This document shows positions 1 through 64,000 of a DNA stretch of 64,000 nucleotides, one piece after another. Source of the stretch: Candidatus Woesebacteria bacterium (GTDB lineage: Bacteria > Patescibacteriota > Microgenomatia > UBA1406 > GWC2-37-13). Made by a program: the position numbers and the translations under genes. Each line of letters begins with the position of its first letter. The stretch's first letter is position 1. The stretch spans positions 62,001-126,000 of the forward strand of contig JAGQLS010000001.1 in the NCBI GenBank assembly GCA_020429045.1, read 5' to 3'. The notes beneath the pieces are model-generated. The model saw only the letters and a program-made list of their open reading frames with translations, had not been told where the DNA came from and did not search any database.

Positions 1-566
1 GAAGGGTTTTTAAGCTTGCGGTCGCCAATCTTTTGTGCAGGTACACCAGCCCACATTTCTCCAGAAGGGATATCTTTGGTCACTACAGCGCCAGCTGCGA
101 CAACAGCGCCTTTATGGATAGTCACCCCGGGGAGGATGGTAACACGCGGTCCGATAAATACATACTCTTCTATAGTAACCGGCGCCATAACAGGCTTAAA
201 ATCTGGATCGTGTATATCGTGTTGAGCGTTGTAAATCATCACACCTGTTGCAATATCGACATGGTCGCCGATTACAAGATCCGCTCGGCCGTCAAGTACT
301 GCGTGCTCCCCTACAATCGTATCTTTGCCAATCGTTATGTTGGATGGTTCGTAAAATCGCGCACCCATGTTTATTGTGCTTGAGGAGTGGATGCGTACGC
401 CGGAAAGACGATACAAGACCATACGTACTACGCTTAATGGAAAAAAACCCAGAATATACACTACATAGAGAAATAGTTCACGCATGATATCCTCAAATCT
501 TCTCGTTCCTTTTTGAAAAATTTCCTCTGTTGAGAGTTTTTTTCCGGTTTTATCGGTGACGTTCAT
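1..566 (-). CDS. Hexapeptide-repeat O-acyltransferase (3' end cut by window edge)
   Basis: The reverse strand reads open from an ATG at 566 to the window edge, about 188 residues with the C-terminus missing. A hydrophobic, basic N-terminal segment (FLYVVYILGFFPLSVVRM) precedes repeated [LIV]-G-x4 hexapeptides such as ITIGKDTIVGEHAVLDG and IGPRVTILPGVTIHKGA. These are diagnostic of the left-handed beta-helix acetyltransferases (LacA/NodL/WcaF type). The likely catalytic histidine is in NAQHDIHDP, and the family-typical GVPAQKI follows near the end. Such enzymes transfer acetyl from acetyl-CoA to a sugar hydroxyl, so modification of a surface glycan is likely but inferred. The substrate cannot be told from sequence. 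Confidence 0.85.
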   Translation of the reverse strand, partial: MNVTDKTGKKLSTEEIFQKGTRRFEDIMRELFLYVVYILGFFPLSVVRMVLYRLSGVRIHSSSTINMGARFYEPSNITIGKDTIVGEHAVLDGRADLVIGDHVDIATGVMIYNAQHDIHDPDFKPVMAPVTIEEYVFIGPRVTILPGVTIHKGAVVAAGAVVTKDIPSGEMWAGVPAQKIGDRKLKNP

Positions 567-589
567 GGTTTATGAATTAAATAAGTAAA

Positions 590-760
590 AATAGTTAGTT
601 TTACATTATAAACGATAAGCTATAAGCTACAAGTTTTTCGTTTTTAGTTATTAGTTTTTGTTATTCTTTCTCTTTACTATTTTCTATTTACTCTTTGTCT
701 CCAGTTATGAGCTACGCATTACGCGTTATACGCTTATTATATCATCATAGTAAAATAGTG
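590..760. repeat. Low-complexity intergenic repeat words
   Basis: This AT-rich spacer is built from related short words (aagctataagctacaag, agttattagttttt, gagctacgcattacgcg). On the reverse strand it contains acgaaaaacttgtagcttat. An almost identical string recurs at about 34669-34690, and weaker relatives occur at 17430, 30550, 30690, 49945 and 56610. It separates the acyltransferase from rnhB, and its last bases hold the presumed rnhB promoter (taaaat at 751-756). Confidence 0.6.
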
Positions 761-766
761 ACTAAT

Positions 767-1384
767 ATGTTTGCCACCGCAAAAAATGAAAAGAAATACG
801 CACCAAGCAAAGATATGCTTGTTTTTGGAATAGATGAAGTCGGCAGAGGACCTTTGGCTGGACCGATCACCGTCGCTGGTGTGATACTAGGGGGGAGTAT
901 CAATTGGGAGCGGTACAACATTTCTGATTCCAAGCAGTGCACAAAAAAGAAAAGGGACACGTTGTCTCCAATTATTACCAAAAACGCCCAATTTTTCTCC
1001 ATTATGTGTGTATCTGTTGAGTACATAAACACATATGGCATCGTTGCAGCTTTCAAAAAAGGCATCGAACACGTTGTGAAAAAATTGTATTCAACGCTGG
1101 GAAACAAAAACATTGTCGTATTGATCGACGGCTCACCTATTCAATGTGCGCTTCCCTACACGTATCGTTGCGTCGTCAAAGGAGACGAGACGTGTATCTC
1201 GATAGCTGCAGCTTCTATCATCGCCAAAGTTCATCGAGATAAATATATGAAAAAAATACACGTAAGCTATCCTGGCTATCATTGGAACACGAATAAAGGG
1301 TACGGTACAAAAGCCCACAGAGAAGCAATAACATCGCTTGGCATAACACCCCATCATCGGGTACAATTTATCCACACACGATGA
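767..1384 (+). CDS. rnhB: Ribonuclease HII
   Basis: RNase HII cuts the RNA strand of RNA-DNA hybrids and starts removal of misincorporated ribonucleotides. The hallmark GIDEVGRGPLAGP supplies the first two acidic residues, LIDGS the third and VHRDKYM the fourth, so the full catalytic tetrad is visible. The C-terminal KGYGTKAHREAI motif is also typical. I chose ATG 767 (MFATAKNEK, 205 residues), because upstream in-frame codons from 695 lie in the low-complexity intergenic repeat. ATG 815 is a possible shorter start. A taaaat -10 candidate lies 10 bases before ATG 767. The LCP gene follows 42 bases downstream on the same strand. Confidence 0.93.
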   Translation: MFATAKNEKKYAPSKDMLVFGIDEVGRGPLAGPITVAGVILGGSINWERYNISDSKQCTKKKRDTLSPIITKNAQFFSIMCVSVEYINTYGIVAAFKKGIEHVVKKLYSTLGNKNIVVLIDGSPIQCALPYTYRCVVKGDETCISIAAASIIAKVHRDKYMKKIHVSYPGYHWNTNKGYGTKAHREAITSLGITPHHRVQFIHTR

Positions 1385-1426
1385 CGCACAAGTGTAAGAT
1401 GTGAAAAATTTTCATCGTATTTTTTT

Positions 1427-2620
1427 ATGGCAACGAATCAGCAACCAGAAATGAAACAATCGCGGCTCGCTCGCGTTAAAGAACGAAACAAAAAAATAAA
1501 ACAGGTTTCGATTGCTCTGGGTTTACTTATCGTCATGATAGGCGGATTGTTTGTACTGCGCATGCTGGGATTTTATAAATCAATTCAAACCGAGGCGCAA
1601 ACAAACAAACCAAAAAAAGAAGACATCCATACGCACAATTTTCTCCTTTTGGGCTACGGTGGGGGCAATCACGCAGGGGCATTCTTAACCGACACCATCA
1701 TGCTCGCGCATGTCGATACGAAAAAGAAAAAAATTCTTCTTATTTCCATTCCACGTGATATCTGGGTCGAAGTGCCAACCAAAGACGACACTTTTCATAG
1801 CAAAATAAATGCCGTCTATCAAATGGGACTGTTTCCGGAAAATTATCCTGCTCTTGATCCAAAATTCCATAGCAATAGCAATCCCTCTGGCTATATCAAT
1901 TATGTTGTGAAAAATCTAGCCGGACTCGAGGTCGACGGCTATGTTGCAGTAGATTTTGAAGGATTTGTGCAAACCGTAGGCGAACTCGGCGGGATTGATG
2001 TTGCTGTTGAAAAGGAATTTTACGACTATGAATATCCGATAACCGGCAAAGAAGACGATGTATGTGACCTTGAAGGAGACCAGCTTGAGGAAGCGCTACG
2101 CATCGCAACAACTTCGTCGGTGTTGGAAGCCTTTCCGTGCCGGTTCGAAACGCTTCATTTTGTCGCAGGCACAACCCACATGGACGGCGAAGAGGCGCTC
2201 AAATTTGCTCGCTCCCGCCACTCTCTGCAAGATGGCGGAGACTTCAACCGAACCCGCAGACAACAACTTGTTTTAGAAGCAATGAAGGAAAAAGTACTTC
2301 AGATTGGATTTATTCCAAAGATTATCCCTCTTCTTGATCAGCTCGAAACACATATTTCTACTGATATTCCACTTGCCGACCTGCAGTCGCTTCTTCTTGA
2401 GGCGCGCAACGCCAAGCAGTATTCGGTAGAAACATTTGTTGTTGGCGAAGATTACCTTTCGAGCGACTATTCAAATGAAGGTCAGTATATAACGATTCCA
2501 AAAGTAGGACTCGACGACTGGAGTGAGGTGAAATTGGTCATTCATCAAATTATTGAAGGTATCACTCCGACTCCTACACCGAGTTTGACCTCTTCTCCTT
2601 CTCCAACTTCTACACCGTAA
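1427..2620 (+). CDS. LytR-CpsA-Psr (LCP) family cell-wall polymer ligase
   Basis: LCP proteins transfer undecaprenyl-linked glycopolymers onto peptidoglycan outside the cytoplasmic membrane. A basic N-terminus and one membrane segment (residues ~26-46, VSIALGLLIVMIGGLFVL) lead into the LCP domain. That domain has FLLLGYGGG, LTDTIMLAHVD, the arginine motif ISIPRDIWVEVP, KINAVYQMG, GGIDVAV and FARSRHSLQDGGDFNRTRRQQ. The conserved Arg/Asp residues for polyprenyl pyrophosphate binding are present. Residues ~205-245 form an insertion with two cysteines (DDVCDLEGD and FPCRFE) that could form a disulfide. A Pro/Thr/Ser-rich tail suggests a flexible extracellular end. It fits with the glycan locus at 43.6-52 kb. 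Function is strong; the exact polymer is unknown. Confidence 0.93.
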   Translation: MATNQQPEMKQSRLARVKERNKKIKQVSIALGLLIVMIGGLFVLRMLGFYKSIQTEAQTNKPKKEDIHTHNFLLLGYGGGNHAGAFLTDTIMLAHVDTKKKKILLISIPRDIWVEVPTKDDTFHSKINAVYQMGLFPENYPALDPKFHSNSNPSGYINYVVKNLAGLEVDGYVAVDFEGFVQTVGELGGIDVAVEKEFYDYEYPITGKEDDVCDLEGDQLEEALRIATTSSVLEAFPCRFETLHFVAGTTHMDGEEALKFARSRHSLQDGGDFNRTRRQQLVLEAMKEKVLQIGFIPKIIPLLDQLETHISTDIPLADLQSLLLEARNAKQYSVETFVVGEDYLSSDYSNEGQYITIPKVGLDDWSEVKLVIHQIIEGITPTPTPSLTSSPSPTSTP

Positions 2621-2626
2621 TGTTGT

Positions 2627-3019
2627 TTATTTTTTGTGCAATCGTTTGCTGAACCATGAAGCAATTTCAGCAACAGACAAGCTGTCAGTGTCCGTTTTTA
2701 TCATCAAATATACTATTTCTTTATTTTTTAAGTTGAGACGAATGTTATTTTTTTCAAAAAAACGAAGTGTTGAAAAAAACGCAGTTCGTTTATTTCCATC
2801 AATAAAGGGATGATTTTTCACAAGTGACTGCAACAAGGCAGACCCCATTTCTAAAGTGTTTTTATAAAGAAATGCACCTGCAAATGTAGCTTTAGGTCGT
2901 TCAATGGCTGCCTGAAGCATCTCGATATCGCGAAGCCCGCTTGTGCCTCCTCCTATTTCAATCATTTTGTCGTGAATAACTATCACCTCTTCGATCGTAA
3001 GAAAGAAAGTGGTTTTCAT
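2627..3019 (-). CDS. doc: Doc/Fic-family toxin
   Basis: This 130-residue protein carries the Fic-fold signature NHPFIDGNKRTAF. In Doc toxins this motif phosphorylates EF-Tu, using the invariant His, Asp, Gly-Asn and Lys-Arg. The N-terminal IEEVIVIHDKMIEIGGG and SGLRDIEMLQAAIERP are typical of the Doc family. I placed the start at ATG 3019, one base after the antitoxin stop. A TTG at 3034 would give a five-residue longer product with an AGGAG immediately upstream. The toxin is translationally coupled to the AbrB-type gene and is convergent with the LCP gene, with only 6 bases between them. Phd-type antitoxins are the classic partner, so the AbrB-type partner is a variant. Confidence 0.9.
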   Translation of the reverse strand: MKTTFFLTIEEVIVIHDKMIEIGGGTSGLRDIEMLQAAIERPKATFAGAFLYKNTLEMGSALLQSLVKNHPFIDGNKRTAFFSTLRFFEKNNIRLNLKNKEIVYLMIKTDTDSLSVAEIASWFSKRLHKK

Positions 3020-3020
3020 A

Positions 3021-3266
3021 TCATTGGTGGGCAAGCTCCTGAATGGCTTGAGAATATTTTTTTTCTATTTTTTCAAGCCAAGTAAAAAGGTCTGGGCTGA
3101 GTTTCAATTTGTCAGCGTGTTCTTTAGTGGAAATGATTAGGCTTTTGCTTTGGGGTTCTTGGTGAACATACAGTTCATCGCCCGCTTTGAATCCGGTTTT
3201 ATCAATAAACGATTTTGGGATGGTGAGGGCAAGAGAATTGCCGACCTGGATGATTTTCTGTATCAT
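3021..3266 (-). CDS. AbrB/MazE (SpoVT-AbrB)-type antitoxin
   Basis: The 81-residue product begins MIQKIIQVGNSLALTIPK, the typical swapped-hairpin DNA-binding motif of AbrB/MazE antitoxins. It continues FKAGDELYVHQEP and ends in an acidic/basic helical tail that would bind the toxin. ATG 3266 was chosen because the domain begins exactly there; an upstream TTG (3320) would add a hydrophobic stretch with no family match. The stop codon overlaps the doc start region. An 8-bp inverted repeat just upstream (3283-3301) is a likely autoregulatory operator, and TTGACA at 3315-3320 (reverse strand) is a candidate -35. Confidence 0.85.
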   Translation of the reverse strand: MIQKIIQVGNSLALTIPKSFIDKTGFKAGDELYVHQEPQSKSLIISTKEHADKLKLSPDLFTWLEKIEKKYSQAIQELAHQ

Positions 3267-3282
3267 AGAAAAATAAATGATA

Positions 3283-3301
3283 ATTATAACAATGTTATAA
3301 T
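3283..3301. promoter_or_regulatory. Perfect inverted repeat upstream of AbrB-Doc operon
   Basis: attataac and gttataat form perfect 8-bp arms around a 3-base spacer. The repeat lies 16 bases before the antitoxin ATG and over the likely -10 region of a promoter whose -35 is TTGACA (reverse strand, 3315-3320). This is the expected position for an operator bound by the AbrB antitoxin or the toxin-antitoxin complex. Confidence 0.6.
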
Positions 3302-3329
3302 ATTCAAACGTGTATGTCAATCGGGCAGG

Positions 3330-5099
3330 TTACCACCACTCATCGCCTTCTTCGCCCGTGCGTATGAAACGTGATTTTACGCCATAATTTTTCCGCCCAA
3401 AAATCGTTCGTCGTTTGGCGTGAGAAATATACAGCTTCTCTCTGGCGCGCGTCACACCGACATAAAACAGTCTGCGCTCTTCCTCGAGTTTGAACACGTC
3501 GTCTATTGAATGTGCGTGCGGCAAAATCCCCTCCTCCACACCCACGATAAAGACATGGTCAAATTCCAGCCCTTTTGCCTGGTGTAAGGTCATGAGCTTG
3601 AGCCCTGCGTTTAGGCCTCGTTGTTCACCTTGAAAATATTCCGACTCAACAAGTGCAACCTGTTCAAGAAACTCCGAAAGCACCGGAAACGACATGGCGA
3701 CAGATTTGAGCTCGCGAATATTTTCCAACCGAGAAAAATCCTCTTCATCGTTTGCGTCGTATTTGTCCAGATACCCAACTTTGGTAAATATAAGCTCCAT
3801 AAGATCGACCGTCGCATGTTTAGACTCATTGTTTTGATACGATTGGTAGACTTCCTGAAAACGCTGCCATCTGCGCTTCCCCAGTTTTTTGATCCTGTCT
3901 GTTGCAATCGAATCCGTCGGATTTAAAAATAAGCGCAAATACGATAATACGTCTTTGATTTCTTTGCGCTCGTAAAATCGTACGCCTCCTATCAGACTGT
4001 ACGGGATGCTGCGGTGTAGGAGCACTTCTTCGATCGCGCGGGACTGAGCATTGGTGCGGTACAAAACAGCAGCATCAAGCTCGCCGTTCACTTCAAGTTG
4101 TTCGATGGTGTAGGCTACCTGCAATGCCTCTTCTTCTTCATTTTCTGTTTCGATGATGTCTACGTCTTCTCCTGCCTGATTATCGGTGCGAAGGTGTAGC
4201 ACGGGGTGAGACTGATTTTCCGAGATCACGTGGTAAGCAAAATCGAGAATGTTCTGAGTAGATCGATAATTTTGTTCGAGATGAAAGGTCTTGGAATCGG
4301 GAAAGTCTACAGAAAACGTCTCGAGATTGCGTATGTCGGCACCCCGCCACGAATAAATGCTCTGTGAAAAATCGCCAACCGCAGTGATATTTTTGTATTT
4401 TTGCGCAAGTTTTTTGGTAAATACGTATTGCGCATAGTTTGTATCCTGAAACTCGTCGACAAGCAAATAGCGGTATCGGTCTTGATACATGGCAAGTACC
4501 TCTTCGTGTTTGCGAAACAGTTCAACCGCTTTCATGATAAGGTCGTCAAAATCCAAGGCATTGTTTTTTTTGAGTTGCTTTTGGTATTCATAGTAAATGT
4601 CTGCGACCTGTGCAGCTTTGTAATATGCGAAAATATTGAGATATTTTTCTGGTTCGATCAGTTGATTTTTAGCTTCTGAAATTTTATGGGAAAAATAACG
4701 GTACGATTCTTTGCGATCTTTTTTCTTTAAAATTTTATTGATGAGGTTTTTTTGATCGTCCTGGTCGTAAATGACAAATGAACGCGGAATACCGATGTGC
4801 TCACCGCTCCGACGCAGAATCATGCAGCAAAACGAGTGAAAGGTGCCGACATAGCCGAGTGTCACTTCTTCACCCATGGCTTGGGCTATGCGTTCTTTCA
4901 TTTCCTTTGCGGCTTTGTTGGTGAAGGTTATCATAACGATCGACTTTGGGTTTACGCCTTTGTCGTGTATAAGGTGCAACACTTTATGTATGAGCACGCG
5001 TGTTTTGCCTGACCCTGCACCTGCTAAAATGACCGATGGGCCTTCGGTATGCTTCACTGCTTCTTTTTGCTGCGCATTGAGAGAAGAAAAAATATCCAT
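3330..5099 (-). CDS. uvrD: UvrD/PcrA-like superfamily 1 DNA helicase
   Basis: All SF1A helicase motifs appear in order: Walker A (LAGAGSGKTRV, residues ~25-36), Ia (VMITFTNKAAKEMKER), II (LLVDEFQDTNY), III (VGDFSQSIYSWRGAD), IV (LEQNYRST), V (LMTLHQAKGLEFDHVFIVG) and VI (RRLFYVGVTRARE). Motif III reads GDFSQ where well-studied UvrD and PcrA have GDxDQ. At 589 residues it is about 130-150 shorter than PcrA; the reduction lies mainly in the 2B region and the C-terminal tail, and the protein ends DEWW. It would unwind DNA 3'-5' in nucleotide excision and mismatch repair. The start is ATG 5099. tpiA is divergent 51 bases away. Confidence 0.94.
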   Translation of the reverse strand: MDIFSSLNAQQKEAVKHTEGPSVILAGAGSGKTRVLIHKVLHLIHDKGVNPKSIVMITFTNKAAKEMKERIAQAMGEEVTLGYVGTFHSFCCMILRRSGEHIGIPRSFVIYDQDDQKNLINKILKKKDRKESYRYFSHKISEAKNQLIEPEKYLNIFAYYKAAQVADIYYEYQKQLKKNNALDFDDLIMKAVELFRKHEEVLAMYQDRYRYLLVDEFQDTNYAQYVFTKKLAQKYKNITAVGDFSQSIYSWRGADIRNLETFSVDFPDSKTFHLEQNYRSTQNILDFAYHVISENQSHPVLHLRTDNQAGEDVDIIETENEEEEALQVAYTIEQLEVNGELDAAVLYRTNAQSRAIEEVLLHRSIPYSLIGGVRFYERKEIKDVLSYLRLFLNPTDSIATDRIKKLGKRRWQRFQEVYQSYQNNESKHATVDLMELIFTKVGYLDKYDANDEEDFSRLENIRELKSVAMSFPVLSEFLEQVALVESEYFQGEQRGLNAGLKLMTLHQAKGLEFDHVFIVGVEEGILPHAHSIDDVFKLEEERRLFYVGVTRAREKLYISHAKRRTIFGRKNYGVKSRFIRTGEEGDEWW

Positions 5100-5135
5100 G
5101 AATTATCATTCTAACAAACGAGTTTAAGAAATGAA

Positions 5136-5144
5136 TGGTATAAT
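5136..5144 (+). promoter_or_regulatory. Extended -10 promoter element of tpiA
   Basis: TGgTATAAT is a perfect extended -10. It ends 6 bases before the tpiA ATG, so transcription would begin at or next to the start codon. No clear -35 is seen, as expected for extended -10 promoters. Confidence 0.65.
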
Positions 5145-5150
5145 TGTTGC

Positions 5151-5828
5151 ATGTACTATTTGGTTGCCAACTGGAAATCAGAAATGGACTTCCATCAGGT
5201 CAAAGCGTGGTGCTTTACCTTTCTTGACAGCATAAACTACGATATCGGCAATCTTAATCAGCAAGAAATAAAAGTCATTCTCGGACCTTCGTATCTGTAC
5301 TTGCGGTTTGTACAGCAAACATTTTCGCGCATTCCTTTCATATATATCGCTTCTCAAGACGTTTCTCCACTCGGAAAAGGAAAATATACCGGCTTTGTAC
5401 CAGCAGAAAGTGTGAAGGATTTCTGTGAATATGCGATTGTTGGTCACAGCGAGCGGAGAAAGCATGCACGCGAATCGGAAGAGGAGATTAAAAAAAAGCT
5501 TGCTGAGTGTAAAAAACATGGCGTGAAAACAATTTTGTGCGTTCGCGAAACTAAGGATCAATTGTATGCAAGCGATATAGTTGCGTATGAGCCTGTTGAG
5601 GCGATAGGTACAGGCGCCAATGCAGATGCCACTCATGTGGTTGAAATGAAAAAAAAACTAAAACCCGCGAAAGGCCAGGCGTATTTGTACGGCGGCAGTG
5701 CAGATGATAAAAATATCGATGATTATCTGGCAACAGGCGAGGTAGACGGTTTTTTGGTGGGCACTGCTTCTCTTGATCCGAAAAAATTCTTCGCTATGTT
5801 TCAGAAGATGTTGGGGAATGAGAGATGA
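5151..5828 (+). CDS. tpiA: Triosephosphate isomerase (short form)
   Basis: The enzyme interconverts dihydroxyacetone phosphate and glyceraldehyde-3-phosphate in glycolysis. The N-terminal VANWKSEM holds the catalytic Asn-x-Lys, IVGHSERRKH the electrophilic histidine, and VAYEPVEAIGTG the catalytic glutamate with the loop-6 hinge. YLYGGSADDKN and GFLVGTASL form the phosphate-binding loops. At 225 residues it is shorter than the usual ~250 and close in length to archaeal enzymes. The start at 5151 is fixed by a TATAAT only 6 bases upstream. The gene is divergent from the helicase gene and stands alone. Confidence 0.95.
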   Translation: MYYLVANWKSEMDFHQVKAWCFTFLDSINYDIGNLNQQEIKVILGPSYLYLRFVQQTFSRIPFIYIASQDVSPLGKGKYTGFVPAESVKDFCEYAIVGHSERRKHARESEEEIKKKLAECKKHGVKTILCVRETKDQLYASDIVAYEPVEAIGTGANADATHVVEMKKKLKPAKGQAYLYGGSADDKNIDDYLATGEVDGFLVGTASLDPKKFFAMFQKMLGNER

Positions 5829-5860
5829 AATAATGATTTGGAACATATTTTCCCTCAACA

Positions 5861-5897
5861 GATACCGTATTTTATTCTCCGGCAACAGTTAACGATG
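5861..5897. repeat. Possible partial copy of the palindromic intergenic repeat
   Basis: gataccgtatttt (5861-5873), followed by ggcaac and aacgat, matches the left arm and early loop of the element at 30576-30610, where the same three words occur in the same order. The right arm is missing, so this would be a decayed half copy. It lies in the spacer after tpiA. Confidence 0.4.
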
Positions 5898-5905
5898 CTG
5901 CTTAT

Positions 5906-6364
5906 TTAGAGCGCTAAGGCAACAACCATAAAAATCACTCCAGCGGTAAGTGAAGCCGGTAAGAAATAGTCATTCACCCCTGCAACAGGCAGCTCTTCGA
6001 CAACCGTAGGTATAAGCGTTGGTGTGGGTTCTTCTGTCGGCGAAGGACTCGGCAGTAATCCACCTTTTGTCATGCCGTCTTCAACTATGGTTGGCGTCGG
6101 GGAACTGGTAGGTTCGTTCTCAGGCGTAGGGCTTGTGCTTGTGTATTCAATTGAGGGGGTAGGGCTTTTCACCGGTTCGCCATTTTGGTCGGGACTGGCG
6201 TTAGCAAGTAAATCCTGAGGGGTCTGAGGCGGCTCTTGCACTTTTCCTGTTGCAGATGAATTGAGCGCAGCCAGAGGATCTTCGCCATTGCTGATCGTGT
6301 AGCCGGTGTAGACTATGCCAAGGATGATGACGATGAGAGAACCGATGATAAGTACATTCTTCAT
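5906..6364 (-). CDS. Predicted surface protein with Pro/Thr/Ser linker and C-terminal LPVAG plus membrane segment
   Basis: The 152-residue protein starts with a membrane anchor or signal segment (VLIIGSLIVIILGIVYTGYT). A long low-complexity extracellular linker follows, rich in SPTP, TPTP and PSPTEEP. It ends ELPVAGVNDYF plus a hydrophobic stretch to the last residue. The LPxxG-like motif followed by a hydrophobic segment resembles a sortase-type cell-wall sorting signal, but the usual basic residues after the membrane segment are absent. The linker resembles the TPTP tail of the LCP protein at 1427. No enzymatic domain is visible. It may be a spacer or anchor; function is unknown. Confidence 0.7.
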   Translation of the reverse strand: MKNVLIIGSLIVIILGIVYTGYTISNGEDPLAALNSSATGKVQEPPQTPQDLLANASPDQNGEPVKSPTPSIEYTSTSPTPENEPTSSPTPTIVEDGMTKGGLLPSPSPTEEPTPTLIPTVVEELPVAGVNDYFLPASLTAGVIFMVVALAL

Positions 6365-6458
6365 AGAGATACTTTTATTCTAGTATCTTTTCTGTGGTGA
6401 TGCAAATAAACAAATGAGAAGTAAAAGGGGTAGATAAATATAGATTGTATAATGAAAG

Positions 6459-7321
6459 TTATTCTCGCTTATACGCTCCAACAAGACCGAAATCAAGCAT
6501 TTCAATAAGGCCTTTTTTATCTGTAAATTCACCATTCAAGCTTTCAGGAAGTAAAGAATGTATTATTGGCCAAGAAAATGTAGCCAAAGTGTGTGGAGTA
6601 GGATCCTCATTGCTTCTATCTAAATAAAAAGCTGGGCCGAACATAGATAAATCTGAAACTGCTCTCTTTCGTGGTTCTAAAGCCACTACATCTTCAATAG
6701 CTATTCTTGAAACTCTAATTTTTCCATCATTGGCGAGTTGAATAGTAAAGTCAAAATTAAATGGAAAAAAATCTCCATAATATTCTAAAGATGATGGTTG
6801 CATTCTGTTTATTAAATCCTCGTAAGGAAGACGAATAGAAATATCACGATCTGGGCTTATTGAGCAACTATAATGAGGAAATTGCTGTACTAATAATTGA
6901 CAAGATTTCGGATCAAGTTGAGCTGCACCATTTAAAGAATCTTGAAGAAAAGAACTTGCAACAGTACCAACTACATTATTTTGTTGTATACCAAGAAGTT
7001 GTTTAAGGTATCCCTCAAGTATAGCATGCATCAATAAATCTGCTTCAGTCGTTTTACCTCTAATATGTCTTGCTGTAAGACTTGTAGAAAAATCGTGGTC
7101 ATTTTTTCCCCGAAAATCATCTACCTTCCCCGAAAGAATTACTTGTTTGTCAGGAATAGATGCTTTTTTTATAGCATTCATTAATAGATACCATCTTGTG
7201 TTTGGGTGTTCCTTGTTTAAATAAGATGGAATTAACTTAGCTGCGTTGATATTAGATCCTATAAGATAATTATATTTATCTCGTGCATCTCCAAAAAAAA
7301 GTATTGGTCTACTTGTTTCAT
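6459..7321 (-). CDS. Orphan protein of unknown function; needs a -1 frameshift at T8
   Basis: I do not recognise this family. A consensus promoter (7331-7359) points to ATG 7321, whose frame (MKQVDQY) runs into a T8 run (reverse strand; A8 at 7293-7300) and stops soon after. A -1 slip in that run joins it to a long open frame, YFFFGDARDKYNYLIG onward. That frame otherwise has no start codon until ATG 7181, which would give 240 residues. The joined product is about 287 residues, soluble, with charged and aromatic segments and no membrane helix. The sequence between 7290 and 7181 looks coding. Options are programmed or transcriptional slippage, phase variation, a mutation, or a sequencing error. 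The gene is AT-rich compared with its neighbours. Confidence 0.6.
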
Positions 7322-7330
7322 ATATGCAAG

Positions 7331-7359
7331 ATTATACCTATAATTAAAACAAAAATCAA
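7331..7359 (-). promoter_or_regulatory. Consensus promoter of the orphan gene
   Basis: On the reverse strand TTGATT (7359-7354), a 17-base spacer and TATAAT (7336-7331) form a near-perfect sigma-70 promoter. The -10 ends 9 bases before ATG 7321, so the mRNA would have about three leader bases. This supports ATG 7321 over the later ATG 7181. Confidence 0.75.
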
Positions 7360-7389
7360 GATAATTTTTGACTTGAATAGATAATAATT

Positions 7390-7630
7390 ATGAATCCAAG
7401 CCTAGCATTGCTTCATACGTACTCAAAAATCTATTTCCTGGTGAATAAAGGAAGTTGTCGCTTCTATGTACTGCTTGTTGCAGACTGTGTAAACTAAAGA
7501 CGATTTATCTAGAAAAATTATTCTCGAATGTATCCCTGGCATTGTCGGTCCACTAAAAAACCTATTCTATTCATTACCTATAGTCAATGAAATAATCAAG
7601 AAGAATTACAGGAATATTTGTTTAACCTGA
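7390..7630 (+). pseudogene. Possible remnant of a small gene in the 327-base gap before mraY
   Basis: ATG 7390 opens 35 codons (MNPSLALLHTYSKIYF...) ending at TAA around 7495. A shift of one base near gtaaactaaagac joins it to a second open stretch (DDLSRKIILECIPGIVG... ending NICLT) that stops at 7630. Together they would make about 79 residues. Both parts look plausibly coding, but no family is recognised, and two frames are required. The rest of the gap shows only the promoter of the divergent orphan gene. Confidence 0.3.
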
Positions 7631-7648
7631 AGAATAACAAGAAGCCAA

Positions 7649-8686
7649 TCACTTCATAAAGGCGATAAAAAGACCGATAAGCGCAAAAATCGCTCCAATA
7701 ATCCAAAAGCGCATAACAATCTTTCCTTCCTCCCAGCCGATATATTGCAAATACAAATGCGCAGGAGCAACCGGAAATAATTTTTTCTTCCTATAGCGCT
7801 TGCTCAAAAGCTGCAAAAGAGAGGTCGCAATCTCGACCACAAACACCCCTCCGATGATTGGGAGTGCAAACGCCTTACCCAGAATGAGCCCAACAACTGC
7901 AAACCCCGCACCAAACGCAAGTGCGCCTGTATCGCCCAAAAAAATACGCGCCGGATGTATGTTGAAATACAAAAAAGCGATAAGGCCGCCGAGCCAGACT
8001 GCGATAAAAATTGAAAGTGGCACATCGATAATTGTCGCGGCAACAGCCCAAAACGCGACAAGCGCGATAGAAAGCGTACCGCTTGAGAGCCCGTCGAGGC
8101 CATCGGTGATATTCACGGCGTTTGCAAAGGCAAGGATGACAAACGCAGAAAATAAAATATAAAAATAAGACAAATCAAACACGCCCAAAAACGGAACGTA
8201 AATAATGCTTATTTTCAAATATTGATAAATAAGAAACGAAATAAAAAGCGCAAGACCAACCTCGATTATTAACTTATTTCGTAACTGCAGGCCAAAAAAA
8301 TTACTTTTATCAAACACAAATATTTTTTCCAAGTCGTCATAGATACCAAGAAGAGCAAACCCACCAAACGTAAAAACAATGATGCTAATTTCTGCAAGAA
8401 TATTTGGGTAATTCGAATTAATTGAGACATTGAGATAATGAAGCAGTATTATGAAAAAAAGAGAAAGAATCAATGTGACGATCGTAACCAAGATCCCGCC
8501 GCCCACTGGCGTGCCAGATTTGTGTTGATGAAATAGATCAAAAATAGGGGTAGGTTTGTTGAAGGCGTCCTTAGTTTCTTGCTTGGCGCGCTGAAACTTC
8601 ATCTTATACAAAAAGTCGATAAACGGCACGATAAGAATGAAGTGAATAAGAAAAGAGATAATGGTAATAAAAATATAAAGTGCCAT
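7649..8686 (-). CDS. mraY: Phospho-MurNAc-pentapeptide transferase
   Basis: MraY makes lipid I by moving phospho-MurNAc-pentapeptide onto undecaprenyl phosphate at the inner membrane. The 345-residue polytopic protein carries the family motifs HQHKSGTPVGGG, NAVNITDGLDGLSSG (Mg-binding aspartates), FLGDTGALAFG and, near the C-terminus, PVAPAHLYLQYIGWEE. The last of these corresponds to the APIHHHxE region, with a single histidine retained. It ends with the typical VMRFWIIGAIFALIGL helix. About ten hydrophobic segments are visible. The dgkA-like gene lies 71 bases upstream on the same strand. Confidence 0.93.
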   Translation of the reverse strand: MALYIFITIISFLIHFILIVPFIDFLYKMKFQRAKQETKDAFNKPTPIFDLFHQHKSGTPVGGGILVTIVTLILSLFFIILLHYLNVSINSNYPNILAEISIIVFTFGGFALLGIYDDLEKIFVFDKSNFFGLQLRNKLIIEVGLALFISFLIYQYLKISIIYVPFLGVFDLSYFYILFSAFVILAFANAVNITDGLDGLSSGTLSIALVAFWAVAATIIDVPLSIFIAVWLGGLIAFLYFNIHPARIFLGDTGALAFGAGFAVVGLILGKAFALPIIGGVFVVEIATSLLQLLSKRYRKKKLFPVAPAHLYLQYIGWEEGKIVMRFWIIGAIFALIGLFIAFMK

Positions 8687-8757
8687 GTGATTGTTACTTT
8701 CAATACTACTAAAAAAGTAGATATCCTGCGCAATATTTTTCGCCTACTCCCTATATC

Positions 8758-9108
8758 TTAAAACATTTTGGGGAGAAAAATGATTGAAGCCAAAACAATT
8801 GCACCGATCGCGTACATGAACATAGCCCCCGCGGCGCAATCTTTTGCCCGTTTTATGTGTATGTTATATTCTTCACTTATGGCATCGCCACATTTTTCTA
8901 GCGCGGTGTTGATCGTTTCAAGAACCAAACCACCCATGATCGTCACAATGACGATAAGCCATTCGGTGTAAGAAATATGCAAGAGTACTCCGCCAACAAG
9001 GGAAAGCGCGCTTAGGGAGAAATGGATACGGTAATTCGGCTGGGAAGAAAATGCCCAAAGGAGACCTTCAAGAGCGTGCTGTACCGAAATCGTGTGTTTT
9101 CGTATCAT
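8758..9108 (-). CDS. dgkA: Undecaprenol/diacylglycerol kinase (DgkA family)
   Basis: The 116-residue membrane protein has the compact DgkA layout. An amphipathic N-terminus (HALEGLLWAFSSQPNYRIH) is followed by three membrane helices. The conserved active-site stretch LETINTALEKCGDAI contains the Glu-x3-Asn-x4-Glu and Asp residues that bind Mg-ATP. Gram-positive-type members phosphorylate undecaprenol. That would recycle the lipid carrier used by MraY next door, which makes it the preferred role by context. Diacylglycerol kinase activity cannot be excluded. Confidence 0.88.
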   Translation of the reverse strand: MIRKHTISVQHALEGLLWAFSSQPNYRIHFSLSALSLVGGVLLHISYTEWLIVIVTIMGGLVLETINTALEKCGDAISEEYNIHIKRAKDCAAGAMFMYAIGAIVLASIIFLPKMF

Positions 9109-9155
9109 GAATATATAGTGATGCTAATGAAATGAAATTGCAACAACCAGATTTT

Positions 9156-10124
9156 TTACTTTGCTATCGACATGATTGCCTTACTCAGTTTTCCTGCGTC
9201 GTGTCGTAAAATACTTCTCGTTACTTTGTCGGCTTCGCTTTGGTTGAATCCCGATCGATCGATGAGATCTCGCTCTACCACAACGCCTGTGTAACTCCCA
9301 TTGAGGTCGTTTTTCACGGCAATCTCGTTGTGTTTATTGTACCAATCGAGAATAAACTTTGGAATACTCCCACTGTGCATGATGAGATACTCGGGTTCGC
9401 GGCCTATGTAACGCGAGATGTCAGCAAGAAACTGTTTGGCGGTATAGCTCGATGTTTGCCCCGATTTTGTCATGAGGTTCATAATGTATACAATTTGAGC
9501 TTGTGTATTTTTGAGGGCTTCCTTCACACCGTCGACCAAAAGAACAGGGATGATGCTTGTGTACAAATCACCCGGGCCTATCACGACAAGATCGGCATTG
9601 GTAATATACTCAATAACGTGTTTGTTCGTTTTAATTTTTGGTTCAAGATACGCGTTTTTTATGTGTGCATGCTCTGTTTTATTTTCGTCAATATTGCTTT
9701 CGCCCTTTACCACCTTGCCGTTTTCATATTCAACACATAAGGTTGCTTTCTCGTAGGTGACAGGCAATACACGACCTTTTGTTTTGAGCACATAGTTTGC
9801 GGTTTCAAGGACTGTATCATAGTCTGGGCAGACCTTTTCAAGGGCGGAAATAAAAATATTGCCGAAATTGTGCCCTTCTAAGTCGCCGTTTGTAAAACGA
9901 TACAAAAACAGTTTTCTCCACAAGTCTGGAGCGTCGGAAAGGGCAACGAGGCATTGTCGCAAATCGCCAGGAGGAAGTACCCCGAGCTGGTCTCGCAATC
10001 TGCCTGTAGAACCGCCAGAATCCATCATGGTGACAATGGAAGTGAGGTCAACATCGTGTGTTTTTAGCCCGGAAAGAACGACAAATGAACCGGTTCCCCC
10101 GCCGATGACTGCAATTTTTTTCAT
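9156..10124 (-). CDS. yvcK: YvcK/GlmR-family (CofD-like) protein
   Basis: The N-terminus MKKIAVIGGGTGSFVVLSG starts exactly at the Rossmann nucleotide-binding motif. MMDSGGSTGRLRDQ, LPPGDLRQCLVAL and GHNFGNIFI follow, then DLVVIGPGDLYTSIIP and LMTKSGQTSSYTA. These are all signatures of YvcK/GlmR. In Bacillus the protein binds UDP-GlcNAc and directs carbon into cell-wall precursors, which fits the surrounding mur genes. I chose ATG 10124 (322 residues); ATG 10148 adds eight residues. A TTGGAT-17-TATAGC promoter candidate on the reverse strand ends 10 bases before ATG 10124. It is divergent from the nucleotidyltransferase gene at 10180. Confidence 0.92.
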   Translation of the reverse strand: MKKIAVIGGGTGSFVVLSGLKTHDVDLTSIVTMMDSGGSTGRLRDQLGVLPPGDLRQCLVALSDAPDLWRKLFLYRFTNGDLEGHNFGNIFISALEKVCPDYDTVLETANYVLKTKGRVLPVTYEKATLCVEYENGKVVKGESNIDENKTEHAHIKNAYLEPKIKTNKHVIEYITNADLVVIGPGDLYTSIIPVLLVDGVKEALKNTQAQIVYIMNLMTKSGQTSSYTAKQFLADISRYIGREPEYLIMHSGSIPKFILDWYNKHNEIAVKNDLNGSYTGVVVERDLIDRSGFNQSEADKVTRSILRHDAGKLSKAIMSIAK

Positions 10125-10179
10125 AGATTCTTGTGCTATACTTTCCATGTATAGGCAATCCAATTGTACTTGATATGCT

Positions 10180-11397
10180 ATGAAAAAACCACTTATCGTA
10201 CTTCTGGCAGGGGGGGTTGGCAACAACTTTTTTCCCCTTGCAACCGACAAGACGCTTTTCCCGATTATGGGAAAACTAATGGTTGAGCATGTGCTTGATG
10301 TACTTTCTGCAACAGGTATTGAAGAAGTTGTTGCAGCAACCAATCCTCAAAATGATTCAGTGATAAAACGCCATCCGTTGGTCAAACGCACCGCGCTTCT
10401 CGAAAAACCAACAGGTATGCACGCAGGCATCTTGGCGGTGAAAGACTATATAACCGATCAGTCGATTGTTGTTGTCAATGCCGTCGATTTGATAGAAAAA
10501 GAAGGGTTATCTTCTTTTTTTGCTGCAATTTCTAACCAATACGCCATGATTCTGGGGAAAAAAGTGAATGCTCACCAAGCGGGCGGATACCTTGAGATGT
10601 GCGATGGAAAGGTAAAATCTATTGTCGAAAAGCCAGAAAAGGGAAAAGAGCCAAGCGATATAGTTAATTTAATCGTTCACTACTTCTCCCAACCAAAAAA
10701 GTTTATTTCGCTTCTTGAGGGTGCAGGAGACGTTGACGATGCGTATGAACAAGCGTTTTCGCAAATCATGCAAAATCACGATGTTGCGCTTCATACGTAT
10801 GAAGGTGCGTGGTCTAAACTCAAATATCCATTTCATGTCCTGGATGTTATGGGGCAATTGCTTTCGGGTGTTGAACGATCTATTGCTCCTACAGCACACG
10901 TATCCGAGCACGCGGTCATCGAAGGCGCAGTCGTAATTGCCGATAATGCTATCGTCGATGAATTTGCTGTTGTTAAAGGTCCCGCCTATATCGGCAACGG
11001 TGCGCGCGTAGGCAATCATGCATTAGTCCGCCAATCCGTGGTAGAAAAGGCCGCGATAGTCGGTTTTGGCAGCGAAGTGGTGCGCAGCTATGTTGGTCCG
11101 GGGTGTATGCTGCACCACAATTATGTTGGCGATTCTGTTCTTGAAAAAAATGTCAACCCAAGCTGGGGTACGACAACGGCCAATTATCGCTTGGACAAGA
11201 AACATGTCATGCTCAAACTACCAGATGGTAAAACAATAGATACGCAACGTGAAAAGTTTGGCTGTATCATGGCGGAAGGTGTTTTCTGCGGTGTAAATTG
11301 TTCAATCATGCCGGGTGTCACGATTAAAAAAAATGCACAAATCTATCCGGGGAAAGTCATCCCAAATGTAGTGAAAGAGGATGAGGTTGTGAAATAA
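10180..11397 (+). CDS. GlmU-like sugar nucleotidyltransferase/beta-helix protein with altered signature
   Basis: The N-terminal ~220 residues have the nucleotidyltransferase fold (PLIVLLAGGVGNNFFPLA, FPIMGKLMVEHVLD, VVVNAVDLIE). The rest is a left-handed beta-helix with hexapeptides (AHVSEHAVIEGAVVIADNA) and an acetyltransferase-like VNPSWGTTTANYRLD, as in archaeal-type bifunctional GlmU. The signature arginine of GGxGxRxxP is replaced (GVGNNFFPL). Either nucleotidyl transfer is impaired or a different residue serves. UDP-GlcNAc supply for the Mur pathway is the likely context, next to yvcK, but the reaction is not certain. It converges with the frameshifted glycosyltransferase. Confidence 0.75.
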   Translation: MKKPLIVLLAGGVGNNFFPLATDKTLFPIMGKLMVEHVLDVLSATGIEEVVAATNPQNDSVIKRHPLVKRTALLEKPTGMHAGILAVKDYITDQSIVVVNAVDLIEKEGLSSFFAAISNQYAMILGKKVNAHQAGGYLEMCDGKVKSIVEKPEKGKEPSDIVNLIVHYFSQPKKFISLLEGAGDVDDAYEQAFSQIMQNHDVALHTYEGAWSKLKYPFHVLDVMGQLLSGVERSIAPTAHVSEHAVIEGAVVIADNAIVDEFAVVKGPAYIGNGARVGNHALVRQSVVEKAAIVGFGSEVVRSYVGPGCMLHHNYVGDSVLEKNVNPSWGTTTANYRLDKKHVMLKLPDGKTIDTQREKFGCIMAEGVFCGVNCSIMPGVTIKKNAQIYPGKVIPNVVKEDEVVK

Positions 11398-12768
11398 TCA
11401 CTTTTCAAATCCAATAATCTTTATGTCGTCAATTGTCGTTTCGAACAGTACCGTATCTCCTTTCGCTTGTTCAATCTCCCATGAAGACCATCTGCGCCAA
11501 TCAAAATTATCAGCTTCAACAAACATGAGCAACACGTCCGCATCAATATATTGCTGAGTATCTAAGACATTGTAACCTTTCATACGTAGGAAGTAGCGAT
11601 AATCATCTGCCTGAGGAACACTTGTATCGCTTGTGAGTGCAGCCACCACGGCAATTTTCTTCTCAGGAGAAATTCTTCTGCTTTCATCAAACTGAGAAAT
11701 GATAGATGCAATCTTACTAATCGGCCGTATTGTGGGTGTCTCATGAACATAGCTCCGCACTGTCGAACAGATTGTAAGAATAGTAACAATCCCAAGCACA
11801 GAACGAAGTAAAGTATGCTTTATAAAGACAATTACGACAACAAACCAAATGACACACATCATTCCCAAAAGATAATGATTTCGCAACGAATGAGTAATGA
11901 CAAGAAAAAAATTGAAGGAAGTGTGAGGAAATACCAATTCCTGACTCGTTTTCTTGATATAAGTCCTGCCAAACAATATGAAAAGAAACTCAGTAAAATC
12001 GGTATTTGAAACTGAGCGCTTATTGCATAAAGATTATTCAGACTAGGAAGAAACGACATCCCCATTTCAGTATTTTCCTTCCAATGTTTGATGATATATC
12101 CATGTGTAATAATTTCAAATGCAAGTACCGGAGCCCATGGTAATACAAGTGCTAGACATATAATGAGGAAGTTTTTAAATAGATACTTGGAGCGCCACCA
12201 TTCATAAATAAAAAAAACTAATGCAAAAATTGCAGCTGGATGATACGAAACAGCAACACCAAGTACAAATGCCCCAAGAAGAATTCTTTTGTGAAACCAG
12301 AGCAATGTAAGAGCCAACAATACGTACAAGCCATATGTGTAGCCATTCCCTGGGTGTATTGCCATCGTCACAAACCAAGGAGATGATGCTAGAAGTGCTG
12401 CCGGAACAAGGCCCCAAAACCCATACGTTTTGTAAGTTGCGTAGGTAAAAAATCCTAATACGATTATTGCAAGGAAGACCGTCGTAGCAACTATAGAAAG
12501 CGCATTTCCTCTCGTAAGCCAAACACCAGGAAATAAAATATAGTAGTAAAGTGGACTGGCATGAAGGCCAGGACTTAACCGGGGTCCCAACCACACATAA
12601 CGATTCTTCCAAACGTTCGATATTTCATAAAGATCTCGTGCTAGATCAGTATCCAGAAATAAAAAACGAGTGCCCAAAAAAAAAATAGAGAAGACCCACA
12701 AGAATCAGTGCAAAAACAAGGAACCTGAGAAAGAGCTTATTCTTCACAATACGATTTTTAATATTCAT
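11398..12768 (-). pseudogene. GT39/ArnT-like membrane glycosyltransferase, frame broken at two homopolymer runs
   Basis: Six bases after the murA stop, ATG 12768 starts MNIKNRIVKNKLFL plus a membrane helix. The frame breaks at T10 (A10 at 12676-12685). A +1 shift continues into FLGTRFLFLDTDLARDLY, HASPLYYYILF and a multi-helix GT39-type body. That frame ends at 11859. A -1 shift, most simply at T7 (A7 at 11905-11911), continues into LRNHYLLG and a soluble C-terminus ending at 11398. RxHYLL is typical of the last third of ArnT/PMT-type enzymes, which supports one original gene of about 456 residues. It would move a sugar from a polyprenyl-phosphate donor. Phase variation, decay or sequence error are all possible. 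Confidence 0.7.
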
Positions 12769-12774
12769 ACCCTG

Positions 12775-14100
12775 TTACAAAGATCGTATTTCCCCACCAA
12801 GACTCGTAATCTTTTCAACAAAATCTTCGTATCCGCGTTCAAGATGATGAATACCGTTTAAATACGACTGGCCACACGCAACAAGCGCAGCAACCGCAAG
12901 AGTAGCTCCTGCTCGCAAGTCGGCAACTTCAAGGACTCCTCCGTGTAGTTCGTGCCCTCCTACAATCTCTATGGTTTGTTGATATTCTTTGTGTGGTTGG
13001 TAATTGAAATGATAGTGTTTCTGAGGATTTTCTATTTTTTTCTCAATGAAAGAAATATGCGCGCCCAATTTTTTGAGTTCGCTCACATAGCTAAACCTGT
13101 TTTCATAAATTCGCTCGTGAATCGACGATGTCCCTTGTGCCTGTGTGAGAAGTACTGCCATGAGCGGTTGCCAATCGGTACTAAACCCAGGGAAAGGAGC
13201 AGTCTCAAGATTGATAGCCGTAAGAGGTTTGTCGTAGTAAAACCGATGAGTAAACTCGTCGATGTGCTCCACACCGCCGCCTGCTTCTTTGATTTTTTCG
13301 ACAAACGCATACATAAACGGATATGCGATGGAAGAAATAGTTACATCTCCTTGAGTAGCAATCGCAGCAACAGCATATGTCGCGGCCTCGATACGATCGG
13401 AGGTAAGGGTGTGTGGTTTGTCTTGAACCAACTTTTTGACACCGTGAATAATGATAGAATTTTCTCGGCGATGGATATCTGCACCGGCATCCGTGAGAAA
13501 AGTAATAAGATTATCAATTTCTGGTTCTTGCGCGGCATTTTCAATAGTAACTTCCTCGCCGCCAAAGACCGACATCATGATGAGGAGCTCCGTACCCGTG
13601 TGCGACGGTTTGACAAAGCGATACGTCCCGCTCGGCTTTTCTTTCATCACGGCGTGATAATACCCCGTTTCTGAATCGTAGGAGACTTGTATACCAAGCG
13701 CCTTGAGACCGTCGACGATGCGGTCTATGGGTCGGGCGCCAAGTCGACACCCGCCAGGATTAGGGATGTAAGCTTCACCAAATTTGTACAAAAGTGGTGC
13801 AAAAAGAAGGAATGATGCACGGATTTTGGAAGCAGCCAGCAAGTCGACCTTGTTGGTAGAAAGACCTGAAGGATCGATGACTACGGTATGCTTTTCAATA
13901 AACTCTGCTTTTACCCCAAGACTTTTGAGAATTTCAAGCAAATTATGTATGTCTTCGATGCGGGGAACATTGTGCACTGTCACCGTGCCTTCAAAAAGAA
14001 GTGCGGCAAATAATACTTTTAGCGCGTTGTTTTTTGCACCGGAAAGGGTTATCGTACCTTTCAAGGGTTTTGCGCCGGTGATAATAAACGTATTTTCCAT
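12775..14100 (-). CDS. murA: UDP-GlcNAc 1-carboxyvinyltransferase
   Basis: MurA commits UDP-GlcNAc to peptidoglycan by adding enolpyruvate. SGAKNNALK holds the catalytic Lys-Asn near residue 23. PGGCRLGARPID holds the loop cysteine that fosfomycin alkylates, KIRASFLLFAPLL the conserved Arg, and FSTDWQPLMAVLLTQAQG the catalytic Asp, with YENRF following. I chose ATG 14100 (MENTFIITG, 441 residues), since the family begins there; an upstream in-frame extension to 14160 has no family match. The gene lies downstream of murB on the same strand (95-base gap) and directly upstream of the broken GT39 gene. Confidence 0.95.
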   Translation of the reverse strand: MENTFIITGAKPLKGTITLSGAKNNALKVLFAALLFEGTVTVHNVPRIEDIHNLLEILKSLGVKAEFIEKHTVVIDPSGLSTNKVDLLAASKIRASFLLFAPLLYKFGEAYIPNPGGCRLGARPIDRIVDGLKALGIQVSYDSETGYYHAVMKEKPSGTYRFVKPSHTGTELLIMMSVFGGEEVTIENAAQEPEIDNLITFLTDAGADIHRRENSIIIHGVKKLVQDKPHTLTSDRIEAATYAVAAIATQGDVTISSIAYPFMYAFVEKIKEAGGGVEHIDEFTHRFYYDKPLTAINLETAPFPGFSTDWQPLMAVLLTQAQGTSSIHERIYENRFSYVSELKKLGAHISFIEKKIENPQKHYHFNYQPHKEYQQTIEIVGGHELHGGVLEVADLRAGATLAVAALVACGQSYLNGIHHLERGYEDFVEKITSLGGEIRSL

Positions 14101-14195
14101 AAAATGTGTTTTGTGATGAAATGTACGTGCCGATTTTCCATCAACCTTCAAATTAACCATTTTCGCTTCCGAATTGATAATCTATGCCGGTTTGC

Positions 14196-15134
14196 TTACA
14201 CAACAACGACTTCCTCGTGGAGATCGATGCCGAACCGCTCCTTCACCTTTGATTTTATCATAGAAAGAAGTTCTGTAAGCTCGCTTGCCGTTCCCCCTCC
14301 TTGGTTGATGACGAAATTCGCATGTTTATCGGAAATTTTAAAATGACCAAATTGCTTTCCTTTCAACCCCGACTGGTCAATAAGGTAACCTGCCGACTTT
14401 GTCGGTAAATCGTGGTTTTGTTGTTCTTCGTCGGAAATGTTGCGAAAGAAACACCCCCCCGTTGATACACCAAATGGTTGCGTCTGCTTGCGATAGGCGA
14501 GTGCTGCTTTTGATCGTTTACGCAGTTCCTCAACTTCTATCTTTGCCAGCCTGAAAATGCCTTCTATAAAGAGTTCGTGTGTGTCCTGGAGTATGCTGTA
14601 ATCGTAGGCAAAACGAAAATATGACCGGTCAACTTCTTTGATTGTAGATGAACTATCAAGCACCCATGCACGTATCAACGTGTCTCCAGCATAAGTCTCG
14701 GGGTGCATCCACTTTGAATTCATATACATCGCGCCGCCGAGTGTGCCCGGCAGACCAAGATGATATTCAAAACCAGACAAGCCAAGTTCTACGGTTTCCT
14801 TCACCAACCTGCCCATAGGGTACCCCGAAGAAACAAAAAGGTCTGTATACAATTCAGATTGAGAAACGATTTCCTTTTTGCTATAAAGATTGCGAATCGT
14901 AAGCCCGGGCAATGGATTGCGCCCAAGCGCCATATTTGATCCGCCACCCATGAAAAGATATGGAATGTCAAGTTCTCGCGCCGCTCGCACACTTGCGATG
15001 AGCTGTTCTTTTGTCGCGGGTTCTACAAAATACTCTGCAACAGATGCGATGTGCAATGTTGTGAAAGGAGACAAATCTTTATGCTCCTCAACTGGTGCGC
15101 CTATGCGTTGTTCGAGTTGTTGTTTGCTATTCAT
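14196..15134 (-). CDS. murB: UDP-N-acetylenolpyruvoylglucosamine reductase
   Basis: MurB reduces the MurA product with FAD/NADPH to give UDP-MurNAc. FAD-binding motifs FMGGGSNMALG and LGLPGTLGGAMYMNS are clear, as are YRKQTQPFGVSTGGCFFRN and the C-terminal HANFVINQGGGTASEL. The general-acid position, serine in E. coli, is cysteine here (GGCFF), a substitution also known in other MurBs. The length (312) is typical of short type II forms. No Shine-Dalgarno is evident before ATG 15134. It lies in the murC to murB to murA order, separated from murC by a palindromic repeat element. Confidence 0.94.
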   Translation of the reverse strand: MNSKQQLEQRIGAPVEEHKDLSPFTTLHIASVAEYFVEPATKEQLIASVRAARELDIPYLFMGGGSNMALGRNPLPGLTIRNLYSKKEIVSQSELYTDLFVSSGYPMGRLVKETVELGLSGFEYHLGLPGTLGGAMYMNSKWMHPETYAGDTLIRAWVLDSSSTIKEVDRSYFRFAYDYSILQDTHELFIEGIFRLAKIEVEELRKRSKAALAYRKQTQPFGVSTGGCFFRNISDEEQQNHDLPTKSAGYLIDQSGLKGKQFGHFKISDKHANFVINQGGGTASELTELLSMIKSKVKERFGIDLHEEVVVV

Positions 15135-15170
15135 ACTGTTTGATTAATTGTTTGGATTATAAAATAATGA

Positions 15171-15250
15171 GCGCAGATACTTTTTTTCGAAGACGACCGG
15201 TCCCTCGAAGAGGGAGAAAGGCGCGAAAAAAAAATGGTATCAAGCTCGTT
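15171..15250. repeat. Palindromic intergenic repeat, copy A
   Basis: This lies between the murC stop and the murB start. Arms gatac-ttttttt-cg (15176-15189) and cgcg-a9-tggtatc (15222-15241) are inverted. The middle shares the words tttcgaag, accgg, gggaga and ggcgcga, in order, with copy B at 30571-30650. It is neither coding nor a classic terminator, and is best read as a REP/MITE-like dispersed element. Confidence 0.6.
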
Positions 15251-15262
15251 CAACTTTTATAC

Positions 15263-16633
15263 CTACATAATCCGTGCAATGTTCTTTCCCAAATGATATA
15301 CATCTCCTGCTCCCATAGTAATAATAACACGTTCATCGTCTGAAAACTGCTTCCTAAGCTTATCGACGACATTCTCCTTTGTCGCATAGGCAAGGTTACC
15401 TTTTTTCGATCGAGTAACAAGTTCTTCTGTCGTTATGTCAGCAGTTTCGACGCGTTCACGAGCCGAACCAAAAATCGGCAGTACATAAGCGTAATCAGCA
15501 AGCTCCAGTGCGTGCACAAAATCGTCTGCCAAAGCTACAGTGCGCGAATAGGTGTGCGGTTGAAAAACAATAATATGCTTTTTTTGAGGGAAGCGATTGC
15601 GTGCGGCCTGTATTGTTGCGCGGATTTCCGCCGGGTGGTGCGCATAATCATCAAAAAGATACGAGCCTGCGTGTTCATACACCAATTCGAATCGACGTTT
15701 TGCGCCAGAAAACGCCTTGATTGCCGTTGCTATATCTTCAAATGAAAAACCAAACATATGCAAAAGTGCAATCACAGCAGCAGCATTCAGTGCATTTTTT
15801 TCACCAAACAATTTTATGGAGAATGGATGACCATTGACAGAAAACTTCGTCGCGTCCGTGCCTACAACAATCTGGGAAACAACATAGTCGCACTGTTTCG
15901 TAAATCCGTAGCGCACAACCTGACCCTGCGGATATGAGTTGATGATGGATGAAAGGTGTTCATTTTCTCCGCAGAAAACAAGTTTCCCCCCATTCTCAAC
16001 TATTTTTTTCATAAATCTATCAAATGCTTTCTTTACATCGTTGATGGATTGATACATGTCCGGATGATCATAGTCGATGTTGGTGATAATTGCGTGTGTT
16101 GGATTGAATTTCAAAAATTTCGGCGTCTTGTCTTCCGGAGGCTGAATGCCATATTCGTCAGCTTCGAAAACAAAATAGTCAGTACCGTCGAAATTGCCGC
16201 CATATTGATCCATAAACTGCGAAACGCCGACAATATAACTCGGGTGCTGCTTCAATTGGGTGAGAACGTACGAAAGCAGGGCAGAGGTAGTCGTTTTTCC
16301 ATGACACCCCGCAACTGCCAGACGATGAGTGCACGCCCCTTCTATTTGTGCCATGAGTTCGACCTGATGCATGATGGTGATACCCCGCTTATCTGCCTGC
16401 TGCATGAGTGGATGATTTTTGCCACCGTGTGCTGCAGAGTAAATAGCCAGATCTATGTTTTCGGGGAGTGTCTCCCCCACCATTGAATAGGGGAATGTTG
16501 CAAGAACAGTGTCGGTAATAAATGATTCTTTCGTATCCCACCCAAAGATCACATAGCCTCGTTGATGAAGCATGCGAGCGGTGTTTGCCATGGCAGCGCC
16601 CTTTATTCCCAACAAAAATACTCGAGACTGCAT
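15263..16633 (-). CDS. murC: UDP-N-acetylmuramate--L-alanine ligase
   Basis: MurC adds the first amino acid of the stem peptide. The 456 residues show the three Mur-ligase domains: N-terminal Rossmann (VFLLGIKGAAMANTARML), central ATPase with AGCHGKTTTSALLS, FEADEYG and NIDYDHPDMY, and C-terminal DDYAHHPAEIRATI and FQPHTYSRT. The ATP loop reads GCHGKTTT rather than the usual GTHGKTTT. The DYAHHPAEI and HTYSRT motifs are shared by MurC and the recycling ligase Mpl. With murB and murA next to it, MurC is preferred. pgeF lies 49 bases upstream on the same strand. Confidence 0.92.
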   Translation of the reverse strand: MQSRVFLLGIKGAAMANTARMLHQRGYVIFGWDTKESFITDTVLATFPYSMVGETLPENIDLAIYSAAHGGKNHPLMQQADKRGITIMHQVELMAQIEGACTHRLAVAGCHGKTTTSALLSYVLTQLKQHPSYIVGVSQFMDQYGGNFDGTDYFVFEADEYGIQPPEDKTPKFLKFNPTHAIITNIDYDHPDMYQSINDVKKAFDRFMKKIVENGGKLVFCGENEHLSSIINSYPQGQVVRYGFTKQCDYVVSQIVVGTDATKFSVNGHPFSIKLFGEKNALNAAAVIALLHMFGFSFEDIATAIKAFSGAKRRFELVYEHAGSYLFDDYAHHPAEIRATIQAARNRFPQKKHIIVFQPHTYSRTVALADDFVHALELADYAYVLPIFGSARERVETADITTEELVTRSKKGNLAYATKENVVDKLRKQFSDDERVIITMGAGDVYHLGKNIARIM

Positions 16634-16682
16634 AGTTTTAAGTAACAGAATAATTTTAATGTTTCGCCTGTTTCTTCAATTA

Positions 16683-17393
16683 TTATATCAATTGTACGAA
16701 GTGAATCATCTGACTCTTCAAGTTTTCGCCTTCCCGAAAATATGAATGAAAGCGCGCAGAATCACAGCTGGTGCAAAAAGGAAAGAACGAAATATTTTTT
16801 TTGTGGAGGCCGCTCGAGACAAGTTGATGGTAATTGAGCGCAAGAAGGTTGAGGTATGTTTTGTTTTGATGAATGGTAAATATAGGCGTGCAGGAAAATG
16901 TTTGCTCAAAAAGGTGTTTACGCTCTCCATAGACTTCATAGCAACAATCGCCTATGCACGGGCCGATAAGCGCGATAATAGTGGAAACAGAAGAACCCAT
17001 TGCAACCATTTGTTTGACCATTTTTTGCGCAAGTTTGTCAAGCGAACCCTTCCAGCCTTGGTGGGAAATGCCGATGACGCGCTTTACAGGGTCAAAAAAA
17101 ATAATAGGCACACAATCTGCTGTGTGCACCGTGAGCATGATGTTTTTCTCTTTTGTGATGATGCCATCGAAATACTCCCCCCCAGTATTTATGATTTTTG
17201 CGTTTTGAGCTGTTGCGATGGTAATGTTCGTCGAATGCTTTTGCTTTGGGGTAATGAGTGAAGTATTGTGACCCGTGAGATACTTTGCAATAAGGTTCGA
17301 TTTATCAAACTTTTTCGTGCCGAATCCGTGCAGCACGTTGTGCTGTAAAAGTATTGGAGAATACAAATATCCTGATGGGTGAAAAGTGTACAT
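16683..17393 (-). CDS. pgeF: Peptidoglycan-editing factor PgeF/YfiH (multicopper-oxidase-fold)
   Basis: The 236-residue protein has all YfiH/PgeF signatures: TPKQKHS, VHTADCVPIIFFDP, GISHQGWKGSL, IGPCIGDCCYEV and the C-terminal CTSCDSARFHSYFREG. The His-Cys-His zinc site is complete (HTADC...ISHQGW). Family members have been linked to removal of wrongly incorporated L-serine from the stem peptide and to purine nucleoside chemistry. The position between murE and murC favours the peptidoglycan role here. Confidence 0.92.
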   Translation of the reverse strand: MYTFHPSGYLYSPILLQHNVLHGFGTKKFDKSNLIAKYLTGHNTSLITPKQKHSTNITIATAQNAKIINTGGEYFDGIITKEKNIMLTVHTADCVPIIFFDPVKRVIGISHQGWKGSLDKLAQKMVKQMVAMGSSVSTIIALIGPCIGDCCYEVYGERKHLFEQTFSCTPIFTIHQNKTYLNLLALNYHQLVSSGLHKKNISFFPFCTSCDSARFHSYFREGENLKSQMIHFVQLI

Positions 17394-17610
17394 AGTCGCC
17401 TATAGATTGTAACATGAGAAGTGAAACGTGTGACTTGTAGCTTGAAACGAAATGCGAGAGAATGAATATATGCGAAGAGTTGGCAATTTTTGAATCTCCA
17501 CGTGTTTGAGGAGTGTAGACGACGAGTTTAGAGATGAGAAAATTGATAACTCAAGTATATATGTTTGAGTATGAAGGAAAGAAAATATGATATCGAGCGA
17601 ACAAATATAA
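17394..17610. repeat. Intergenic spacer with repeat words and half copy of the palindromic element
   Basis: The spacer begins with low-complexity words (gtgacttgtagcttgaaacg) related to those at 600, 30550 and 34600. It ends with gaaaatatgatatcgagcgaac at about 17583-17604. That string matches the right arm and flank of the palindromic element at 30629-30650 with about three differences. The left arm is not recognisable. No gene is seen. Confidence 0.45.
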
Positions 17611-18852
17611 TCAGTCTCTTTGCTTCAATGCCTTCTCTACCGCTTCGTGCTCACTCCAATCATACTCCTTCTTTTCACGACACAAACTCTTTTCGTGTCC
17701 CTTCCCCGTCAACACAAGCACATCATTCTTTTTTGCCACCTCAATCGCCTTTTGTATCGCCTCTCCCCTATCTACGATGACGGAGTATGTTCTACTCTTC
17801 TTCCCAAACTCATGTGCAGCAACAGAGGAAAATCCCTTCTTTTTGAGGCCAACAGCAATCTGCTCGCAAATCTCGTTCGGGTCCTCGGTGCGATAATCTT
17901 CCTCGGTTAATAGCGTAAGATCTGCGTATGTACCGCTTTCTCTGCCCATCATGGGCCGTTTTGTATTATCGCGCAACGCTGCAGCACCAAACACATGGAT
18001 CAATCGTCGCCCAGGATACAGCTTTTTTATGGACGCCAACGCCTGATGTAAACCATTGGGTGTATGCGCAAAATCGATAATCACGGTAAAATCCTTGTCG
18101 TAGACTACTTCGAGTCTACCTATTGGAAGAGTATAGCTATTCATCGCATCAAAAATTTGCCTGTCTGTGAGTCCGCACTCTCTACACAGCGCGTATGCCG
18201 CCAAATAGTTATATTTATTAAATTCTGCAATCGGACGACGTAGTTTTTGAGAAACATCAAGTTGGTAATCAGCTTTACCCTTCAAACCATACGTTGCGAC
18301 TTTTTTTTCAGCTTTTCGATTCACAAGAAACTCAGAAAGCTGGGAAAACGATGCGTCATCTACATTGATAAACCCTTTTTCAGAATACAAAACGATATGC
18401 GCCTTGGCTTTGAGGTAATTTTTGTAGGTGAAGTGGTCGAAAAGGTGCTCGTGGGTGATGTTGGTGATTGCGGTTACCACATACTGCACACCCCACACGC
18501 GATACTGATCCAAAGCATGAGAGGTGGTTTCCAGCACAAAATATTCGTCCCCATAGTCTACCGCCTTACGAAGAAATTTTTGAATGGTGAACGCGTCTGG
18601 GGTGGTCACATGAAAACCAGTATCGTATTTTTTCCCCGCGATGTATGCAAGGTTTGTAGAAATAACAGATGTTTTTTTATGCGCCGATTTGAGGATGTGG
18701 TGCACGAGTAGTGTAGTGGTTGTTTTCCCATCGGTGCCGGTTATGCCGATAACTTTGATTTTCCGGCTGGGCCAGCCGTAATACAGATTCGCTATAATCG
18801 CAACAAAAAAGTGATATATGTTTTTTATCCGTTGAACGTAATAGCGAACCAT
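17611..18852 (-). CDS. murE: MurE-type UDP-MurNAc-tripeptide ligase lacking the N-terminal domain
   Basis: This adds the third residue of the stem peptide. The central domain starts almost at once with VIGITGTDGKTTTT (residues ~34-47). LETTSHALDQ, NITHEHLFDHF, the carbamylated-lysine region (YLKAKAHIV) and NKYNYLAAYA follow. In the C-terminal domain are IDFAHTPNGLHQAL, a substrate motif EDYRTEDP where E. coli has DNPR, and TGKGHE. Only ~33 residues precede the ATP loop, so the usual N-terminal UDP-sugar domain is missing and replaced by a short aromatic segment. The third amino acid cannot be assigned. The cupin gene ends four bases upstream of its start. Confidence 0.87.
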   Translation of the reverse strand: MVRYYVQRIKNIYHFFVAIIANLYYGWPSRKIKVIGITGTDGKTTTTLLVHHILKSAHKKTSVISTNLAYIAGKKYDTGFHVTTPDAFTIQKFLRKAVDYGDEYFVLETTSHALDQYRVWGVQYVVTAITNITHEHLFDHFTYKNYLKAKAHIVLYSEKGFINVDDASFSQLSEFLVNRKAEKKVATYGLKGKADYQLDVSQKLRRPIAEFNKYNYLAAYALCRECGLTDRQIFDAMNSYTLPIGRLEVVYDKDFTVIIDFAHTPNGLHQALASIKKLYPGRRLIHVFGAAALRDNTKRPMMGRESGTYADLTLLTEEDYRTEDPNEICEQIAVGLKKKGFSSVAAHEFGKKSRTYSVIVDRGEAIQKAIEVAKKNDVLVLTGKGHEKSLCREKKEYDWSEHEAVEKALKQRD

Positions 18853-18855
18853 AGA

Positions 18856-19239
18856 TTATATGAGTGTAATTTTTTGAACATCTTGCATTGGCCCATCTGC
18901 AAATTCGATAAGCGGTAACGGTTTTTTGGAATTATTGAAAACAGCGTGGGGCACCATGGGAGCAATGGTAAAAATACATAGATTTCCGTCAGATTTCATT
19001 GGAAGCTTTTTGATAGTCCCCTTTTCTTGAAAAATCAATTCGAGACCTTCTTCTGGTGCGAAAAAGGCTTCAATCCGCGGATGTTTGTGATTTCCTCCAG
19101 CAACGCCAGGTGGTATGTAGATAACGTTTGTTTCTTTGACAACAAAATCAATGTGCTGGATGATGTCATGAACGTGCAAGACCCACAAACCGCTCTGCCG
19201 TGCGTACGATGGTTTGATAATTTTTTGTGTTATGCTCAC
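18856..19239 (-). CDS. Small cupin-domain protein
   Basis: At 127 residues, cupin motif 1 appears as VAGGNHKHPRIEAFF (two His and a Glu) and motif 2 as APMVPHAVFNNS (third His), so a metal site is possible. The sequence resembles sugar-epimerase-like or WxcM-like cupins, but no substrate can be assigned. The start overlaps the stop of the upstream hydrolase gene by four bases (ATGA), and murE begins four bases downstream. The three are therefore almost certainly co-transcribed. Confidence 0.72.
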   Translation of the reverse strand: MSITQKIIKPSYARQSGLWVLHVHDIIQHIDFVVKETNVIYIPPGVAGGNHKHPRIEAFFAPEEGLELIFQEKGTIKKLPMKSDGNLCIFTIAPMVPHAVFNNSKKPLPLIEFADGPMQDVQKITLI

Positions 19240-19784
19240 TCTTTTCGTAAAAAATTCTCAACAACCATTACGATTTCTGGGAATTCGGTTTTATTTACAT
19301 CTGAGCCAAAATGACCTTCGTCGTTATATTCGTGGTATTCGGCTTCAAGTTGATCTTTGATATGGCGCGGCTCAGAAATAGAAATATACGGATCATTTTT
19401 TGAAGCGAAAATACAAATTTTTTTTGCATTCTTTTTAATTGCTTCCCAATTCCATGGTTCATCGTAATATCCACTTTTTTTCTCACTTTCTAATCCAAGA
19501 TCGGTATAACAAACGCCTACCAATATCGCTAACTTTGCTTTGTGTTCTTCAAGATAGCGCATAATTGCAACTGCACCAGACGAATGTCCGATTAAAATCG
19601 CTTCTTCAGTCTTTAGCTTTTTTTCAATAAAGGGAAGCCAATATGATTTGCGTGCGAGCTCCGGATCGGGCATGTCTTCTGCAATCACTTCAAGACCACG
19701 TGCCAATAATCGCCTTTTGACATATGGAAACCAATTATCGCTAATTGGTGTGTTTCCGTTGCCTGGAATAATGATCGCTTTCAT
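19236..19784 (-). CDS. RBBP9/YdeN-like serine hydrolase
   Basis: This 182-residue alpha/beta hydrolase begins AIIIPGNGNTPISDNWFP, as in RBBP9 proteins. It has the nucleophile elbow LIGHSSGAVA, an acidic residue in FASKNDPYIS and the catalytic histidine in NDEGHFGSD. The triad is complete. The natural substrate of this family is generally unknown. It lies 7 bases after the class B PBP stop and overlaps the cupin gene, so it probably belongs to one long operon with ftsI and murE. Confidence 0.85.
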   Translation of the reverse strand: MKAIIIPGNGNTPISDNWFPYVKRRLLARGLEVIAEDMPDPELARKSYWLPFIEKKLKTEEAILIGHSSGAVAIMRYLEEHKAKLAILVGVCYTDLGLESEKKSGYYDEPWNWEAIKKNAKKICIFASKNDPYISISEPRHIKDQLEAEYHEYNDEGHFGSDVNKTEFPEIVMVVENFLRKE

Positions 19785-19791
19785 ATATTTG

Positions 19792-21459
19792 TTACTCCCG
19801 AGGAATATTATAATAAATCAACAGCTCGCGCATGATGTCATAGTAAATAGGCGCTGCAGTTTCCGAGCCCCACGGCGATTTCTGTGGTTTCACCAAAACA
19901 ACCATAGCAATAAGTTTCGGACTAGAAACGGGCGTGAACCCGACATAGGACGCAATCGTTTTTGAAGCATCGTACGAACCTCCAACCGCGATTTGCGCCG
20001 TGCCTGTTTTACCACCGAATGAATACCCTTCCGGAATATCCCACGGGGCTTCGGCGTGGGCAACAGCAGAAGCAAGCATCTCGCGAATGGTTTTGGAGGC
20101 TTTCTCACTTATGGTGCGACCTTGTTCCACGCTGCTGCGCTCCAACAGAGACCCGTCGTTATTGAGCACGCCTTTCACCACGTATGGCTTCATCAGATGC
20201 CCGCCGTTTATGATGGATGAAAATGCGCGCACCATCTGCACCATGTTGACAGAAAGACCCTGACCAAATGCCATAGTTGCTTCGTCTATGGGGTACCAGC
20301 TATCGAGCGGCTTGATGCTCCCACCCACTTCTCCTTGCAAATCGACACCTGTTGGTTGATCAAATTTATATTTTTCAGTTAAATATGTGTAAAGATTTTC
20401 TTTGCCTAATTTGCTGCCGACGTAGACCATGCCGACATTGGAAGATTTTTCGATAATATTCGTCATCGTGAGTTTACCGTTGTATTTATTGTCCCAGTTG
20501 CGCACGGTGTATTTACCTATTGTCACCGGACTCTCTTCGTCGTAGGTATCTGATTTTTTCACCTTTCCTTCCTCGATTGCTGCTGCCATAACAAGCGGTT
20601 TGAACGTGGAACCCGGCTCGTATACGCTCGAAATGGACCAATTTTTGAAAAATTGCTCGGAAAAATCGTAATACGTCGTCGGATCAAAATCTGGCATACA
20701 CACCATGCCAAGGATTGCCATAGTCTGCGGGTCGGCAACGATTGCGCACCCGCTCTCGGCTTTGTAGGTTTCGATGCCTTCTTGCAATTTCTTTTTGATA
20801 ATAAGCTGAACGGATTTATCGACCGTAAGGACAAGATTGCGCCCATTTGCTGCATCGAGTTTTTTCTGATTGCCGAGAAAAATTGTGTTGCCCGCAAGGT
20901 CTCGTTCAGACTGTAGCACGCCAGGCAACCCAGTCAAATCTTTGTCATAGTATCCTTCAAGACCAAAATACCCAATTGATTCGCCTTCGCTATTTTTCCC
21001 AACAAAACCGATGAGGTGCGCCGCAAGTGAAGCCTCGGGATAATAACGCTCGGATTCTTTGATAAATTTGAGGCCGGGTTCATCGGACTTTTCAATGGTG
21101 TTTTTTACTTCTGTGGGAAGCGAGCCTTCGATGCGCACCCATTGTTTACTAAGGTCTATCTTTGCTTCAAGTGAAGCTTCTTCGATATCAAGCGTATCGT
21201 GCAGATAATCAACTGTTTCTGCTTTACTTTTGATGTTTTGCGGTTCGATATAGAGCGCGTAGGTTGTTTTGTTGAGCGAGAACGGGTGGAGGTTGGTGTC
21301 GAGTATCTGTCCACGTTCAGGTGTAAGTTGCTGGGTGCGGGTATAGTCCGCAGAAAAAGCGCTTGAGTCGAGCACCTGGATGTTGAAGAGTTTGAGAATG
21401 ATGAAGATAAAAAGGATGCAAAAAAAGATGGCAACAATCTTGAGTCTGTCCTGTTTCAT
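19792..21459 (-). CDS. ftsI: Class B penicillin-binding protein (FtsI/PBP2-like transpeptidase)
   Basis: This cross-links peptidoglycan outside the membrane. One N-terminal anchor (residues ~7-25) and the dimerisation domain with TPERGQILD precede the transpeptidase domain. The active-site serine is in YEPGSTFKPLV (SxxK), followed by SSN in EKSSNVGMV and KTGTAQIA. At 555 residues there are no PASTA repeats. Whether it serves division (FtsI) or elongation (PBP2) cannot be settled by sequence. Divergent ftsK and the nearby murE favour FtsI. The promoter TTGTGA-17-TATCAT lies 6 bases before ATG 21459. Confidence 0.92.
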   Translation of the reverse strand: MKQDRLKIVAIFFCILFIFIILKLFNIQVLDSSAFSADYTRTQQLTPERGQILDTNLHPFSLNKTTYALYIEPQNIKSKAETVDYLHDTLDIEEASLEAKIDLSKQWVRIEGSLPTEVKNTIEKSDEPGLKFIKESERYYPEASLAAHLIGFVGKNSEGESIGYFGLEGYYDKDLTGLPGVLQSERDLAGNTIFLGNQKKLDAANGRNLVLTVDKSVQLIIKKKLQEGIETYKAESGCAIVADPQTMAILGMVCMPDFDPTTYYDFSEQFFKNWSISSVYEPGSTFKPLVMAAAIEEGKVKKSDTYDEESPVTIGKYTVRNWDNKYNGKLTMTNIIEKSSNVGMVYVGSKLGKENLYTYLTEKYKFDQPTGVDLQGEVGGSIKPLDSWYPIDEATMAFGQGLSVNMVQMVRAFSSIINGGHLMKPYVVKGVLNNDGSLLERSSVEQGRTISEKASKTIREMLASAVAHAEAPWDIPEGYSFGGKTGTAQIAVGGSYDASKTIASYVGFTPVSSPKLIAMVVLVKPQKSPWGSETAAPIYYDIMRELLIYYNIPRE

Positions 21460-21465
21460 ATATTT

Positions 21466-21494
21466 ATGATACTTGATACAGTGCTATTTCACAA
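21466..21494 (-). promoter_or_regulatory. Promoter of ftsI operon
   Basis: On the reverse strand TTGTGA (21494-21489), a 17-base spacer and TATCAT (21471-21466) are followed by 6 bases and then ATG 21459. This predicts a leaderless transcript. It is back-to-back with the ftsK promoter. Confidence 0.6.
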
Positions 21495-21539
21495 AGTATT
21501 TGCAAAAATATAAAACACGTTCTTAAAAAAGAGAAACCA

Positions 21540-21568
21540 TTTACACCTTCGTCACGACATGATATGAT
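21540..21568 (+). promoter_or_regulatory. Promoter of ftsK
   Basis: TTTACA (21540-21545), a 17-base spacer and TATGAT (21563-21568) match sigma-70 spacing. The -10 ends 11 bases before ATG 21580, leaving about five leader bases or fewer and no room for a ribosome binding site. Confidence 0.65.
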
Positions 21569-21579
21569 GAACTATTACT

Positions 21580-23709
21580 ATGGCAAAACGAGGACGCAAG
21601 CGAAAAAAGAAACCGCTCATAACCGGCAAAACATTTTTCAATCTTATTGGACTTTTTTTGCTCATCATTGGGATCATGATGTTGGCTTCGTTTAGTCAAA
21701 TATTCAGCTCCCGTGGGAGCGACGGACAAGTGCTTCAGCAGATAAACGCACAACTGTTTGAACTGTTTGGCGGACTGTCAATTTTTGTTCCTTTTATCAT
21801 CATGCTTATTGCCGGACACTTCTTCAATTCTGACAAACTAAAATTTATTAAACTTCACATCACTTTTGGATCGTGTATTTTGCTTATTTCAATGATAGGG
21901 ATTTTTCGAAGCGGCACCTGGGGAAAAACAATTTACGACAACTTTGCGCTCGATTTCACTCCACTTGGCGCAGTTGCCATTCTTATCGTTGGCTTTCTGG
22001 TCGGTCTCATTTTATTTCTTGACACCACAATCGACGTTTTACTTCTTTCGGTATGGAAACTCCTGGAGCCGTTTGCAAAAGTGTTTCAATTTAAAGGAAA
22101 AGGAAAGAAAAAAGATACAAAAATACAACAAAACGAAGTTTCAAAACCTGCAAAAGATAATTTTATACGTGACAATCGCGTCGATAACAAACCGGTCCCC
22201 ATAAACTTACAAACTATCACGCCGGCAAAAGCATCATCGCAAGATTTAACTATCAAACCGTCGGTTAAAAGCGATGCGGGCACCTGGGTCTACCCACCAA
22301 CTACACTTCTTAGAGAAGTTAAGCAAAAAGAAGCAGACCGCGGCGATGTCAAAGGGAATGCGCAAACCATCGAAACCACGCTTGACAGTTTTGGCATTCG
22401 AGCTCGTGTTGCTGAAGTAAACTTTGGCCCGACCGTAACCCAATACGCGATCGAGATAACCCGTGGTACAAAACTTTCAAAAATAACAGCACTCGCCAAT
22501 GACCTTGCCCTTGCGCTTGCCGCACCAAATGGCTTGGTAAGAATCGAGGCGCCTATCCCCGGTCGTTCGCTCGTTGGTATCGAGATTCCAAATAAAAAAC
22601 CAGAAATCGTCACGCTCAAAAACCTTATTGAATCCAAAGTGTTATCTGGAAATGATCCATTGCTTGTACCGCTTGGTCTCGATGTTGCCGGTATGCCCCG
22701 CAGTGCCAGTATCGCCGACATGCCGCACATTCTTATCGCTGGTACCACAGGTTCGGGTAAGTCGGTCATGCTCAACGCCTGGATCACAACCCTCATGATG
22801 CGCACCAGACCTGATGAGGTACGGATGATTCTTGTTGACCCAAAACAAGTTGAAATGGTGCAATACAATGGCACGCCACATTTATTGACCGATGTTATCA
22901 CCGATCCATCGAAAGTGGTTTCGGCACTGCGGTGGTCTGTTGCTGAAATGGAAGTTAGATACAAAGACCTGGCTCAAGCAGGTGTGCGAAATCTCGCCAG
23001 TTACAACAACCTCACCACTGTTGAGAAAAAACCCTACATTATTTTCTTTATCGACGAGCTTGCCGATCTTATGATGTATGCTGCAAACGATGTTGAAGAC
23101 ATGATTACACGTATCGCACAAAAAGCACGAGCTGTGGGTATCCACTTGGTGCTCACCACGCAGCGCCCATCAGTCGATGTCATAACTGGACTTATGAAAG
23201 CCAACATCCCTGGCAGAATCGCATTCAATGTATCTTCTATGGTTGATTCGCGTGTTATCATCGACATGCCCGGTGCCGAAAAACTCTTGGGTCGAGGTGA
23301 TATGTTTTATCTCCCACCTGATCAGGCAAAACCGCGCCGTATCCAAGGACCGTTTATCACAGAAGCTGAAGTACACGATGTGGTAGGATTTCTGAAATCT
23401 CAAGCTCCCGTTGTCCACTACACCGAGGAAATTACCGAGCAACCGATACAAACAGGCGGCATGATTGATGGTGTACCCGGAATGAGTGGTGGAGCCGCAG
23501 ACCGAGATCCGCTTTTCAGCCAGGCGGTACAAATTATTATGCAGTCTGACAAAGCTTCTGCTTCACTCCTCCAGCGAAAATTGCGTGTAGGGTACGCACG
23601 AGCTGCTCGTATTTTAGATGAGTTGTTTGAAGCTGGTTATGTCGGCCCTTCCGAGGGCTCAAAGCCTCGAGAGGTCTTGAAGCGAGTCGTAAACGAGCAA
23701 GCTGTTTAA
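21580..23709 (+). CDS. ftsK: FtsK/SpoIIIE DNA translocase
   Basis: FtsK pumps chromosomal DNA through the closing septum. The 709-residue protein has a basic start and four membrane helices (residues ~15-170). A Lys/Pro-rich linker and the RecA-like motor follow, with Walker A GTTGSGKSVML, VDPKQVEMVQYNGTPHL, Walker B IIFFIDELADLMM and LTTQRPSVDVITG. The C-terminal winged-helix gamma domain (SASLLQRKLRVGYARAARILDELFEAGYVG) normally reads KOPS DNA signals and contacts XerD. The linker is short compared with E. coli. Gene and promoter are divergent from ftsI. Confidence 0.96.
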   Translation: MAKRGRKRKKKPLITGKTFFNLIGLFLLIIGIMMLASFSQIFSSRGSDGQVLQQINAQLFELFGGLSIFVPFIIMLIAGHFFNSDKLKFIKLHITFGSCILLISMIGIFRSGTWGKTIYDNFALDFTPLGAVAILIVGFLVGLILFLDTTIDVLLLSVWKLLEPFAKVFQFKGKGKKKDTKIQQNEVSKPAKDNFIRDNRVDNKPVPINLQTITPAKASSQDLTIKPSVKSDAGTWVYPPTTLLREVKQKEADRGDVKGNAQTIETTLDSFGIRARVAEVNFGPTVTQYAIEITRGTKLSKITALANDLALALAAPNGLVRIEAPIPGRSLVGIEIPNKKPEIVTLKNLIESKVLSGNDPLLVPLGLDVAGMPRSASIADMPHILIAGTTGSGKSVMLNAWITTLMMRTRPDEVRMILVDPKQVEMVQYNGTPHLLTDVITDPSKVVSALRWSVAEMEVRYKDLAQAGVRNLASYNNLTTVEKKPYIIFFIDELADLMMYAANDVEDMITRIAQKARAVGIHLVLTTQRPSVDVITGLMKANIPGRIAFNVSSMVDSRVIIDMPGAEKLLGRGDMFYLPPDQAKPRRIQGPFITEAEVHDVVGFLKSQAPVVHYTEEITEQPIQTGGMIDGVPGMSGGAADRDPLFSQAVQIIMQSDKASASLLQRKLRVGYARAARILDELFEAGYVGPSEGSKPREVLKRVVNEQAV

Positions 23710-23753
23710 GTCTTCGTTAAAAACAAGCTAAGGAGCGTACGGACAATAAATAA

Positions 23754-23783
23754 AAAGGAAAAAGAATAGCATTCCTTTCTTTT
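23754..23783. terminator. Possible bidirectional terminator between ftsK and mltG
   Basis: aaaggaa (23754-23760) and ttccttt (23772-23778) form a 7-bp stem with an 11-base loop, flanked by A-rich and T-rich runs. It lies between convergent ftsK and mltG, where a shared terminator is expected. The stem has few G-C pairs, so it may be weak. Confidence 0.4.
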
Positions 23784-23812
23784 ATCTCATTCTTTTTTTG
23801 CGCGCTACGATA

Positions 23813-24772
23813 TCACAGATACTTTTCGATGTTCTGCAGGTGCTCATCATACGTTTTTGAAAAATGCGTCACACCCTGGCTGTCTGAGACATAAAACAAA
23901 TATGGCGTATTTGGATCGGCGTTTGTCACCGCCTCAAGCGACGCCAAGCCCGGATTACAAATAGACCCTGGAGGCAAACCGGCATGGACATACGTATTGT
24001 ATGGTGACTCGTATTTGAGATCTTCCAACGTCAACGCTTTTTTCCACCAGTCCTTTTCCTGTGGTTGATAGCCGAGTGCGTATTGCACCGTTGCGTCGAT
24101 TTGCAGCGGCATACCTGCACGGACTCTGCGCAAGATGACGCTCGCTACTTTTTGTCTGTCGTCTGCGGTTTTTGCTTCTCGCTCTACTAGCGAAGCTATG
24201 GTGACAACTTGTTCCTCAGTCAGATTGAGTTGAGCAGCTTTTGCGCGCATTTCATCGCTAAAGCGCTGATCAAATGTGTTGGTGAGAATACTAATCACTT
24301 GTTCAGCTGAAGGATTTTTGGGTATTAAATAGGTATCTGGAAATAAATGGCCTTCTTGAGACAAATCGTTAAAGAGCGTCTCGGTTATACTGAATTTCTC
24401 ATTCATTATCTCAGCGATTTCTTCTTTTCGTAAGCCTTCGGGAATAGTAACCCACACATCTATTGTGCCATGGGTAAGTTCGTCGGCAATTTCTGGAGCA
24501 CTCATATTGGGCGAAAGTCTGAAGTCACCTGCCTGTATATCCCGTTCGATACCTTTTTGTTTAACAATTGTATAAAAAACGATACGGTTGCGAATAAGGT
24601 GTTGACTGGCCAAACGGTTAATAATGGAATTAATTGCTTCGCCCTCAGCAATAACAAATACTTGCTCATCGGTAACAGTCGAATCAACAGGCAAAGAACC
24701 CTCTCTATAAAAAAGATAGCCAAAAATCAATAACAGAGCCACAATCGACGATGTAATGATTATTTTTTTCAT
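23813..24772 (-). CDS. mltG: Endolytic murein transglycosylase
   Basis: MltG cuts nascent glycan strands and sets their length. A signal anchor (residues ~4-21) is followed by a LysM-like region (VFVIAEGEAINSIINRLASQ) and the YceG domain. The catalytic glutamate lies in TIASLVEREAKTA. The other hallmarks are MPLQIDATVQYALG, ESPYNTYVHAGLPPGSICNPG and TPYLFYVSD. The length (319) is normal. It is followed by the AMP phosphorylase gene in the neighbouring reverse-strand run, with a 21-base gap to that gene's... start-side neighbour order reading MurJ, AMP phosphorylase, MltG. Confidence 0.94.
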   Translation of the reverse strand: MKKIIITSSIVALLLIFGYLFYREGSLPVDSTVTDEQVFVIAEGEAINSIINRLASQHLIRNRIVFYTIVKQKGIERDIQAGDFRLSPNMSAPEIADELTHGTIDVWVTIPEGLRKEEIAEIMNEKFSITETLFNDLSQEGHLFPDTYLIPKNPSAEQVISILTNTFDQRFSDEMRAKAAQLNLTEEQVVTIASLVEREAKTADDRQKVASVILRRVRAGMPLQIDATVQYALGYQPQEKDWWKKALTLEDLKYESPYNTYVHAGLPPGSICNPGLASLEAVTNADPNTPYLFYVSDSQGVTHFSKTYDEHLQNIEKYL

Positions 24773-24793
24773 ACAGATAATAAATAATAACAG

Positions 24794-26056
24794 TTATTTT
24801 TTTTCAATGTGAAAAATGGGAAACATATTCATCGTTTCTTCTGCTTCATCCAAATCATACTTGTTTGGTGCGTATATGTCCAGCAGCGCTTCTCCTTTTT
24901 CGACTTTTTCGTTGCGTTTTTTGTGCAAATACATCCCAGCGAAGCGCTTTTTTGGAGCTCCGAGTATATGAGCTATTGCACTTACGTTGAGATTGTTTAC
25001 CTCTGTGATGACGCCACCATGCCGTGCAGAAATAGTGCGTTTGTATGCTTTTGGTTTAAACGACATGAAACGATCAATGTTCCTTCCGCCTTGCGCCGTA
25101 ACGATCTCTTGAAATTTTTGTAGAGCTTTGCCAGAGACGAGCAATTCCTTTGCAACCTCGTTGCTCTTTTTTGTTTGATGGGAAGACTTAAAACAGAGAT
25201 CTAGTAAAGCCTCGGCCAGCGAAAGCGAACGCTTTTCAAGTTCGATTGGTCGGTCATCCGTCTGTTTGAGAACGCGCAAAACATCCAGAGCTTCTTGAAA
25301 TACGCCAATCCCCCGCCCTGCTGGCTCGAAGGTGTGGTTAATAGCCACATTGATCTTCATATCGAATCGCTTTCCAACGTGTACGAATTTTTCTGCAATC
25401 ATTTCCGCTTGTTTTTTTGTTTGCACTTTCATCGTTTTTCCCACGGGAATGTCGATTGTGAGATGATTTGCTCCCACAGCGATTTTTTTCGCCATGATTG
25501 ACATGACAATTTTGTCAAAAAATTGGAATGAGATTTCCTTTTCAATATTGATGATGATCTCGTCTGCCGGTGCGATACCCAAGTGTCCTCCCCACGCGAT
25601 ACACCCTCCCACTTCCTCAACCGTCTTTTTAATCTGTTCGGGCGTGAGATTCACTGGCGCGAAAAGTTCCATAACATCCGCAGTGCCCGCCGGCGTGGTT
25701 ATGGCCCGAGACGATGTTTTTGGTATGATAAACCCCGCTGCCGCAACAATCGGTACGAGAATCATCGTTGCGCGTGTACCCGGCAAACCTCCGATAGAAT
25801 GCTTGTCGGCAACGATACCCTTGAAGTGTAGCTGCGTACCGGTCTCTACCATGGCTTTTGTTAGATAAAAAAGTTCTTCTTCCGTAAATCCGTCCTGAAA
25901 GCCGGCAGCGATAAAATAGGTGGTCACCACATTGTTTAACCGATCGTGTGCTATTTCGTCCATCAAATTATATATCTCTCGATACGTCAAGCGCTTTCCT
26001 TGCAGTTTGCGCTTAATGGTGTTGATAGCTTCCAAATGTTTTGTTTGATTTGTCAT
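24794..26056 (-). CDS. deoA: AMP phosphorylase (archaeal-type, N-terminal domain missing)
   Basis: The enzyme would convert AMP and phosphate to adenine and ribose-1,5-bisphosphate. DKHSIGGLPGTRATMI, PKTSSRAITTPAGTADVME, GGCIAWGGHLGIAPADEI and VGANHLTIDIPVGKTMKV match AMP phosphorylases. Thymidine phosphorylases instead have a GVGDK-type phosphate loop. The 420 residues start at the helical domain, so the ~80-residue N-terminal domain of archaeal enzymes is missing. In archaea and some CPR bacteria this step feeds ribose-1,5-bisphosphate isomerase and RuBisCO; neither gene is in this window. The gene lies between murJ and mltG on one strand (12- and 21-base gaps). Confidence 0.87.
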   Translation of the reverse strand: MTNQTKHLEAINTIKRKLQGKRLTYREIYNLMDEIAHDRLNNVVTTYFIAAGFQDGFTEEELFYLTKAMVETGTQLHFKGIVADKHSIGGLPGTRATMILVPIVAAAGFIIPKTSSRAITTPAGTADVMELFAPVNLTPEQIKKTVEEVGGCIAWGGHLGIAPADEIIINIEKEISFQFFDKIVMSIMAKKIAVGANHLTIDIPVGKTMKVQTKKQAEMIAEKFVHVGKRFDMKINVAINHTFEPAGRGIGVFQEALDVLRVLKQTDDRPIELEKRSLSLAEALLDLCFKSSHQTKKSNEVAKELLVSGKALQKFQEIVTAQGGRNIDRFMSFKPKAYKRTISARHGGVITEVNNLNVSAIAHILGAPKKRFAGMYLHKKRNEKVEKGEALLDIYAPNKYDLDEAEETMNMFPIFHIEKK

Positions 26057-26068
26057 ATAAAAAATAAA

Positions 26069-27745
26069 TTATCGTGTGAAACTTTCAGAGATTCCTGTGT
26101 ATAGTTCGATAATTTTTTGTCCGTACAAACGAACGCGAGGGAGCATTTTGGATAAAACGTAGGCTTCTTGTATGCCAAAAAACCAGCTTAAAAAAATATA
26201 AATCGTACTAAACAATCCAAAACCTATAGTGAGCAAAATAAACACGTTGATCGTACGAGATGTATCGAGAATGAGCCCGTCCAAAAGTCGCACGGTAACG
26301 AAGGTTATAAGAGCGCTGTTAAATGTGGCAACGAGCATTTTGACAATTTCTTGGAAAAAGTACATCACGTTGTACATGCCTATTTTTTTGTGCAAAAGAA
26401 CAAGGAGTAAAATGACATGCAAGGACATAGAAATAGAAAAGGCAACAGCCAAAGACCAAACCGGCATATGATACCCGAGAATAAATATTACACTCAGTAG
26501 CGCATTGAGTCCGATAGCCAGACTGCTCGTGTAAAAAGGCGTTTTTGTATCAAAAAAAGCGTAATAACAACGCGTGACGAAGTAATACATGGCGTGAAAC
26601 GGTATCGAGATGCAAAAAAAAGATAACGTGATGGCGGTTGCAACGGTTGCATCCCAGTCAAACTTGTCTCCTCCAAAAAAGATACGGACTGTTGCGGTAC
26701 GCATAATTGCAAAAAAAGCAGCTGCCGGTATAGCCATGTAGAGAATGTTCAACAGCGTGCTAATCACAATTTTTCGCAAAGCATCGTATTTTTTTTCTTG
26801 ATACAGTTCAGAAATATACGGAAGGGAGGCTTGACCAACAGAGATGCCCACGATCGAAACAGGCAATAGTTGTAAATGTTGTGCAAGATAGAAAATGGTG
26901 TATGAACCTGAGCCGAGAAGGGTGGCCAGTGAAAGGTCAACGGTCGCGTCTATCTGCGAAACGATGATGGTAAGGACGCGCGGAATGGCTGTTCGGAAAA
27001 ATTGCAAACTCTCTCTGGCGTGGGAAAGAACAAGTTTATATTTAAATTTAATGTATCGAACCACAGGAATTTGAGTCAAGAGGAAAAGTACGGCTCCAGC
27101 GACCACACCAAGCACAGGTGCTAAAAGGTGCAATGAGCTTGCAAAAAAGAACGTGGAAAAAATGATAGCCAGGTTGTACACAACCGGAGCAACGGCGGGA
27201 ATAATAAACATTTTTTTCGACTGGCTCATACCGGTCAAAAAATTTCCAAGAATCAAGAGTGGTAGCTGACCCAAAAGCAAGATACGCGAGAAAAATACGA
27301 TTTGAATAACTTTCCCCTGAGAGAAACCTGGCGTCATGATTGGCACGACATATGGCATGATGATGGCAAGAATAACAACCGTGACAGACAAAACCAAAAG
27401 CACGGTGTTGATGATGGAGGAAATAATTTTGTGTTGCTCTTCCCTTTTTTCATACTTTATAAAAAATGGAATAAAGGTTGTACTGAGTGCGCCGTTTATG
27501 AGGACTTCAAAGACTAAATCTGGTATACGAAAGGCAGCAAAAAAGATATCGAGTTCATCTTTTGAAAAGTATCCGGCAAGCATGCGGTAACGCATGAAGC
27601 CTGCAAAACGTGAAACAATCATCATGCCGGCAAGGATAAGTGAAGAGGCAAGCATGCTGGTTTGCTGTTTGAACACAAATTGTTTCGTTTTGTTAAAAAG
27701 GTCGTTCATTGTTGGTAAAAATGTGACGGTATGTTCTTTTGTCAT
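26069..27745 (-). CDS. murJ: Lipid II flippase MurJ
   Basis: MurJ moves lipid II to the outer face of the membrane. The 558-residue protein has about 14 membrane helices in the MATE-like MVF fold. Family motifs include IVSRFAGFMRYRMLAGYFS, FFAAFRIPDLVFEVLINGALSTTFIPFF, and the helix with VGISVGQASLPYISELY. The basic residues lining the cavity (SRFAGFMRYR) are present. ATG 27745 was used; ATG 27709 (MNDLF) is also possible. The AMP phosphorylase gene follows 12 bases downstream. The upstream spacer to the divergent orphan gene holds two palindromes. Confidence 0.94.
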   Translation of the reverse strand: MTKEHTVTFLPTMNDLFNKTKQFVFKQQTSMLASSLILAGMMIVSRFAGFMRYRMLAGYFSKDELDIFFAAFRIPDLVFEVLINGALSTTFIPFFIKYEKREEQHKIISSIINTVLLVLSVTVVILAIIMPYVVPIMTPGFSQGKVIQIVFFSRILLLGQLPLLILGNFLTGMSQSKKMFIIPAVAPVVYNLAIIFSTFFFASSLHLLAPVLGVVAGAVLFLLTQIPVVRYIKFKYKLVLSHARESLQFFRTAIPRVLTIIVSQIDATVDLSLATLLGSGSYTIFYLAQHLQLLPVSIVGISVGQASLPYISELYQEKKYDALRKIVISTLLNILYMAIPAAAFFAIMRTATVRIFFGGDKFDWDATVATAITLSFFCISIPFHAMYYFVTRCYYAFFDTKTPFYTSSLAIGLNALLSVIFILGYHMPVWSLAVAFSISMSLHVILLLVLLHKKIGMYNVMYFFQEIVKMLVATFNSALITFVTVRLLDGLILDTSRTINVFILLTIGFGLFSTIYIFLSWFFGIQEAYVLSKMLPRVRLYGQKIIELYTGISESFTR

Positions 27746-27753
27746 TATAACGA

Positions 27754-27805
27754 ATGCGCGAAAAAATTGCGCATGGTGAAATGTATATTTTTATAGGATA
27801 CATTT
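27754..27805. promoter_or_regulatory. Two adjacent palindromes between murJ and a divergent orphan gene
   Basis: atgcgc/gcgcat (27754-27759 and 27769-27774) and aaatgtat/atacattt (27779-27786 and 27798-27805) are perfect inverted repeats. Both lie within the 88-base divergent promoter region. They could be operator sites controlling one or both genes. No regulator is identified. Confidence 0.45.
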
Positions 27806-27819
27806 TTTAATAGTAATAA

Positions 27820-27828
27820 TGATATAAT
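27820..27828 (+). promoter_or_regulatory. Extended -10 of the orphan gene at 27834
   Basis: TGaTATAAT ends 5 bases before ATG 27834, again predicting a leaderless mRNA. It supports the chosen start. Confidence 0.6.
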
Positions 27829-27833
27829 GCGTC

Positions 27834-28886
27834 ATGGTTGATAGTGAACCAACAATTAGATCAAGCGGATTTCTTCCAGGGTGTACATCAACTTTTGAAG
27901 GACAAAGAAATACTATGAGAATCAGAGCGGTTGTGTTTTCTCCTCAATTACCCTCTGGGGCACTACCTACATTATTTGTAAGGATGAATGATGTGCACAA
28001 CATATCTATTCTTCCTGCGCGATCAGTTCTAACCTACAAAGCAGCAAATACTTGGCCTTTTTCATCTGGAATGGACCAAAAAAGGGTGCAAGCTACTTTG
28101 TCAGCTGAACATTTCTATAGTTATTGGACTGTGGTTGACTCTCGAGTTTCCAACATACAAGTTGCAGAAACTATTGTGGATATTGACCCACATCATGATG
28201 TTATTGCTTTTCCAGGAATTGTCCCAAAAAAAGTATATGAAGATTTTGAAGTTGAACAAATAGCTACAGCAGTTTCAGAGTATGTCGGTAAGCAATATTC
28301 TGACATTGCCATTGCTGCCGGTGTGTTGCCCAAAGCCTACATTGCGTACTCGAGCCCACTTCAAAACGAGCTGAGTCTTTTTTTTACTTCATGCCATGAT
28401 GTGCTTAAACCCATTCACGATCTACTTAATCCTTCGGGAGCAAATGCAATGAATTACTTATCAGAGAGAGAACAATATATTTTGTCAACTGAAGGCGAGT
28501 TTTATAGAAAAACCTTTGGTTTAGATCTCGATGGATTGATTTGTCAATTTATTATGAATGTCCGTGACGTTTGCTCATTAAATGAGGCACAGCAAGCAAA
28601 AATAAATTTTTTTCGGTCGCGCATACGCGCAATACAACATATTACACAAATTATTGAAAGTCTTCCCCAATCGTTGTATGCTCCCTACTATTGTCAACCC
28701 GAAGAGCAGTCTCATGCACAACTTTTGCAGCAAACGTATCGTGGTGGGGATAAATCGCTTGCTGGATTAGTGCGCTCCGTTCTTCAGAATTATGATATAC
28801 ATAGTGATGATGGTGCTTCTGTTGCATTAAAGCAAGAACTTGATGCCGTACTCAAACTTCTCCCCACCGATCTTTTTCTTCCTTAG
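27834..28886 (+). CDS. Protein of unknown function
   Basis: I do not recognise this 350-residue protein. It has no signal peptide or membrane helix. The first third is beta-rich in character (RIRAVVFSPQLPSG, TLFVRMNDVHNISILPARS). The rest looks helical, with ERE and QQAKINFFRSRIRAIQ segments. Several aromatic and His-rich patches (VDIDPHHDVIAFPG) stand out. It has its own extended -10 promoter immediately before the ATG and sits between murJ and mraZ without sharing an operon. Base composition is AT-rich compared with mur genes. It could be a lineage-specific orphan. Confidence 0.7.
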   Translation: MVDSEPTIRSSGFLPGCTSTFEGQRNTMRIRAVVFSPQLPSGALPTLFVRMNDVHNISILPARSVLTYKAANTWPFSSGMDQKRVQATLSAEHFYSYWTVVDSRVSNIQVAETIVDIDPHHDVIAFPGIVPKKVYEDFEVEQIATAVSEYVGKQYSDIAIAAGVLPKAYIAYSSPLQNELSLFFTSCHDVLKPIHDLLNPSGANAMNYLSEREQYILSTEGEFYRKTFGLDLDGLICQFIMNVRDVCSLNEAQQAKINFFRSRIRAIQHITQIIESLPQSLYAPYYCQPEEQSHAQLLQQTYRGGDKSLAGLVRSVLQNYDIHSDDGASVALKQELDAVLKLLPTDLFLP

Positions 28887-28939
28887 TAATTGAGTACTAT
28901 TTAGCCCTTTACGACAAGCACTATAATTACATTTTCCCC

Positions 28940-28968
28940 TTGACATGGGGATAAAAATGGTTCATAAT
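28940..28968 (+). promoter_or_regulatory. Promoter of mraZ operon
   Basis: TTGACA (28940-28945), a 17-base spacer and CATAAT (28963-28968) form a near-consensus promoter. The -10 ends 8 bases before ATG 28977, so the start codon is almost at the transcript's 5' end. Confidence 0.75.
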
Positions 28969-28991
28969 GGTTGAATATGGTGTTTTATGGT
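28946..28991 (+). promoter_or_regulatory. Candidate MraZ operator: TGG repeats with a 10-bp period
   Basis: TGG occurs at 28946, 28958, 28968, 28978 and 28988. The last four are spaced exactly 10 bp, each within atggtt/atggtg-like words. MraZ is known to bind arrays of short direct G-rich repeats at its own promoter (TGGG boxes in E. coli). Here the array runs from the promoter spacer through the start codon of mraZ, placed for autorepression on one face of the helix. Confidence 0.65.
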
Positions 28992-29369
28992 GAATATGAA
29001 GTTGCAATAACCTCTGGAGGTCGCATTGCGCTACCGAAAAAAGTACGCGACTTACTCACCGATAAAACACTTGTTTTGACCAAAGGATTTTCGCAATGCT
29101 TGGCAGGATACGACAAAGGAGACTGGGAAACGCGTGCACAGAATTTACTCGACGTATCGCTTTTGGAAAAAGAAAATATTGACAAGCGACGGATGCTGTT
29201 CGGGTCGACAGTTTACTTAGAAACAGACGATCAAGGAAGAGTTGTCCTTCCCAAGCAATTGCGAGATTTTGCAGGTTTAAAGAAAAAAATTATTGTTGTC
29301 GGTGTCGGAGATCATTTTGAAATCTGGCACCCGGAAAGATGGCAATTGTACCTTAACAACATTCAATAA
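28977..29369 (+). CDS. mraZ: Transcriptional regulator MraZ
   Basis: MraZ is a DNA-binding ring protein that controls the division and cell-wall cluster. Its two AbrB-like halves are visible: FYGEYEVAITSGGRIALPKKVRDLL and VYLETDDQGRVVLPKQLRDFAGL. The family signatures are G-R-(IV)-x-LP-x3-R. ATG 28977 gives 130 residues. A TTG at 28971 is in frame but would sit inside the region between the -10 and the start. The operator-like TGG array overlaps its start. rsmH follows 2 bases after the stop. Confidence 0.94.
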   Translation: MVFYGEYEVAITSGGRIALPKKVRDLLTDKTLVLTKGFSQCLAGYDKGDWETRAQNLLDVSLLEKENIDKRRMLFGSTVYLETDDQGRVVLPKQLRDFAGLKKKIIVVGVGDHFEIWHPERWQLYLNNIQ

Positions 29370-29371
29370 TC

Positions 29372-30208
29372 ATGCATACCACCGTATTTCTTGAAGAAGC
29401 CGTAGATGCGCTATCGGTGAGTAAAAACAAACGATATATTGACGCAACATATGGCGAAGGTGGACACTATCAACAAATCGTTGAACATGGAGGAATTGTC
29501 CTCGGCATAGACCGCGACGAAAATCAAGTTGAAAAAGGAAAAAAAAGAAACCACACGGTTTTAAAGGGTGCGTTTGCCGATATAGCAGATATCGCCCGGA
29601 AAGCATTGTGGATGCCGGTTGCAGGAGTCCTGTTTGACCTCGGGTTGTCGATGGAGCAACTGGCAAAAAGTGAAAAAGGATTTTCCTACAAGAAAAGCGA
29701 TGAAATTTTGGATATGCGCCTAGAAAAAAAAGGAATGACCGCAGCGCACTATCTTGCCGGTGCGTCGACTGATGAGCTGCAGAATATGTTTGAGCGCTAT
29801 TCTGAAGACCCTATAAGCGAAGACCTGGCGCAAACAATCGTGAAAATAAGAAAACAAAGGCCTATACAACGTGTTGGCGATTTGACAAATGTGATTGACG
29901 TAATTCTAGAAAAACAGCAGAGAAGCGACAATGAAAAAGTATACGCGCGCATTTTTCAAGCGTTACGAATTGTGGTTAATGACGAACTTGCACAACTTGA
30001 AAAGGGGCTCGAAGGGGCGATTGAAATTGTTGAACGAAACGGAAGTATTGTTGTCATATCGTTCCATTCTGTTGAAGACAGACTGGTGAAGCAATTTGCC
30101 AATAAACGCAAAGGAACAATGAGCATGCAGGTTATGAATGTTGCAAAAAAACGACCATTACGATCGTTTGAACGATCAGCAACATTACGAATAATAACAA
30201 AACTATGA
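29372..30208 (+). CDS. rsmH: 16S rRNA (cytosine1402-N4)-methyltransferase
   Basis: RsmH methylates C1402 in the decoding site using SAM. HTTVFLEEAVDAL is the family start. DATYGEGGHYQQI and LGIDRDENQ form the SAM site. VLFDLGLSMEQLAKSEKGFSY, LDMRL and ISFHSVEDRLVK are family signatures. At 278 residues it is about 30 shorter than usual, mostly through shorter loops. The order mraZ-rsmH-ftsL is the classical dcw start. It overlaps the next gene by 4 bases and no Shine-Dalgarno is visible. Confidence 0.95.
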   Translation: MHTTVFLEEAVDALSVSKNKRYIDATYGEGGHYQQIVEHGGIVLGIDRDENQVEKGKKRNHTVLKGAFADIADIARKALWMPVAGVLFDLGLSMEQLAKSEKGFSYKKSDEILDMRLEKKGMTAAHYLAGASTDELQNMFERYSEDPISEDLAQTIVKIRKQRPIQRVGDLTNVIDVILEKQQRSDNEKVYARIFQALRIVVNDELAQLEKGLEGAIEIVERNGSIVVISFHSVEDRLVKQFANKRKGTMSMQVMNVAKKRPLRSFERSATLRIITKL

Positions 30209-30480
30209 AACTAAATAGCTATCAAAAATACGGCATCGTTATCGTCCTCGTTCTTATTCTGATCAATGTTGCTGTATTTATAAAAAGTATGAAAATGAGC
30301 GATGAGATAAGTTATTATGAAACGAAAATTACTGAATTGAAAGAGAGTAATGTTTCTATGAAGGAACAACTCTATGAAATGCAGTCGATAACGCATACAG
30401 CTTCTATTGCGGCTGAGCTTGGCTATGCAGCGTATGATGACCCAATCTATATCGAGCAGCCTCAATATGCCAGAAGGTAG
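30205..30480 (+). CDS. FtsL-like small division protein
   Basis: The 91-residue protein has a short cytoplasmic start and one membrane helix (YGIVIVLVLILINVAVFI). A coiled coil (SDEISYYETKITELKESNVSMKEQ) and a short tail ending YARR follow. Topology, size and position directly after rsmH match FtsL, which joins FtsB and FtsQ to activate FtsI/FtsW. Sequence identity in FtsL is always low, so the call rests on topology and neighbourhood. The transpeptidase gene that normally follows is 9 kb away at 19.8-21.5 kb. Confidence 0.75.
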   Translation: MKLNSYQKYGIVIVLVLILINVAVFIKSMKMSDEISYYETKITELKESNVSMKEQLYEMQSITHTASIAAELGYAAYDDPIYIEQPQYARR

Positions 30481-30570
30481 TATGTAGTCGCCAATTATCT
30501 TTTTATTTCTTCACTCAATTCCTCTTTTAAAAAAATCTGAAAAGTTATAACTTTCTAGCTTGAAGCGTGA

Positions 30571-30650
30571 GCGAAGATACCGTATTTTCGAAGGCAACCG
30601 GCCCAACGATAGTAAGGGAGAGGCGCGAGAAAATATGGTATCGAGTGAAC
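30571..30650. repeat. Palindromic intergenic repeat, copy B
   Basis: gataccgtattttcg (30576-30590) is inverted as cgagaaaatatggtatc (30626-30642), with one mismatch and a two-base bulge. The middle shares ordered words with copy A (15171-15250). Outside the arms, agttataacttt (30543) and gaagttat (30659) extend the dyad weakly. The surrounding 30481-30711 spacer holds only low-complexity words such as tagcttgaagcgtg and aagtttcaagttataagctatg. Confidence 0.62.
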
Positions 30651-30711
30651 GAGGAAGAGAAGTTATGACCACAAGGTATAAGTTTCAAGTTATAAGCTAT
30701 GCGTTTCACCC

Positions 30712-31287
30712 TTAAAGTTTCGGATTCTTGTAGCACGCGAAGCACACGGGAAGATATTTTTCGAGCCCGCCAATCTCTATCGGATTGCCAATATATTGCG
30801 GCTTTCCGTCGAGTAATTTTAAATTGTGTGTTGCTTTGTCGTTGCAAAACCAACAAATCGTTTTTATTTCCTCGAGCTTATCTGCAAGGGCGAGCAGTCT
30901 TTCGCTGGCCTCAAACAGTTCAAGCGTGTAACTCACACGCAGTCCGTAGCAGATAACCGACGTATGGTAGGTGTCGACAATTTCTCTCAATTGATCGATG
31001 TGTTTTTCGGTAAGCATTTGACACTCATCCACAAGCACGCAGTCGATGTTCTCTTTTTTCTTGAGATGCTTTTTAAAAATAGTGAGAATGTTTGATTTTG
31101 GACCAACAAGTTCAGCCGGCATAGAAAGTCCAGCGCGCGTAGAGACAGCTCCTTTGCTGCGAGAATCGATAGCTGGGATAAGAAGAAGGACTTTTTTTCC
31201 CTGAATTTCGTAATTGTATGCCGCAGCAATGAGATTGAGTGATTTTGCCGAAAAAACAGTGCCGTATTTAAAAAAAAGCTTTGCCAT
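30712..31287 (-). CDS. tdk: Thymidine kinase (type II) with altered P-loop
   Basis: This would phosphorylate thymidine for salvage. The N-terminal P-loop reads YGTVFSAKSLNL, where alanine replaces the glycine of the usual SGKS/T. CVLVDECQML matches the Mg-binding DE motif, ICYGLR the conserved switch, and CWFCN plus CFACY the four-cysteine zinc site. ATG 31287 (MAKLFFKYG, 191 residues) is preferred over a start 7 codons upstream. The P-loop change could lower activity. Otherwise the family match is clear. Confidence 0.85.
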   Translation of the reverse strand: MAKLFFKYGTVFSAKSLNLIAAAYNYEIQGKKVLLLIPAIDSRSKGAVSTRAGLSMPAELVGPKSNILTIFKKHLKKKENIDCVLVDECQMLTEKHIDQLREIVDTYHTSVICYGLRVSYTLELFEASERLLALADKLEEIKTICWFCNDKATHNLKLLDGKPQYIGNPIEIGGLEKYLPVCFACYKNPKL

Positions 31288-31358
31288 AGATAGCAGATAC
31301 AATACCAATTTGTATCAATACTGTCAAGAAACGACGCTCAATCAACGCTCTGTTTTTT

Positions 31359-33587
31359 TCACTCGAATCGTTCTCTTCGGCGATTATCTCTGTGGTCTCC
31401 GCCGTGGCGATTGTCTCTTCTGCCACCTCGCCTGTCCTGAAATCTTCCGCCGCGACCTCCTCGGTCACGGTTTCCTCCTCCACCTCGTGAAGGTGAAGTG
31501 TTGCCATTCATAGTGAGGTTGATTCTCCCCATTTTGTCAATTTCATAAACTTTTACTTTTACTTTTTGACCAATTTCGACAACGTCGTGCGGATCTTTGA
31601 CAAAATCGTTGCTCATCTTCGAAACATGCACGAGTCCTTCCTTGCCGGGAAGTATCTCGACAAACGCACCAAATTCCATGATACGTTTCACTTCTCCTTC
31701 AAATTCTTCTCCGACTTCGACATCGCGCGTCATGCTTTTGATTATTTCTACAGCTTGATCAACATTTTCTTGTGTCAAACCGCTCACGGTCACTTCGCCA
31801 TCGTCGTTGACAGTAATGTCTGTGTTAGTCTTGGCGATAATGCTTCGGATCGTTTTACCACCCGGACCGATTACTGTTCCGATTTTATCTTCCTCTATCT
31901 TAAACACTTCGATGTTGGGTGCGTATTTTGAAACGCTTTCTCGTGGCGAGGCGATAACCTTCTCCATGACGTCGAGAATCGTAAATCGCGCTGTTTGAGC
32001 TTTTTCCAATATCTCAGCGATCATCTTATCGGTCAACCCATTATTTTTGACATCGAGTTGTATGGCAGTTATCCCTTTGCGTGTACCGGTAACTTTAAAG
32101 TCCATTTCTCCTGAGAAATCTTCGATCCCCATGATGTCAGTTAAGATGACGTAGTCGTCGTCAGACCTCGTCATGATACCCATGGCGATACCGGCAACTG
32201 GCGCCTTGATAGGCACACCAGCGTCCATAAGCGCCAGAGTAGAACCGCAGGTTGAAGCCATAGATGTCGAGCCGTTTGACGTAAGCACCTCCGAAACCAC
32301 ACGAATAGTATATGGGAATTCATCGTCGTCGGGAAGCACAGGAACAAGCGCCTTCTCGGCAAGTGCTCCGTGACCAATTTCTCGTCGTGAAACAGAGCCG
32401 ATTCGACCTGTCTCTCCTACCGAATACGGTGGAAAATAATAGTGGTGTATGTACGATTTGACTTCTTGGCCCTCCGGCGTTTCGATGAGTTGCTCGAGCT
32501 TGGGTGCGCCAAGAGTGGCGATCGAAAGGACCTGAGTTGTTCCGCGATTAAAGATGCCGGTTCCGTGTGTGCGTGGAAGCACGCCGACTTCAGCACTGAG
32601 TTCGCGAATAGTATCAAGATCTCGTCCGTCGACACGCACTTTGGTATCGAGTGTTTTATCCCGAATCAATTGCTTGACTAAGTATTCAACGGCTTTTGCG
32701 ATTGCCTTTGTTTCAAATTCTGTGCCGTATTTTTCTTTTGCTTCTGTAATAAGATTGCTGGTGAGTTCGGAACTTCCGCCTTCTTTTGAAGCTTTTTCAG
32801 CAACGATGGCATCAAGCTCTTTTGAAAAATCTTTTTTAAGCGATTGCAATAATTTTTCATCGTGCAGTGGATCGTTGACCACTTCTTTTTGTGCGCCGAT
32901 TTCTGCTCGGATCGATTCAATAAAGTCGATGATTGGTCGATTTTGTTCTTTTGCATACATAAGGGCTTTTGCAACCAAATTGTTGCTCAGTTCCTGTGCT
33001 TGCGTTTCGATCATGACGACTTTCTCTTTGCTTGTTGAGGCAACAAGATTGAGTTCAGAAAATTCCTCTTGCTGTTCGGTTGGATTGATGATGAAAGAAT
33101 TTTCACCAGTTTCTGTTGGAATGTAGCCAACCTGCAAGGTGCTTATCGGTCCATTCCATGGGATGGGCGATACGTGCAGTGCTGCGGAGGTTGCAATCGA
33201 GGCAAGGATTTCGGGTGGGTTGACATTGTCAACCGAAAGAAGCGTGATAACGATTTGTACTTCTTTGCGATAGTTCTTTGGAAAAAGTGGGCGGATCGAA
33301 CGGTCGATGAGTCTGCCATTTAAGATCGCCTCGTCTGATGGTCGTCCTTCTCGCTTGACCCAACGAGAGCCTTTAATGATGCCCCCAGCATACAGCTTTT
33401 CGGCGTAAATAACCTGCAAAGGAAAATAATCGATGTCGGTGCGCTGACCACCTTCTGTCACGGTGACGAGCACGCATGTTTCGCCGAGTTTGGCAAAAAC
33501 CGATGTCGTGGCAAGTTTTGCAAGTTTGCCAAATTGTAAGGTAAGTGTTTGTTCACCAATCGTGGTGGATGCTTCATATTGTTTCAT
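31359..33587 (-). CDS. pnp: Polyribonucleotide nucleotidyltransferase
   Basis: PNPase degrades RNA 3'-5' with phosphate. Two RNase PH cores are visible: GSRWVKREGRPSDEAILNGR in the first, and RTHGTGIFNRGTTQVLSIATLG plus ILTDIMGIEDFSGEMDFKVTG in the second. The KH domain has IGTVIGPGGKTIRSI, and the S1 domain GEVKRIMEFGAFVEILPGKEG. An Arg/Gly-rich tail (SRGGGGNRDRGGRGGR) extends beyond S1 and would add RNA affinity. It lies downstream of rpsO in the same order as in E. coli, with a long structured spacer. No Shine-Dalgarno is present just before ATG 33587; the sequence there reads cctcctt on the mRNA, the opposite of one. Confidence 0.96.
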   Translation of the reverse strand: MKQYEASTTIGEQTLTLQFGKLAKLATTSVFAKLGETCVLVTVTEGGQRTDIDYFPLQVIYAEKLYAGGIIKGSRWVKREGRPSDEAILNGRLIDRSIRPLFPKNYRKEVQIVITLLSVDNVNPPEILASIATSAALHVSPIPWNGPISTLQVGYIPTETGENSFIINPTEQQEEFSELNLVASTSKEKVVMIETQAQELSNNLVAKALMYAKEQNRPIIDFIESIRAEIGAQKEVVNDPLHDEKLLQSLKKDFSKELDAIVAEKASKEGGSSELTSNLITEAKEKYGTEFETKAIAKAVEYLVKQLIRDKTLDTKVRVDGRDLDTIRELSAEVGVLPRTHGTGIFNRGTTQVLSIATLGAPKLEQLIETPEGQEVKSYIHHYYFPPYSVGETGRIGSVSRREIGHGALAEKALVPVLPDDDEFPYTIRVVSEVLTSNGSTSMASTCGSTLALMDAGVPIKAPVAGIAMGIMTRSDDDYVILTDIMGIEDFSGEMDFKVTGTRKGITAIQLDVKNNGLTDKMIAEILEKAQTARFTILDVMEKVIASPRESVSKYAPNIEVFKIEEDKIGTVIGPGGKTIRSIIAKTNTDITVNDDGEVTVSGLTQENVDQAVEIIKSMTRDVEVGEEFEGEVKRIMEFGAFVEILPGKEGLVHVSKMSNDFVKDPHDVVEIGQKVKVKVYEIDKMGRINLTMNGNTSPSRGGGGNRDRGGRGGRFQDRRGGRRDNRHGGDHRDNRRRERFE

Positions 33588-33598
33588 AAAAATATAGT

Positions 33599-33714
33599 GA
33601 AGGAGGTGGTGCGGTAGCCATTCTTAACCCCGACTAGCGTCGGGACGGGCTTATTTCAAAAGCCTTGTGATAACGTTTCTGAAATAAGTCCAGTATGACA
33701 ACCACTTCTCCTTC
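33599..33714 (-). promoter_or_regulatory. Long nested stem in the pnp leader
   Basis: Outer arms gaaggag-gtggt (33599-33610) and accacttctccttc (33701-33714) pair over 12 bp with a two-base bulge. Inner arms gggcttatttca (33647-33658) and tgaaataagtcc (33680-33691) pair with one mismatch. cccgac/gtcggg (33629-33634 and 33639-33644) is a small hairpin inside. On the mRNA the upstream outer arm contains GAAGGAG, a Shine-Dalgarno-like string, paired with ccuccuuc next to the start codon. It may be a control hairpin, as in E. coli pnp, or an inserted MITE-like repeat. Confidence 0.6.
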
Positions 33715-33737
33715 GTTTTTAAAATTAATAATGTAAT

Positions 33738-33791
33738 AAGGTGAGTCTTAATAAAACTATTAAAATGTTTGGTAAGACTTCTTTGTACCTT
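33738..33791 (-). other. Hairpin in rpsO-pnp spacer
   Basis: agtctta (33744-33750) pairs perfectly with taagact (33773-33779), and aaggt (33738-33742) pairs with acctt (33787-33791) outside it. The loop is about 22 bases. It lies between the rpsO terminator-like hairpin and the long pnp stem, and may be part of the processed spacer. Confidence 0.45.
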
Positions 33792-33840
33792 AAGTATAAA
33801 TGAAAATTGTAATAAGTGTTTGGTATGTAAAAAAATGCTG

Positions 33841-33887
33841 AAAAAAAGAAAAGAAAAGGAGAAAGCTAAGCCTACGTAATGAGCTTT
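33841..33887 (-). terminator. Terminator-like hairpin after rpsO
   Basis: On the reverse strand aaagct (33887-33882) pairs with agctttc side bases (33867-33862), followed by a long U-rich tail (tccttttcttttcttttttt). It starts 10 bases after the rpsO stop. In E. coli a leaky terminator in the same place lets part of the transcription continue into pnp. Confidence 0.5.
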
Positions 33888-33896
33888 GCAGCATAA

Positions 33897-34166
33897 TTAT
33901 TTTTTGAGTTTAAGCTTCTTAATGAGCGCTTTGTATCGTTTGTTGTCTAACGACTCAAGGTAATTTAATATTCTGCGGCGTTTTGCAACGACTTTCAACA
34001 GACCTCGACGTGAATGGTTGTCTTTTTTATTTTCTTCAAGGTGAGAAGTAAGCCGTTGAATTTTGTGAGAAAGCAAGGCTACTTGTACTTCTGGTGAGCC
34101 GGTATCTCCTTTTTTGAGCGCGTACGCGTCAATAATTTCCTGTTTGTTGTCTGGCAGTGTTATCAT
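33897..34166 (-). CDS. rpsO: Ribosomal protein S15
   Basis: S15 binds 16S rRNA helices 20-22 early in 30S assembly. The 89 residues match the whole family: KKGDTGSPEVQVALLSHKIQRLTSHL, NHSRRGLLKVVAKRRRILNYL and the basic end. The length is exactly typical. It is the first gene of the rpsO-pnp unit. The conserved His-Ser-Arg-Arg-Gly-Leu RNA-binding loop is intact. Confidence 0.97.
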   Translation of the reverse strand: MITLPDNKQEIIDAYALKKGDTGSPEVQVALLSHKIQRLTSHLEENKKDNHSRRGLLKVVAKRRRILNYLESLDNKRYKALIKKLKLKK

Positions 34167-34273
34167 AGGTTTGATCGCAAAAAATGAAATTTTGTCTTTT
34201 GTGTTACTTTAAGTGATATTTAGAACTGTAAAAAGCGATTATAATTGAAATTGATACAACTTGCAAGGCCAGT

Positions 34274-34594
34274 ATGAACATACGACATATCTCTCGGAAA
34301 ATACCTGTTAACGTTCCCCTCGTGAGTATCGTGGTTCTTTTCGTGGGAAATATACTTTATTTTACCATAATTCGCCCCACTTCTGCTTGGTTGGTGCTCT
34401 TGGGAATAGTATTATTGTCTGCGTTGACACATGTGCTCCTGGCGCAGACGAAATATAAACGATTTGCTAGTGTAATAACCGTGTTTGTAGCTGTATTTTT
34501 GCTTATGAACTATATCGCAGGGTTTTCGGTTATAAACACACTACTGCTTGCGTCCATTATAATAGTGGCAAGAAAACTAACAACGAAGAACTAA
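34274..34594 (+). CDS. Small membrane protein of unknown function
   Basis: The 106-residue protein has three predicted helices (VSIVVLFVGNILYFTII, WLVLLGIVLLSALTHVLLA and SVITVFVAVFLLMNYIAG, possibly a fourth near the end). It has basic ends and no recognised motif. A tataat at 34240-34245 lies about 28 bases before the ATG, with an aagg possible ribosome site 7 bases upstream, so this unit may not be leaderless. It is divergent from rpsO and followed by a repeat-rich spacer. Confidence 0.6.
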   Translation: MNIRHISRKIPVNVPLVSIVVLFVGNILYFTIIRPTSAWLVLLGIVLLSALTHVLLAQTKYKRFASVITVFVAVFLLMNYIAGFSVINTLLLASIIIVARKLTTKN

Positions 34595-34862
34595 AAACGT
34601 GTAGCTTGAAGCTTGTAACCTAGAAAAACTTACAACTAACAATTAACAAGTAACAGGTAATAACAAAGAACGAAAAACATGTAGCTTATAGTTTGAAGGC
34701 GTAAAACGTAGGGACGAGTCGCCTGCCTGCGGCGGGCGAGTCGGCGGGGAATGACAGTGTTTTAATGATTTTTTGCTTTAATGATTTCGCAATATATTGA
34801 TATATTGATTTAATGTTTTCATGATTTAATGATCTATTGACTTTCGACTTTATGATTAACCT
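34595..34862. repeat. Repeat-rich intergenic region before metG
   Basis: The first ~110 bases are low-complexity words (gtagcttgaagcttgtaac, acgaaaaacatgtagcttatag) that closely match the reverse strand near 625-660. At 34706-34756 a GC-rich stretch contains cgcctgcc-tgc-ggcgggcg, an imperfect hairpin, and ends cggcggggaatgaca. This resembles intergenic repeats seen in many uncultured bacteria. The rest is AT-rich, with tatgat 6 bases before the metG ATG. Confidence 0.55.
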
Positions 34863-36293
34863 ATGAAAAAATATATAACCACCGCCATACCATACGTCAA
34901 TGGCGCACCACACATAGGCCACGCCTTCGAATTCGTACAAGCCGACTTCATCAAACGATACTACAAAGATATTGCAGGTGAAGACGTGCTACTTCTGTCC
35001 GGCGCCGACGAAAACGCCCTCAAAAACGTACGCGCCGCAGAAACCGCAGGCGAAGATGTGCAACGCTTCGTCGACAAACACGCCATAGAATTCCATGAGC
35101 TTGCCAAAAAATTAAATGTCATATTCGACGTCTTTCAAAAAGGAAGCGACAAAAAACATCATTTCCCTGCAAGTCAGGAACTTTGGACGCGTTGTGCACA
35201 AAATGGCGACATCTACCAAACTGTATACGAAGGGCTGTACTGCGTGGGGTGCGAACTTTTTTACAACAAAGACGAACTCGATGAAAATGGCGAGTGCTTC
35301 GAGCACCCAGGCAAACCGCTTGAGATGGTCAAAGAAGAAAATTACTACTTTCGCCTTTCACGATATCATCAGAAAATTATTGACCTTATTTCTTCCGATA
35401 CCATAAAAGTGCTGCCAGAAGAACGCAAGCACGAAGTTATGGCGTTTCTCAAGCAACCGTTGCAAGACATAAGCATTTCAAGAACAAACGAACGGGCAAA
35501 AAATTGGGGAGTGCCTGTACCCGAGGATGATTCGCAACGGATGTACGTATGGTTTGACGCACTCAACATTTACCAATCTGGCGTAGGATTTGGGTGGAAC
35601 AAAACAATGTACGAAAAATGGTGGCCTGCTGACATTCACGTCATCGGCAAAGGGATAACGCGCTTCCATGCGGTGTACTGGCCGGCATTCTTGCTGTCTG
35701 CCGGTCTCAAACTTCCCAAAACCATTTTTGTGCATGGCTACTTCACCGTCGACGGACAAAAAATGAGCAAAACGCTTGGCAATGTCATTGACCCTATGGA
35801 AATTGTTAAAAAATTTGGCACTGATGCTCTCCGTTTTTTCTTTGCCCGCGAGATGCCTTCCACTGCAGACGGTGACTTTTCTTTCAAACGTATGGAGCAG
35901 CTCTATAACAGCGAGTTGGCAAATGAACTGGGAAACTTAGTCTCGCGTATCACCACGATGGCGGCAATAGATGGCATAACGATCACAATCACACAGGAGA
36001 TGGAACGGTTTCCTCTTGAACTCAGCAATTTGTATGTCACCTATCAATTTCAAAAAGTTGTAGAATATATTTGGACTGCGATTCGCGACCTAAATAAAGA
36101 AATCAATAAAATCGAACCGTGGAATTTCGAGGCAAAGCGTAGAGAAAAATATCTCACGCAATGGCTAATCGAGATTCACAAAATCGGAAAATATTTAATA
36201 CCAATTATGCCCGATACGGCAAAAGCCATCATGGGTGCAACCAAAGGCAGAATAGATAAAGTTGCTCCTTTGTTCCCTCGTTTGTCAAAATGA
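34863..36293 (+). CDS. metG: Methionyl-tRNA synthetase (short form)
   Basis: This charges tRNA-Met. The HIGH motif appears as NGAPHIGHAFEFVQAD and KMSKS as DGQKMSKTLGNVID. The connective insertion has a YCVGCE knuckle and a partner CFEH. The methionine pocket WFDALNIYQSG is present. At 476 residues it ends after the anticodon-binding helices and lacks the C-terminal EMAP-like tRNA-binding domain. A TATGAT -10 candidate lies 6 bases before the ATG, again predicting little or no leader. Confidence 0.96.
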   Translation: MKKYITTAIPYVNGAPHIGHAFEFVQADFIKRYYKDIAGEDVLLLSGADENALKNVRAAETAGEDVQRFVDKHAIEFHELAKKLNVIFDVFQKGSDKKHHFPASQELWTRCAQNGDIYQTVYEGLYCVGCELFYNKDELDENGECFEHPGKPLEMVKEENYYFRLSRYHQKIIDLISSDTIKVLPEERKHEVMAFLKQPLQDISISRTNERAKNWGVPVPEDDSQRMYVWFDALNIYQSGVGFGWNKTMYEKWWPADIHVIGKGITRFHAVYWPAFLLSAGLKLPKTIFVHGYFTVDGQKMSKTLGNVIDPMEIVKKFGTDALRFFFAREMPSTADGDFSFKRMEQLYNSELANELGNLVSRITTMAAIDGITITITQEMERFPLELSNLYVTYQFQKVVEYIWTAIRDLNKEINKIEPWNFEAKRREKYLTQWLIEIHKIGKYLIPIMPDTAKAIMGATKGRIDKVAPLFPRLSK

Positions 36294-36339
36294 TTGTTTC
36301 ATGTAACCGATACGCCCCATTACATGTATAATGAAATCT

Positions 36340-38598
36340 ATGGAAATTCTGAAGTCGTCGTTTTCTTCGCTGAAAAAATTCCTTCACACGCATACAAAAA
36401 AAATCAAAAAAATAGGAATTGTTAGCACCATAAGCGGTAGTTTTCTCACCATTGTTCTGCTTGGGTGCGTCATGCTCTACGCCTATATTTTTACCGGGCT
36501 TCCCTCTCCTTACGAATTGCAAAATTACAATTCTGTGCCGCTTTCGACAGAAATTTACGACAGGAATGGTAAATTGCTGTTTGAAATTTTTAAAGATGAA
36601 AATCGTGTGCCGATCAAGCTTTCCTCACTCCCACCCTATGTTGCCCAGGCCACGATCGCCATCGAAGACAAAGATTTCTACAAACACAAAGGAGTATCGC
36701 TTGTGTCGGGCGTTTTGCGCGCTGTGAAAGAAAATTTAACCGCAGGGGGCGGCTTGCAAGGCGGTTCAACGATCACGCAACAACTTGTCAAAGGAGCACT
36801 CTTAACGCCCGAACGTACAATCAAAAGAAAATTAAGAGAAATGGTTCTCGCCATTTGGACAGAACAGATTTTTTCAAAAGATCAAATCCTTGAAATGTAC
36901 ATGAACCAAGTGCCGTATGGCGGTTTTTCCTATGGTATTGAGCAGGCTTCGCGCACGTATTTCAACAAGCATGCCTCAGAACTCAAACTGCACGAAGCGG
37001 CTCTTCTTGCCGGACTACCACAAGCGCCTACAACATATTCTCCGCACACCAACCCCGAACTTGCCAAAGAGCGTCGCGATACGGTTTTGAGGAGCATGTT
37101 TAAAGAAGGTTACATAACGGAAAAAGAAATGAATAACGCGATCAAACAACCCGTGGAAGTACAACCACCAAAAGTAGCAATACAAGCGCCACATTTTGTA
37201 TTTGAAGTGAAAAAGTTGCTTGAACAGGAGTACGGCCTCAACCAACTCGAAGAAGGTGGTTTGAAAGTGACGACAACACTCGATCTTGATATCCAGCAAG
37301 AAGCGGAAACGGTGGTTTCTGATGAAATAGAAGCACTTGCCCGCTACAATGTGAGTAACGGTGCGGTGCTTGTCACTCGCCCTCCAACCGGTGAAATTCT
37401 TGCTATGGTTGGATCTGCTAACTATTTTGCGCAACCCTCGGGTGCGTTTAATGTAACTACGGCCGGCACCAGACAGCCCGGGAGCTCAATCAAGCCGATC
37501 AACTATGCCATAGGCATCGATCGAGGGCTCGTGACGGCTTCCACCATGTTTCTTGACATTCCAACGTGTTTTGATGCGATTCCGGAAAAATATTGCCCCA
37601 AAAACTACGACAATTCGTTTCATGGACCGGTGCAACTTCGCTATGCTCTTGCCAATTCATACAATATACCGGCAGTCAAAATGCTTGCTTATAATGGCGT
37701 GAACAACTTTATAGCTTCATCGTCGGCATTTCTCATATCATCGTTCAAGGATCCAGATCGATACGGCCTGTCACTCACGCTCGGCGGCGGCGAAGTTGCC
37801 ATGACCGAGATGTCGCAAGCTTTTTCTGCATTTGCCAATCGGGGAAAACCGCGCAAGCTCAACTATGTTTTGAAGGTCGAAGACAAAACCGGCAAAATAC
37901 TGTATGAATTCAAGGACCCCAATTTTGTTCAGGACGTGCGCCAACCGCTCGAATTCCCCAATTATTTGGCTATGCCGGGGAATCGCGCCATTTCTCAAGG
38001 AACCGCATTTATCATTTCGCACATTTTGCAAGATAACAATGCGCGATCAGCTGCGTTTGGTACAAATTCGGAGCTTGTGATTTCGGGGAAATCGGTTTCG
38101 GTTAAAACCGGAACAACAAACGACTTGCGCGACAACTGGGCTATCGGCTATACACCAAACTTCCTCGTAACTACATGGGTAGGCAATAACGACTTTACCC
38201 CCATGAACCAAGGGATCGCCTCTGGTCTGACCGGTGCCTCGCCCATCTGGCACCAGATCATGGCGTATCTTCTTGAAGATCAACCAAATTTATCGCCGGT
38301 AAAACCAGCAGATGTAGACGGTGTGCAGGTCTGTAGCGATACGGGTGTGCGTGCTGCCAAGCAAGGCGATGGCTACAACTGCCCCACGCGTTTTGAGTAT
38401 CTTATCAAAGGCACGGATTCGCCATCATCGATAAGTCGTACGCAGATCCCGGTCAACAGAGATACGGATCAGTATTTGCCTGACCCCAACAACCCCGCAG
38501 TCGAGATGCGCGAGAAAACAGTGCTCAAAGATATGTTTAGTCAATACTGTGTTGACTGCAACCACGAAGGCGAAGCGGTACAGGTAGTGAGAAATTGA
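36340..38598 (+). CDS. Class A penicillin-binding protein (PBP1A-like)
   Basis: A bifunctional glycosyltransferase and transpeptidase for peptidoglycan. After a basic cytoplasmic segment and one membrane helix comes the GT51 domain, with IAIEDKDFYKHKGVS (catalytic Glu), QGGSTITQQLVKG, KLREMVLAIWTEQ and YMNQVPYGGFSYG. The transpeptidase domain has the serine in RQPGSSIKPINYA, SYN in ANSYNIPAV and KTGTTNDLRDNW. ATG 36340 is preferred over ATG 36331, which overlaps the TATAAT at 36327-36332. Four cysteines near the C-terminus (QVCSDTG, YNCPT and QYCVDC) could form disulfides. Confidence 0.94.
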   Translation: MEILKSSFSSLKKFLHTHTKKIKKIGIVSTISGSFLTIVLLGCVMLYAYIFTGLPSPYELQNYNSVPLSTEIYDRNGKLLFEIFKDENRVPIKLSSLPPYVAQATIAIEDKDFYKHKGVSLVSGVLRAVKENLTAGGGLQGGSTITQQLVKGALLTPERTIKRKLREMVLAIWTEQIFSKDQILEMYMNQVPYGGFSYGIEQASRTYFNKHASELKLHEAALLAGLPQAPTTYSPHTNPELAKERRDTVLRSMFKEGYITEKEMNNAIKQPVEVQPPKVAIQAPHFVFEVKKLLEQEYGLNQLEEGGLKVTTTLDLDIQQEAETVVSDEIEALARYNVSNGAVLVTRPPTGEILAMVGSANYFAQPSGAFNVTTAGTRQPGSSIKPINYAIGIDRGLVTASTMFLDIPTCFDAIPEKYCPKNYDNSFHGPVQLRYALANSYNIPAVKMLAYNGVNNFIASSSAFLISSFKDPDRYGLSLTLGGGEVAMTEMSQAFSAFANRGKPRKLNYVLKVEDKTGKILYEFKDPNFVQDVRQPLEFPNYLAMPGNRAISQGTAFIISHILQDNNARSAAFGTNSELVISGKSVSVKTGTTNDLRDNWAIGYTPNFLVTTWVGNNDFTPMNQGIASGLTGASPIWHQIMAYLLEDQPNLSPVKPADVDGVQVCSDTGVRAAKQGDGYNCPTRFEYLIKGTDSPSSISRTQIPVNRDTDQYLPDPNNPAVEMREKTVLKDMFSQYCVDCNHEGEAVQVVRN

Positions 38599-38641
38599 TT
38601 TTTATATATCAATACCCTCTTTCTTTAATCGAGACCAAAAA

Positions 38642-38650
38642 TGATACAAT
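38642..38650 (+). promoter_or_regulatory. Extended -10 promoter of dtd
   Basis: TGaTACAAT ends 6 bases before ATG 38657. The spacing again puts the transcription start at the start codon. Confidence 0.55.
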
Positions 38651-38656
38651 AGACTA

Positions 38657-39103
38657 ATGAAAGCACTTATTCAGCGTGTTGCGCGCGGAAGCGTGAAGAT
38701 TGATGATAAACCTCACGCACAGATCGGGCGCGGATACGTCATCTTCCTGGGCGTCTGTGAAGAAGACACCAAAAAAGACGTTACAAAACTCGTGGACAAA
38801 ATCGTAAACCTACGCATTATGAGCGATGAATATGGTAAAATGAACTGTTCCATCCTCGAAACCAAAGGAGAAATCTTGCTCGTCTCGCAATTCACCTTGT
38901 GCGCAGATTGTAAAAAAGGCCGTCGACCATCGTTTATACACGCGATGAAACCCGAGAAGTCAAAACGTTTGTATGAATATATGGGTCAGGAGCTTGCAAA
39001 AACAGAAGTGAGGGTACAAACAGGTGTTTTTGGCGCAATGATGGACGTAGAAATCATAAACGACGGACCGGTAACTATCCTTCTTGATTCACAAACGCTG
39101 TAA
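38657..39103 (+). CDS. dtd: D-aminoacyl-tRNA deacylase
   Basis: Dtd removes D-amino acids and glycine wrongly attached to tRNAs. The 148-residue protein contains both family signatures: LLVSQFTLCADCKKGRRPSF, with the active-site Ser-Gln-Phe-Thr, and the Gly-cisPro motif at NDGPVTILLDS. The start is fixed by the extended -10 directly upstream. It follows the PBP gene in the same orientation but with its own promoter. Confidence 0.96.
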   Translation: MKALIQRVARGSVKIDDKPHAQIGRGYVIFLGVCEEDTKKDVTKLVDKIVNLRIMSDEYGKMNCSILETKGEILLVSQFTLCADCKKGRRPSFIHAMKPEKSKRLYEYMGQELAKTEVRVQTGVFGAMMDVEIINDGPVTILLDSQTL

Positions 39104-39152
39104 AAATATATATCATCACTCCCAACACATTACTAATTCATTTTAAATTTTT

Positions 39153-39947
39153 ATGAACAATCAAACAATAACCATTAACGTTCCAACCAAAAGGAACGCA
39201 TTACTTAAACAAGCCATTACACGTATCAACAATTGTATTGAAATAAAAACACTGTGGAATGTTGCCAACGTCAACGCCATAGACCGCCGTGGCATGACCG
39301 ATCATGGTCCGGTACATTGCCAGATCGTAGCAAATATCGGCCTTCGCCTCTTGCGCATGCTTATCGAAGCAAAAATAAAGCCTGCCATCGTGCGCGATTT
39401 TAACCTAACCAACGATCATGCAGAACTGGTGGTCGTGCTCGGCTGCTTGTTACATGACGTTGGCATGTCTATTGAGCGTGAAAACCACGAAGAGCTAAGT
39501 TTATTTTTGGCAAATAATTTGCTGCGCGAACTGCTTGAATTTTTACCTGTTCGTGAGCGAACTATCGTGATTTCAGAAACGCTGCATGCGATTTACAATC
39601 ACCGCACCGCAGGATCACCCAGCACCATCGAAGGCGGCGTAGTACGAGTCGCCGACGCACTTGATATGTGTAAGGGTCGTTCGCGTATACCTTTTGAAGC
39701 TGGCAAAATAAGCATTCACTCGCTGTCTGCTTTTGCCATAGAAGAAGTCAAAATTGGGAAAGGCAAAGATACGCCGATCAAAATCAAAGTGATTATGAAT
39801 AATTCAGCGGGTGTTTTCCTCATGGATCAGCATCTTAAGAATAAGTTGAAAGGCTCAAAGATCGATACGTATGTCGAAGTCGAAGCGGTGGTGCTTGGTG
39901 AAACAGACAAGCGCCTGATCAAAGAGTTTAGCTTGAAGACAAAATAA
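39153..39947 (+). CDS. HD-domain metal-dependent phosphohydrolase
   Basis: The 264-residue protein has the HD-domain metal ligands in order: GMTDHGPVHCQIV, GCLLHDVGMSIERENHEE and VVRVADALDMCKGRSRIP. The region after residue ~190 is a beta-rich extension without clear relatives (FAIEEVKIGKGKDTPIKIK). HD proteins act on nucleotides, (p)ppGpp or cyclic dinucleotides; no RelA/SpoT or GYP motif is visible, so the substrate is open. It lies between dtd and rarA, each about 40-50 bases away. Confidence 0.85.
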   Translation: MNNQTITINVPTKRNALLKQAITRINNCIEIKTLWNVANVNAIDRRGMTDHGPVHCQIVANIGLRLLRMLIEAKIKPAIVRDFNLTNDHAELVVVLGCLLHDVGMSIERENHEELSLFLANNLLRELLEFLPVRERTIVISETLHAIYNHRTAGSPSTIEGGVVRVADALDMCKGRSRIPFEAGKISIHSLSAFAIEEVKIGKGKDTPIKIKVIMNNSAGVFLMDQHLKNKLKGSKIDTYVEVEAVVLGETDKRLIKEFSLKTK

Positions 39948-39982
39948 ATAAAGATATTTTCTAATCTACTATAATACAAATC

Positions 39983-41182
39983 ATGAACACTCCCCTTGCA
40001 GAACAACTGCGGCCCAAAACACTTGAGGAATTTGTCGGCCAACAACACCTTATCGGACCCAGGAAACCGATCAGGAAAATGATCGAAAACGAAAATATTT
40101 CCTCCATGATTCTTTGGGGACCTCCGGGGTGTGGCAAAACTACACTCGCCCGACTTATCGCACAAAGCGCTGAGGCAGAATTTATCTTGTTTTCCGCTGT
40201 CACGAGCGGTGTTAAAGAAGTCCGCGCCATCATCGCGCAGGCCCAGGAACGCAGGCGTTTTTTCAAGAAGGAAACGATTTTGTTTGTTGACGAAATTCAC
40301 CGTTTCAATAAGGCGCAGCAGGATGCCTTTCTGCCTGCTGTTGAAAAAGGAACCATAACACTCATTGGCGCAACAACCGAGAATCCTGGCTTTGAAGTGA
40401 ACGCCCCGCTTATCTCCCGTTCGCACGTCTATGTATTGCAGGGGCTTGAAGATGAGGACATGCGTACCATTGTCGCCCGAGCACAGAACGTGTATAAAAA
40501 ACATACGTTTAAAAAAGAAGCTATCGAGCACATCATCAAATATGCCAATGGTGATGCGCGGTCTGCCCTCAATGCGATTGAACTTGCAGCACATATGAGC
40601 ACCACGGTCGGACTGAAACAGGCCGAAGAAGCGTTGCAGCAAAAATCGCTTTACTACGACAAGAAGGGTGACGCGCACTACGATACGATCTCTGCATTCA
40701 TAAAAAGCATGAGGGGAAGCGATCCTGATGCGACCTTACATTACCTGGCTCGCGTGATCAAAGCTGGCGAGGATCCTTTGTTTATCGCAAGAAGAATGGT
40801 GATTTTCGCCTCAGAAGATATAAGCAACGCGCAACCGACTGCGCTTGTACTTGCGACCTCGTGCATGCAGGCGGTGCACATGATCGGTATGCCCGAAGCA
40901 CAAATTATTCTTGCACAAACAGCGACATATTTGGCAACTGCGAAAAAATCGATCGCTTCCTATAAAGGCTTATCGGAAGCAAAACAAGATGTCGATATGG
41001 AAAAGCTTGATCCGATCCCTAAGCACTTGAGAAATCCGGCGAATAAGGTTATGAAGGCTGAAGGATTCGGAAAGGGACATGTGCGCTATCCGTGGATGGA
41101 AGAAAAAGAAGGCCGCAAAGTGGACCAAGAGTATTTACCAAAAAATTTGAGAGGGAAGAAATATTATGTTGAGGATTGGTAA
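39983..41182 (+). CDS. rarA: Replication-associated recombination protein A (MgsA/WRNIP1 family)
   Basis: This AAA+ ATPase acts at stalled replication forks. [19 protein letters not shown] opens the domain. [15 protein letters not shown] is Walker [21 protein letters not shown] Walker B, and [15 protein letters not shown] sensor 1; [11 protein letters not shown] is sensor 2. The C-terminal MgsA domain has [38 protein letters not shown] and the end [19 protein letters not shown] (39970-39975) lies 7 bases before the ATG. Confidence 0.96.
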
Positions 41183-41212
41183 TGAAAATAGTACGTTTCC
41201 AATAATAAAAAA

Positions 41213-42190
41213 TTATGAATTTTTCCTATACTTAGCTAAAATTTTTCTGTAAAATTCTAAATTTTCTACTAAAGTTTCACGAGTAATCATGCAGGCAGAT
41301 GGATTTTGATTACGCGGGTGATAATTGATTAATCTGCCCATAACTGAATTAAAACACATATATATTTTGTGAAAAATATTGTAATTTTTTATATCTTGAT
41401 CATCTGGTATAGGTGTTATTTGAAACCCTAATTTTGTAAAATATTTGTCAACCAAAGGAGAAATACCAATAAATACTTCAAGATTTTCAAGTCGTGGATC
41501 GTTTCTTTGACAAGCTTCGGCAAGTGATGATAAATCTTCAATCCCCTGCAATAGCAAATCTTTTGGTTTATCGGGAATACGCTTCAGAAGCAAAGAACCT
41601 CCAACAAAGTGCAACTCGCCATAAGATTTTTGATTAGCTATTTGTGGAAAAAATAATAATACCTCATCATTCATTGCAACTTTACGAAACGTTAACAACT
41701 CGCCATAAGATCTTTCTTTTCTGATAACTCGATCGAAAAAATAAGCTATTAAAGCTATGTTTTCTACTAATAGTATTTTTTGTAAAGATAATAAACTATT
41801 TATAGCAAATAATGCGTTTTCAGGGTTCATAGATGGCAAAATAATATTTAAAATTTCGCCACCTATTATTGAACCAGCTGAAACAATGGTTGAAGGAATC
41901 AAAGCTTTAGTGACTAATGCATCAATAGTTTTTTTTGAAGGGTATTTAATTTCTTCAATAGCTTGTCGTACGCGTTGTCGCAAAGTCAATGGTTTTGGAA
42001 CTGGTACAGCATTTGATTCTGCAATTTTTTCTCCATTGCCGTTTTGTATCTGTTCTCTAATAATCGAAATCTGAGCTAAATCGGAATCTAATATATTTCT
42101 ATATTCTGAATCATGTAAAGGTTCGATTCTATTTAATAAGCGACTTGCTTCCAATGAAAAATGAAAATTGTGTTCAGAAATTTCACTCAT
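41213..42190 (-). CDS. Protein of unknown function with two hydrophobic segments
   Basis: I do not recognise this 325-residue protein. Residues ~100-150 hold two hydrophobic stretches (IPSTIVSAGSIIGGEILNII and ILLVENIALIAYFF) that may be membrane helices. The N-terminal part is charged, and the C-terminal ~150 residues look soluble (HFVGGSLLLKRIPDKPKDLL, VDKYFTKLGFQITPIPDDQ), slightly reminiscent of an acetyltransferase end. ATG 42190 (MSEISEHNF) is preferred to an in-frame start at 42223. It lies 33 bases after the RmlC-like gene on the same strand and is AT-rich. Confidence 0.65.
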   Translation of the reverse strand: MSEISEHNFHFSLEASRLLNRIEPLHDSEYRNILDSDLAQISIIREQIQNGNGEKIAESNAVPVPKPLTLRQRVRQAIEEIKYPSKKTIDALVTKALIPSTIVSAGSIIGGEILNIILPSMNPENALFAINSLLSLQKILLVENIALIAYFFDRVIRKERSYGELLTFRKVAMNDEVLLFFPQIANQKSYGELHFVGGSLLLKRIPDKPKDLLLQGIEDLSSLAEACQRNDPRLENLEVFIGISPLVDKYFTKLGFQITPIPDDQDIKNYNIFHKIYMCFNSVMGRLINYHPRNQNPSACMITRETLVENLEFYRKILAKYRKNS

Positions 42191-42223
42191 AACACAAGCA
42201 CATATTATTAACAATTTATCCAA

Positions 42224-42799
42224 TCAAAGCATCTTCCCATTCACATCGCGATCGCTTAAAATCATCTGCTCTCTGGGGATAGGCCACTCAATGTTGAGCG
42301 TAGGATCAAAAAGAGAGATTGCCGCATCGCCTGCTGGGTCGCGGTCGGCATACAATCGATCGACTCCATATACATAGTCAACCGGACCATCCAATACACA
42401 AATCGAATTGCCCACACCCGATGGCAGATAGAGTGAACCCTTGAGTGCGTCATCGCTTTTTCCAAGTTTGAAATAGACGACAAATTTATAGGTTGGAGAA
42501 GACTCGCGCACGTCGGCTATGGCACAAAAACAGGTTCCTTGAGGAACAAACACCAGTTTGTTCCACCCTTCGGCGTGTATGCCGCGCACGACATTTGTTT
42601 TTGAACGTGCATGATTGATCTGCCGAATAGAAAAGGGTTCGCCAGTGATGCTTTCAATCTCGGGAATGCGCGCTATTTCAGCAAAAAATCCCCGCTCGTC
42701 ATCGTGCACTGTTTTTTTGACATACAACACGCCGTCAACAGGTGTTTTATATATATTGCGATCAATGTGGTTTTCTGATGAAGGCTGGTAGTAATTCAT
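42224..42799 (-). CDS. RmlC-like dTDP-4-dehydrorhamnose 3,5-epimerase family protein
   Basis: The 191-residue protein follows the RmlC pattern: VHDDERGFFAEIARIP, the substrate-binding IRQINHARSKTNVVRGIHAEG with the catalytic His region, VFVPQGTCFCAIADVR and YLPSGVGNSICVLDG. The catalytic Asp-His and Tyr positions look retained. It could epimerise a deoxysugar nucleotide for the surface polysaccharide made by the locus at 43.6-52 kb. The other rml genes are not in this window. Upstream, TATAAT at about 42834-42839 (reverse strand) and GAAGG before the ATG suggest a leadered transcript, unlike most units here. Confidence 0.8.
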   Translation of the reverse strand: MNYYQPSSENHIDRNIYKTPVDGVLYVKKTVHDDERGFFAEIARIPEIESITGEPFSIRQINHARSKTNVVRGIHAEGWNKLVFVPQGTCFCAIADVRESSPTYKFVVYFKLGKSDDALKGSLYLPSGVGNSICVLDGPVDYVYGVDRLYADRDPAGDAAISLFDPTLNIEWPIPREQMILSDRDVNGKML

Positions 42800-42905
42800 A
42801 AAAAGTGTTACCTTCTTCGCTTTGATCGATGAATTATAGCTCTAACGGTCGAGCTTTTCCTCCGATTTGGAAGGCTTATCATAAACTTTTAACTGCCAAA
42901 TAATT

Positions 42906-43295
42906 TCAATTAGCTATGTTAAAAAATTCCTTTGCGATCGCTTCGTCTTTGTTCATGGCTTGTATGAGTTCTTTCTTTGAGGCGAATGCTTTATTGTCTC
43001 GAATTTTTTTCAAAACTGCAACTTCGAGAAAATGATCGTAAAGATTGATGTTTTTCTTGCCGTTGAGAAAGTAAATTTCTGCTTTTTTATCAAGTTCGTT
43101 GAAGGTTATCGGCGCACCAATAAAAATGAGAGATGGATAGGACTGTTGTTCATGTTTGGCGTAGCCGAGAAAAATCCCCTCCGGTAGGTCGGGTGAAATG
43201 TCGATGTTTGCAGTCGGGTATCCTAAATTTTTACCCCTGCCCTTATCTTTACGTACAAACCCGGCAAACGAAAAAAGAATGGTGTCGTCTTTCAT
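42906..43295 (-). CDS. Stand-alone riboflavin kinase domain
   Basis: The 129-residue protein corresponds only to the C-terminal kinase half of RibF. It has FAGFVRKDKGRGKNLGYPTANI, with the GRGxxLGxPTANI nucleotide/flavin motif, LPEGIFLGYAKH, FIGAPITFNE in place of GxRPTF, and DLFD-like NLYDHFLEVAVLKKIRD. The FAD synthetase half is missing, so it would make FMN but not FAD. In the fused enzyme the domain follows FMN adenylyltransferase. The gene is immediately downstream of the tRNA genes on the reverse strand. Confidence 0.85.
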   Translation of the reverse strand: MKDDTILFSFAGFVRKDKGRGKNLGYPTANIDISPDLPEGIFLGYAKHEQQSYPSLIFIGAPITFNELDKKAEIYFLNGKKNINLYDHFLEVAVLKKIRDNKAFASKKELIQAMNKDEAIAKEFFNIAN

Positions 43296-43331
43296 TTTGT
43301 AAATATATTTATAGTCATTGGGCTAAAAAAG

Positions 43332-43371
43332 ATGTACCAGAGGTGGGAATCGAACCCACGACCTAACGCTT
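43332..43371 (-). repeat. 40-base copy of the 3' part of tRNA-Met
   Basis: The 40 bases are identical to 43387-43426, which covers the 3' part of tRNA-Met: the 3' side of the anticodon arm, variable loop, T arm and acceptor 3' strand, plus three flanking bases. The two copies start 55 bases apart, with 15 unique bases between them. The copy lies downstream of the tRNA 3' end and lacks the 5' half, so it cannot fold as a tRNA. This layout matches att-site duplication by tRNA-targeted integrases. Confidence 0.8.
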
Positions 43372-43389
43372 TCTCGCCTATCAAAAATG

Positions 43390-43462
43390 TACCAGAGGTG
43401 GGAATCGAACCCACGACCTAACGCTTATGAAACGTTCGCTCTAACCGCTGAGCTACTCTGGC
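43390..43462 (-). tRNA. tRNA-Met (CAU)
   Basis: The 73-base gene folds as a full cloverleaf: acceptor gccagag/ctctggt, D arm gctc/gagc, anticodon stem aacgt/gcgtt with loop ttcataa (anticodon CAU), and T arm gtggg/cccac. The acceptor and anticodon stems do not match the initiator type, so elongator Met is favoured; a tRNA-Ile with lysidine cannot be excluded. CCA is not encoded. A partial copy follows downstream. Confidence 0.93.
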
Positions 43463-43520
43463 TGTCTAGTGTCTCTCTCAACATGATTCATAACGTTCTT
43501 CTTCCTTGTGTTTTTTTGTG

Positions 43521-43594
43521 TGGACCCGGTAGGACTTGAACCTACGACCTTCCGGATGTAAACCGGGCGCTCTGGCCAACTGAGCTACGGATCC
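43521..43594 (-). tRNA. tRNA-Val (UAC)
   Basis: The 74-base cloverleaf has acceptor ggatccg/cgggtcc, D arm gctc/gagc, anticodon stem cccgg/ccgga with loop tttacat (anticodon UAC), and T arm gtagg/cctac. The outermost anticodon-stem pair is a C-A mismatch. CCA is not encoded. It lies 58 bases upstream of tRNA-Met on the same strand, and both are probably co-transcribed. Confidence 0.93.
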
Positions 43595-43647
43595 TTGCTT
43601 GTGACTTTGCTTTTATCCTTCGCTAGAAATAGATTATAATATATTCT

Positions 43648-44565
43648 ATGCCGTCTAACAACGAAAAAAGAGATCGCATCGAGCTTTCTGTCGTCATCCT
43701 TTCGTACAACACCAAGCAAATAACGCTCGATTGTCTATCTTCAGTCGTGCGATCCTTGAGCGAAGAGCTTGCAAAAAAAGCTGAAATCGTGGTTCTTGAC
43801 AATAATTCGACTGATGGTTCACAAAAAGCCATAGAAAATTATGCAAAACAACACACTTTGATAAAATTGATTCGTTCGAAAGAAAATCTGGGATTTTCGA
43901 AGGGAAATAATAAAGCAGTACAAATAACAAAAGGAGCGTATGTTCTTTTTCTCAACTCAGATGCGATTATCAAAGATCGTGCAATTGACAAACTCCTTGA
44001 TGTAATGAAAAAAAGTGATGACGTTGCTGTTCTTGGTCCTAAATTGCTAAACAGCGACGGTTCGCAACAGCCATCGTGCGGACCCTTTTATTCTCTACCT
44101 GTTGTGTTTGCGGCGTTATTTTTGCGCGGTGATTACTGGGGGCTCACTCGGTTTTCCCCGTGCCAGTTTCAAAAAGTCGATTGGACTTCGGGAGCATGTA
44201 TACTTATGAAAAGAGCTCTTTTTGAAAAACTTAGCGGTTTTGACGAAAACATTTTTATGTATATGGACGAAATTGATCTTCTTTACCGAGCAAAGAAAAA
44301 AGGATATATCACATATGTCACACCGGATGTAGAAATTGTTCACCTGGCATCGGCTTCAAGCAGTAAGCGGACATTTCCTATTTTGCAAGTGTATTGCGGT
44401 CTGTTATATTTTTATAAGAAACATCACTCAACTCTTAAGCTGCAAATACTCAAGGGTATGTTACAATTAAAAGCACACATAGCTTATTTTATCGGCACAA
44501 TAACACAAAATAATTATTTAATGAAAACATATGCAGAAGCTCAAAAAATGGTTGACATGGCTTGA
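43648..44565 (+). CDS. GT2 family glycosyltransferase (rhamnosyltransferase-like)
   Basis: The 305-residue enzyme starts with the GT-A fold: ELSVVILSYNTKQITLDCL, VVLDNNSTDGSQ and ENLGFSKGNNKAVQ. FLNSDA occupies the DxD position, and VDWTSGACILMKRALFEKLSGFDENIF follows with DEIDLLYRAKKKGY. This pattern is typical of WbbL-like rhamnosyltransferases. It is the first gene of a polysaccharide locus and overlaps the next gene by 35 bases. A TATAAT (43635-43640) lies 7 bases before the ATG. Confidence 0.92.
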   Translation: MPSNNEKRDRIELSVVILSYNTKQITLDCLSSVVRSLSEELAKKAEIVVLDNNSTDGSQKAIENYAKQHTLIKLIRSKENLGFSKGNNKAVQITKGAYVLFLNSDAIIKDRAIDKLLDVMKKSDDVAVLGPKLLNSDGSQQPSCGPFYSLPVVFAALFLRGDYWGLTRFSPCQFQKVDWTSGACILMKRALFEKLSGFDENIFMYMDEIDLLYRAKKKGYITYVTPDVEIVHLASASSSKRTFPILQVYCGLLYFYKKHHSTLKLQILKGMLQLKAHIAYFIGTITQNNYLMKTYAEAQKMVDMA

Positions 44566-46084
44566 TCAAAATATACTTACTCTCCTCGTGTCTGGCTACA
44601 TTTTTATTATTCCTCTTTATCCCAAGCTTCCACTCAAGATGATTAACTACACTTATATCGCGGTTCGCCTCGAGGATTTATATGTAGCGCTTGTCGCGTT
44701 GGTCTTTTTCATACAATTTATTAGAAAAAAAGTAACACTGAATAAAAAATATCTTTTATTGTTTGGTATTTTTTGGACTGCGGTATTTGTTTCTTTTCTC
44801 TACAACTGGCTTGTAACAAAAATCATAGTCATTCAGCATCTTGGCCTTTTACACAGCCTAAGAAGGGTAGAATATATGTTCATCTTTTTCGTGATTGGAA
44901 GTACGATACAAACAAAAAAAGATGTTGTTCGGTATCTCAAATTGTCGTTTGTTGCATTTGCACTGGTGTGTATATACGGCATTGGTCAAAAATTTCTAGG
45001 TTGGCCCGCAGTGCAAACTATGAATCCAGAATATGCTAAAGGATATCTTTTAGTACTTGATGCCTATGCGCGTATTTCATCAACCTTTGCTGGGCATTAC
45101 GATTTTGCAGCGTATCTTATTTTTCTCATGCCTATTATTCTTGGATTTTTCATTGCAAAACAACAAAAAAAATATTTTGCCTTGTTTGCTTTAGGGCTAG
45201 TTACTCTTATACTTACCGCTTCACGTGCCTCATATCTTTCCTATATCGGCTCAGTTATTTTGTTTCTTTTGTATGTACGTAAATTCAAACTTCTCATTGT
45301 GGTTATAGCACTGACCGCACTGCTGACACCCCTTTCTGATACACTAACAAGTCGTTTGACACGGACATTTCAACAGACACAAATCTTTGTAAATCCAGAT
45401 ACTGGTGAAGTCATCGTTCCTAAAGATTTGAAACCAGACGAACTGCCACCGGGCGATTTTGGCGCAAATATCAATGCAAAAGCAATTGCACAAAATCAGG
45501 GAAAGCGACCAGTGTTTATCGATCCGAAACTTGAAATTGAAACAAAAAAAGCTATTAAAGAAAAAATTATTCAGGAAGCTTCAAAGAGCGGAAAAACTCT
45601 GACAGAAGAAGAAATTCGTGCTTTAGTCGACCAAGCATTTGGAGAACAAATACCGATCACGAAATATCTCATCGATATTTCTCTTTCCACCCGTTTCCAA
45701 GTTTCGTGGCCGAGGGCTATCGTGGCCTTTAGCAAAAATATACTTCTCGGAACTGGGCCCTCATCTATGGGCGAAGCAACAGATGGCGATTATTTCCGCT
45801 GGTTGGCAGAATTTGGTCTATTTGGTACTATTTCATTTCTCCTTATTTTAGGTTCTATTATGAAAGAAGTATTTGTTAAAGCAAAAAATATGATAAAAAA
45901 GGACCCCTTCGGTTACGTATTGTATGGTTTCTTTTTTGGAACTATTGGTTTGTTTGTAAATGCAAGCTACATCGATGTATTCGAAGCATCGAAAGTTGCC
46001 TACACCTTCTGGCTCGTTGCGGGATTATTCGTCGCTTCATTGCCAGTGCTTGGTACGAAGGTCGTCAATAAATCAAAAAATTAA
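44531..46084 (+). CDS. O-antigen ligase/polymerase-like membrane protein (WaaL/Wzy_C)
   Basis: About eleven membrane helices surround the family core LILTASRASYLSYIGSVILF, the conserved Arg-x3-Ser region of Wzy_C proteins. A large extracellular loop of roughly 120 residues follows (VNPDTGEVIVPKDLKPDE onward). It is unusually long, charged and Lys/Glu-rich, and ends at STRFQVSWPRAIVAFSKN, the typical return helix with GTGPSSMG. Proteins of this family polymerise or ligate lipid-linked glycans outside the membrane. Its place between two glycosyltransferases supports a role in surface polymer assembly; ligase or polymerase cannot be decided. Confidence 0.85.
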   Translation: MQKLKKWLTWLDQNILTLLVSGYIFIIPLYPKLPLKMINYTYIAVRLEDLYVALVALVFFIQFIRKKVTLNKKYLLLFGIFWTAVFVSFLYNWLVTKIIVIQHLGLLHSLRRVEYMFIFFVIGSTIQTKKDVVRYLKLSFVAFALVCIYGIGQKFLGWPAVQTMNPEYAKGYLLVLDAYARISSTFAGHYDFAAYLIFLMPIILGFFIAKQQKKYFALFALGLVTLILTASRASYLSYIGSVILFLLYVRKFKLLIVVIALTALLTPLSDTLTSRLTRTFQQTQIFVNPDTGEVIVPKDLKPDELPPGDFGANINAKAIAQNQGKRPVFIDPKLEIETKKAIKEKIIQEASKSGKTLTEEEIRALVDQAFGEQIPITKYLIDISLSTRFQVSWPRAIVAFSKNILLGTGPSSMGEATDGDYFRWLAEFGLFGTISFLLILGSIMKEVFVKAKNMIKKDPFGYVLYGFFFGTIGLFVNASYIDVFEASKVAYTFWLVAGLFVASLPVLGTKVVNKSKN

Positions 46085-46108
46085 TTGTGTATCCATTTGG
46101 AAATAGGT

Positions 46109-47554
46109 ATGAAAAAAATTGATTATTTTTTGTTACTTGTTTTGATCGTTCTCGCTTGCGGATTGCGATTGTATAAAATTGATACTCCTCTCTCTGACCT
46201 GCATTCGTGGCGCCAGGCAGACACTGCAGCAGTAGCCCGAAATTATGCTCGCAACGGCATCGACCTACTTAAACCGCGCTATGATGATCTTTCGAGTATT
46301 CAATCCGGCATTGAAAATCCGGAAGGGTTACGTTATGTCGAATTTCCAATGTACAATGCAATTGTCGGAGCCTTCAATAGATATCTACCAATAACTTCTA
46401 TTACAATCTATGGGAGACTTGTGTCTGCGGTATTCTCATTGATAACGCTTGCATGTTTGTATTATCTCTTGCTCGTGGAGAAAAACAGGGTTGCAGCCTT
46501 TTTTGGTAGTTTACTTTTTGCATCGTTTCCCTATTTTGTCTTTTTTTCACGTACTGTCTTGCCGGAGACCACGGCAGTCTCATTTATGATGCTTTCCTTG
46601 ATTGCCTTGTATGCCCATTTGACAAAAAATCAACCGCTTTGGCGCTCATATCTTTTGTATGCATTGTCGATTGTCTTTTACGCATGTTCGATTTTAGTAA
46701 AACCAACTACGATTTTTTACAGCATCGCCATCGCTTATCTTTTTCTTTCAACGTTGAAGTTAAAAGCATTCACCACGTGGAAAACCTATGCATTCGTGAT
46801 TGTAGGACTCTTGCCCTTTGCATGGTGGCGCATGTTTATTCAACAATTTCCAGCAGGGATACCAGCAAGCGATTGGCTTTTCACCACGGTAAATACGTTT
46901 GAAGGGCCAAAAAATATTTTCTTTAAGCCTGCGTTTTTCCGATGGATGTTTATGGAGCGTATTGGACAAATCATGCTCGGTACATATCTTGCGGGCGTTG
47001 CAACGATTGGTGCCATTGCCAAACAGAAACGTTTTTTTCTTCTTTCTATTGCAGCTTCAGCGATGGTATATATGTTTGTGTTTCAGGGAGGGAATGTGCA
47101 GCATGAATATTATCAAATCATTATGTTCCCAGGCATTGCTGTCATGGTAGGACTGGGTGTTGCTGCGCTTCACGATACAAGAGTGGTACACAAGATGCTA
47201 TTTTATCCTGCGATGTTGGCAATTTTCATTGTGTCGTTTCTGTTTTCGTGGTATCGAGTGGAAGGATATTATCACAATCCCGCCGACCTGACAAGCATGG
47301 CGGAACTTATCGATTCTTTTACTAAACCAACCGATCGTATAGTCACCGACCGCAGCGGCGACACCACACTTCTCTATCTGGCAGACAGAAAAGGAGCTCC
47401 GGCGATCTATAAAGATATACCAACGCTTGAGGAAATGGGGTATTCCTATCTTGTAACCGACAATGACGATCTTTCCGGACAACTGAAAGAACAAGATTAT
47501 GATATTTTGTTTCAAAATGATCAATTTTCACTGATTAAATTGAAAAATAGGTAA
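46109..47554 (+). CDS. GT39/PMT-like membrane glycosyltransferase
   Basis: The 481-residue polytopic protein starts with a membrane helix and the family signature DLHSWRQADTAAVARNYARNG, whose acidic residue and SWRQ stretch form the first outer loop. PMYNAIVGAFNRYLP and about ten further helices follow, then NVQHEYYQIIMFPGIAV and a soluble C-terminal domain. It would use a polyprenyl-phosphate sugar. ATG 46109 was chosen because the helix begins there and taggt lies just upstream; an in-frame TTG at 46085 is less likely. The intact frame contrasts with the broken GT39 gene at 11.4-12.8 kb. Confidence 0.85.
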   Translation: MKKIDYFLLLVLIVLACGLRLYKIDTPLSDLHSWRQADTAAVARNYARNGIDLLKPRYDDLSSIQSGIENPEGLRYVEFPMYNAIVGAFNRYLPITSITIYGRLVSAVFSLITLACLYYLLLVEKNRVAAFFGSLLFASFPYFVFFSRTVLPETTAVSFMMLSLIALYAHLTKNQPLWRSYLLYALSIVFYACSILVKPTTIFYSIAIAYLFLSTLKLKAFTTWKTYAFVIVGLLPFAWWRMFIQQFPAGIPASDWLFTTVNTFEGPKNIFFKPAFFRWMFMERIGQIMLGTYLAGVATIGAIAKQKRFFLLSIAASAMVYMFVFQGGNVQHEYYQIIMFPGIAVMVGLGVAALHDTRVVHKMLFYPAMLAIFIVSFLFSWYRVEGYYHNPADLTSMAELIDSFTKPTDRIVTDRSGDTTLLYLADRKGAPAIYKDIPTLEEMGYSYLVTDNDDLSGQLKEQDYDILFQNDQFSLIKLKNR

Positions 47555-47558
47555 CCCT

Positions 47559-48752
47559 ATGAAGATCCTCATGCTCACCCCCTATCTTCCCTATCCTCCT
47601 GCTTCTGGTGGTCAAATTAGAACGCTTTACTTGCTCAAATATTTAAGCGCAAACCACGACATAACGCTTGTTTCTTTATACAAACACGATGAAGAAAAAC
47701 AATACACGACATATCTTAAGCAATATTGTAAAAGTATCCATGTTTGCAAACGAGCGGAAAACCCTTGGCAATTATCTAATATAGTCGGAGCGGTTTTCTC
47801 AAAACTTCCTTTTCTCATCGTGAGAAATTTCTCTAAAGAAGCGCAAGCGGTCATTGAAACTTTGCTTAAACGTGAATCCTTCGATGTCATTCACGCTGAA
47901 ACATTTTATATCATGCCGCATATTCCTGAGACAACTATCCCTGTTCTTCTGGTCGAGCAAACGATTGAATACCGTGTGTATCAACATTTTATTTCTTCGT
48001 TGCCTTTTTTTCTACGGTTTCCCCTTCTTTTAGATATCCATAAACTCAAATTTTGGGAGAAATACTATTGGCGCAAAGCAACTCTTGTCGCAACCGTTTC
48101 TGCGTATGACAAACGACAGCTTATGCTCCTTGAACCTTCAGTTGAACCGGTTATTATTCCCAACGGTGCAGGGGACGATATGTTCGTAAAGCATTTTGAA
48201 AAGAAGAATTTACAAAAAGCACGACTTTTGTTTGTGGGTAACTTTTCGTGGCTGCAAAATATCGAAGCTGCAGAATATCTTGTTGAATACATATTTCCAA
48301 AATTGAAAAAAAGGGTGAAAAATATTGAATTAATTATTGTAGGACAAAATAGTCATCAAAAACTCAAGTTGCATCGAAAAAAAGGCGTTGTGATCGATGA
48401 TATTCCTCCAGCTAAAAGTGAAAAGGTGAAGGATTATTACCGTTCGGCAACGTTATTTTTAGCTCCTATTTTTGGCCCTGGTGGCACTCGATTGAAGATC
48501 CTTGCGAGTATGGCGTCTGGTGTGCCAGTTGTTTCTACAACAACCGGTGTGGAAGGACTGGGTATAGAGCCCGGCAAAGAAGCCTTGGTCGCAAACGATG
48601 TTGAAGGGTTTGTGGACAGTATTGTGTCTATTTTGCAGGACAAAAAAAAATATGATACCGTACGGAAGAACGCTTTTGAGCTGGTCAAGCGACAATACAG
48701 CTGGAAAATGATCACCAAACAACTCGAACTTGTTTATAATCAGATAACATGA
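47559..48752 (+). CDS. GT4 family glycosyltransferase
   Basis: The GT-B fold begins ILMLTPYLPYPPASGGQIRTL. The C-terminal donor domain has LLFVGNFSWLQNIEAAEYLV, IIVGQNS and APIFGPGGTRLKILASMASGVPVVSTTTGVEGLG, with acidic/glycine residues at the sugar-nucleotide site. The usual EGFG is replaced by GPGGTRLK, as in the TagE/WsaF-like branch. It starts 4 bases after the GT39 stop, so both are co-translated. Confidence 0.9.
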   Translation: MKILMLTPYLPYPPASGGQIRTLYLLKYLSANHDITLVSLYKHDEEKQYTTYLKQYCKSIHVCKRAENPWQLSNIVGAVFSKLPFLIVRNFSKEAQAVIETLLKRESFDVIHAETFYIMPHIPETTIPVLLVEQTIEYRVYQHFISSLPFFLRFPLLLDIHKLKFWEKYYWRKATLVATVSAYDKRQLMLLEPSVEPVIIPNGAGDDMFVKHFEKKNLQKARLLFVGNFSWLQNIEAAEYLVEYIFPKLKKRVKNIELIIVGQNSHQKLKLHRKKGVVIDDIPPAKSEKVKDYYRSATLFLAPIFGPGGTRLKILASMASGVPVVSTTTGVEGLGIEPGKEALVANDVEGFVDSIVSILQDKKKYDTVRKNAFELVKRQYSWKMITKQLELVYNQIT

Positions 48753-48836
48753 AACGTGAAATTTATAACTTGTGACTTTATGACTTTTTTCCTAACATCT
48801 AATAACTAATATCTAATCAACTAATTATCTAGCCTT
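48753..48836 (+). repeat. Low-complexity spacer shared with 61865-61965
   Basis: acatctaat...atctaatcaactaattatctag followed by cttATG is found here, immediately before the GT4 start. It occurs again, inverted, at about 61885-61915 before the hydrolase gene. The preceding bases (cttgtgactttatgac) are also shared. Confidence 0.6.
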
Positions 48837-49940
48837 ATGAATATCGGCATAGACATTTCACAAATCGTATACACCGGCACCGGCGTCGCACGATTCACCC
48901 GGGGACTCGTGGATGCTATCGTTTCGTATGACACAGAAAACACGTGGACATTTTTCTTTTCCTCTTTTCGCCAAAAAATACCAACCGATGTCTACAACAA
49001 GATTAATAAAAGCAACCACAAACTGGTTTGCAAACACATCCCTCCTACACTGTTGGGTGTACTGTGGAATGATCGCCCGTTCTGGTCACACGCGATGAAT
49101 AATTCATTGCTTAAATGGACACAAAAATTAGATTGGTTTATCACGTCTGATTGGGCAGAAGCACCTGCTTTGTGTAAAAAAGCAACTATTGTTCACGATT
49201 TGGTTTTTAGATGCTTTCCCGAAACAGTGCACCCGCTTATTATAAAAACGCAAGAAAAAAGACTCGAGCGCGTTGTCAATGAAAGCAATGTAATTTTTGC
49301 CGACTCACACACAACAAAAAAAGATTTACAGGAATTTTTTTCCATAAAAAAAGCTGACATTATGGTGAATTATCCCGGTGTGAAGAAGATGCAACTAACG
49401 GTAACTCATGACGTCCTTGCAAAATATGATTTAAAAAAACCCTTTATTTTAACTGTAGGCAAACTTGAACCTCGCAAAAATATGAGTCGCCTTATCGAAG
49501 CGGTGAGAGGAATGAATGTAATGCTTATTGTTGTGGGAATCGAAGGTTGGGGAGAAGCCAACAATCATCAAACGCACAACAAAAATGTGCGCTTTCTTGG
49601 ATTTGTAAGTGATGAAGATTTGTCAGCACTTTACAGCAAAGCTACCATCTTTGTTTTCCCCTCGCTTTACGAAGGTTTCGGTTACCCCATCGTAGAAGCT
49701 ATGCAGCACTACTGCCCGGTGATCGCCAGTAACACCTCGTCGCTTGCCGAAATCGCCAAAGATGCTGCCCTTTTATGCGACCCTACCGATGTCCAAAATA
49801 TCAAACAAACGATAGAGCAGCTTCTTGCAGATACAAAACTGCAGCAAACTCTTTCGGAAAAAGGAAAACAACGTGCTGCCAAATTCTCCTGGAAAACATA
49901 TTATAATACACTTATAAAAGCACTTGGTAACGAAACTTAA
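48837..49940 (+). CDS. GT4 family glycosyltransferase (mannosyltransferase-like)
   Basis: The start MNIGIDISQIVYTGTGVARFTRG matches the WbaZ/MtfB-like GT4 branch, where GVARF forms the acceptor-side loop. The C-terminal half shows ILTVGKLEPRKNMSRLIEAV and FVFPSLYEGFGYPIVEAMQ, with the EX7E catalytic pair, then CPVIASNTSSLAEIAKDAALLCDP. The enzyme is cytoplasmic and uses a nucleotide sugar. It is similar in build to the next gene, so the pair may come from a duplication. Confidence 0.93.
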   Translation: MNIGIDISQIVYTGTGVARFTRGLVDAIVSYDTENTWTFFFSSFRQKIPTDVYNKINKSNHKLVCKHIPPTLLGVLWNDRPFWSHAMNNSLLKWTQKLDWFITSDWAEAPALCKKATIVHDLVFRCFPETVHPLIIKTQEKRLERVVNESNVIFADSHTTKKDLQEFFSIKKADIMVNYPGVKKMQLTVTHDVLAKYDLKKPFILTVGKLEPRKNMSRLIEAVRGMNVMLIVVGIEGWGEANNHQTHNKNVRFLGFVSDEDLSALYSKATIFVFPSLYEGFGYPIVEAMQHYCPVIASNTSSLAEIAKDAALLCDPTDVQNIKQTIEQLLADTKLQQTLSEKGKQRAAKFSWKTYYNTLIKALGNET

Positions 49941-50003
49941 AACTTGTGGCTTGTAATGTGAGGTATAGACACCTTTTTGAATTTTGAACTTTCTATCTAA
50001 ACC

Positions 50004-51101
50004 ATGATAATCGGCATTGACGGCAACGAAGCAAATGTCAATCAACGCGTAGGCGTTTCCGTATACACATACCAACTCCTTTCTCACTTTCAAAAAAAAG
50101 CAAACAAAAATCTTGCATTTCGTGTGTATCTACGTAAAAAACCATTATCTGACATGCCACAGCAAACCGAACATTTTACCTACTGTATCATTCCCGGTCG
50201 ATTTGCGTGGTCACGCATCCATTTCTCTTTGCACCTTTTCAAAGAACAACTCTCGCAATCATTGCCAGATATCTTTTTCGCACCTGCCCACTATTCCCCA
50301 CTCTACTGCCCTATACCCCTTGTAGTCACGATTCACGATCTTTCCTTTTTCCCTTTTCCAGACGAATTTTTAAAAAAAGATTTATATAAACTCAAGAAAT
50401 GGACTGAAATCTCGGTACGAAAAGCACAAAAAATTATTACTGTTTCCAAAGCTACAAAAAAGGATGTCATGCGATATTACGAAGTTGAAAACAGTAAAAT
50501 AGAAGTCGTTTATAATGGATTTCAACAAAAAAAAGCCGAAAAATCAAAGAACGATGTATTAAAGGAATATAGATTGAAAAAAAATAATTATATTTTTTAT
50601 CTTGGCACCGTACAACCGCGCAAAAATATCCTGACGCTCATACGTGCCATAGACGAACTCCGCAAAACACATCCTGAAATGAAACTGGTAGTTGCTGGGA
50701 AAAAGGGATGGAAATATGACGAAATTTACGCCGAAATGGACAAACGCGACTATGTAGTGGCAACCGGTTACGAAACATGGGAAGCAATTTGCTCGCTATA
50801 TCAAAGCGCATTTTGTTTTGTTTTGCCTTCTCTTTACGAAGGCTTTGGTATCCCGATTCTTGAGGCGATGTCATGTGGTGCGCCGGTTATTGCTTCACAA
50901 ACTTCTTCACTTCCTGAAATTGGAGGCAATGCGTGTTTGTATTTTGATCCTACAGACCATATGCAACTTGTTGAGGAATTGGAGGAGCTGTATGACAATG
51001 ATGCACTACGATCTCGTTTGATAGCACAGGGTAAGAAAAGAGTGCAGGAATTTTCCTGGCAAAAATCAGCACAGCAAACGTTGGATCTTCTCACAAGTTA
51101 A
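50004..51101 (+). CDS. GT4 family glycosyltransferase (paralogue of upstream gene)
   Basis: This repeats the plan of the upstream GT4: IIGIDGNEANVNQRVGVSVYTYQLL at the start, TIHDLSFFPFPDEFL, FYLGTVQPRKNILTLIRAI, and LPSLYEGFGIPILEAMSCGAPVIA with the EX7E pair, ending SSLPEIGGNACLYFDP. The start lies after a repeat-word spacer, so it may have its own promoter. It probably adds another sugar of the same polymer. Confidence 0.93.
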   Translation: MIIGIDGNEANVNQRVGVSVYTYQLLSHFQKKANKNLAFRVYLRKKPLSDMPQQTEHFTYCIIPGRFAWSRIHFSLHLFKEQLSQSLPDIFFAPAHYSPLYCPIPLVVTIHDLSFFPFPDEFLKKDLYKLKKWTEISVRKAQKIITVSKATKKDVMRYYEVENSKIEVVYNGFQQKKAEKSKNDVLKEYRLKKNNYIFYLGTVQPRKNILTLIRAIDELRKTHPEMKLVVAGKKGWKYDEIYAEMDKRDYVVATGYETWEAICSLYQSAFCFVLPSLYEGFGIPILEAMSCGAPVIASQTSSLPEIGGNACLYFDPTDHMQLVEELEELYDNDALRSRLIAQGKKRVQEFSWQKSAQQTLDLLTS

Positions 51102-51123
51102 CTTTACTGTTAAAGAAAGATAT

Positions 51124-52155
51124 ATGCGAATAGATATCGTACCTGACACATACAATCAATCGAACTTTAACAAGTCTGTACAACACCCTCTTCAAACATG
51201 GCAGTGGGGCGAGGCACGGAAAGAAACTGGTGTTGATGTAGTACGGCTTGCATCGTTCGACAACAGTTCGTTGAAAGATGTCTTTACCATGACGCTGCAT
51301 CCGCTTCCTATGGTAAAAAAATATGTCGGCTATATTCCCCGATCTATTTTACCAACAAGTGATATTATTGACTTTTTACGCAGTTATTCTAAGGAAAATA
51401 ACATTATTTTTATTAAATTTGAACCCTACGTTAAGCATTCGACTGGAGAGAATCACCATACAGCATCTATCGCAACGAACATGAAATCTGCAATTGATAC
51501 TTTACAATTGAGAGCATCTCCCCACCCACTCTTTCCCGACTGGACGCAAATGTTGAATCTGACCAAAAGCGAAGAAGTACTCTTGAAAGAAATGAAATCA
51601 AAGACGCGATATAATGTTAAGCTTGCCAGACGCAAAGGCATTGTTGTCAAAGAAATGTCAAATGAGCAAGGTTTTAAGATATTTCTCAAGTTATATTTTG
51701 AAACCTGTAAACGCCAACACTATTTTGGACATAACGAAACATATCATCGAATCATTTGGAATAATCTTAAAAATGGAATATCGCACATTCTCGTTGCTTT
51801 TTATGAAAATGAACCGCTTGCTGCATACGAACTATTTCACTTTCAAGACAGATTATATTATCCCTACGGCGGCAGTTCAGAAACGATGAGAAATCTGATG
51901 GCGACAAATCTGCTTATGTGGGAAGCAATACGCTTTGGAAAAAAAATGGGCGCAAAGGTATTTGATATGTGGGGATCACTGGGACCAGATTATGAAAAGA
52001 AAAGTAAATGGGGTGGGTTCACTAAGTTTAAGGAAGGTTATGGTACAGAGTTTGTACAATTTGTAGGCAGTTACGATCTTGTAGTCGATCCTGCTATGTA
52101 TCGACTCTATAATCTAGGATACGCTTTGAGAAATTGGGTTCTGACAAAAATCTAA
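51124..52155 (+). CDS. FemAB/FemX-like peptidyltransferase (GNAT fold)
   Basis: Fem proteins add amino acids from aminoacyl-tRNA to the lipid II stem peptide. Matching features in this 343-residue protein are QTWQWGEARKETG near the start, DWTQMLNLTKSEEVLLKEM, KTRYNVKLARRKGIVV, YYPYGGSSETMRNLMATNLLMWEAIRFG and VFDMWGSLGPDYEKKSKWGGFTKFKEGYG. These are typical of the MurM/FemX family. It closes the glycan locus, 22 bases after the last GT4, and may link interpeptide bridges to the wall. Confidence 0.9.
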   Translation: MRIDIVPDTYNQSNFNKSVQHPLQTWQWGEARKETGVDVVRLASFDNSSLKDVFTMTLHPLPMVKKYVGYIPRSILPTSDIIDFLRSYSKENNIIFIKFEPYVKHSTGENHHTASIATNMKSAIDTLQLRASPHPLFPDWTQMLNLTKSEEVLLKEMKSKTRYNVKLARRKGIVVKEMSNEQGFKIFLKLYFETCKRQHYFGHNETYHRIIWNNLKNGISHILVAFYENEPLAAYELFHFQDRLYYPYGGSSETMRNLMATNLLMWEAIRFGKKMGAKVFDMWGSLGPDYEKKSKWGGFTKFKEGYGTEFVQFVGSYDLVVDPAMYRLYNLGYALRNWVLTKI

Positions 52156-52156
52156 T

Positions 52157-52816
52157 CTACAACCTCTTCACTGCTTGTTCTGTTTCATAGACCGTCTGCA
52201 CTACACGATCGACATTGGTTGTATCGTCAACTGGTTCGTGGGAAATGAGAACAGTTTTCATTCCTACATTTTGTGCAGGAATGATGTCTTTTGTCAGACT
52301 ATCGGCGACATACACACAGCTTTCTGGCGAACACTGTGCTAGTTCAAGCGCTTTTTGGAACGGCTCGGGATCTGGTTTACTTTTTGACGTATTGTCGACT
52401 GTCACAAAATGGGTAAAATAGCCTGAAGGAACAGCAAGTGCTTCGAGCACATTGAGAACAACTTTCTCAAGCACATTGGTGATGATGCCAAGCGTATAGT
52501 GCTTGCTCATCGACTCAAGCATGATTTTTAATCGTTCATCGGGTTGGAGAAAATCATGTGCGTCGATGCGGGCTATGTATTCTTGCATGTCCATGCGCGA
52601 GACACCAAGCTCCATCATGACGGCAACTTTTGTCACATGATCGTGTGTTTCTTTGAGTTTCGCCTTTGTTTCTTTAAAAAGTGCCTTTGCTTGGTCAAAT
52701 GAAATGTTTCGCACTTCGGCAAGTTGCAAAATAGGTTGCTTGGAATGAGCGTTTGCAAGCTCTTCGTTGTGATACAAGGTATCGCTGGTATCAAAAAAGA
52801 CGGTAGTTATGGACAT
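52157..52816 (-). CDS. HAD-superfamily hydrolase
   Basis: The 219-residue protein has motif I VFFDTSDTLYHN (DxxDT, where the second Asp acts as general acid), motif II GIITN, motif III lysine in KSKPDPEPFQKALELA, and motif IV CVYVADSLTKDIIPAQN. The helical cap places it in subfamily I, like phosphoglycolate phosphatase and YjjG. Substrates of such enzymes are broad. It is convergent with the FemAB-like gene, with one base between the stop codons. Confidence 0.85.
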   Translation of the reverse strand: MSITTVFFDTSDTLYHNEELANAHSKQPILQLAEVRNISFDQAKALFKETKAKLKETHDHVTKVAVMMELGVSRMDMQEYIARIDAHDFLQPDERLKIMLESMSKHYTLGIITNVLEKVVLNVLEALAVPSGYFTHFVTVDNTSKSKPDPEPFQKALELAQCSPESCVYVADSLTKDIIPAQNVGMKTVLISHEPVDDTTNVDRVVQTVYETEQAVKRL

Positions 52817-52883
52817 AACATAAAATAACTAATAATTAACACTCAAACGAGCATAAATTTTCTTTCTTTAAACTATATGAACA

Positions 52884-53216
52884 CTAATAAATCTCCAAAC
52901 ATCCTAAGGCTTTATTGTTATTAAATGAAAGAATATTGTTACTGTGTCGCTTTAAAAGTTGTTTAATGTTTTGAGTAGAAACATTTCCCGTCCGAAGCCA
53001 AATTACTTTTGGAGGATATCCGTAAACCAAGCTTCTTTCATTGAAGTCAGAATCCTGAGTGATGATGATGAAATTATTATCTCGAGCATAGCGCCATATT
53101 TCTTCATCAGAAGCTCTGTGCAAATCAAGAAGGTAAACGTGGTTTGATCCAGAAAATACTTCTTCAAGCTCTTTAACTAGCTTGCGCGAAATGTTTTGGT
53201 CCAAGAGTAATTTCAT
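52884..53216 (-). CDS. DUF5615 PIN-like toxin
   Basis: The 110-residue protein starts MKLLLDQNISRKLVKEL and continues HRASDEEIWRYARDNNFIIITQDSDF, then PPKVIWLRTGNVSTQNI. These are hallmarks of DUF5615, whose Asp residues (LLDQN, TQDSDF) resemble PIN nuclease sites. Its first 44 bases overlap the upstream DUF433 gene, so translation is coupled. ATG 53216 is preferred to an upstream in-frame start at 53255. It probably acts as the toxin of a toxin-antitoxin pair; activity is unproven. Confidence 0.87.
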   Translation of the reverse strand: MKLLLDQNISRKLVKELEEVFSGSNHVYLLDLHRASDEEIWRYARDNNFIIITQDSDFNERSLVYGYPPKVIWLRTGNVSTQNIKQLLKRHSNNILSFNNNKALGCLEIY

Positions 53217-53436
53217 AACTCGCTGTAGATAAGGAACGCTCCCTTTCTGAAGCATAAGAAAGGACTGCTTTAATGTCGTCGTTTGTTAGTTCCGGAAAAT
53301 CGCTCAAAATCTTCTTTTCACTCATTCCTGAAGCAAGCATTTTTAACACATCATAAACAGTGATGCGTAAACCTCTAATGGTTGGCTGACCTCCTCGCTT
53401 TCCTGGCTCTAAAGTAATGATGTCTTTATATTTCAT
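53173..53436 (-). CDS. DUF433 antitoxin-like protein
   Basis: This 87-residue DUF433 protein has the consensus RGGQPTIRGLRITVYDVLKM, SGMSEKKILSDFPELTNDDI and VLSYASERE, a helix-turn-helix-like domain. DUF433 genes regularly precede DUF5615 genes as predicted antitoxins. Its promoter (53443-53471) is strong and leaderless. The C-terminal ~20 residues run across the toxin start. Confidence 0.87.
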   Translation of the reverse strand: MKYKDIITLEPGKRGGQPTIRGLRITVYDVLKMLASGMSEKKILSDFPELTNDDIKAVLSYASERERSLSTASYEITLGPKHFAQAS

Positions 53437-53442
53437 ACAATT

Positions 53443-53471
53443 ATTTTACAATAAGGTTGAAAACTAATCAA
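53443..53471 (-). promoter_or_regulatory. Promoter of the DUF433-DUF5615 operon
   Basis: On the reverse strand TTGATT (53471-53466), a 17-base spacer and TAAAAT (53448-53443) are followed by 6 bases and ATG 53436. Confidence 0.65.
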
Positions 53472-53539
53472 TTTTTGAATGTTAAAATTATACTGAAATG
53501 ACTTTTGTCTAGTCTCGTTCATGATAATAATAATTAGGT

Positions 53540-54097
53540 CTATTTTGATTCGTTATCAAACAAATGTATATAGTCAAAATTTTTGAGTTCATTGTTGAGC
53601 TCCCGAAGCTGTAAGGAGTTTTCATCACCTAACATTTCCCAAATCATCATGATGGTCGACTCCCAGTCAAGACCTAACTGACCAAGGATAAAACGAAAAA
53701 TAAATTCTGCCATTTCTTCGTCAGTACCAACAAAGTCTACTGGGCGCGTCCCAAGTTCGTCGATAAAGTCCGACACGATTTTGTCTTCGTCATAGGTAGC
53801 CCACTCGGGTGTATCTTTGGAAATACTACTTGGTGGGAAATGGGAGGTGAGAGTTGCGGTATCTATAGTATTTGCGCTTTTTATTTGCTTAACCATTTCG
53901 ATAAAAATCGCTTCCCAATTGTGTAGAGCCTTCTGTGTGCGGATAAGTGTTATGAGAAAGGCATTTTTGTCTTCCCGTGAGCCGACGATTGAAGGATAGC
54001 GCTTCGTTTTTGCTATATCTTTAATCATTACAAATAGATCTTTGCTCCACTTAGTTGAAAGCGGGTATCTGTATTGTGGCGGCGTATGAATGGTCAT
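53540..54097 (-). CDS. Protein of unknown function
   Basis: I do not recognise this 185-residue acidic protein. It is soluble and helical, with YPLSTKWSKDLFVMIKDIA near the start and an acidic middle (TYDEDKIVSDFIDELG, GTDEEMAEFIFRFILGQLG). A TGcTATAAT extended -10 (54104-54112, reverse strand) ends 6 bases before ATG 54097. The promoter abuts the 3' end of lon, so it can be transcribed separately. Confidence 0.7.
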   Translation of the reverse strand: MTIHTPPQYRYPLSTKWSKDLFVMIKDIAKTKRYPSIVGSREDKNAFLITLIRTQKALHNWEAIFIEMVKQIKSANTIDTATLTSHFPPSSISKDTPEWATYDEDKIVSDFIDELGTRPVDFVGTDEEMAEFIFRFILGQLGLDWESTIMMIWEMLGDENSLQLRELNNELKNFDYIHLFDNESK

Positions 54098-54115
54098 ACT
54101 ATAATTATAGCAAAA

Positions 54116-56554
54116 TCATTTTTTCGTTTTTTTCGGAGCTTTAAGGGCGTAGTTTATAACCTCGTCGATATGCTCAACAAAGATGAATTTGATGTCTTTC
54201 TGCACCTTTTTTGGTACATCGACCAGATTCTTTTTGTTATCCTTGGGCATAATCACCGTCTTGATCTGTGCACGGTGCGCGGCAATGACTTTTTCTTTGA
54301 CGCCTCCAATCTCGGTCACGCGCCCACGAAGCGTGATCTCGCCAGTCATGGCCACATCGTGCTTGACTGGCCTGCCGGTAAGCGATGAAACAAGCGAGGT
54401 GACGATCGCAACACCTGCAGATGGCCCATCTTTGGGTACTGCGCCTTCCGGCACGTGCACGTGGATATCTGTCTTGCTATAAAAATCTTGTTTCAAGTCA
54501 AATGTTTTCCAGCGAGCGCGCACATACGAAAGTGCCGCTTGACAGGATTCTTTCATAACGTCGCCTAAGTTTCCGGTAAGCGTAAGTGAACCTTTCCCCG
54601 GCATGTTGGCAACTTCGATAAAAAGAATATCGCCGCCTGCTTGTGTCCAGGCAAGACCGGTAGTGATTCCTACGCTATCTTTATCTTCAAGAATGCGATT
54701 GGAATACTTGTACGGTCCGAGGTACGTCTGCATGTCGCCATTTCCGATTGTTTTTGATTTAGTGTTTTTTTCCACAATTTCGCGCGCCACTTTCCTAAAA
54801 AGACGTGCAATCTGGCGTTCGAGTTCGCGTACGCCTGCTTCTCGAGAATAGCGGCGGATAATGGTTTTGAGCCCGGAATCGGTAAGTTTTATGGAATAAT
54901 CGACAAGGTGATGTGCGCGAATTTGTTTTGGAACAAGATAATTGTGAGCAATGCTAAACTTTTCATCTTCGGTATAGCCTGCAAAGTGAATAATTTCCAA
55001 GCGATCGAGCAAAGCATGCGGGATGGTGTCGAGAATGTTTGCCGTTGTTATGAAAAAAACATCTGACAAATCAAACGGCACCTCAAGATAATGATCGGAA
55101 AATGAGTGATTTTGCTCGGGATCGAGTGCTTCAAGTAGTGCTGCCGAGGGATCGCCGCGATAATCACGACCAACTTTGTCTATTTCGTCGAGCATAAAAA
55201 CTGGGTTGCGTGTACCAGCTTGTTGTATGCCCTGGATCATGCGCCCCGGAAGAGCACCTACATACGTTCGCCGATGACCGCGGATTTCGGCTTCGTCTCG
55301 TATACCCCCGAGCGAAATTTTGACAAACTCGCGGCCGAGTGATCGAGCGATAGATCGACCCAGCGACGTTTTACCCACGCCGGGCGGTCCGACAAAACAA
55401 AGAATAGAGGGCTGCCGCTCTTGTCTGATTCTTTGCTCCTTTTTTTCTTCTGTTTTTTTACTTGGTTTTTTACTTTTTGATGCTTTTTCTGCTTTTTCTT
55501 CCTGTAAAACCCCTAATTTCATAACCGCAAGGTATTCGAGTATACGCTCTTTTACTTTTTTAAGGCCAAAATGGTCCTCATTTAATACCTTTTCTGCTTT
55601 TTTCAGATCGAGTTGCTGATCAGATTCTTTTGCCCAAGGCAAATCTACGAGCCAATCGAGATAGGAGCGGATGTACGAAGCCTCTGGATTGTACTGTGAC
55701 ATCTGCTCAAGTTTTTTAAGCTCTTTCAGTGCTTTTTCTTTGACATCAGTCGACATGCCGGAATCTTTGATTTTTTTCTTATATTCATTGATTTCCTGGT
55801 TTGAGCTTTTTCCCCCTAGTTCTTCCTCAATAGTTTTCATTTTCTCTCGGAGGAATGTTTCTTTCATGCTTTTCTCAAATTTTTGCTGTGTTTTGCTCGA
55901 AATATTTTGTTCAAGTTCCAATACTTTTATTTCTTTGTTGATAAATTCGACTTCTTGTTTGAGAAGATTTTTGAGATTGGTATCCTCGAGAAGTTTTTGT
56001 CGTTCATCAGATCGGATGTCAAGAATCATAGCGATCTGGTTTGCAAAGTTGCGCGAGGAATTGATATTGAGGATGTTCATAAGGAACACAAAATCGATGG
56101 TTTTGCCCAGATTTATGGCTTTTTTGACTTGAGAAGAAATATATTTGACCATAGCAAGTGTTTCTTCGTCTTCTCGAGCATCTTCGAGAATGGGTGTAGC
56201 ATGGCCAGCAAAATATGGTTCGGTCTGAACATAATCAGTAATGTAAACTTTCTGAAGGCCTTTGACCAAGGCGTTCATCTGATCTTTCTCGCCTTTTGCA
56301 AGTTTATCGATTTGTGCCAAAACACCAACAGAGTACAAATCTTGTGTTGTCGGATTGTCGGTGCCGGCGTGTTTTTGCATAACCATGACGAACTCTTTTT
56401 GTCCATCATATGCAGCTTGTACCGCCTTTACACTTTTGTCTCTTCCAAAAGTGAGCACGTTTTCTGTGCCAGGGAAAACGATACCGTCACGGACTGTGAC
56501 GATTGGGTAAATAAGTGTAGCGTTTTTGGTTTTTGATTCATCGTTATTGAGCAT
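54116..56554 (-). CDS. lon: ATP-dependent protease Lon
   Basis: Lon unfolds and degrades damaged and regulatory proteins. The N-terminal substrate domain (YPIVTVRDGIVFPGTENVL) and a long coiled region lead to the AAA+ module: CFVGPPGVGKTSLGRSIA, VFMLDEIDKVGRDYRGDP and the FITTAN sensor. The protease domain has the Ser-Lys dyad in PKDGPSAGVAIV and GGVKEKVIAAHRA. At 812 residues it is normal, but a Lys/Glu-rich insertion of ~30 residues (EKASKSKKPSKKTEEKKE) lies just before Walker A, which most Lons lack. A consensus promoter lies just upstream. Confidence 0.96.
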   Translation of the reverse strand: MLNNDESKTKNATLIYPIVTVRDGIVFPGTENVLTFGRDKSVKAVQAAYDGQKEFVMVMQKHAGTDNPTTQDLYSVGVLAQIDKLAKGEKDQMNALVKGLQKVYITDYVQTEPYFAGHATPILEDAREDEETLAMVKYISSQVKKAINLGKTIDFVFLMNILNINSSRNFANQIAMILDIRSDERQKLLEDTNLKNLLKQEVEFINKEIKVLELEQNISSKTQQKFEKSMKETFLREKMKTIEEELGGKSSNQEINEYKKKIKDSGMSTDVKEKALKELKKLEQMSQYNPEASYIRSYLDWLVDLPWAKESDQQLDLKKAEKVLNEDHFGLKKVKERILEYLAVMKLGVLQEEKAEKASKSKKPSKKTEEKKEQRIRQERQPSILCFVGPPGVGKTSLGRSIARSLGREFVKISLGGIRDEAEIRGHRRTYVGALPGRMIQGIQQAGTRNPVFMLDEIDKVGRDYRGDPSAALLEALDPEQNHSFSDHYLEVPFDLSDVFFITTANILDTIPHALLDRLEIIHFAGYTEDEKFSIAHNYLVPKQIRAHHLVDYSIKLTDSGLKTIIRRYSREAGVRELERQIARLFRKVAREIVEKNTKSKTIGNGDMQTYLGPYKYSNRILEDKDSVGITTGLAWTQAGGDILFIEVANMPGKGSLTLTGNLGDVMKESCQAALSYVRARWKTFDLKQDFYSKTDIHVHVPEGAVPKDGPSAGVAIVTSLVSSLTGRPVKHDVAMTGEITLRGRVTEIGGVKEKVIAAHRAQIKTVIMPKDNKKNLVDVPKKVQKDIKFIFVEHIDEVINYALKAPKKTKK

Positions 56555-56562
56555 ATTTTAGC

Positions 56563-56591
56563 AGTATAGAGAATTATTTGCTAATTGTCAA
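56563..56591 (-). promoter_or_regulatory. Consensus promoter of lon
   Basis: On the reverse strand TTGACA (56591-56586), a 17-base spacer and TATACT (56568-56563), then 8 bases to ATG 56554. There is no room for a ribosome site. No heat-shock CIRCE-type dyad is seen. Confidence 0.8.
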
Positions 56592-56706
56592 CCATAAGAA
56601 AATATGATTTGTTGCGTTTAGCGTGAAGCATGAAACGAATATGAAAGCATGTTTATCAAGATAGATAAAGCATGGTAATTATTATGTTTGTATCAAAACG
56701 CTTTCA

Positions 56707-57546
56707 TTAAACAAACTTCTTCGTTATGTCGGAAAACGAAGCAAAGCGCTTATTTTCAATCAACATATTCTTTTCAATTTGTGGCCACTGTTCATGATAC
56801 GTTTGTGCTTTGACGTTATACAACACGCCCAGAGGAAACTTTTCTTCAAACGGTTCCATAGCCTTTGTCAAAGCTTTTTTTCTATCCGATGGGTCGTACT
56901 TCACATCAAGTTTGTACGTTTTGGTCATATAGTAAGCATACGTATTCACTTTGTTGAATGTCACACATGGTTGCAGCACGTTAACCAGAGAAAATCCTTT
57001 GTGATTCATCGCCTGTTTCATGATCTCAACCAATTGTCGGACGTCGCCGGCAAAACCTTGAGCAACAAATGTTGCGCCGCTTATGATCGCAAGTGCAAGA
57101 GGATTTATAGGATTTTCGATGATACCACGCGGGGTGGATTTAGATTTATATCCTTTTTTTGCAGTTGGTGCCACTTGACCAGTCGTAAGACCGTATACCA
57201 TGTTGTCGTGCACAATTACGGTCATATCGTGATTCCCTCGGCACGCGTGGACAAAATGATTCCCACCCTCGCCATAAATTCCGCCGTCTCCACCGACCAC
57301 AATAGCTTTAGTCTTGTGTTGAACCATTTTTGCACCAACGAGCGTAGGGATTGCGCGACCATGCAATGTATGAAGTGCGTACCCATTTAAAAAATCATTC
57401 ATGTTTCCGGAACACCCGATATCAAATGAAAGAAGAACAGAAGAAGGGTTGTATCCTGCCTGCTCGAGCGCCGTTTTTATGCCGATTCGAATCCCCCAGT
57501 CACCACAACCCGGACACCAGGTGGGCGCGTATGCATCAAAAGTCAT
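56707..57546 (-). CDS. korB: 2-oxoacid:ferredoxin oxidoreductase, beta subunit
   Basis: The subunit binds thiamine diphosphate and a [4Fe-4S] cluster. Cysteines that ligate the cluster are seen in TWCPGCGDWGI (two), FDIGCSGNMND and NVLQPCVTFNK. The ThDP motif is IVVGGDGGIYGEGGNHFVHA through VHDNMVYGLTTGQ. The length (279) matches the two-subunit KorAB/VorAB type. It would decarboxylate a 2-oxoacid, making acyl-CoA and reduced ferredoxin. Substrate specificity cannot be read. A VOC gene separates it from the alpha subunit. Confidence 0.93.
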   Translation of the reverse strand: MTFDAYAPTWCPGCGDWGIRIGIKTALEQAGYNPSSVLLSFDIGCSGNMNDFLNGYALHTLHGRAIPTLVGAKMVQHKTKAIVVGGDGGIYGEGGNHFVHACRGNHDMTVIVHDNMVYGLTTGQVAPTAKKGYKSKSTPRGIIENPINPLALAIISGATFVAQGFAGDVRQLVEIMKQAMNHKGFSLVNVLQPCVTFNKVNTYAYYMTKTYKLDVKYDPSDRKKALTKAMEPFEEKFPLGVLYNVKAQTYHEQWPQIEKNMLIENKRFASFSDITKKFV

Positions 57547-57568
57547 AAAGATAGAATAAATAAATAAT

Positions 57569-57943
57569 TTACAACATCCCGATTAACTGAACAATGTTAC
57601 CGTCTAAATCTTCAAATGTTGCAAAATAACTATTAAATGTCGGCGCTTTAAACGGCTCAGCAATGAAATGTACTCCACGTTTTTTCAATGTCTCGTACGC
57701 CTCTTGCACGTGATCGACATTCATATTGATCATGATACGGAATGGGTCTTTGTTTTTACCCTTCACCTTTGGGTGACGACCGATCCACAGGTATGAATTG
57801 CCAACTGCCAACCCTATCCCTGTATCTTTGGGGTGATTTATTTCTTCAATTGTCGATAAACCTAACATTCTTTGATACCAACTCGCAAGTTTTTGATAGT
57901 TTTCAGACCAGATAAGAATTGCAGAAATTTCATTAAGCTTCAT
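57569..57943 (-). CDS. Glyoxalase/VOC-superfamily protein
   Basis: The 124-residue protein shows the paired beta-alpha-beta-beta-beta modules of the VOC fold: ISAILIWSENYQKLASWYQRMLGL, GIGLAVGNSYLWIGRH, INMNVDHVQEAYETLKKRGV and FEDLDGNIVQLIG. A metal ligand set is incomplete: the C-terminal Asp-Gly-Asn and Gln-Leu are present, but the early His/Gln is not certain. It lies between korA and korB with gaps of 52 and 22 bases and is probably co-transcribed, which hints at a role linked to 2-oxoacid or methylglyoxal metabolism. Confidence 0.85.
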   Translation of the reverse strand: MKLNEISAILIWSENYQKLASWYQRMLGLSTIEEINHPKDTGIGLAVGNSYLWIGRHPKVKGKNKDPFRIMINMNVDHVQEAYETLKKRGVHFIAEPFKAPTFNSYFATFEDLDGNIVQLIGML

Positions 57944-57995
57944 TTGTTTTTTCTAATTTTTAACTTATTTTGATCACTAAAATTCTATTTTTATT

Positions 57996-59723
57996 TCAAG
58001 ATTTATTAGTTAATCGTTGAACTATCTCTTCTGGCCACCAAGGGCGACCATCATATTTCAACCATTTTTCTTTAATATCAATACCTGTTTGCATCCTAAG
58101 TAACGAGCCAAACTGTGCGTGACTGTTATTTTCAATCAAAATTCTCCTATGGTTATATTTTACGTTCATAAAATCTTTAATTTTCTCTTCGTCTAATGGG
58201 TACAGATGAGTAAAGTGAACATATCCAAACCCTCTCTTAAATTTTTCAGCAAGGATTTTCATTGCTTCCAAAATCGGTCCTTTGTTGCTTCCCCATGAAA
58301 TAAATACAGTGTCGGCTTTGGGATCGCCATAAAATGTGGGTTCGGCAAAATGTTTTTTGAGATAGGTTTGTCGTTTTTTATCTCGCTTGTTTACCTGTTT
58401 GATGCGCTCCACACCAGACTCGGTGGTGTGAGAATCCTCAAGATGTTCATAGGAATTTGCTTGATAAAAAATACCTTCTTGGCCGGGAATAAGTTGCTCC
58501 GAAATACCGTCTGGTTCGTTTTTGTATCGGAGATATTCACTGCCCTGTTTGGTTTTGGCAACAATTTTTCCCCTGTCGATTTTATGGGTTTTGAGTAGTT
58601 TTAACACTCTGTCTTCTGGAAGCGACGTGTGGGATTCAGAGAGGAATTTGTCGGAAAGGAGGATAACGGGCGTTTGATATATGTCTGCAAGGTCGAATGC
58701 CTTGAGGGTGAGCGTGATCATCTCTTCTGGGTCTCCAGGGGCAAGGACAATTTTGGGGAATTCTCCATGACCGGCAAAAGTTGCAAACAACAAGTCGCCT
58801 TGTTCGGTCCACGTGGGCATGCCGGTTGCCGGACCCGATCGCATAGCCAAAAATAACACGAACCCAATCTCGGCAACTCCCGCATACGATAGTGCCTCGT
58901 TCATGAGGGCAAATCCACCGCCTGATGTGCCCACTGCTGCCCGCGCACCCGCAAACGCCGCACCAATGGCGGAGTTGACAACAGAAATTTCATCTTCGGG
59001 GTGACGGACAACCATACCGGTTTGATACTGTAAAGCCGCAAGAGTGCCAAGAACCGATGAAGAAGGCGTCATGGGATATGCGGCATAATACCGACAATCG
59101 GCGCCTATAACACCGAGTGAAAAGGCATCATTTCCTGTCACGACCATTTGTCTTTCGCCTTTCTTTTTCTGAAGAATTTGTTTGAGCGGGCAATGTTCTT
59201 TCAAGATGTAGTCGTATCCTTTTTTTGCAAGTTCGACATTTTCTTTGACAATTGCTTCACCTTTTTTCCCAAATTCATCGCGAATGATTGTTTCAAACAC
59301 CTTCAACTCTCCGCCAAGGAGTGCAAGCGAGGCACCAAGCGCAATTGAATTGACCATTTTTTGATCAATGTTGCATTCTTTTTTGAACGCTTTGAAGGGA
59401 ATGGGGATGAGGATAGATGTACTGTCTGGTTGAAAATCTTCGGGGTCGTATAAAATGACAGAGCCCAGATGTAGTCGATCTTTGTGAAGTTCAAATGTGT
59501 CTTTGTTTAAGCAAACGAGCATGTCTATTTCCCACTTTGGTGCAGAGACAGAGTCGTTGGAAATGACTACTTCGTAGGTGTTGTGACCGCCGCGTATAAG
59601 CGATGGGTATTCAGAATAATCAAAGGTGTGGTAGCCCGAACGAGTTGCAACTTTGGCTATTTCGAGGCCGCTGGTCATGATACCAAACCCAGCCTCCCCG
59701 CCTATTTTCCAATTAAATTTCAT
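57996..59723 (-). CDS. korA: 2-oxoacid:ferredoxin oxidoreductase, fused gamma-alpha subunit
   Basis: The gamma domain comes first (NWKIGGEAGFGIMTSG, FDYSEYPSLIRGGHNTYEV). The alpha/pyrimidine-binding domain starts near residue 210 with GNDAFSLGVIGADCRYYAAYPMTPS, and continues with RHPEDEISVVNSAIGAAFAGARAAVGTSGGGFALM. This is the 575-residue KorA/VorA-like layout with gamma fused ahead of alpha. ATG 59723 was chosen; an in-frame ATG at 59753 lies in the promoter region. TAAAAT on the reverse strand (59736-59731) is 7 bases before the ATG and overlaps a 9-bp palindrome. Confidence 0.94.
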   Translation of the reverse strand: MKFNWKIGGEAGFGIMTSGLEIAKVATRSGYHTFDYSEYPSLIRGGHNTYEVVISNDSVSAPKWEIDMLVCLNKDTFELHKDRLHLGSVILYDPEDFQPDSTSILIPIPFKAFKKECNIDQKMVNSIALGASLALLGGELKVFETIIRDEFGKKGEAIVKENVELAKKGYDYILKEHCPLKQILQKKKGERQMVVTGNDAFSLGVIGADCRYYAAYPMTPSSSVLGTLAALQYQTGMVVRHPEDEISVVNSAIGAAFAGARAAVGTSGGGFALMNEALSYAGVAEIGFVLFLAMRSGPATGMPTWTEQGDLLFATFAGHGEFPKIVLAPGDPEEMITLTLKAFDLADIYQTPVILLSDKFLSESHTSLPEDRVLKLLKTHKIDRGKIVAKTKQGSEYLRYKNEPDGISEQLIPGQEGIFYQANSYEHLEDSHTTESGVERIKQVNKRDKKRQTYLKKHFAEPTFYGDPKADTVFISWGSNKGPILEAMKILAEKFKRGFGYVHFTHLYPLDEEKIKDFMNVKYNHRRILIENNSHAQFGSLLRMQTGIDIKEKWLKYDGRPWWPEEIVQRLTNKS

Positions 59724-59732
59724 TAAGATGAT

Positions 59733-59759
59733 TTTAACATGTTTTACGATCATGTTAAA
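59733..59759. promoter_or_regulatory. Inverted repeat over the korA promoter
   Basis: tttaacatg (59733-59741) and catgttaaa (59751-59759) are perfect 9-bp arms with a 9-base spacer. The left arm overlaps the korA -10 box, a good place for a repressor or redox regulator. No regulator gene is adjacent. Confidence 0.5.
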
Positions 59760-59771
59760 TAACTGTTTCGT

Positions 59772-59800
59772 TTGAAATACTATAAGATATTTTATATACT
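59772..59800 (+). promoter_or_regulatory. Promoter of the zinc-ribbon gene
   Basis: TTGAAA (59772-59777), a 17-base spacer and TATACT (59795-59800) are followed by 9 bases and ATG 59810. Confidence 0.65.
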
Positions 59801-59809
59801 TATATTCTT

Positions 59810-60214
59810 ATGCGAGAATCAATGTCTTTAAATAATGAGTCGACCGTAAAGTATGTTTGTTGGTCTTGTGGAGTAGAATATCCAAGCACGTGTGCATGCA
59901 CGACTCTAGATTGTGAAGGTCCTGTCATGCAAACTAAAATTCCTTCTAACCCTCCACCGTATTGCGGTGGAAGTTCTGAAGAAAATGATCAAATAATTTT
60001 TACTAACTATGTCGATAGACCTGCTATGCGAACGTGCTGTAATTGTCACCAATCTTGGATGTGTACTAGAGAAGAATGGAAAAATGGAGTATGCCCACAA
60101 TGTGGGGCTTATGGCGAAGCTGGATTAATAGAAGAGACAATAACTAAGAATTTTCAATATTTAAACATGTATACAAGAGTAGTTATTTTCTTACGTCGAC
60201 TATTCAATCTATAA
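59810..60214 (+). CDS. Multi-zinc-ribbon protein of unknown function
   Basis: The 134-residue protein has a run of cysteine knuckles: YVCWSCGVEY, CACTTLDCEG, RTCCNCHQSW, WMCTREEW and VCPQCGAYG. At least two treble-clef zinc sites are likely. The C-terminal tail is basic and hydrophobic (MYTRVVIFLRRLFNL), perhaps an amphipathic membrane helix. It could bind RNA, DNA or protein; no enzyme domain is seen. It is convergent with a second tiny zinc-ribbon gene and divergent from korA. Confidence 0.75.
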   Translation: MRESMSLNNESTVKYVCWSCGVEYPSTCACTTLDCEGPVMQTKIPSNPPPYCGGSSEENDQIIFTNYVDRPAMRTCCNCHQSWMCTREEWKNGVCPQCGAYGEAGLIEETITKNFQYLNMYTRVVIFLRRLFNL

Positions 60215-60223
60215 AAAATTACC

Positions 60224-60352
60224 TTAATCATAACAACACGGGTCTTTGTAGCCGCAGTTTGTACAGGTTGCATCTCGTCCACCGGGCATACCATGTATAG
60301 TCGGCAAACCACACTGCGGACATTCGCGATCGTCGTTATTTTTCTTTATCAT
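60224..60352 (-). CDS. 42-residue zinc-ribbon microprotein
   Basis: ATG 60352 to TAA 60224 encodes a 42-residue protein with CPQCG, CTNCG and a final CC. The first four cysteines fit one zinc site. Its short length places it below usual gene-calling limits. It shares the CPQCG knuckle with the convergent zinc-ribbon gene, whose stop lies 10 bases away. It follows the ferredoxin gene, with a 51-base low-complexity gap (gactttttgactttaagac). Confidence 0.7.
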   Translation of the reverse strand: MIKKNNDDRECPQCGLPTIHGMPGGRDATCTNCGYKDPCCYD

Positions 60353-60403
60353 CTTTTTTGACTTTCGACTTTATAGACTTTTTGACTTTAAGACTTTTTC
60401 CGA

Positions 60404-60679
60404 CTAACTTGGAAACACTTTGTGGCCATCCTTGTCTGTGATCGCAATAGCCGCTGTGGGGCAAGCTCGTGCCGCATCGATGATGAGATCTTCGGTATCT
60501 TGGTCTGCAGAATCAAGAATAATAGCTTTTGCATCCGAGTCGAGAGTGAAGGTGTTGGGTGCAACTGCTACACATGTTGCAGCGCCAATGCACAAATCTT
60601 TGTCAACGTGTACAGAAAGATTGTGAACATTGACCGGACCATGAGGTTTGTCGGCGTTTTTGGGTTTTTGATCTGCCAT
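60404..60679 (-). CDS. Single-cluster ferredoxin
   Basis: The 91-residue protein has VDKDLCIGAATCVAVAPNTF, with C-x5-C where typical 4Fe-4S ferredoxins have C-x2-C-x2-C, and RACPTAAIAI for the last ligand. Only three cysteines are placed for the cluster, so a [3Fe-4S] or a [4Fe-4S] with a non-cysteine ligand is expected. It is the obvious electron carrier for the KorAB enzyme nearby. The N-terminal 20 residues are charged and variable. Confidence 0.88.
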   Translation of the reverse strand: MADQKPKNADKPHGPVNVHNLSVHVDKDLCIGAATCVAVAPNTFTLDSDAKAIILDSADQDTEDLIIDAARACPTAAIAITDKDGHKVFPS

Positions 60680-60701
60680 AGAAAAAAATAAATAATAATA
60701 A

Positions 60702-61061
60702 CTATTGCGACAATATTTTTTTAAGCGCCTCGAGGCTCAAGAGTGCACATTTGAGTCTATTTGGCGATAGTTCAACGTGTAATAATCCTACCACATCTTC
60801 TGGGGTTATGCCTTTCAATTCCTCAACTGGTGTATCTTTGACAAACTCGGTAAGGAGAGAAGCTGAAGCAAGAGAAATAGCGCATCCTTGTCCTGAGAAA
60901 CCGATGTCGATAAGTTTGCCTCCCTTAATAATCGCTTCCATGGTCAGCTCGTCACCACAGAGCGGATTTTTCACCTCAACTGCATGTGTTTTCTGGGAAA
61001 TTGTTTTGTAATTCCTCGGGTTGTGATAATGATCGAGAATAATATCTCCATAAATACTCAT
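60702..61061 (-). CDS. sufU: Fe-S cluster scaffold SufU/IscU
   Basis: The 119-residue protein starts YGDIILDHYHNPRNYK and carries all three scaffold cysteines: KNPLCGDELT (with its Asp), SGQGCAISLASAS and NRLKCALLSLEAL. It is the SufU-type lineage by the GDEL motif. It receives sulfur from SufS. It overlaps the upstream hydrolase gene by four bases (ATGA) and is 22 bases from the ferredoxin gene, so these are co-transcribed. Confidence 0.95.
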   Translation of the reverse strand: MSIYGDIILDHYHNPRNYKTISQKTHAVEVKNPLCGDELTMEAIIKGGKLIDIGFSGQGCAISLASASLLTEFVKDTPVEELKGITPEDVVGLLHVELSPNRLKCALLSLEALKKILSQ

Positions 61062-61864
61062 TTTTTGGGAAAATGTGATGTAATATAATTAAAAACTCTC
61101 ATGTTGCGAATATTCATGTGGTTGCTGGAAAATAATTTGAGTGTGATGTCTGCCTGAGGATGCTGCCTGCGAAACCTATCATAGTATTCTCGGCTTCGCT
61201 GCCAGGAGACAACTTTGTCTTTTGTGCCGTGAACAAGAAGGACACGTTTGTGTTGTAGTGTCGCCATGTGGTTCATGGGATTGAAGGAAGAATCGCTTTG
61301 AAGAACTAATGGCTTCCAGTCTGATCGCTCGACGTTACGGTAATAATATTTCCACCCATTGGTAATTTGAGCCCAGAACTCCCTATCGGTTTCTTGGCCG
61401 TATTTTTTTGCTTCTGTATCGTTATAGTCAAGCACGCCGGCGACCGTGACAATATTTTGTATACAGGATTGCGGATAAAAATGGAAGTAAAGCCCGACCA
61501 TGGTGCCTCCCCAACTCGAGCCGAGCAGGAGAATGTGCTTGATGTTAAGTTTCCTTTTCGTGTTTGACCAACAATCGACATATGCATCATTTTTGACTAG
61601 CATCTCTTCGATGATCGAAATGGTTTTGACGCTTGAATGAATGGTAAAATTCAAACCCCCAGAACGGCCGGATCCAAGATAGTCGGGCACGATGACACTG
61701 TAACCGAGTTTGCTGCTTATCTTGCTGTAAATTTCTTTTTTGCCATCGTCACCCATCGAAGGTCCACCTTTACAAAGGATGATGGCGTGTTTGTTGCCAG
61801 GGTTGTGGTAAAGATACCCGCCGACATCGCGATAAAAAAATTGTATTGCGTTTGTGATTTTCAT
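61058..61864 (-). CDS. Alpha/beta-hydrolase family protein
   Basis: The 268-residue hydrolase has the oxyanion region AIILCKGGPSMGDDGKKE, the nucleophile elbow LLGSSWGGTMVGL, a possible acid in LLVHGTKDKVVSW and a catalytic His in SSNHMNIRN. The HGTKDxVV motif matches dipeptidyl-peptidase or acylhydrolase types. Proline iminopeptidase is also close (GSGRSGG). The substrate is unknown. It is separated from sufS by the repeat-rich spacer 61865-61965, and is coupled to sufU. Confidence 0.83.
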   Translation of the reverse strand: MKITNAIQFFYRDVGGYLYHNPGNKHAIILCKGGPSMGDDGKKEIYSKISSKLGYSVIVPDYLGSGRSGGLNFTIHSSVKTISIIEEMLVKNDAYVDCWSNTKRKLNIKHILLLGSSWGGTMVGLYFHFYPQSCIQNIVTVAGVLDYNDTEAKKYGQETDREFWAQITNGWKYYYRNVERSDWKPLVLQSDSSFNPMNHMATLQHKRVLLVHGTKDKVVSWQRSREYYDRFRRQHPQADITLKLFSSNHMNIRNMRVFNYITSHFPKK

Positions 61865-61965
61865 ATATGAGTCATAAAGTCATAAGACTAGATAATTAGT
61901 TGATTAGATATTAGATGTTTGAGAAAAGTTACACGTCATAAGAGATAAGTTTCATGTTCTCTCTT
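61865..61965. repeat. Low-complexity spacer (second copy of the 48753-48836 words)
   Basis: On the reverse strand aacatctaatatctaatcaact and aattatctagtcttatgac repeat the spacer before the GT4 gene at 48837. Here they sit just before the hydrolase ATG at 61864. The rest is acacgtcataagagataag-like words. Confidence 0.6.
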
Positions 61966-63204
61966 TTATTTAAGCACAGCTTCAACTTTTTTCAAACCTG
62001 CGACCAATTTCTTAACATCCTCTTCAATATTGTACAAATAAAAACTCGCACGGACAGAAGCCGGGATACCCAAGTGCGTGTGTAGTGGCATCGTGCAATG
62101 GTGACCAGCCCGCACGGCAACCCCTTCTTCGTCTAAAATGTGTGCAACATCGTGGGCGTGATACTTCCCAAAAGTAAAGGTAACAATTCCTGATCGATAT
62201 GGTGCAGGAGGAGAATAAATAGTAATCCGATCGCCGAATGTTTTTTTCAAAGATGTAATGGTATGTGCAGCAAGCGTTACTTCATGTTGGTGGATCTTTT
62301 CAACTCCAACAGCATTGAGAAAGTCAACTGCAGCCCCAAGACCGATCGCCTGAGCAATGGCTGGCGTGCCAGCTTCAAACTTGTGTGGAGGTGAAGCATA
62401 CGTAGTTTTCTCAACCGTAACGTGATCAATCATTTCTCCGCCGAACTGGTAGGGTCGCATGCGTTCGAGTAACGCGCGTTTTCCCCACAAGACGCCGATG
62501 CCCGTTGGTCCGCACATTTTGTGACCCGAGAACGCAAGAAAGTCGCATCCCACATCTTGCACGTCGATCGGCATGTGCGGTGCAGCTTGTGCAGCATCGA
62601 CAATGGTAATAATATCAGGGTTTATTTTTTTTGCTGCAGTGATAATATCTTTCACAGAGTTGATCGTCCCCAAAGTGTTGGAGACATATGTGATGGCTAG
62701 AAGCTTTGTTTTTGAACTAATGAAATCGCTTATTTGACTTTTGCCTGTGGATTCGACTGCCAACGTAAAGTCATCCCGAATAGGAATAATCACCAAACTC
62801 CCTTGCGCTTTTGTAGCGATTTCTTGCCAAGGAACAAAATTAGAATGATGTTCCATGATTGTTGTCACAATCTCGTCGTCTTTACCAATAATTTCCGACC
62901 CAAGCGATGAAGCAACAAGATTTAAACTCTCTGTGGTGCCACGAGTAAAAATAACTTCCTCGGGTGATGATGCGTTGATAAACGTTGCGATGGATTTCCG
63001 TGCCCTCTCATATTCTTGGGTGGCTTTTTCTGCGATTGTGTAGATGCCACGATGGATGTTTGCAGAATATTCTATGTAGTATTGATTAACCGCGTCGATA
63101 ACAGTCTGAGGTTTCAATGATGTTGCCGAAGAATCGAGGTACGTAAGTGAAGGATTGTTTTGAAAGATCGGAAATTGTTTCTTTATATCTTGTATTGATG
63201 TCAT
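61966..63204 (-). CDS. sufS: Cysteine desulfurase SufS
   Basis: SufS takes sulfur from cysteine for Fe-S assembly. The PLP-lysine lies in FLAFSGHKMCGPTGIGVLWG, the reactive cysteine in VRAGHHCTMPLH, and VDAAQAAPHMPI holds the PLP-nitrogen Asp. The Rx15-like group II loop is short. ATG 63204 (MTSIQDIKKQFP, 412 residues) matches the family start. An in-frame upstream extension to 63312 runs through a terminator hairpin and is not coding. The gene is downstream of sufD with its own spacer. Confidence 0.95.
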   Translation of the reverse strand: MTSIQDIKKQFPIFQNNPSLTYLDSSATSLKPQTVIDAVNQYYIEYSANIHRGIYTIAEKATQEYERARKSIATFINASSPEEVIFTRGTTESLNLVASSLGSEIIGKDDEIVTTIMEHHSNFVPWQEIATKAQGSLVIIPIRDDFTLAVESTGKSQISDFISSKTKLLAITYVSNTLGTINSVKDIITAAKKINPDIITIVDAAQAAPHMPIDVQDVGCDFLAFSGHKMCGPTGIGVLWGKRALLERMRPYQFGGEMIDHVTVEKTTYASPPHKFEAGTPAIAQAIGLGAAVDFLNAVGVEKIHQHEVTLAAHTITSLKKTFGDRITIYSPPAPYRSGIVTFTFGKYHAHDVAHILDEEGVAVRAGHHCTMPLHTHLGIPASVRASFYLYNIEEDVKKLVAGLKKVEAVLK

Positions 63205-63210
63205 GTGTTT

Positions 63211-63237
63211 TCGATGAATCGACCTATGCATCGATGC
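63211..63237. promoter_or_regulatory. Tandem palindromes just upstream of sufS
   Basis: tcgat-ga-atcga (63211-63222) and gcatcgatgc (63228-63237) lie 6-33 bases before ATG 63204. This is a candidate operator for Fe-S or iron control; no matching regulator is in the window. Confidence 0.35.
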
Positions 63238-63255
63238 TTTACAATATTTTAGCAT

Positions 63256-63292
63256 AAAAAAGCCCCTGCAAATGGCGAAGCACTCACAGGGG
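63256..63292 (-). terminator. Rho-independent terminator between sufD and sufS
   Basis: On the reverse strand cccctg (63292-63287), a wobble-paired extension tgagtg/catttg and a cttcgc loop, then caggggc, are followed by six T's. It lies 84-120 bases after the sufD stop. It implies that sufD and sufS are at least partly separate transcripts. Confidence 0.72.
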
Positions 63293-63375
63293 GGATTGGT
63301 ACAAATATACAATAATATTTTACACCAGTTTTCAACAGTTTTGGATATAATCTGGATATGATTTGGATGTCACAT

Positions 63376-63927
63376 CTACCCTCTGACCTTATCTTCCAGC
63401 CTATCATACACCTCTTGTTTGAAACCTTCAACCAGCATCTGCTGTGCTTGAGAGGAAGATAAGCCGCGCATCTGCGCATATAAAAGTTGATCTCTGTTTA
63501 ATTTACCTGTTGTGGAACCATGGGTACAAAACACATCGTTTGCTAAAATTTCCAAAAAAGGGCGCGAATCGACAAACACCGAAGGCGAAAGAATGAGATT
63601 CTGATTTTTTTGATACGCATGACTTTGCTGAGCTTCCTTTTCTAGGCGGATAAGACCTTGATAGACAAATCGCGAATCATCTTCAAAAACCCCTTTGATA
63701 AAAAGATCTGAAATCGAACCCGGAGCAGTGTGATGTTGGATAGTTTCTACGTGATAATCGTCAGACGTTTTCCCTTCAAAAAGTCCTAGAATATAGAGTT
63801 CGACACCTGCAGTGATGATGTCAAACGTATACTTTCCCGAGCGGTTGTGCATAAACACCACGTAGCCCCCACTTTTATTGAACGTAAGTTTTTCGATAGT
63901 TGTTTCTCTTAAGTCGATAAATTCCAT
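63376..63927 (-). CDS. sufD: Minimal SufD/SufB-family Fe-S assembly protein
   Basis: The 183-residue protein covers only the beta-helix core and C-terminal helices of SufB/SufD. Visible hallmarks are HVETIQHHTAPGSISDLFIKGVF, RFVYQGLIRLEKEAQQSHAYQ, LSPSVFVDSRPFLEI, ANDVFCTHGSTTGKLNRDQL and GLSSSQAQQMLVEGF. Full SufD is above 400 residues, so the N-terminal half is missing. ANDVxCTHG and HHTAP point to the SufD/B scaffold face. SufB and SufC are not seen but may lie beyond the edge. ATG 63927 is clear. Confidence 0.88.
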   Translation of the reverse strand: MEFIDLRETTIEKLTFNKSGGYVVFMHNRSGKYTFDIITAGVELYILGLFEGKTSDDYHVETIQHHTAPGSISDLFIKGVFEDDSRFVYQGLIRLEKEAQQSHAYQKNQNLILSPSVFVDSRPFLEILANDVFCTHGSTTGKLNRDQLLYAQMRGLSSSQAQQMLVEGFKQEVYDRLEDKVRG

Positions 63928-63945
63928 TGTGGTAAAAATGAGTGT

Positions 63946-64000
63946 TTACGCGTGTTTTTCCTCTTTCAGGTGATGTCTGATATACAACACCCCGAGAATA
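63946..64000 (-). CDS. C-terminal end of an unknown gene at the window edge
   Basis: One reverse-strand frame reads ILGVLYIRHHLKEEKHA then TAA (63948-63946) and is open to the edge. Its place 18 bases upstream of sufD on the same strand suggests co-transcription. It does not look like the end of SufB. Only 17 codons are visible, so this is tentative. Confidence 0.35.
   Translation of the reverse strand, partial: ILGVLYIRHHLKEEKHA

Follow-up and report, generated by a model that had tools for sequence, protein, structure and literature searches.

The broken sugar-transferase gene downstream of murA in the 64-kb window (the window being the whole stretch of DNA analysed here) looks like a fairly ordinary case of an acquired gene that is being lost, and not like a surface switch. 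On balance, we favour the interpretation that it is an acquired GT-C glycosyltransferase gene that has become a young, decaying pseudogene. Homopolymer frame breaks in a metagenome-assembled genome (MAG) invite a reading as phase variation, and the case calls for caution in this respect: synteny, the orthologues and a run-by-run control within the same assembly point to an accessory glycosyltransferase that was gained and is at an early stage of being lost.

Locus and gene layout

Contig 11 of a 1.19-Mb genome, assembled in 58 contigs and estimated to be 95 % complete, contains the window. The G+C content of the window is 42 %, and the AT-richness of the genome is moderate. The closest named relatives with a homologue of the broken gene are Candidatus Roizmanbacteria MAGs. 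On the minus strand, three overlapping open pieces occupy the space between murA and a GlmU-like gene (Table 1). The N-terminal piece begins with an ATG at 12768, 6 bases past the murA stop codon, and the C-terminal piece runs up to the stop codon of the GlmU-like gene. The second frame is open from 12704 to 11862, and the frame of the C-terminal piece, which is the first frame again, from 12033 to 11401.

Table 1. Features of the broken gene and its neighbours (positions in the window)
Feature	Position	Strand	Description
murA	12775..14160	-	Intact; upstream neighbour of the broken gene
N-terminal piece, first frame	12686..12768	-	Start of the glycosyltransferase gene; carries a basic stretch and the first membrane helix
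T10 run on the coding strand (A10 on +)	12676..12685	-	First frame break, in the +1 direction, lies at or near this run
Middle piece, second frame	11912..12675	-	Motifs DTDLARD (GT-C-like first loop), LGPRLSPG...SPLYYY and HPGNGYTY
T7 run on the coding strand (A7 on +)	11905..11911	-	U_UUU_UUC in the middle frame; plausible site of the second break, -1 direction
ATGA overlap	11859..11862	-	Middle-frame stop (11861-11859) and C-terminal-frame ATG (11862-11860)
C-terminal piece, first frame again	11398..11904	-	Holds the final membrane helices and a soluble domain in which PQADDYRYFLRMKGY and SWE occur
GlmU-like sugar nucleotidylyltransferase/acetyltransferase	10180..11397	+	Intact, convergent; its end abuts the end of the broken gene

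Three pieces of one gene

The original prediction described a single gene after murA with two frame breaks, and profile scores, shuffles and a codon model together confirm this. Against a reference profile built from four orthologues (L020-L023), scores were 218 bits for the middle piece and 155 for the C-terminal one, which makes the second break firm. With the N-terminal piece added, the pieces taken together rose from 390 to 399 bits (8.7 bits more than a TTG start at 12701), and 199/200 composition-preserving shuffles of this piece scored below the real one. The codon model favoured the claimed frame in each of the three pieces, giving the N-terminal piece 0.016 per base in its own frame vs -0.19 and -0.21 in the other two. 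The first break is thus supported well, less strongly than the second. Read in the right frame, no piece contains an interrupting stop codon. Distant homologues hinted that the second break might be a deletion of several bases; this was rejected, as the closer orthologues align across it gap-free.

Homologues of the gene in relatives encode approximately 450-520 residues. In the four family-level relatives that supplied the profile, L020 to L023, the open frames span 379, 453, 467 and 414 residues, respectively (the first being truncated where its contig stops), and match across the pieces of the window gene without its breaks. The two larger pieces show 40 and 37 % identity to L021; a second alignment gave 41 % for each of them against L071, the twin of L021. 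L023 (L023:763-2004; also L072) lacks approximately 39 internal residues relative to its close relative L021, with the frame kept. A first contig scan with the window piece found no relative. The wider set comprised 22 homologues, omitting L018 and L032 (short hits with stops), L014-L017 (weaker or differently built) and L031 (the same gene as L023); one alignment (A4) took 17 of the 22.

Homology pins neither break to its run, leaving T10 and T7 as plausible, not proven, break sites. For the first break, crossovers anywhere from approximately 12702 to 12654, a stretch of about 50 bases, differ by only about 1 bit in score. The second break is placed best at crossovers 8-30 bases past T7, which score about 3 bits above T7 itself. 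The original prediction had placed both breaks at long homopolymers. The part that stands is that the first lies at or near an exceptional run: no other A/T run in the window is as long as T10, which makes it the only one of at least 10 there, vs approximately 2.6 expected from dinucleotide frequencies. T7 is ordinary, runs of exactly 7 being common (84 in the window and 332 in a 284-kb sample of the genome).

A putative GT-C-like membrane protein

A membrane glycosyltransferase-like product, as originally proposed, is consistent with matches to GT-C folds, whereas the more specific GT39 label found no backing in Pfam or NCBIfam, in which an unbroken orthologue had no match. Neither the two larger pieces nor orthologues L021 and L022 matched the PMT family (PF02366, PF13231), and weak PMT_2 matches were returned for 5/17 wider homologues at E values up to 0.1 (best 2.8e-5). 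Comparing profiles with a PMT_2 paralogue from the host genome gave a probability of 1.3 %, and neither this nor a sequence search against solved structures yielded anything useful. The structural model of orthologue L071, built from five sequences, is of low confidence (mean pLDDT 57), and its four best PDB matches were ALG12, ArnT (two entries) and an oligosaccharyltransferase (TMq 0.40-0.54), all of which we take to be GT-C enzymes. In GT-C glycosyltransferases, the first extracytoplasmic loop features an acidic residue; D42, R45 and D46 are invariant in 17 homologues and appear in the middle piece within DTDLARD, which has such a residue. The likeness of the unbroken orthologue to the ArnT and ALG12 transferases (PDB 5f15, 5ezm, 9s6t) comes from the fold search only; unlike a recognised family member, it shares 11-13 % identity with them and no sequence-family match. 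We infer that the intact protein would have been a polyprenyl-phosphate-sugar-dependent transferase for surface glycans.

Probable acquisition at the murA/glmU junction

We examined 30 murA loci among the matches listed, the window's own and 29 in relatives, and the glycosyltransferase gene follows murA only in the window. The GlmU-like gene is present at 28/30 of these loci, and in L075, L077, L078 and L101 it is convergent and lies 10-32 bases past murA with nothing between. As all 29 relative junctions are without the glycosyltransferase gene, it was most simply inserted at the murA/glmU junction in the host lineage. No second copy or intact paralogue of its family was found in the host genome. 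Two further relatives (L076 and L079) carry other small ORFs past murA, one of which, in L076, is GIY-YIG-like by eye; the junction seems to accept insertions.

Homopolymer runs and the assembly

The gene could be intact in the organism, the assembly or consensus being wrong at both places (e.g. through mixed strains). In favour of an artefact, each break is of the kind that one base would cause, no further stops interrupt the pieces, and housekeeping genes are badly broken in some MAGs of the family. In one of these, G004 (99 % complete), murA was matched in six pieces in different frames (contig 4, 67654-69039, and contig 2), which suggests either an assembly rich in frame errors or a decayed copy.

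A run census, together with the other two runs of at least 10, spoke against homopolymer error as a general property of the assembly. The 284-kb sample consisted of the window and eleven 20-kb stretches (approximately 24 % of the genome), some of them picked for glycosyltransferase genes, and held 148 long runs (A/T of at least 8, G/C of at least 7). Of these, 101 lie inside a single unbroken coding segment, with lengths 10 and 16 included, and the other 47 fall where segments end, in stretches left unscored or within the broken gene; 244 of the 332 exact 7-runs likewise lie inside unbroken coding segments. The whole 1.19-Mb genome has three A/T runs of at least 10, and the frame is kept at both runs other than T10, one of 10 in what is presumably a ThiF-like gene and one of 16 in a presumed cysS, names that we assigned from sequence. 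Since 101/148 long runs sit in unbroken segments and the other runs of at least 10 are in frame, a general homopolymer problem is unlikely. The 16-base run, the longest A/T run of the genome, sits in an essential gene: it is a run of 16 A on the coding strand of cysS (contig 55; L068:14715-14730), in frame and just before KMSKS.

The suggested sequence artefact is thus unlikely as a general explanation, while an isolated error is possible. Two independent errors in one accessory gene are improbable when the other sampled run-bearing genes are mostly unbroken, and errors at the two breaks would not explain the substitutions at family-invariant residues described below. We consider an intact gene behind a faulty consensus unlikely, if still worth keeping in mind.

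A proposed but improbable switch at T10

The original prediction put forward phase variation as one of its two readings. Slippage in T10 (and T7) would then reversibly toggle a surface glycan, and the genome would have been caught in the OFF state. Membrane glycosyltransferases are a gene class typical for phase variation, which speaks for such a switch, and T10, one of the genome's three longest A/T runs, lies near the 5' end of the gene. Reversible poly-A/T switches near 5' ends are known, e.g. in inlA (PMC2831843, in excerpt), with which the window gene shares a long 5' tract, a frame break at or near that tract and a surface-type gene; it differs from inlA, as described in that excerpt, in that its orthologues lack the tract and a second break is present.

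The second break weighs against a switch. The breaks are in different places, such that no single change in tract length can restore the whole frame, and an ON state would need both to be right together. The 7-run at or next to the second break is an ordinary one. Comparison of the tract length in relatives, as originally advised, gave no support either: the three readable orthologues (L020, L021 and L023) have no T run of at least 6 at the place of T10 among each one's five longest runs (L022 is masked there), and the longest run anywhere among the 22 homologues is 9. G/C runs of at least 8 are absent from the 284-kb sample. Two breaks, the lack of a tract in the readable orthologues and the lack of such G/C runs argue against an evolved phase-variation device, which we regard as improbable. 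At least as improbable, in our estimation, is that T10 in the acquired GT-C gene, in a bacterium without MutS, acts as a slippage switch or leak, at the DNA or RNA level, that would give heterogeneous surface glycans from a gene that looks dead in the assembly. If T10 were truly variable, a member of the Candidate Phyla Radiation would possess a homopolymer switch. Our literature searches turned up no paper on homopolymers and phase variation in Patescibacteria, nor on frameshifts and pseudogenes in that group; the literature on Candidate Phyla Radiation and phase variation led to PMC6851277, which, in the part available, concerns a hypervariable gene with a repeat region.

Some enzyme might also be made from the broken gene through slippage of RNA polymerase on T10 together with slippage of the ribosome or polymerase on U_UUU_UUC, or through re-initiation of the C-terminal part at the ATGA overlap. 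The length of T10 would suffice for transcriptional slippage of the kind that an excerpt of PMC3017870 proposes for homopolymer frameshifts in Blochmannia, and bypass rises with run length (PMC3812077, in excerpt). The slippery heptamer is in the right (middle) frame, and the ATGA overlap is present. Such rescue is nonetheless highly improbable: no stable RNA structure that could stimulate it was found past T7 (z -0.08), the relatives have plain single open frames with nothing conserved, and the low efficiencies of two events would multiply.

Probable loss of the gene

The frame of the window gene is disrupted relative to its unbroken relatives, as is usual for a pseudogene. In a set of the 22 homologues and the window gene (in which L021 and L023 are near-duplicates and L022 has masked residues), the window gene has lost 2/18 residues that are invariant in all other homologues, while the other 22 sequences each lose 0 or 1, and its tip branch is the longest in the tree (0.85; next 0.65). 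In the codon model, its middle piece ranks second lowest among 151 ORFs.

Two more GT-C genes are broken in the same genome, namely a DUF2079 and a PMT gene on contig 1 (L065:15491-16928 and 17819-19505), in a region rich in PMT_2 genes. The DUF2079 gene has a simple frame break, its halves covering positions 1-147 and 147-452 of the profile, and the PMT gene has approximately 30 residues fewer than a paralogue together with a frame change. By inspection, neither is broken at a long homopolymer, which also tells against phase variation. Because these two genes are broken alongside the window gene, gene loss in the GT-C class is under way in the host genome. A codon-model search for frame breaks returned 51 same-strand switches, comprising 47 ordinary junctions (ATG rule), 3 weak switches and 1 candidate; on inspection, 2/3 weak switches were ordinary gene junctions, and the third and the candidate were the contig 1 PMT and DUF2079 genes. 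The codon model scored the broken window gene as non-coding and is therefore insensitive to atypical genes. The impression that only GT-C genes are broken is biased, as the stretches were partly chosen for glycosyltransferase genes and the codon-model census missed the window gene.

The MutS_V profile had no match in the host genome (control genomes were positive in 11/14 cases), which would make slips in T10 likelier and is also a point in favour of phase variation. Absence of MutS and MutL has been reported for Saccharibacteria too, according to an excerpt of PMC8406219.

Absence of the gene from the junction in relatives, the lack of a second copy, the lost invariant residues, the long tip branch and the two other broken GT-C genes together favour recent gain followed by loss. 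There are observations on the other side. With 16/18 invariant residues kept, the gene is close to normal; at a 90 % threshold it keeps 25/30 residues (0.83), no worse than unbroken members of the family (L022 and L025, 0.76 each); and the long branch may mean a distant paralogue. Since the pieces have no interrupting stops, any decay must be very recent. Additional random stop codons had been named as the mark of simple decay; none were found, and recent decay is still the reading that we prefer.

Under recent gain and loss, a lineage-specific GT-C gene would have been inserted into the convergent murA/glmU-like junction, downstream of murB-murA, in a Roizmanbacteria-like genome. The first lesion was plausibly a replication slip in T10, in a genome that shows no MutS. 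With the protein lost, a second lesion at or just past T7 would have been tolerated and two family-invariant residues replaced. The expected product now would be a peptide of approximately 40 residues that ends soon after the first membrane helix, with no transferase made.

The window gene resembles pseudogenes of the GeneTack survey of prokaryotic 'reading frame transitions', which reports 4010 pseudogene clusters (PMC3711429, in excerpt), in that its breaks lie near poly-A/T runs of at least 7 in an otherwise open gene; unlike the survey cases, as that excerpt presents them, it has two breaks and its relatives are unbroken. It is also reminiscent of Blochmannia, where a small genome has A/T-run frameshifts in genes that show no other degradation. 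The genes in the excerpted Blochmannia report (PMC3017870) have a single break each and are treated as rescuable, whereas the window gene has two, in a window of 42 % G+C.

At L037:3531-4416, several T8-T9 runs fall within a series of short overlapping ORFs, which may be another decayed gene.
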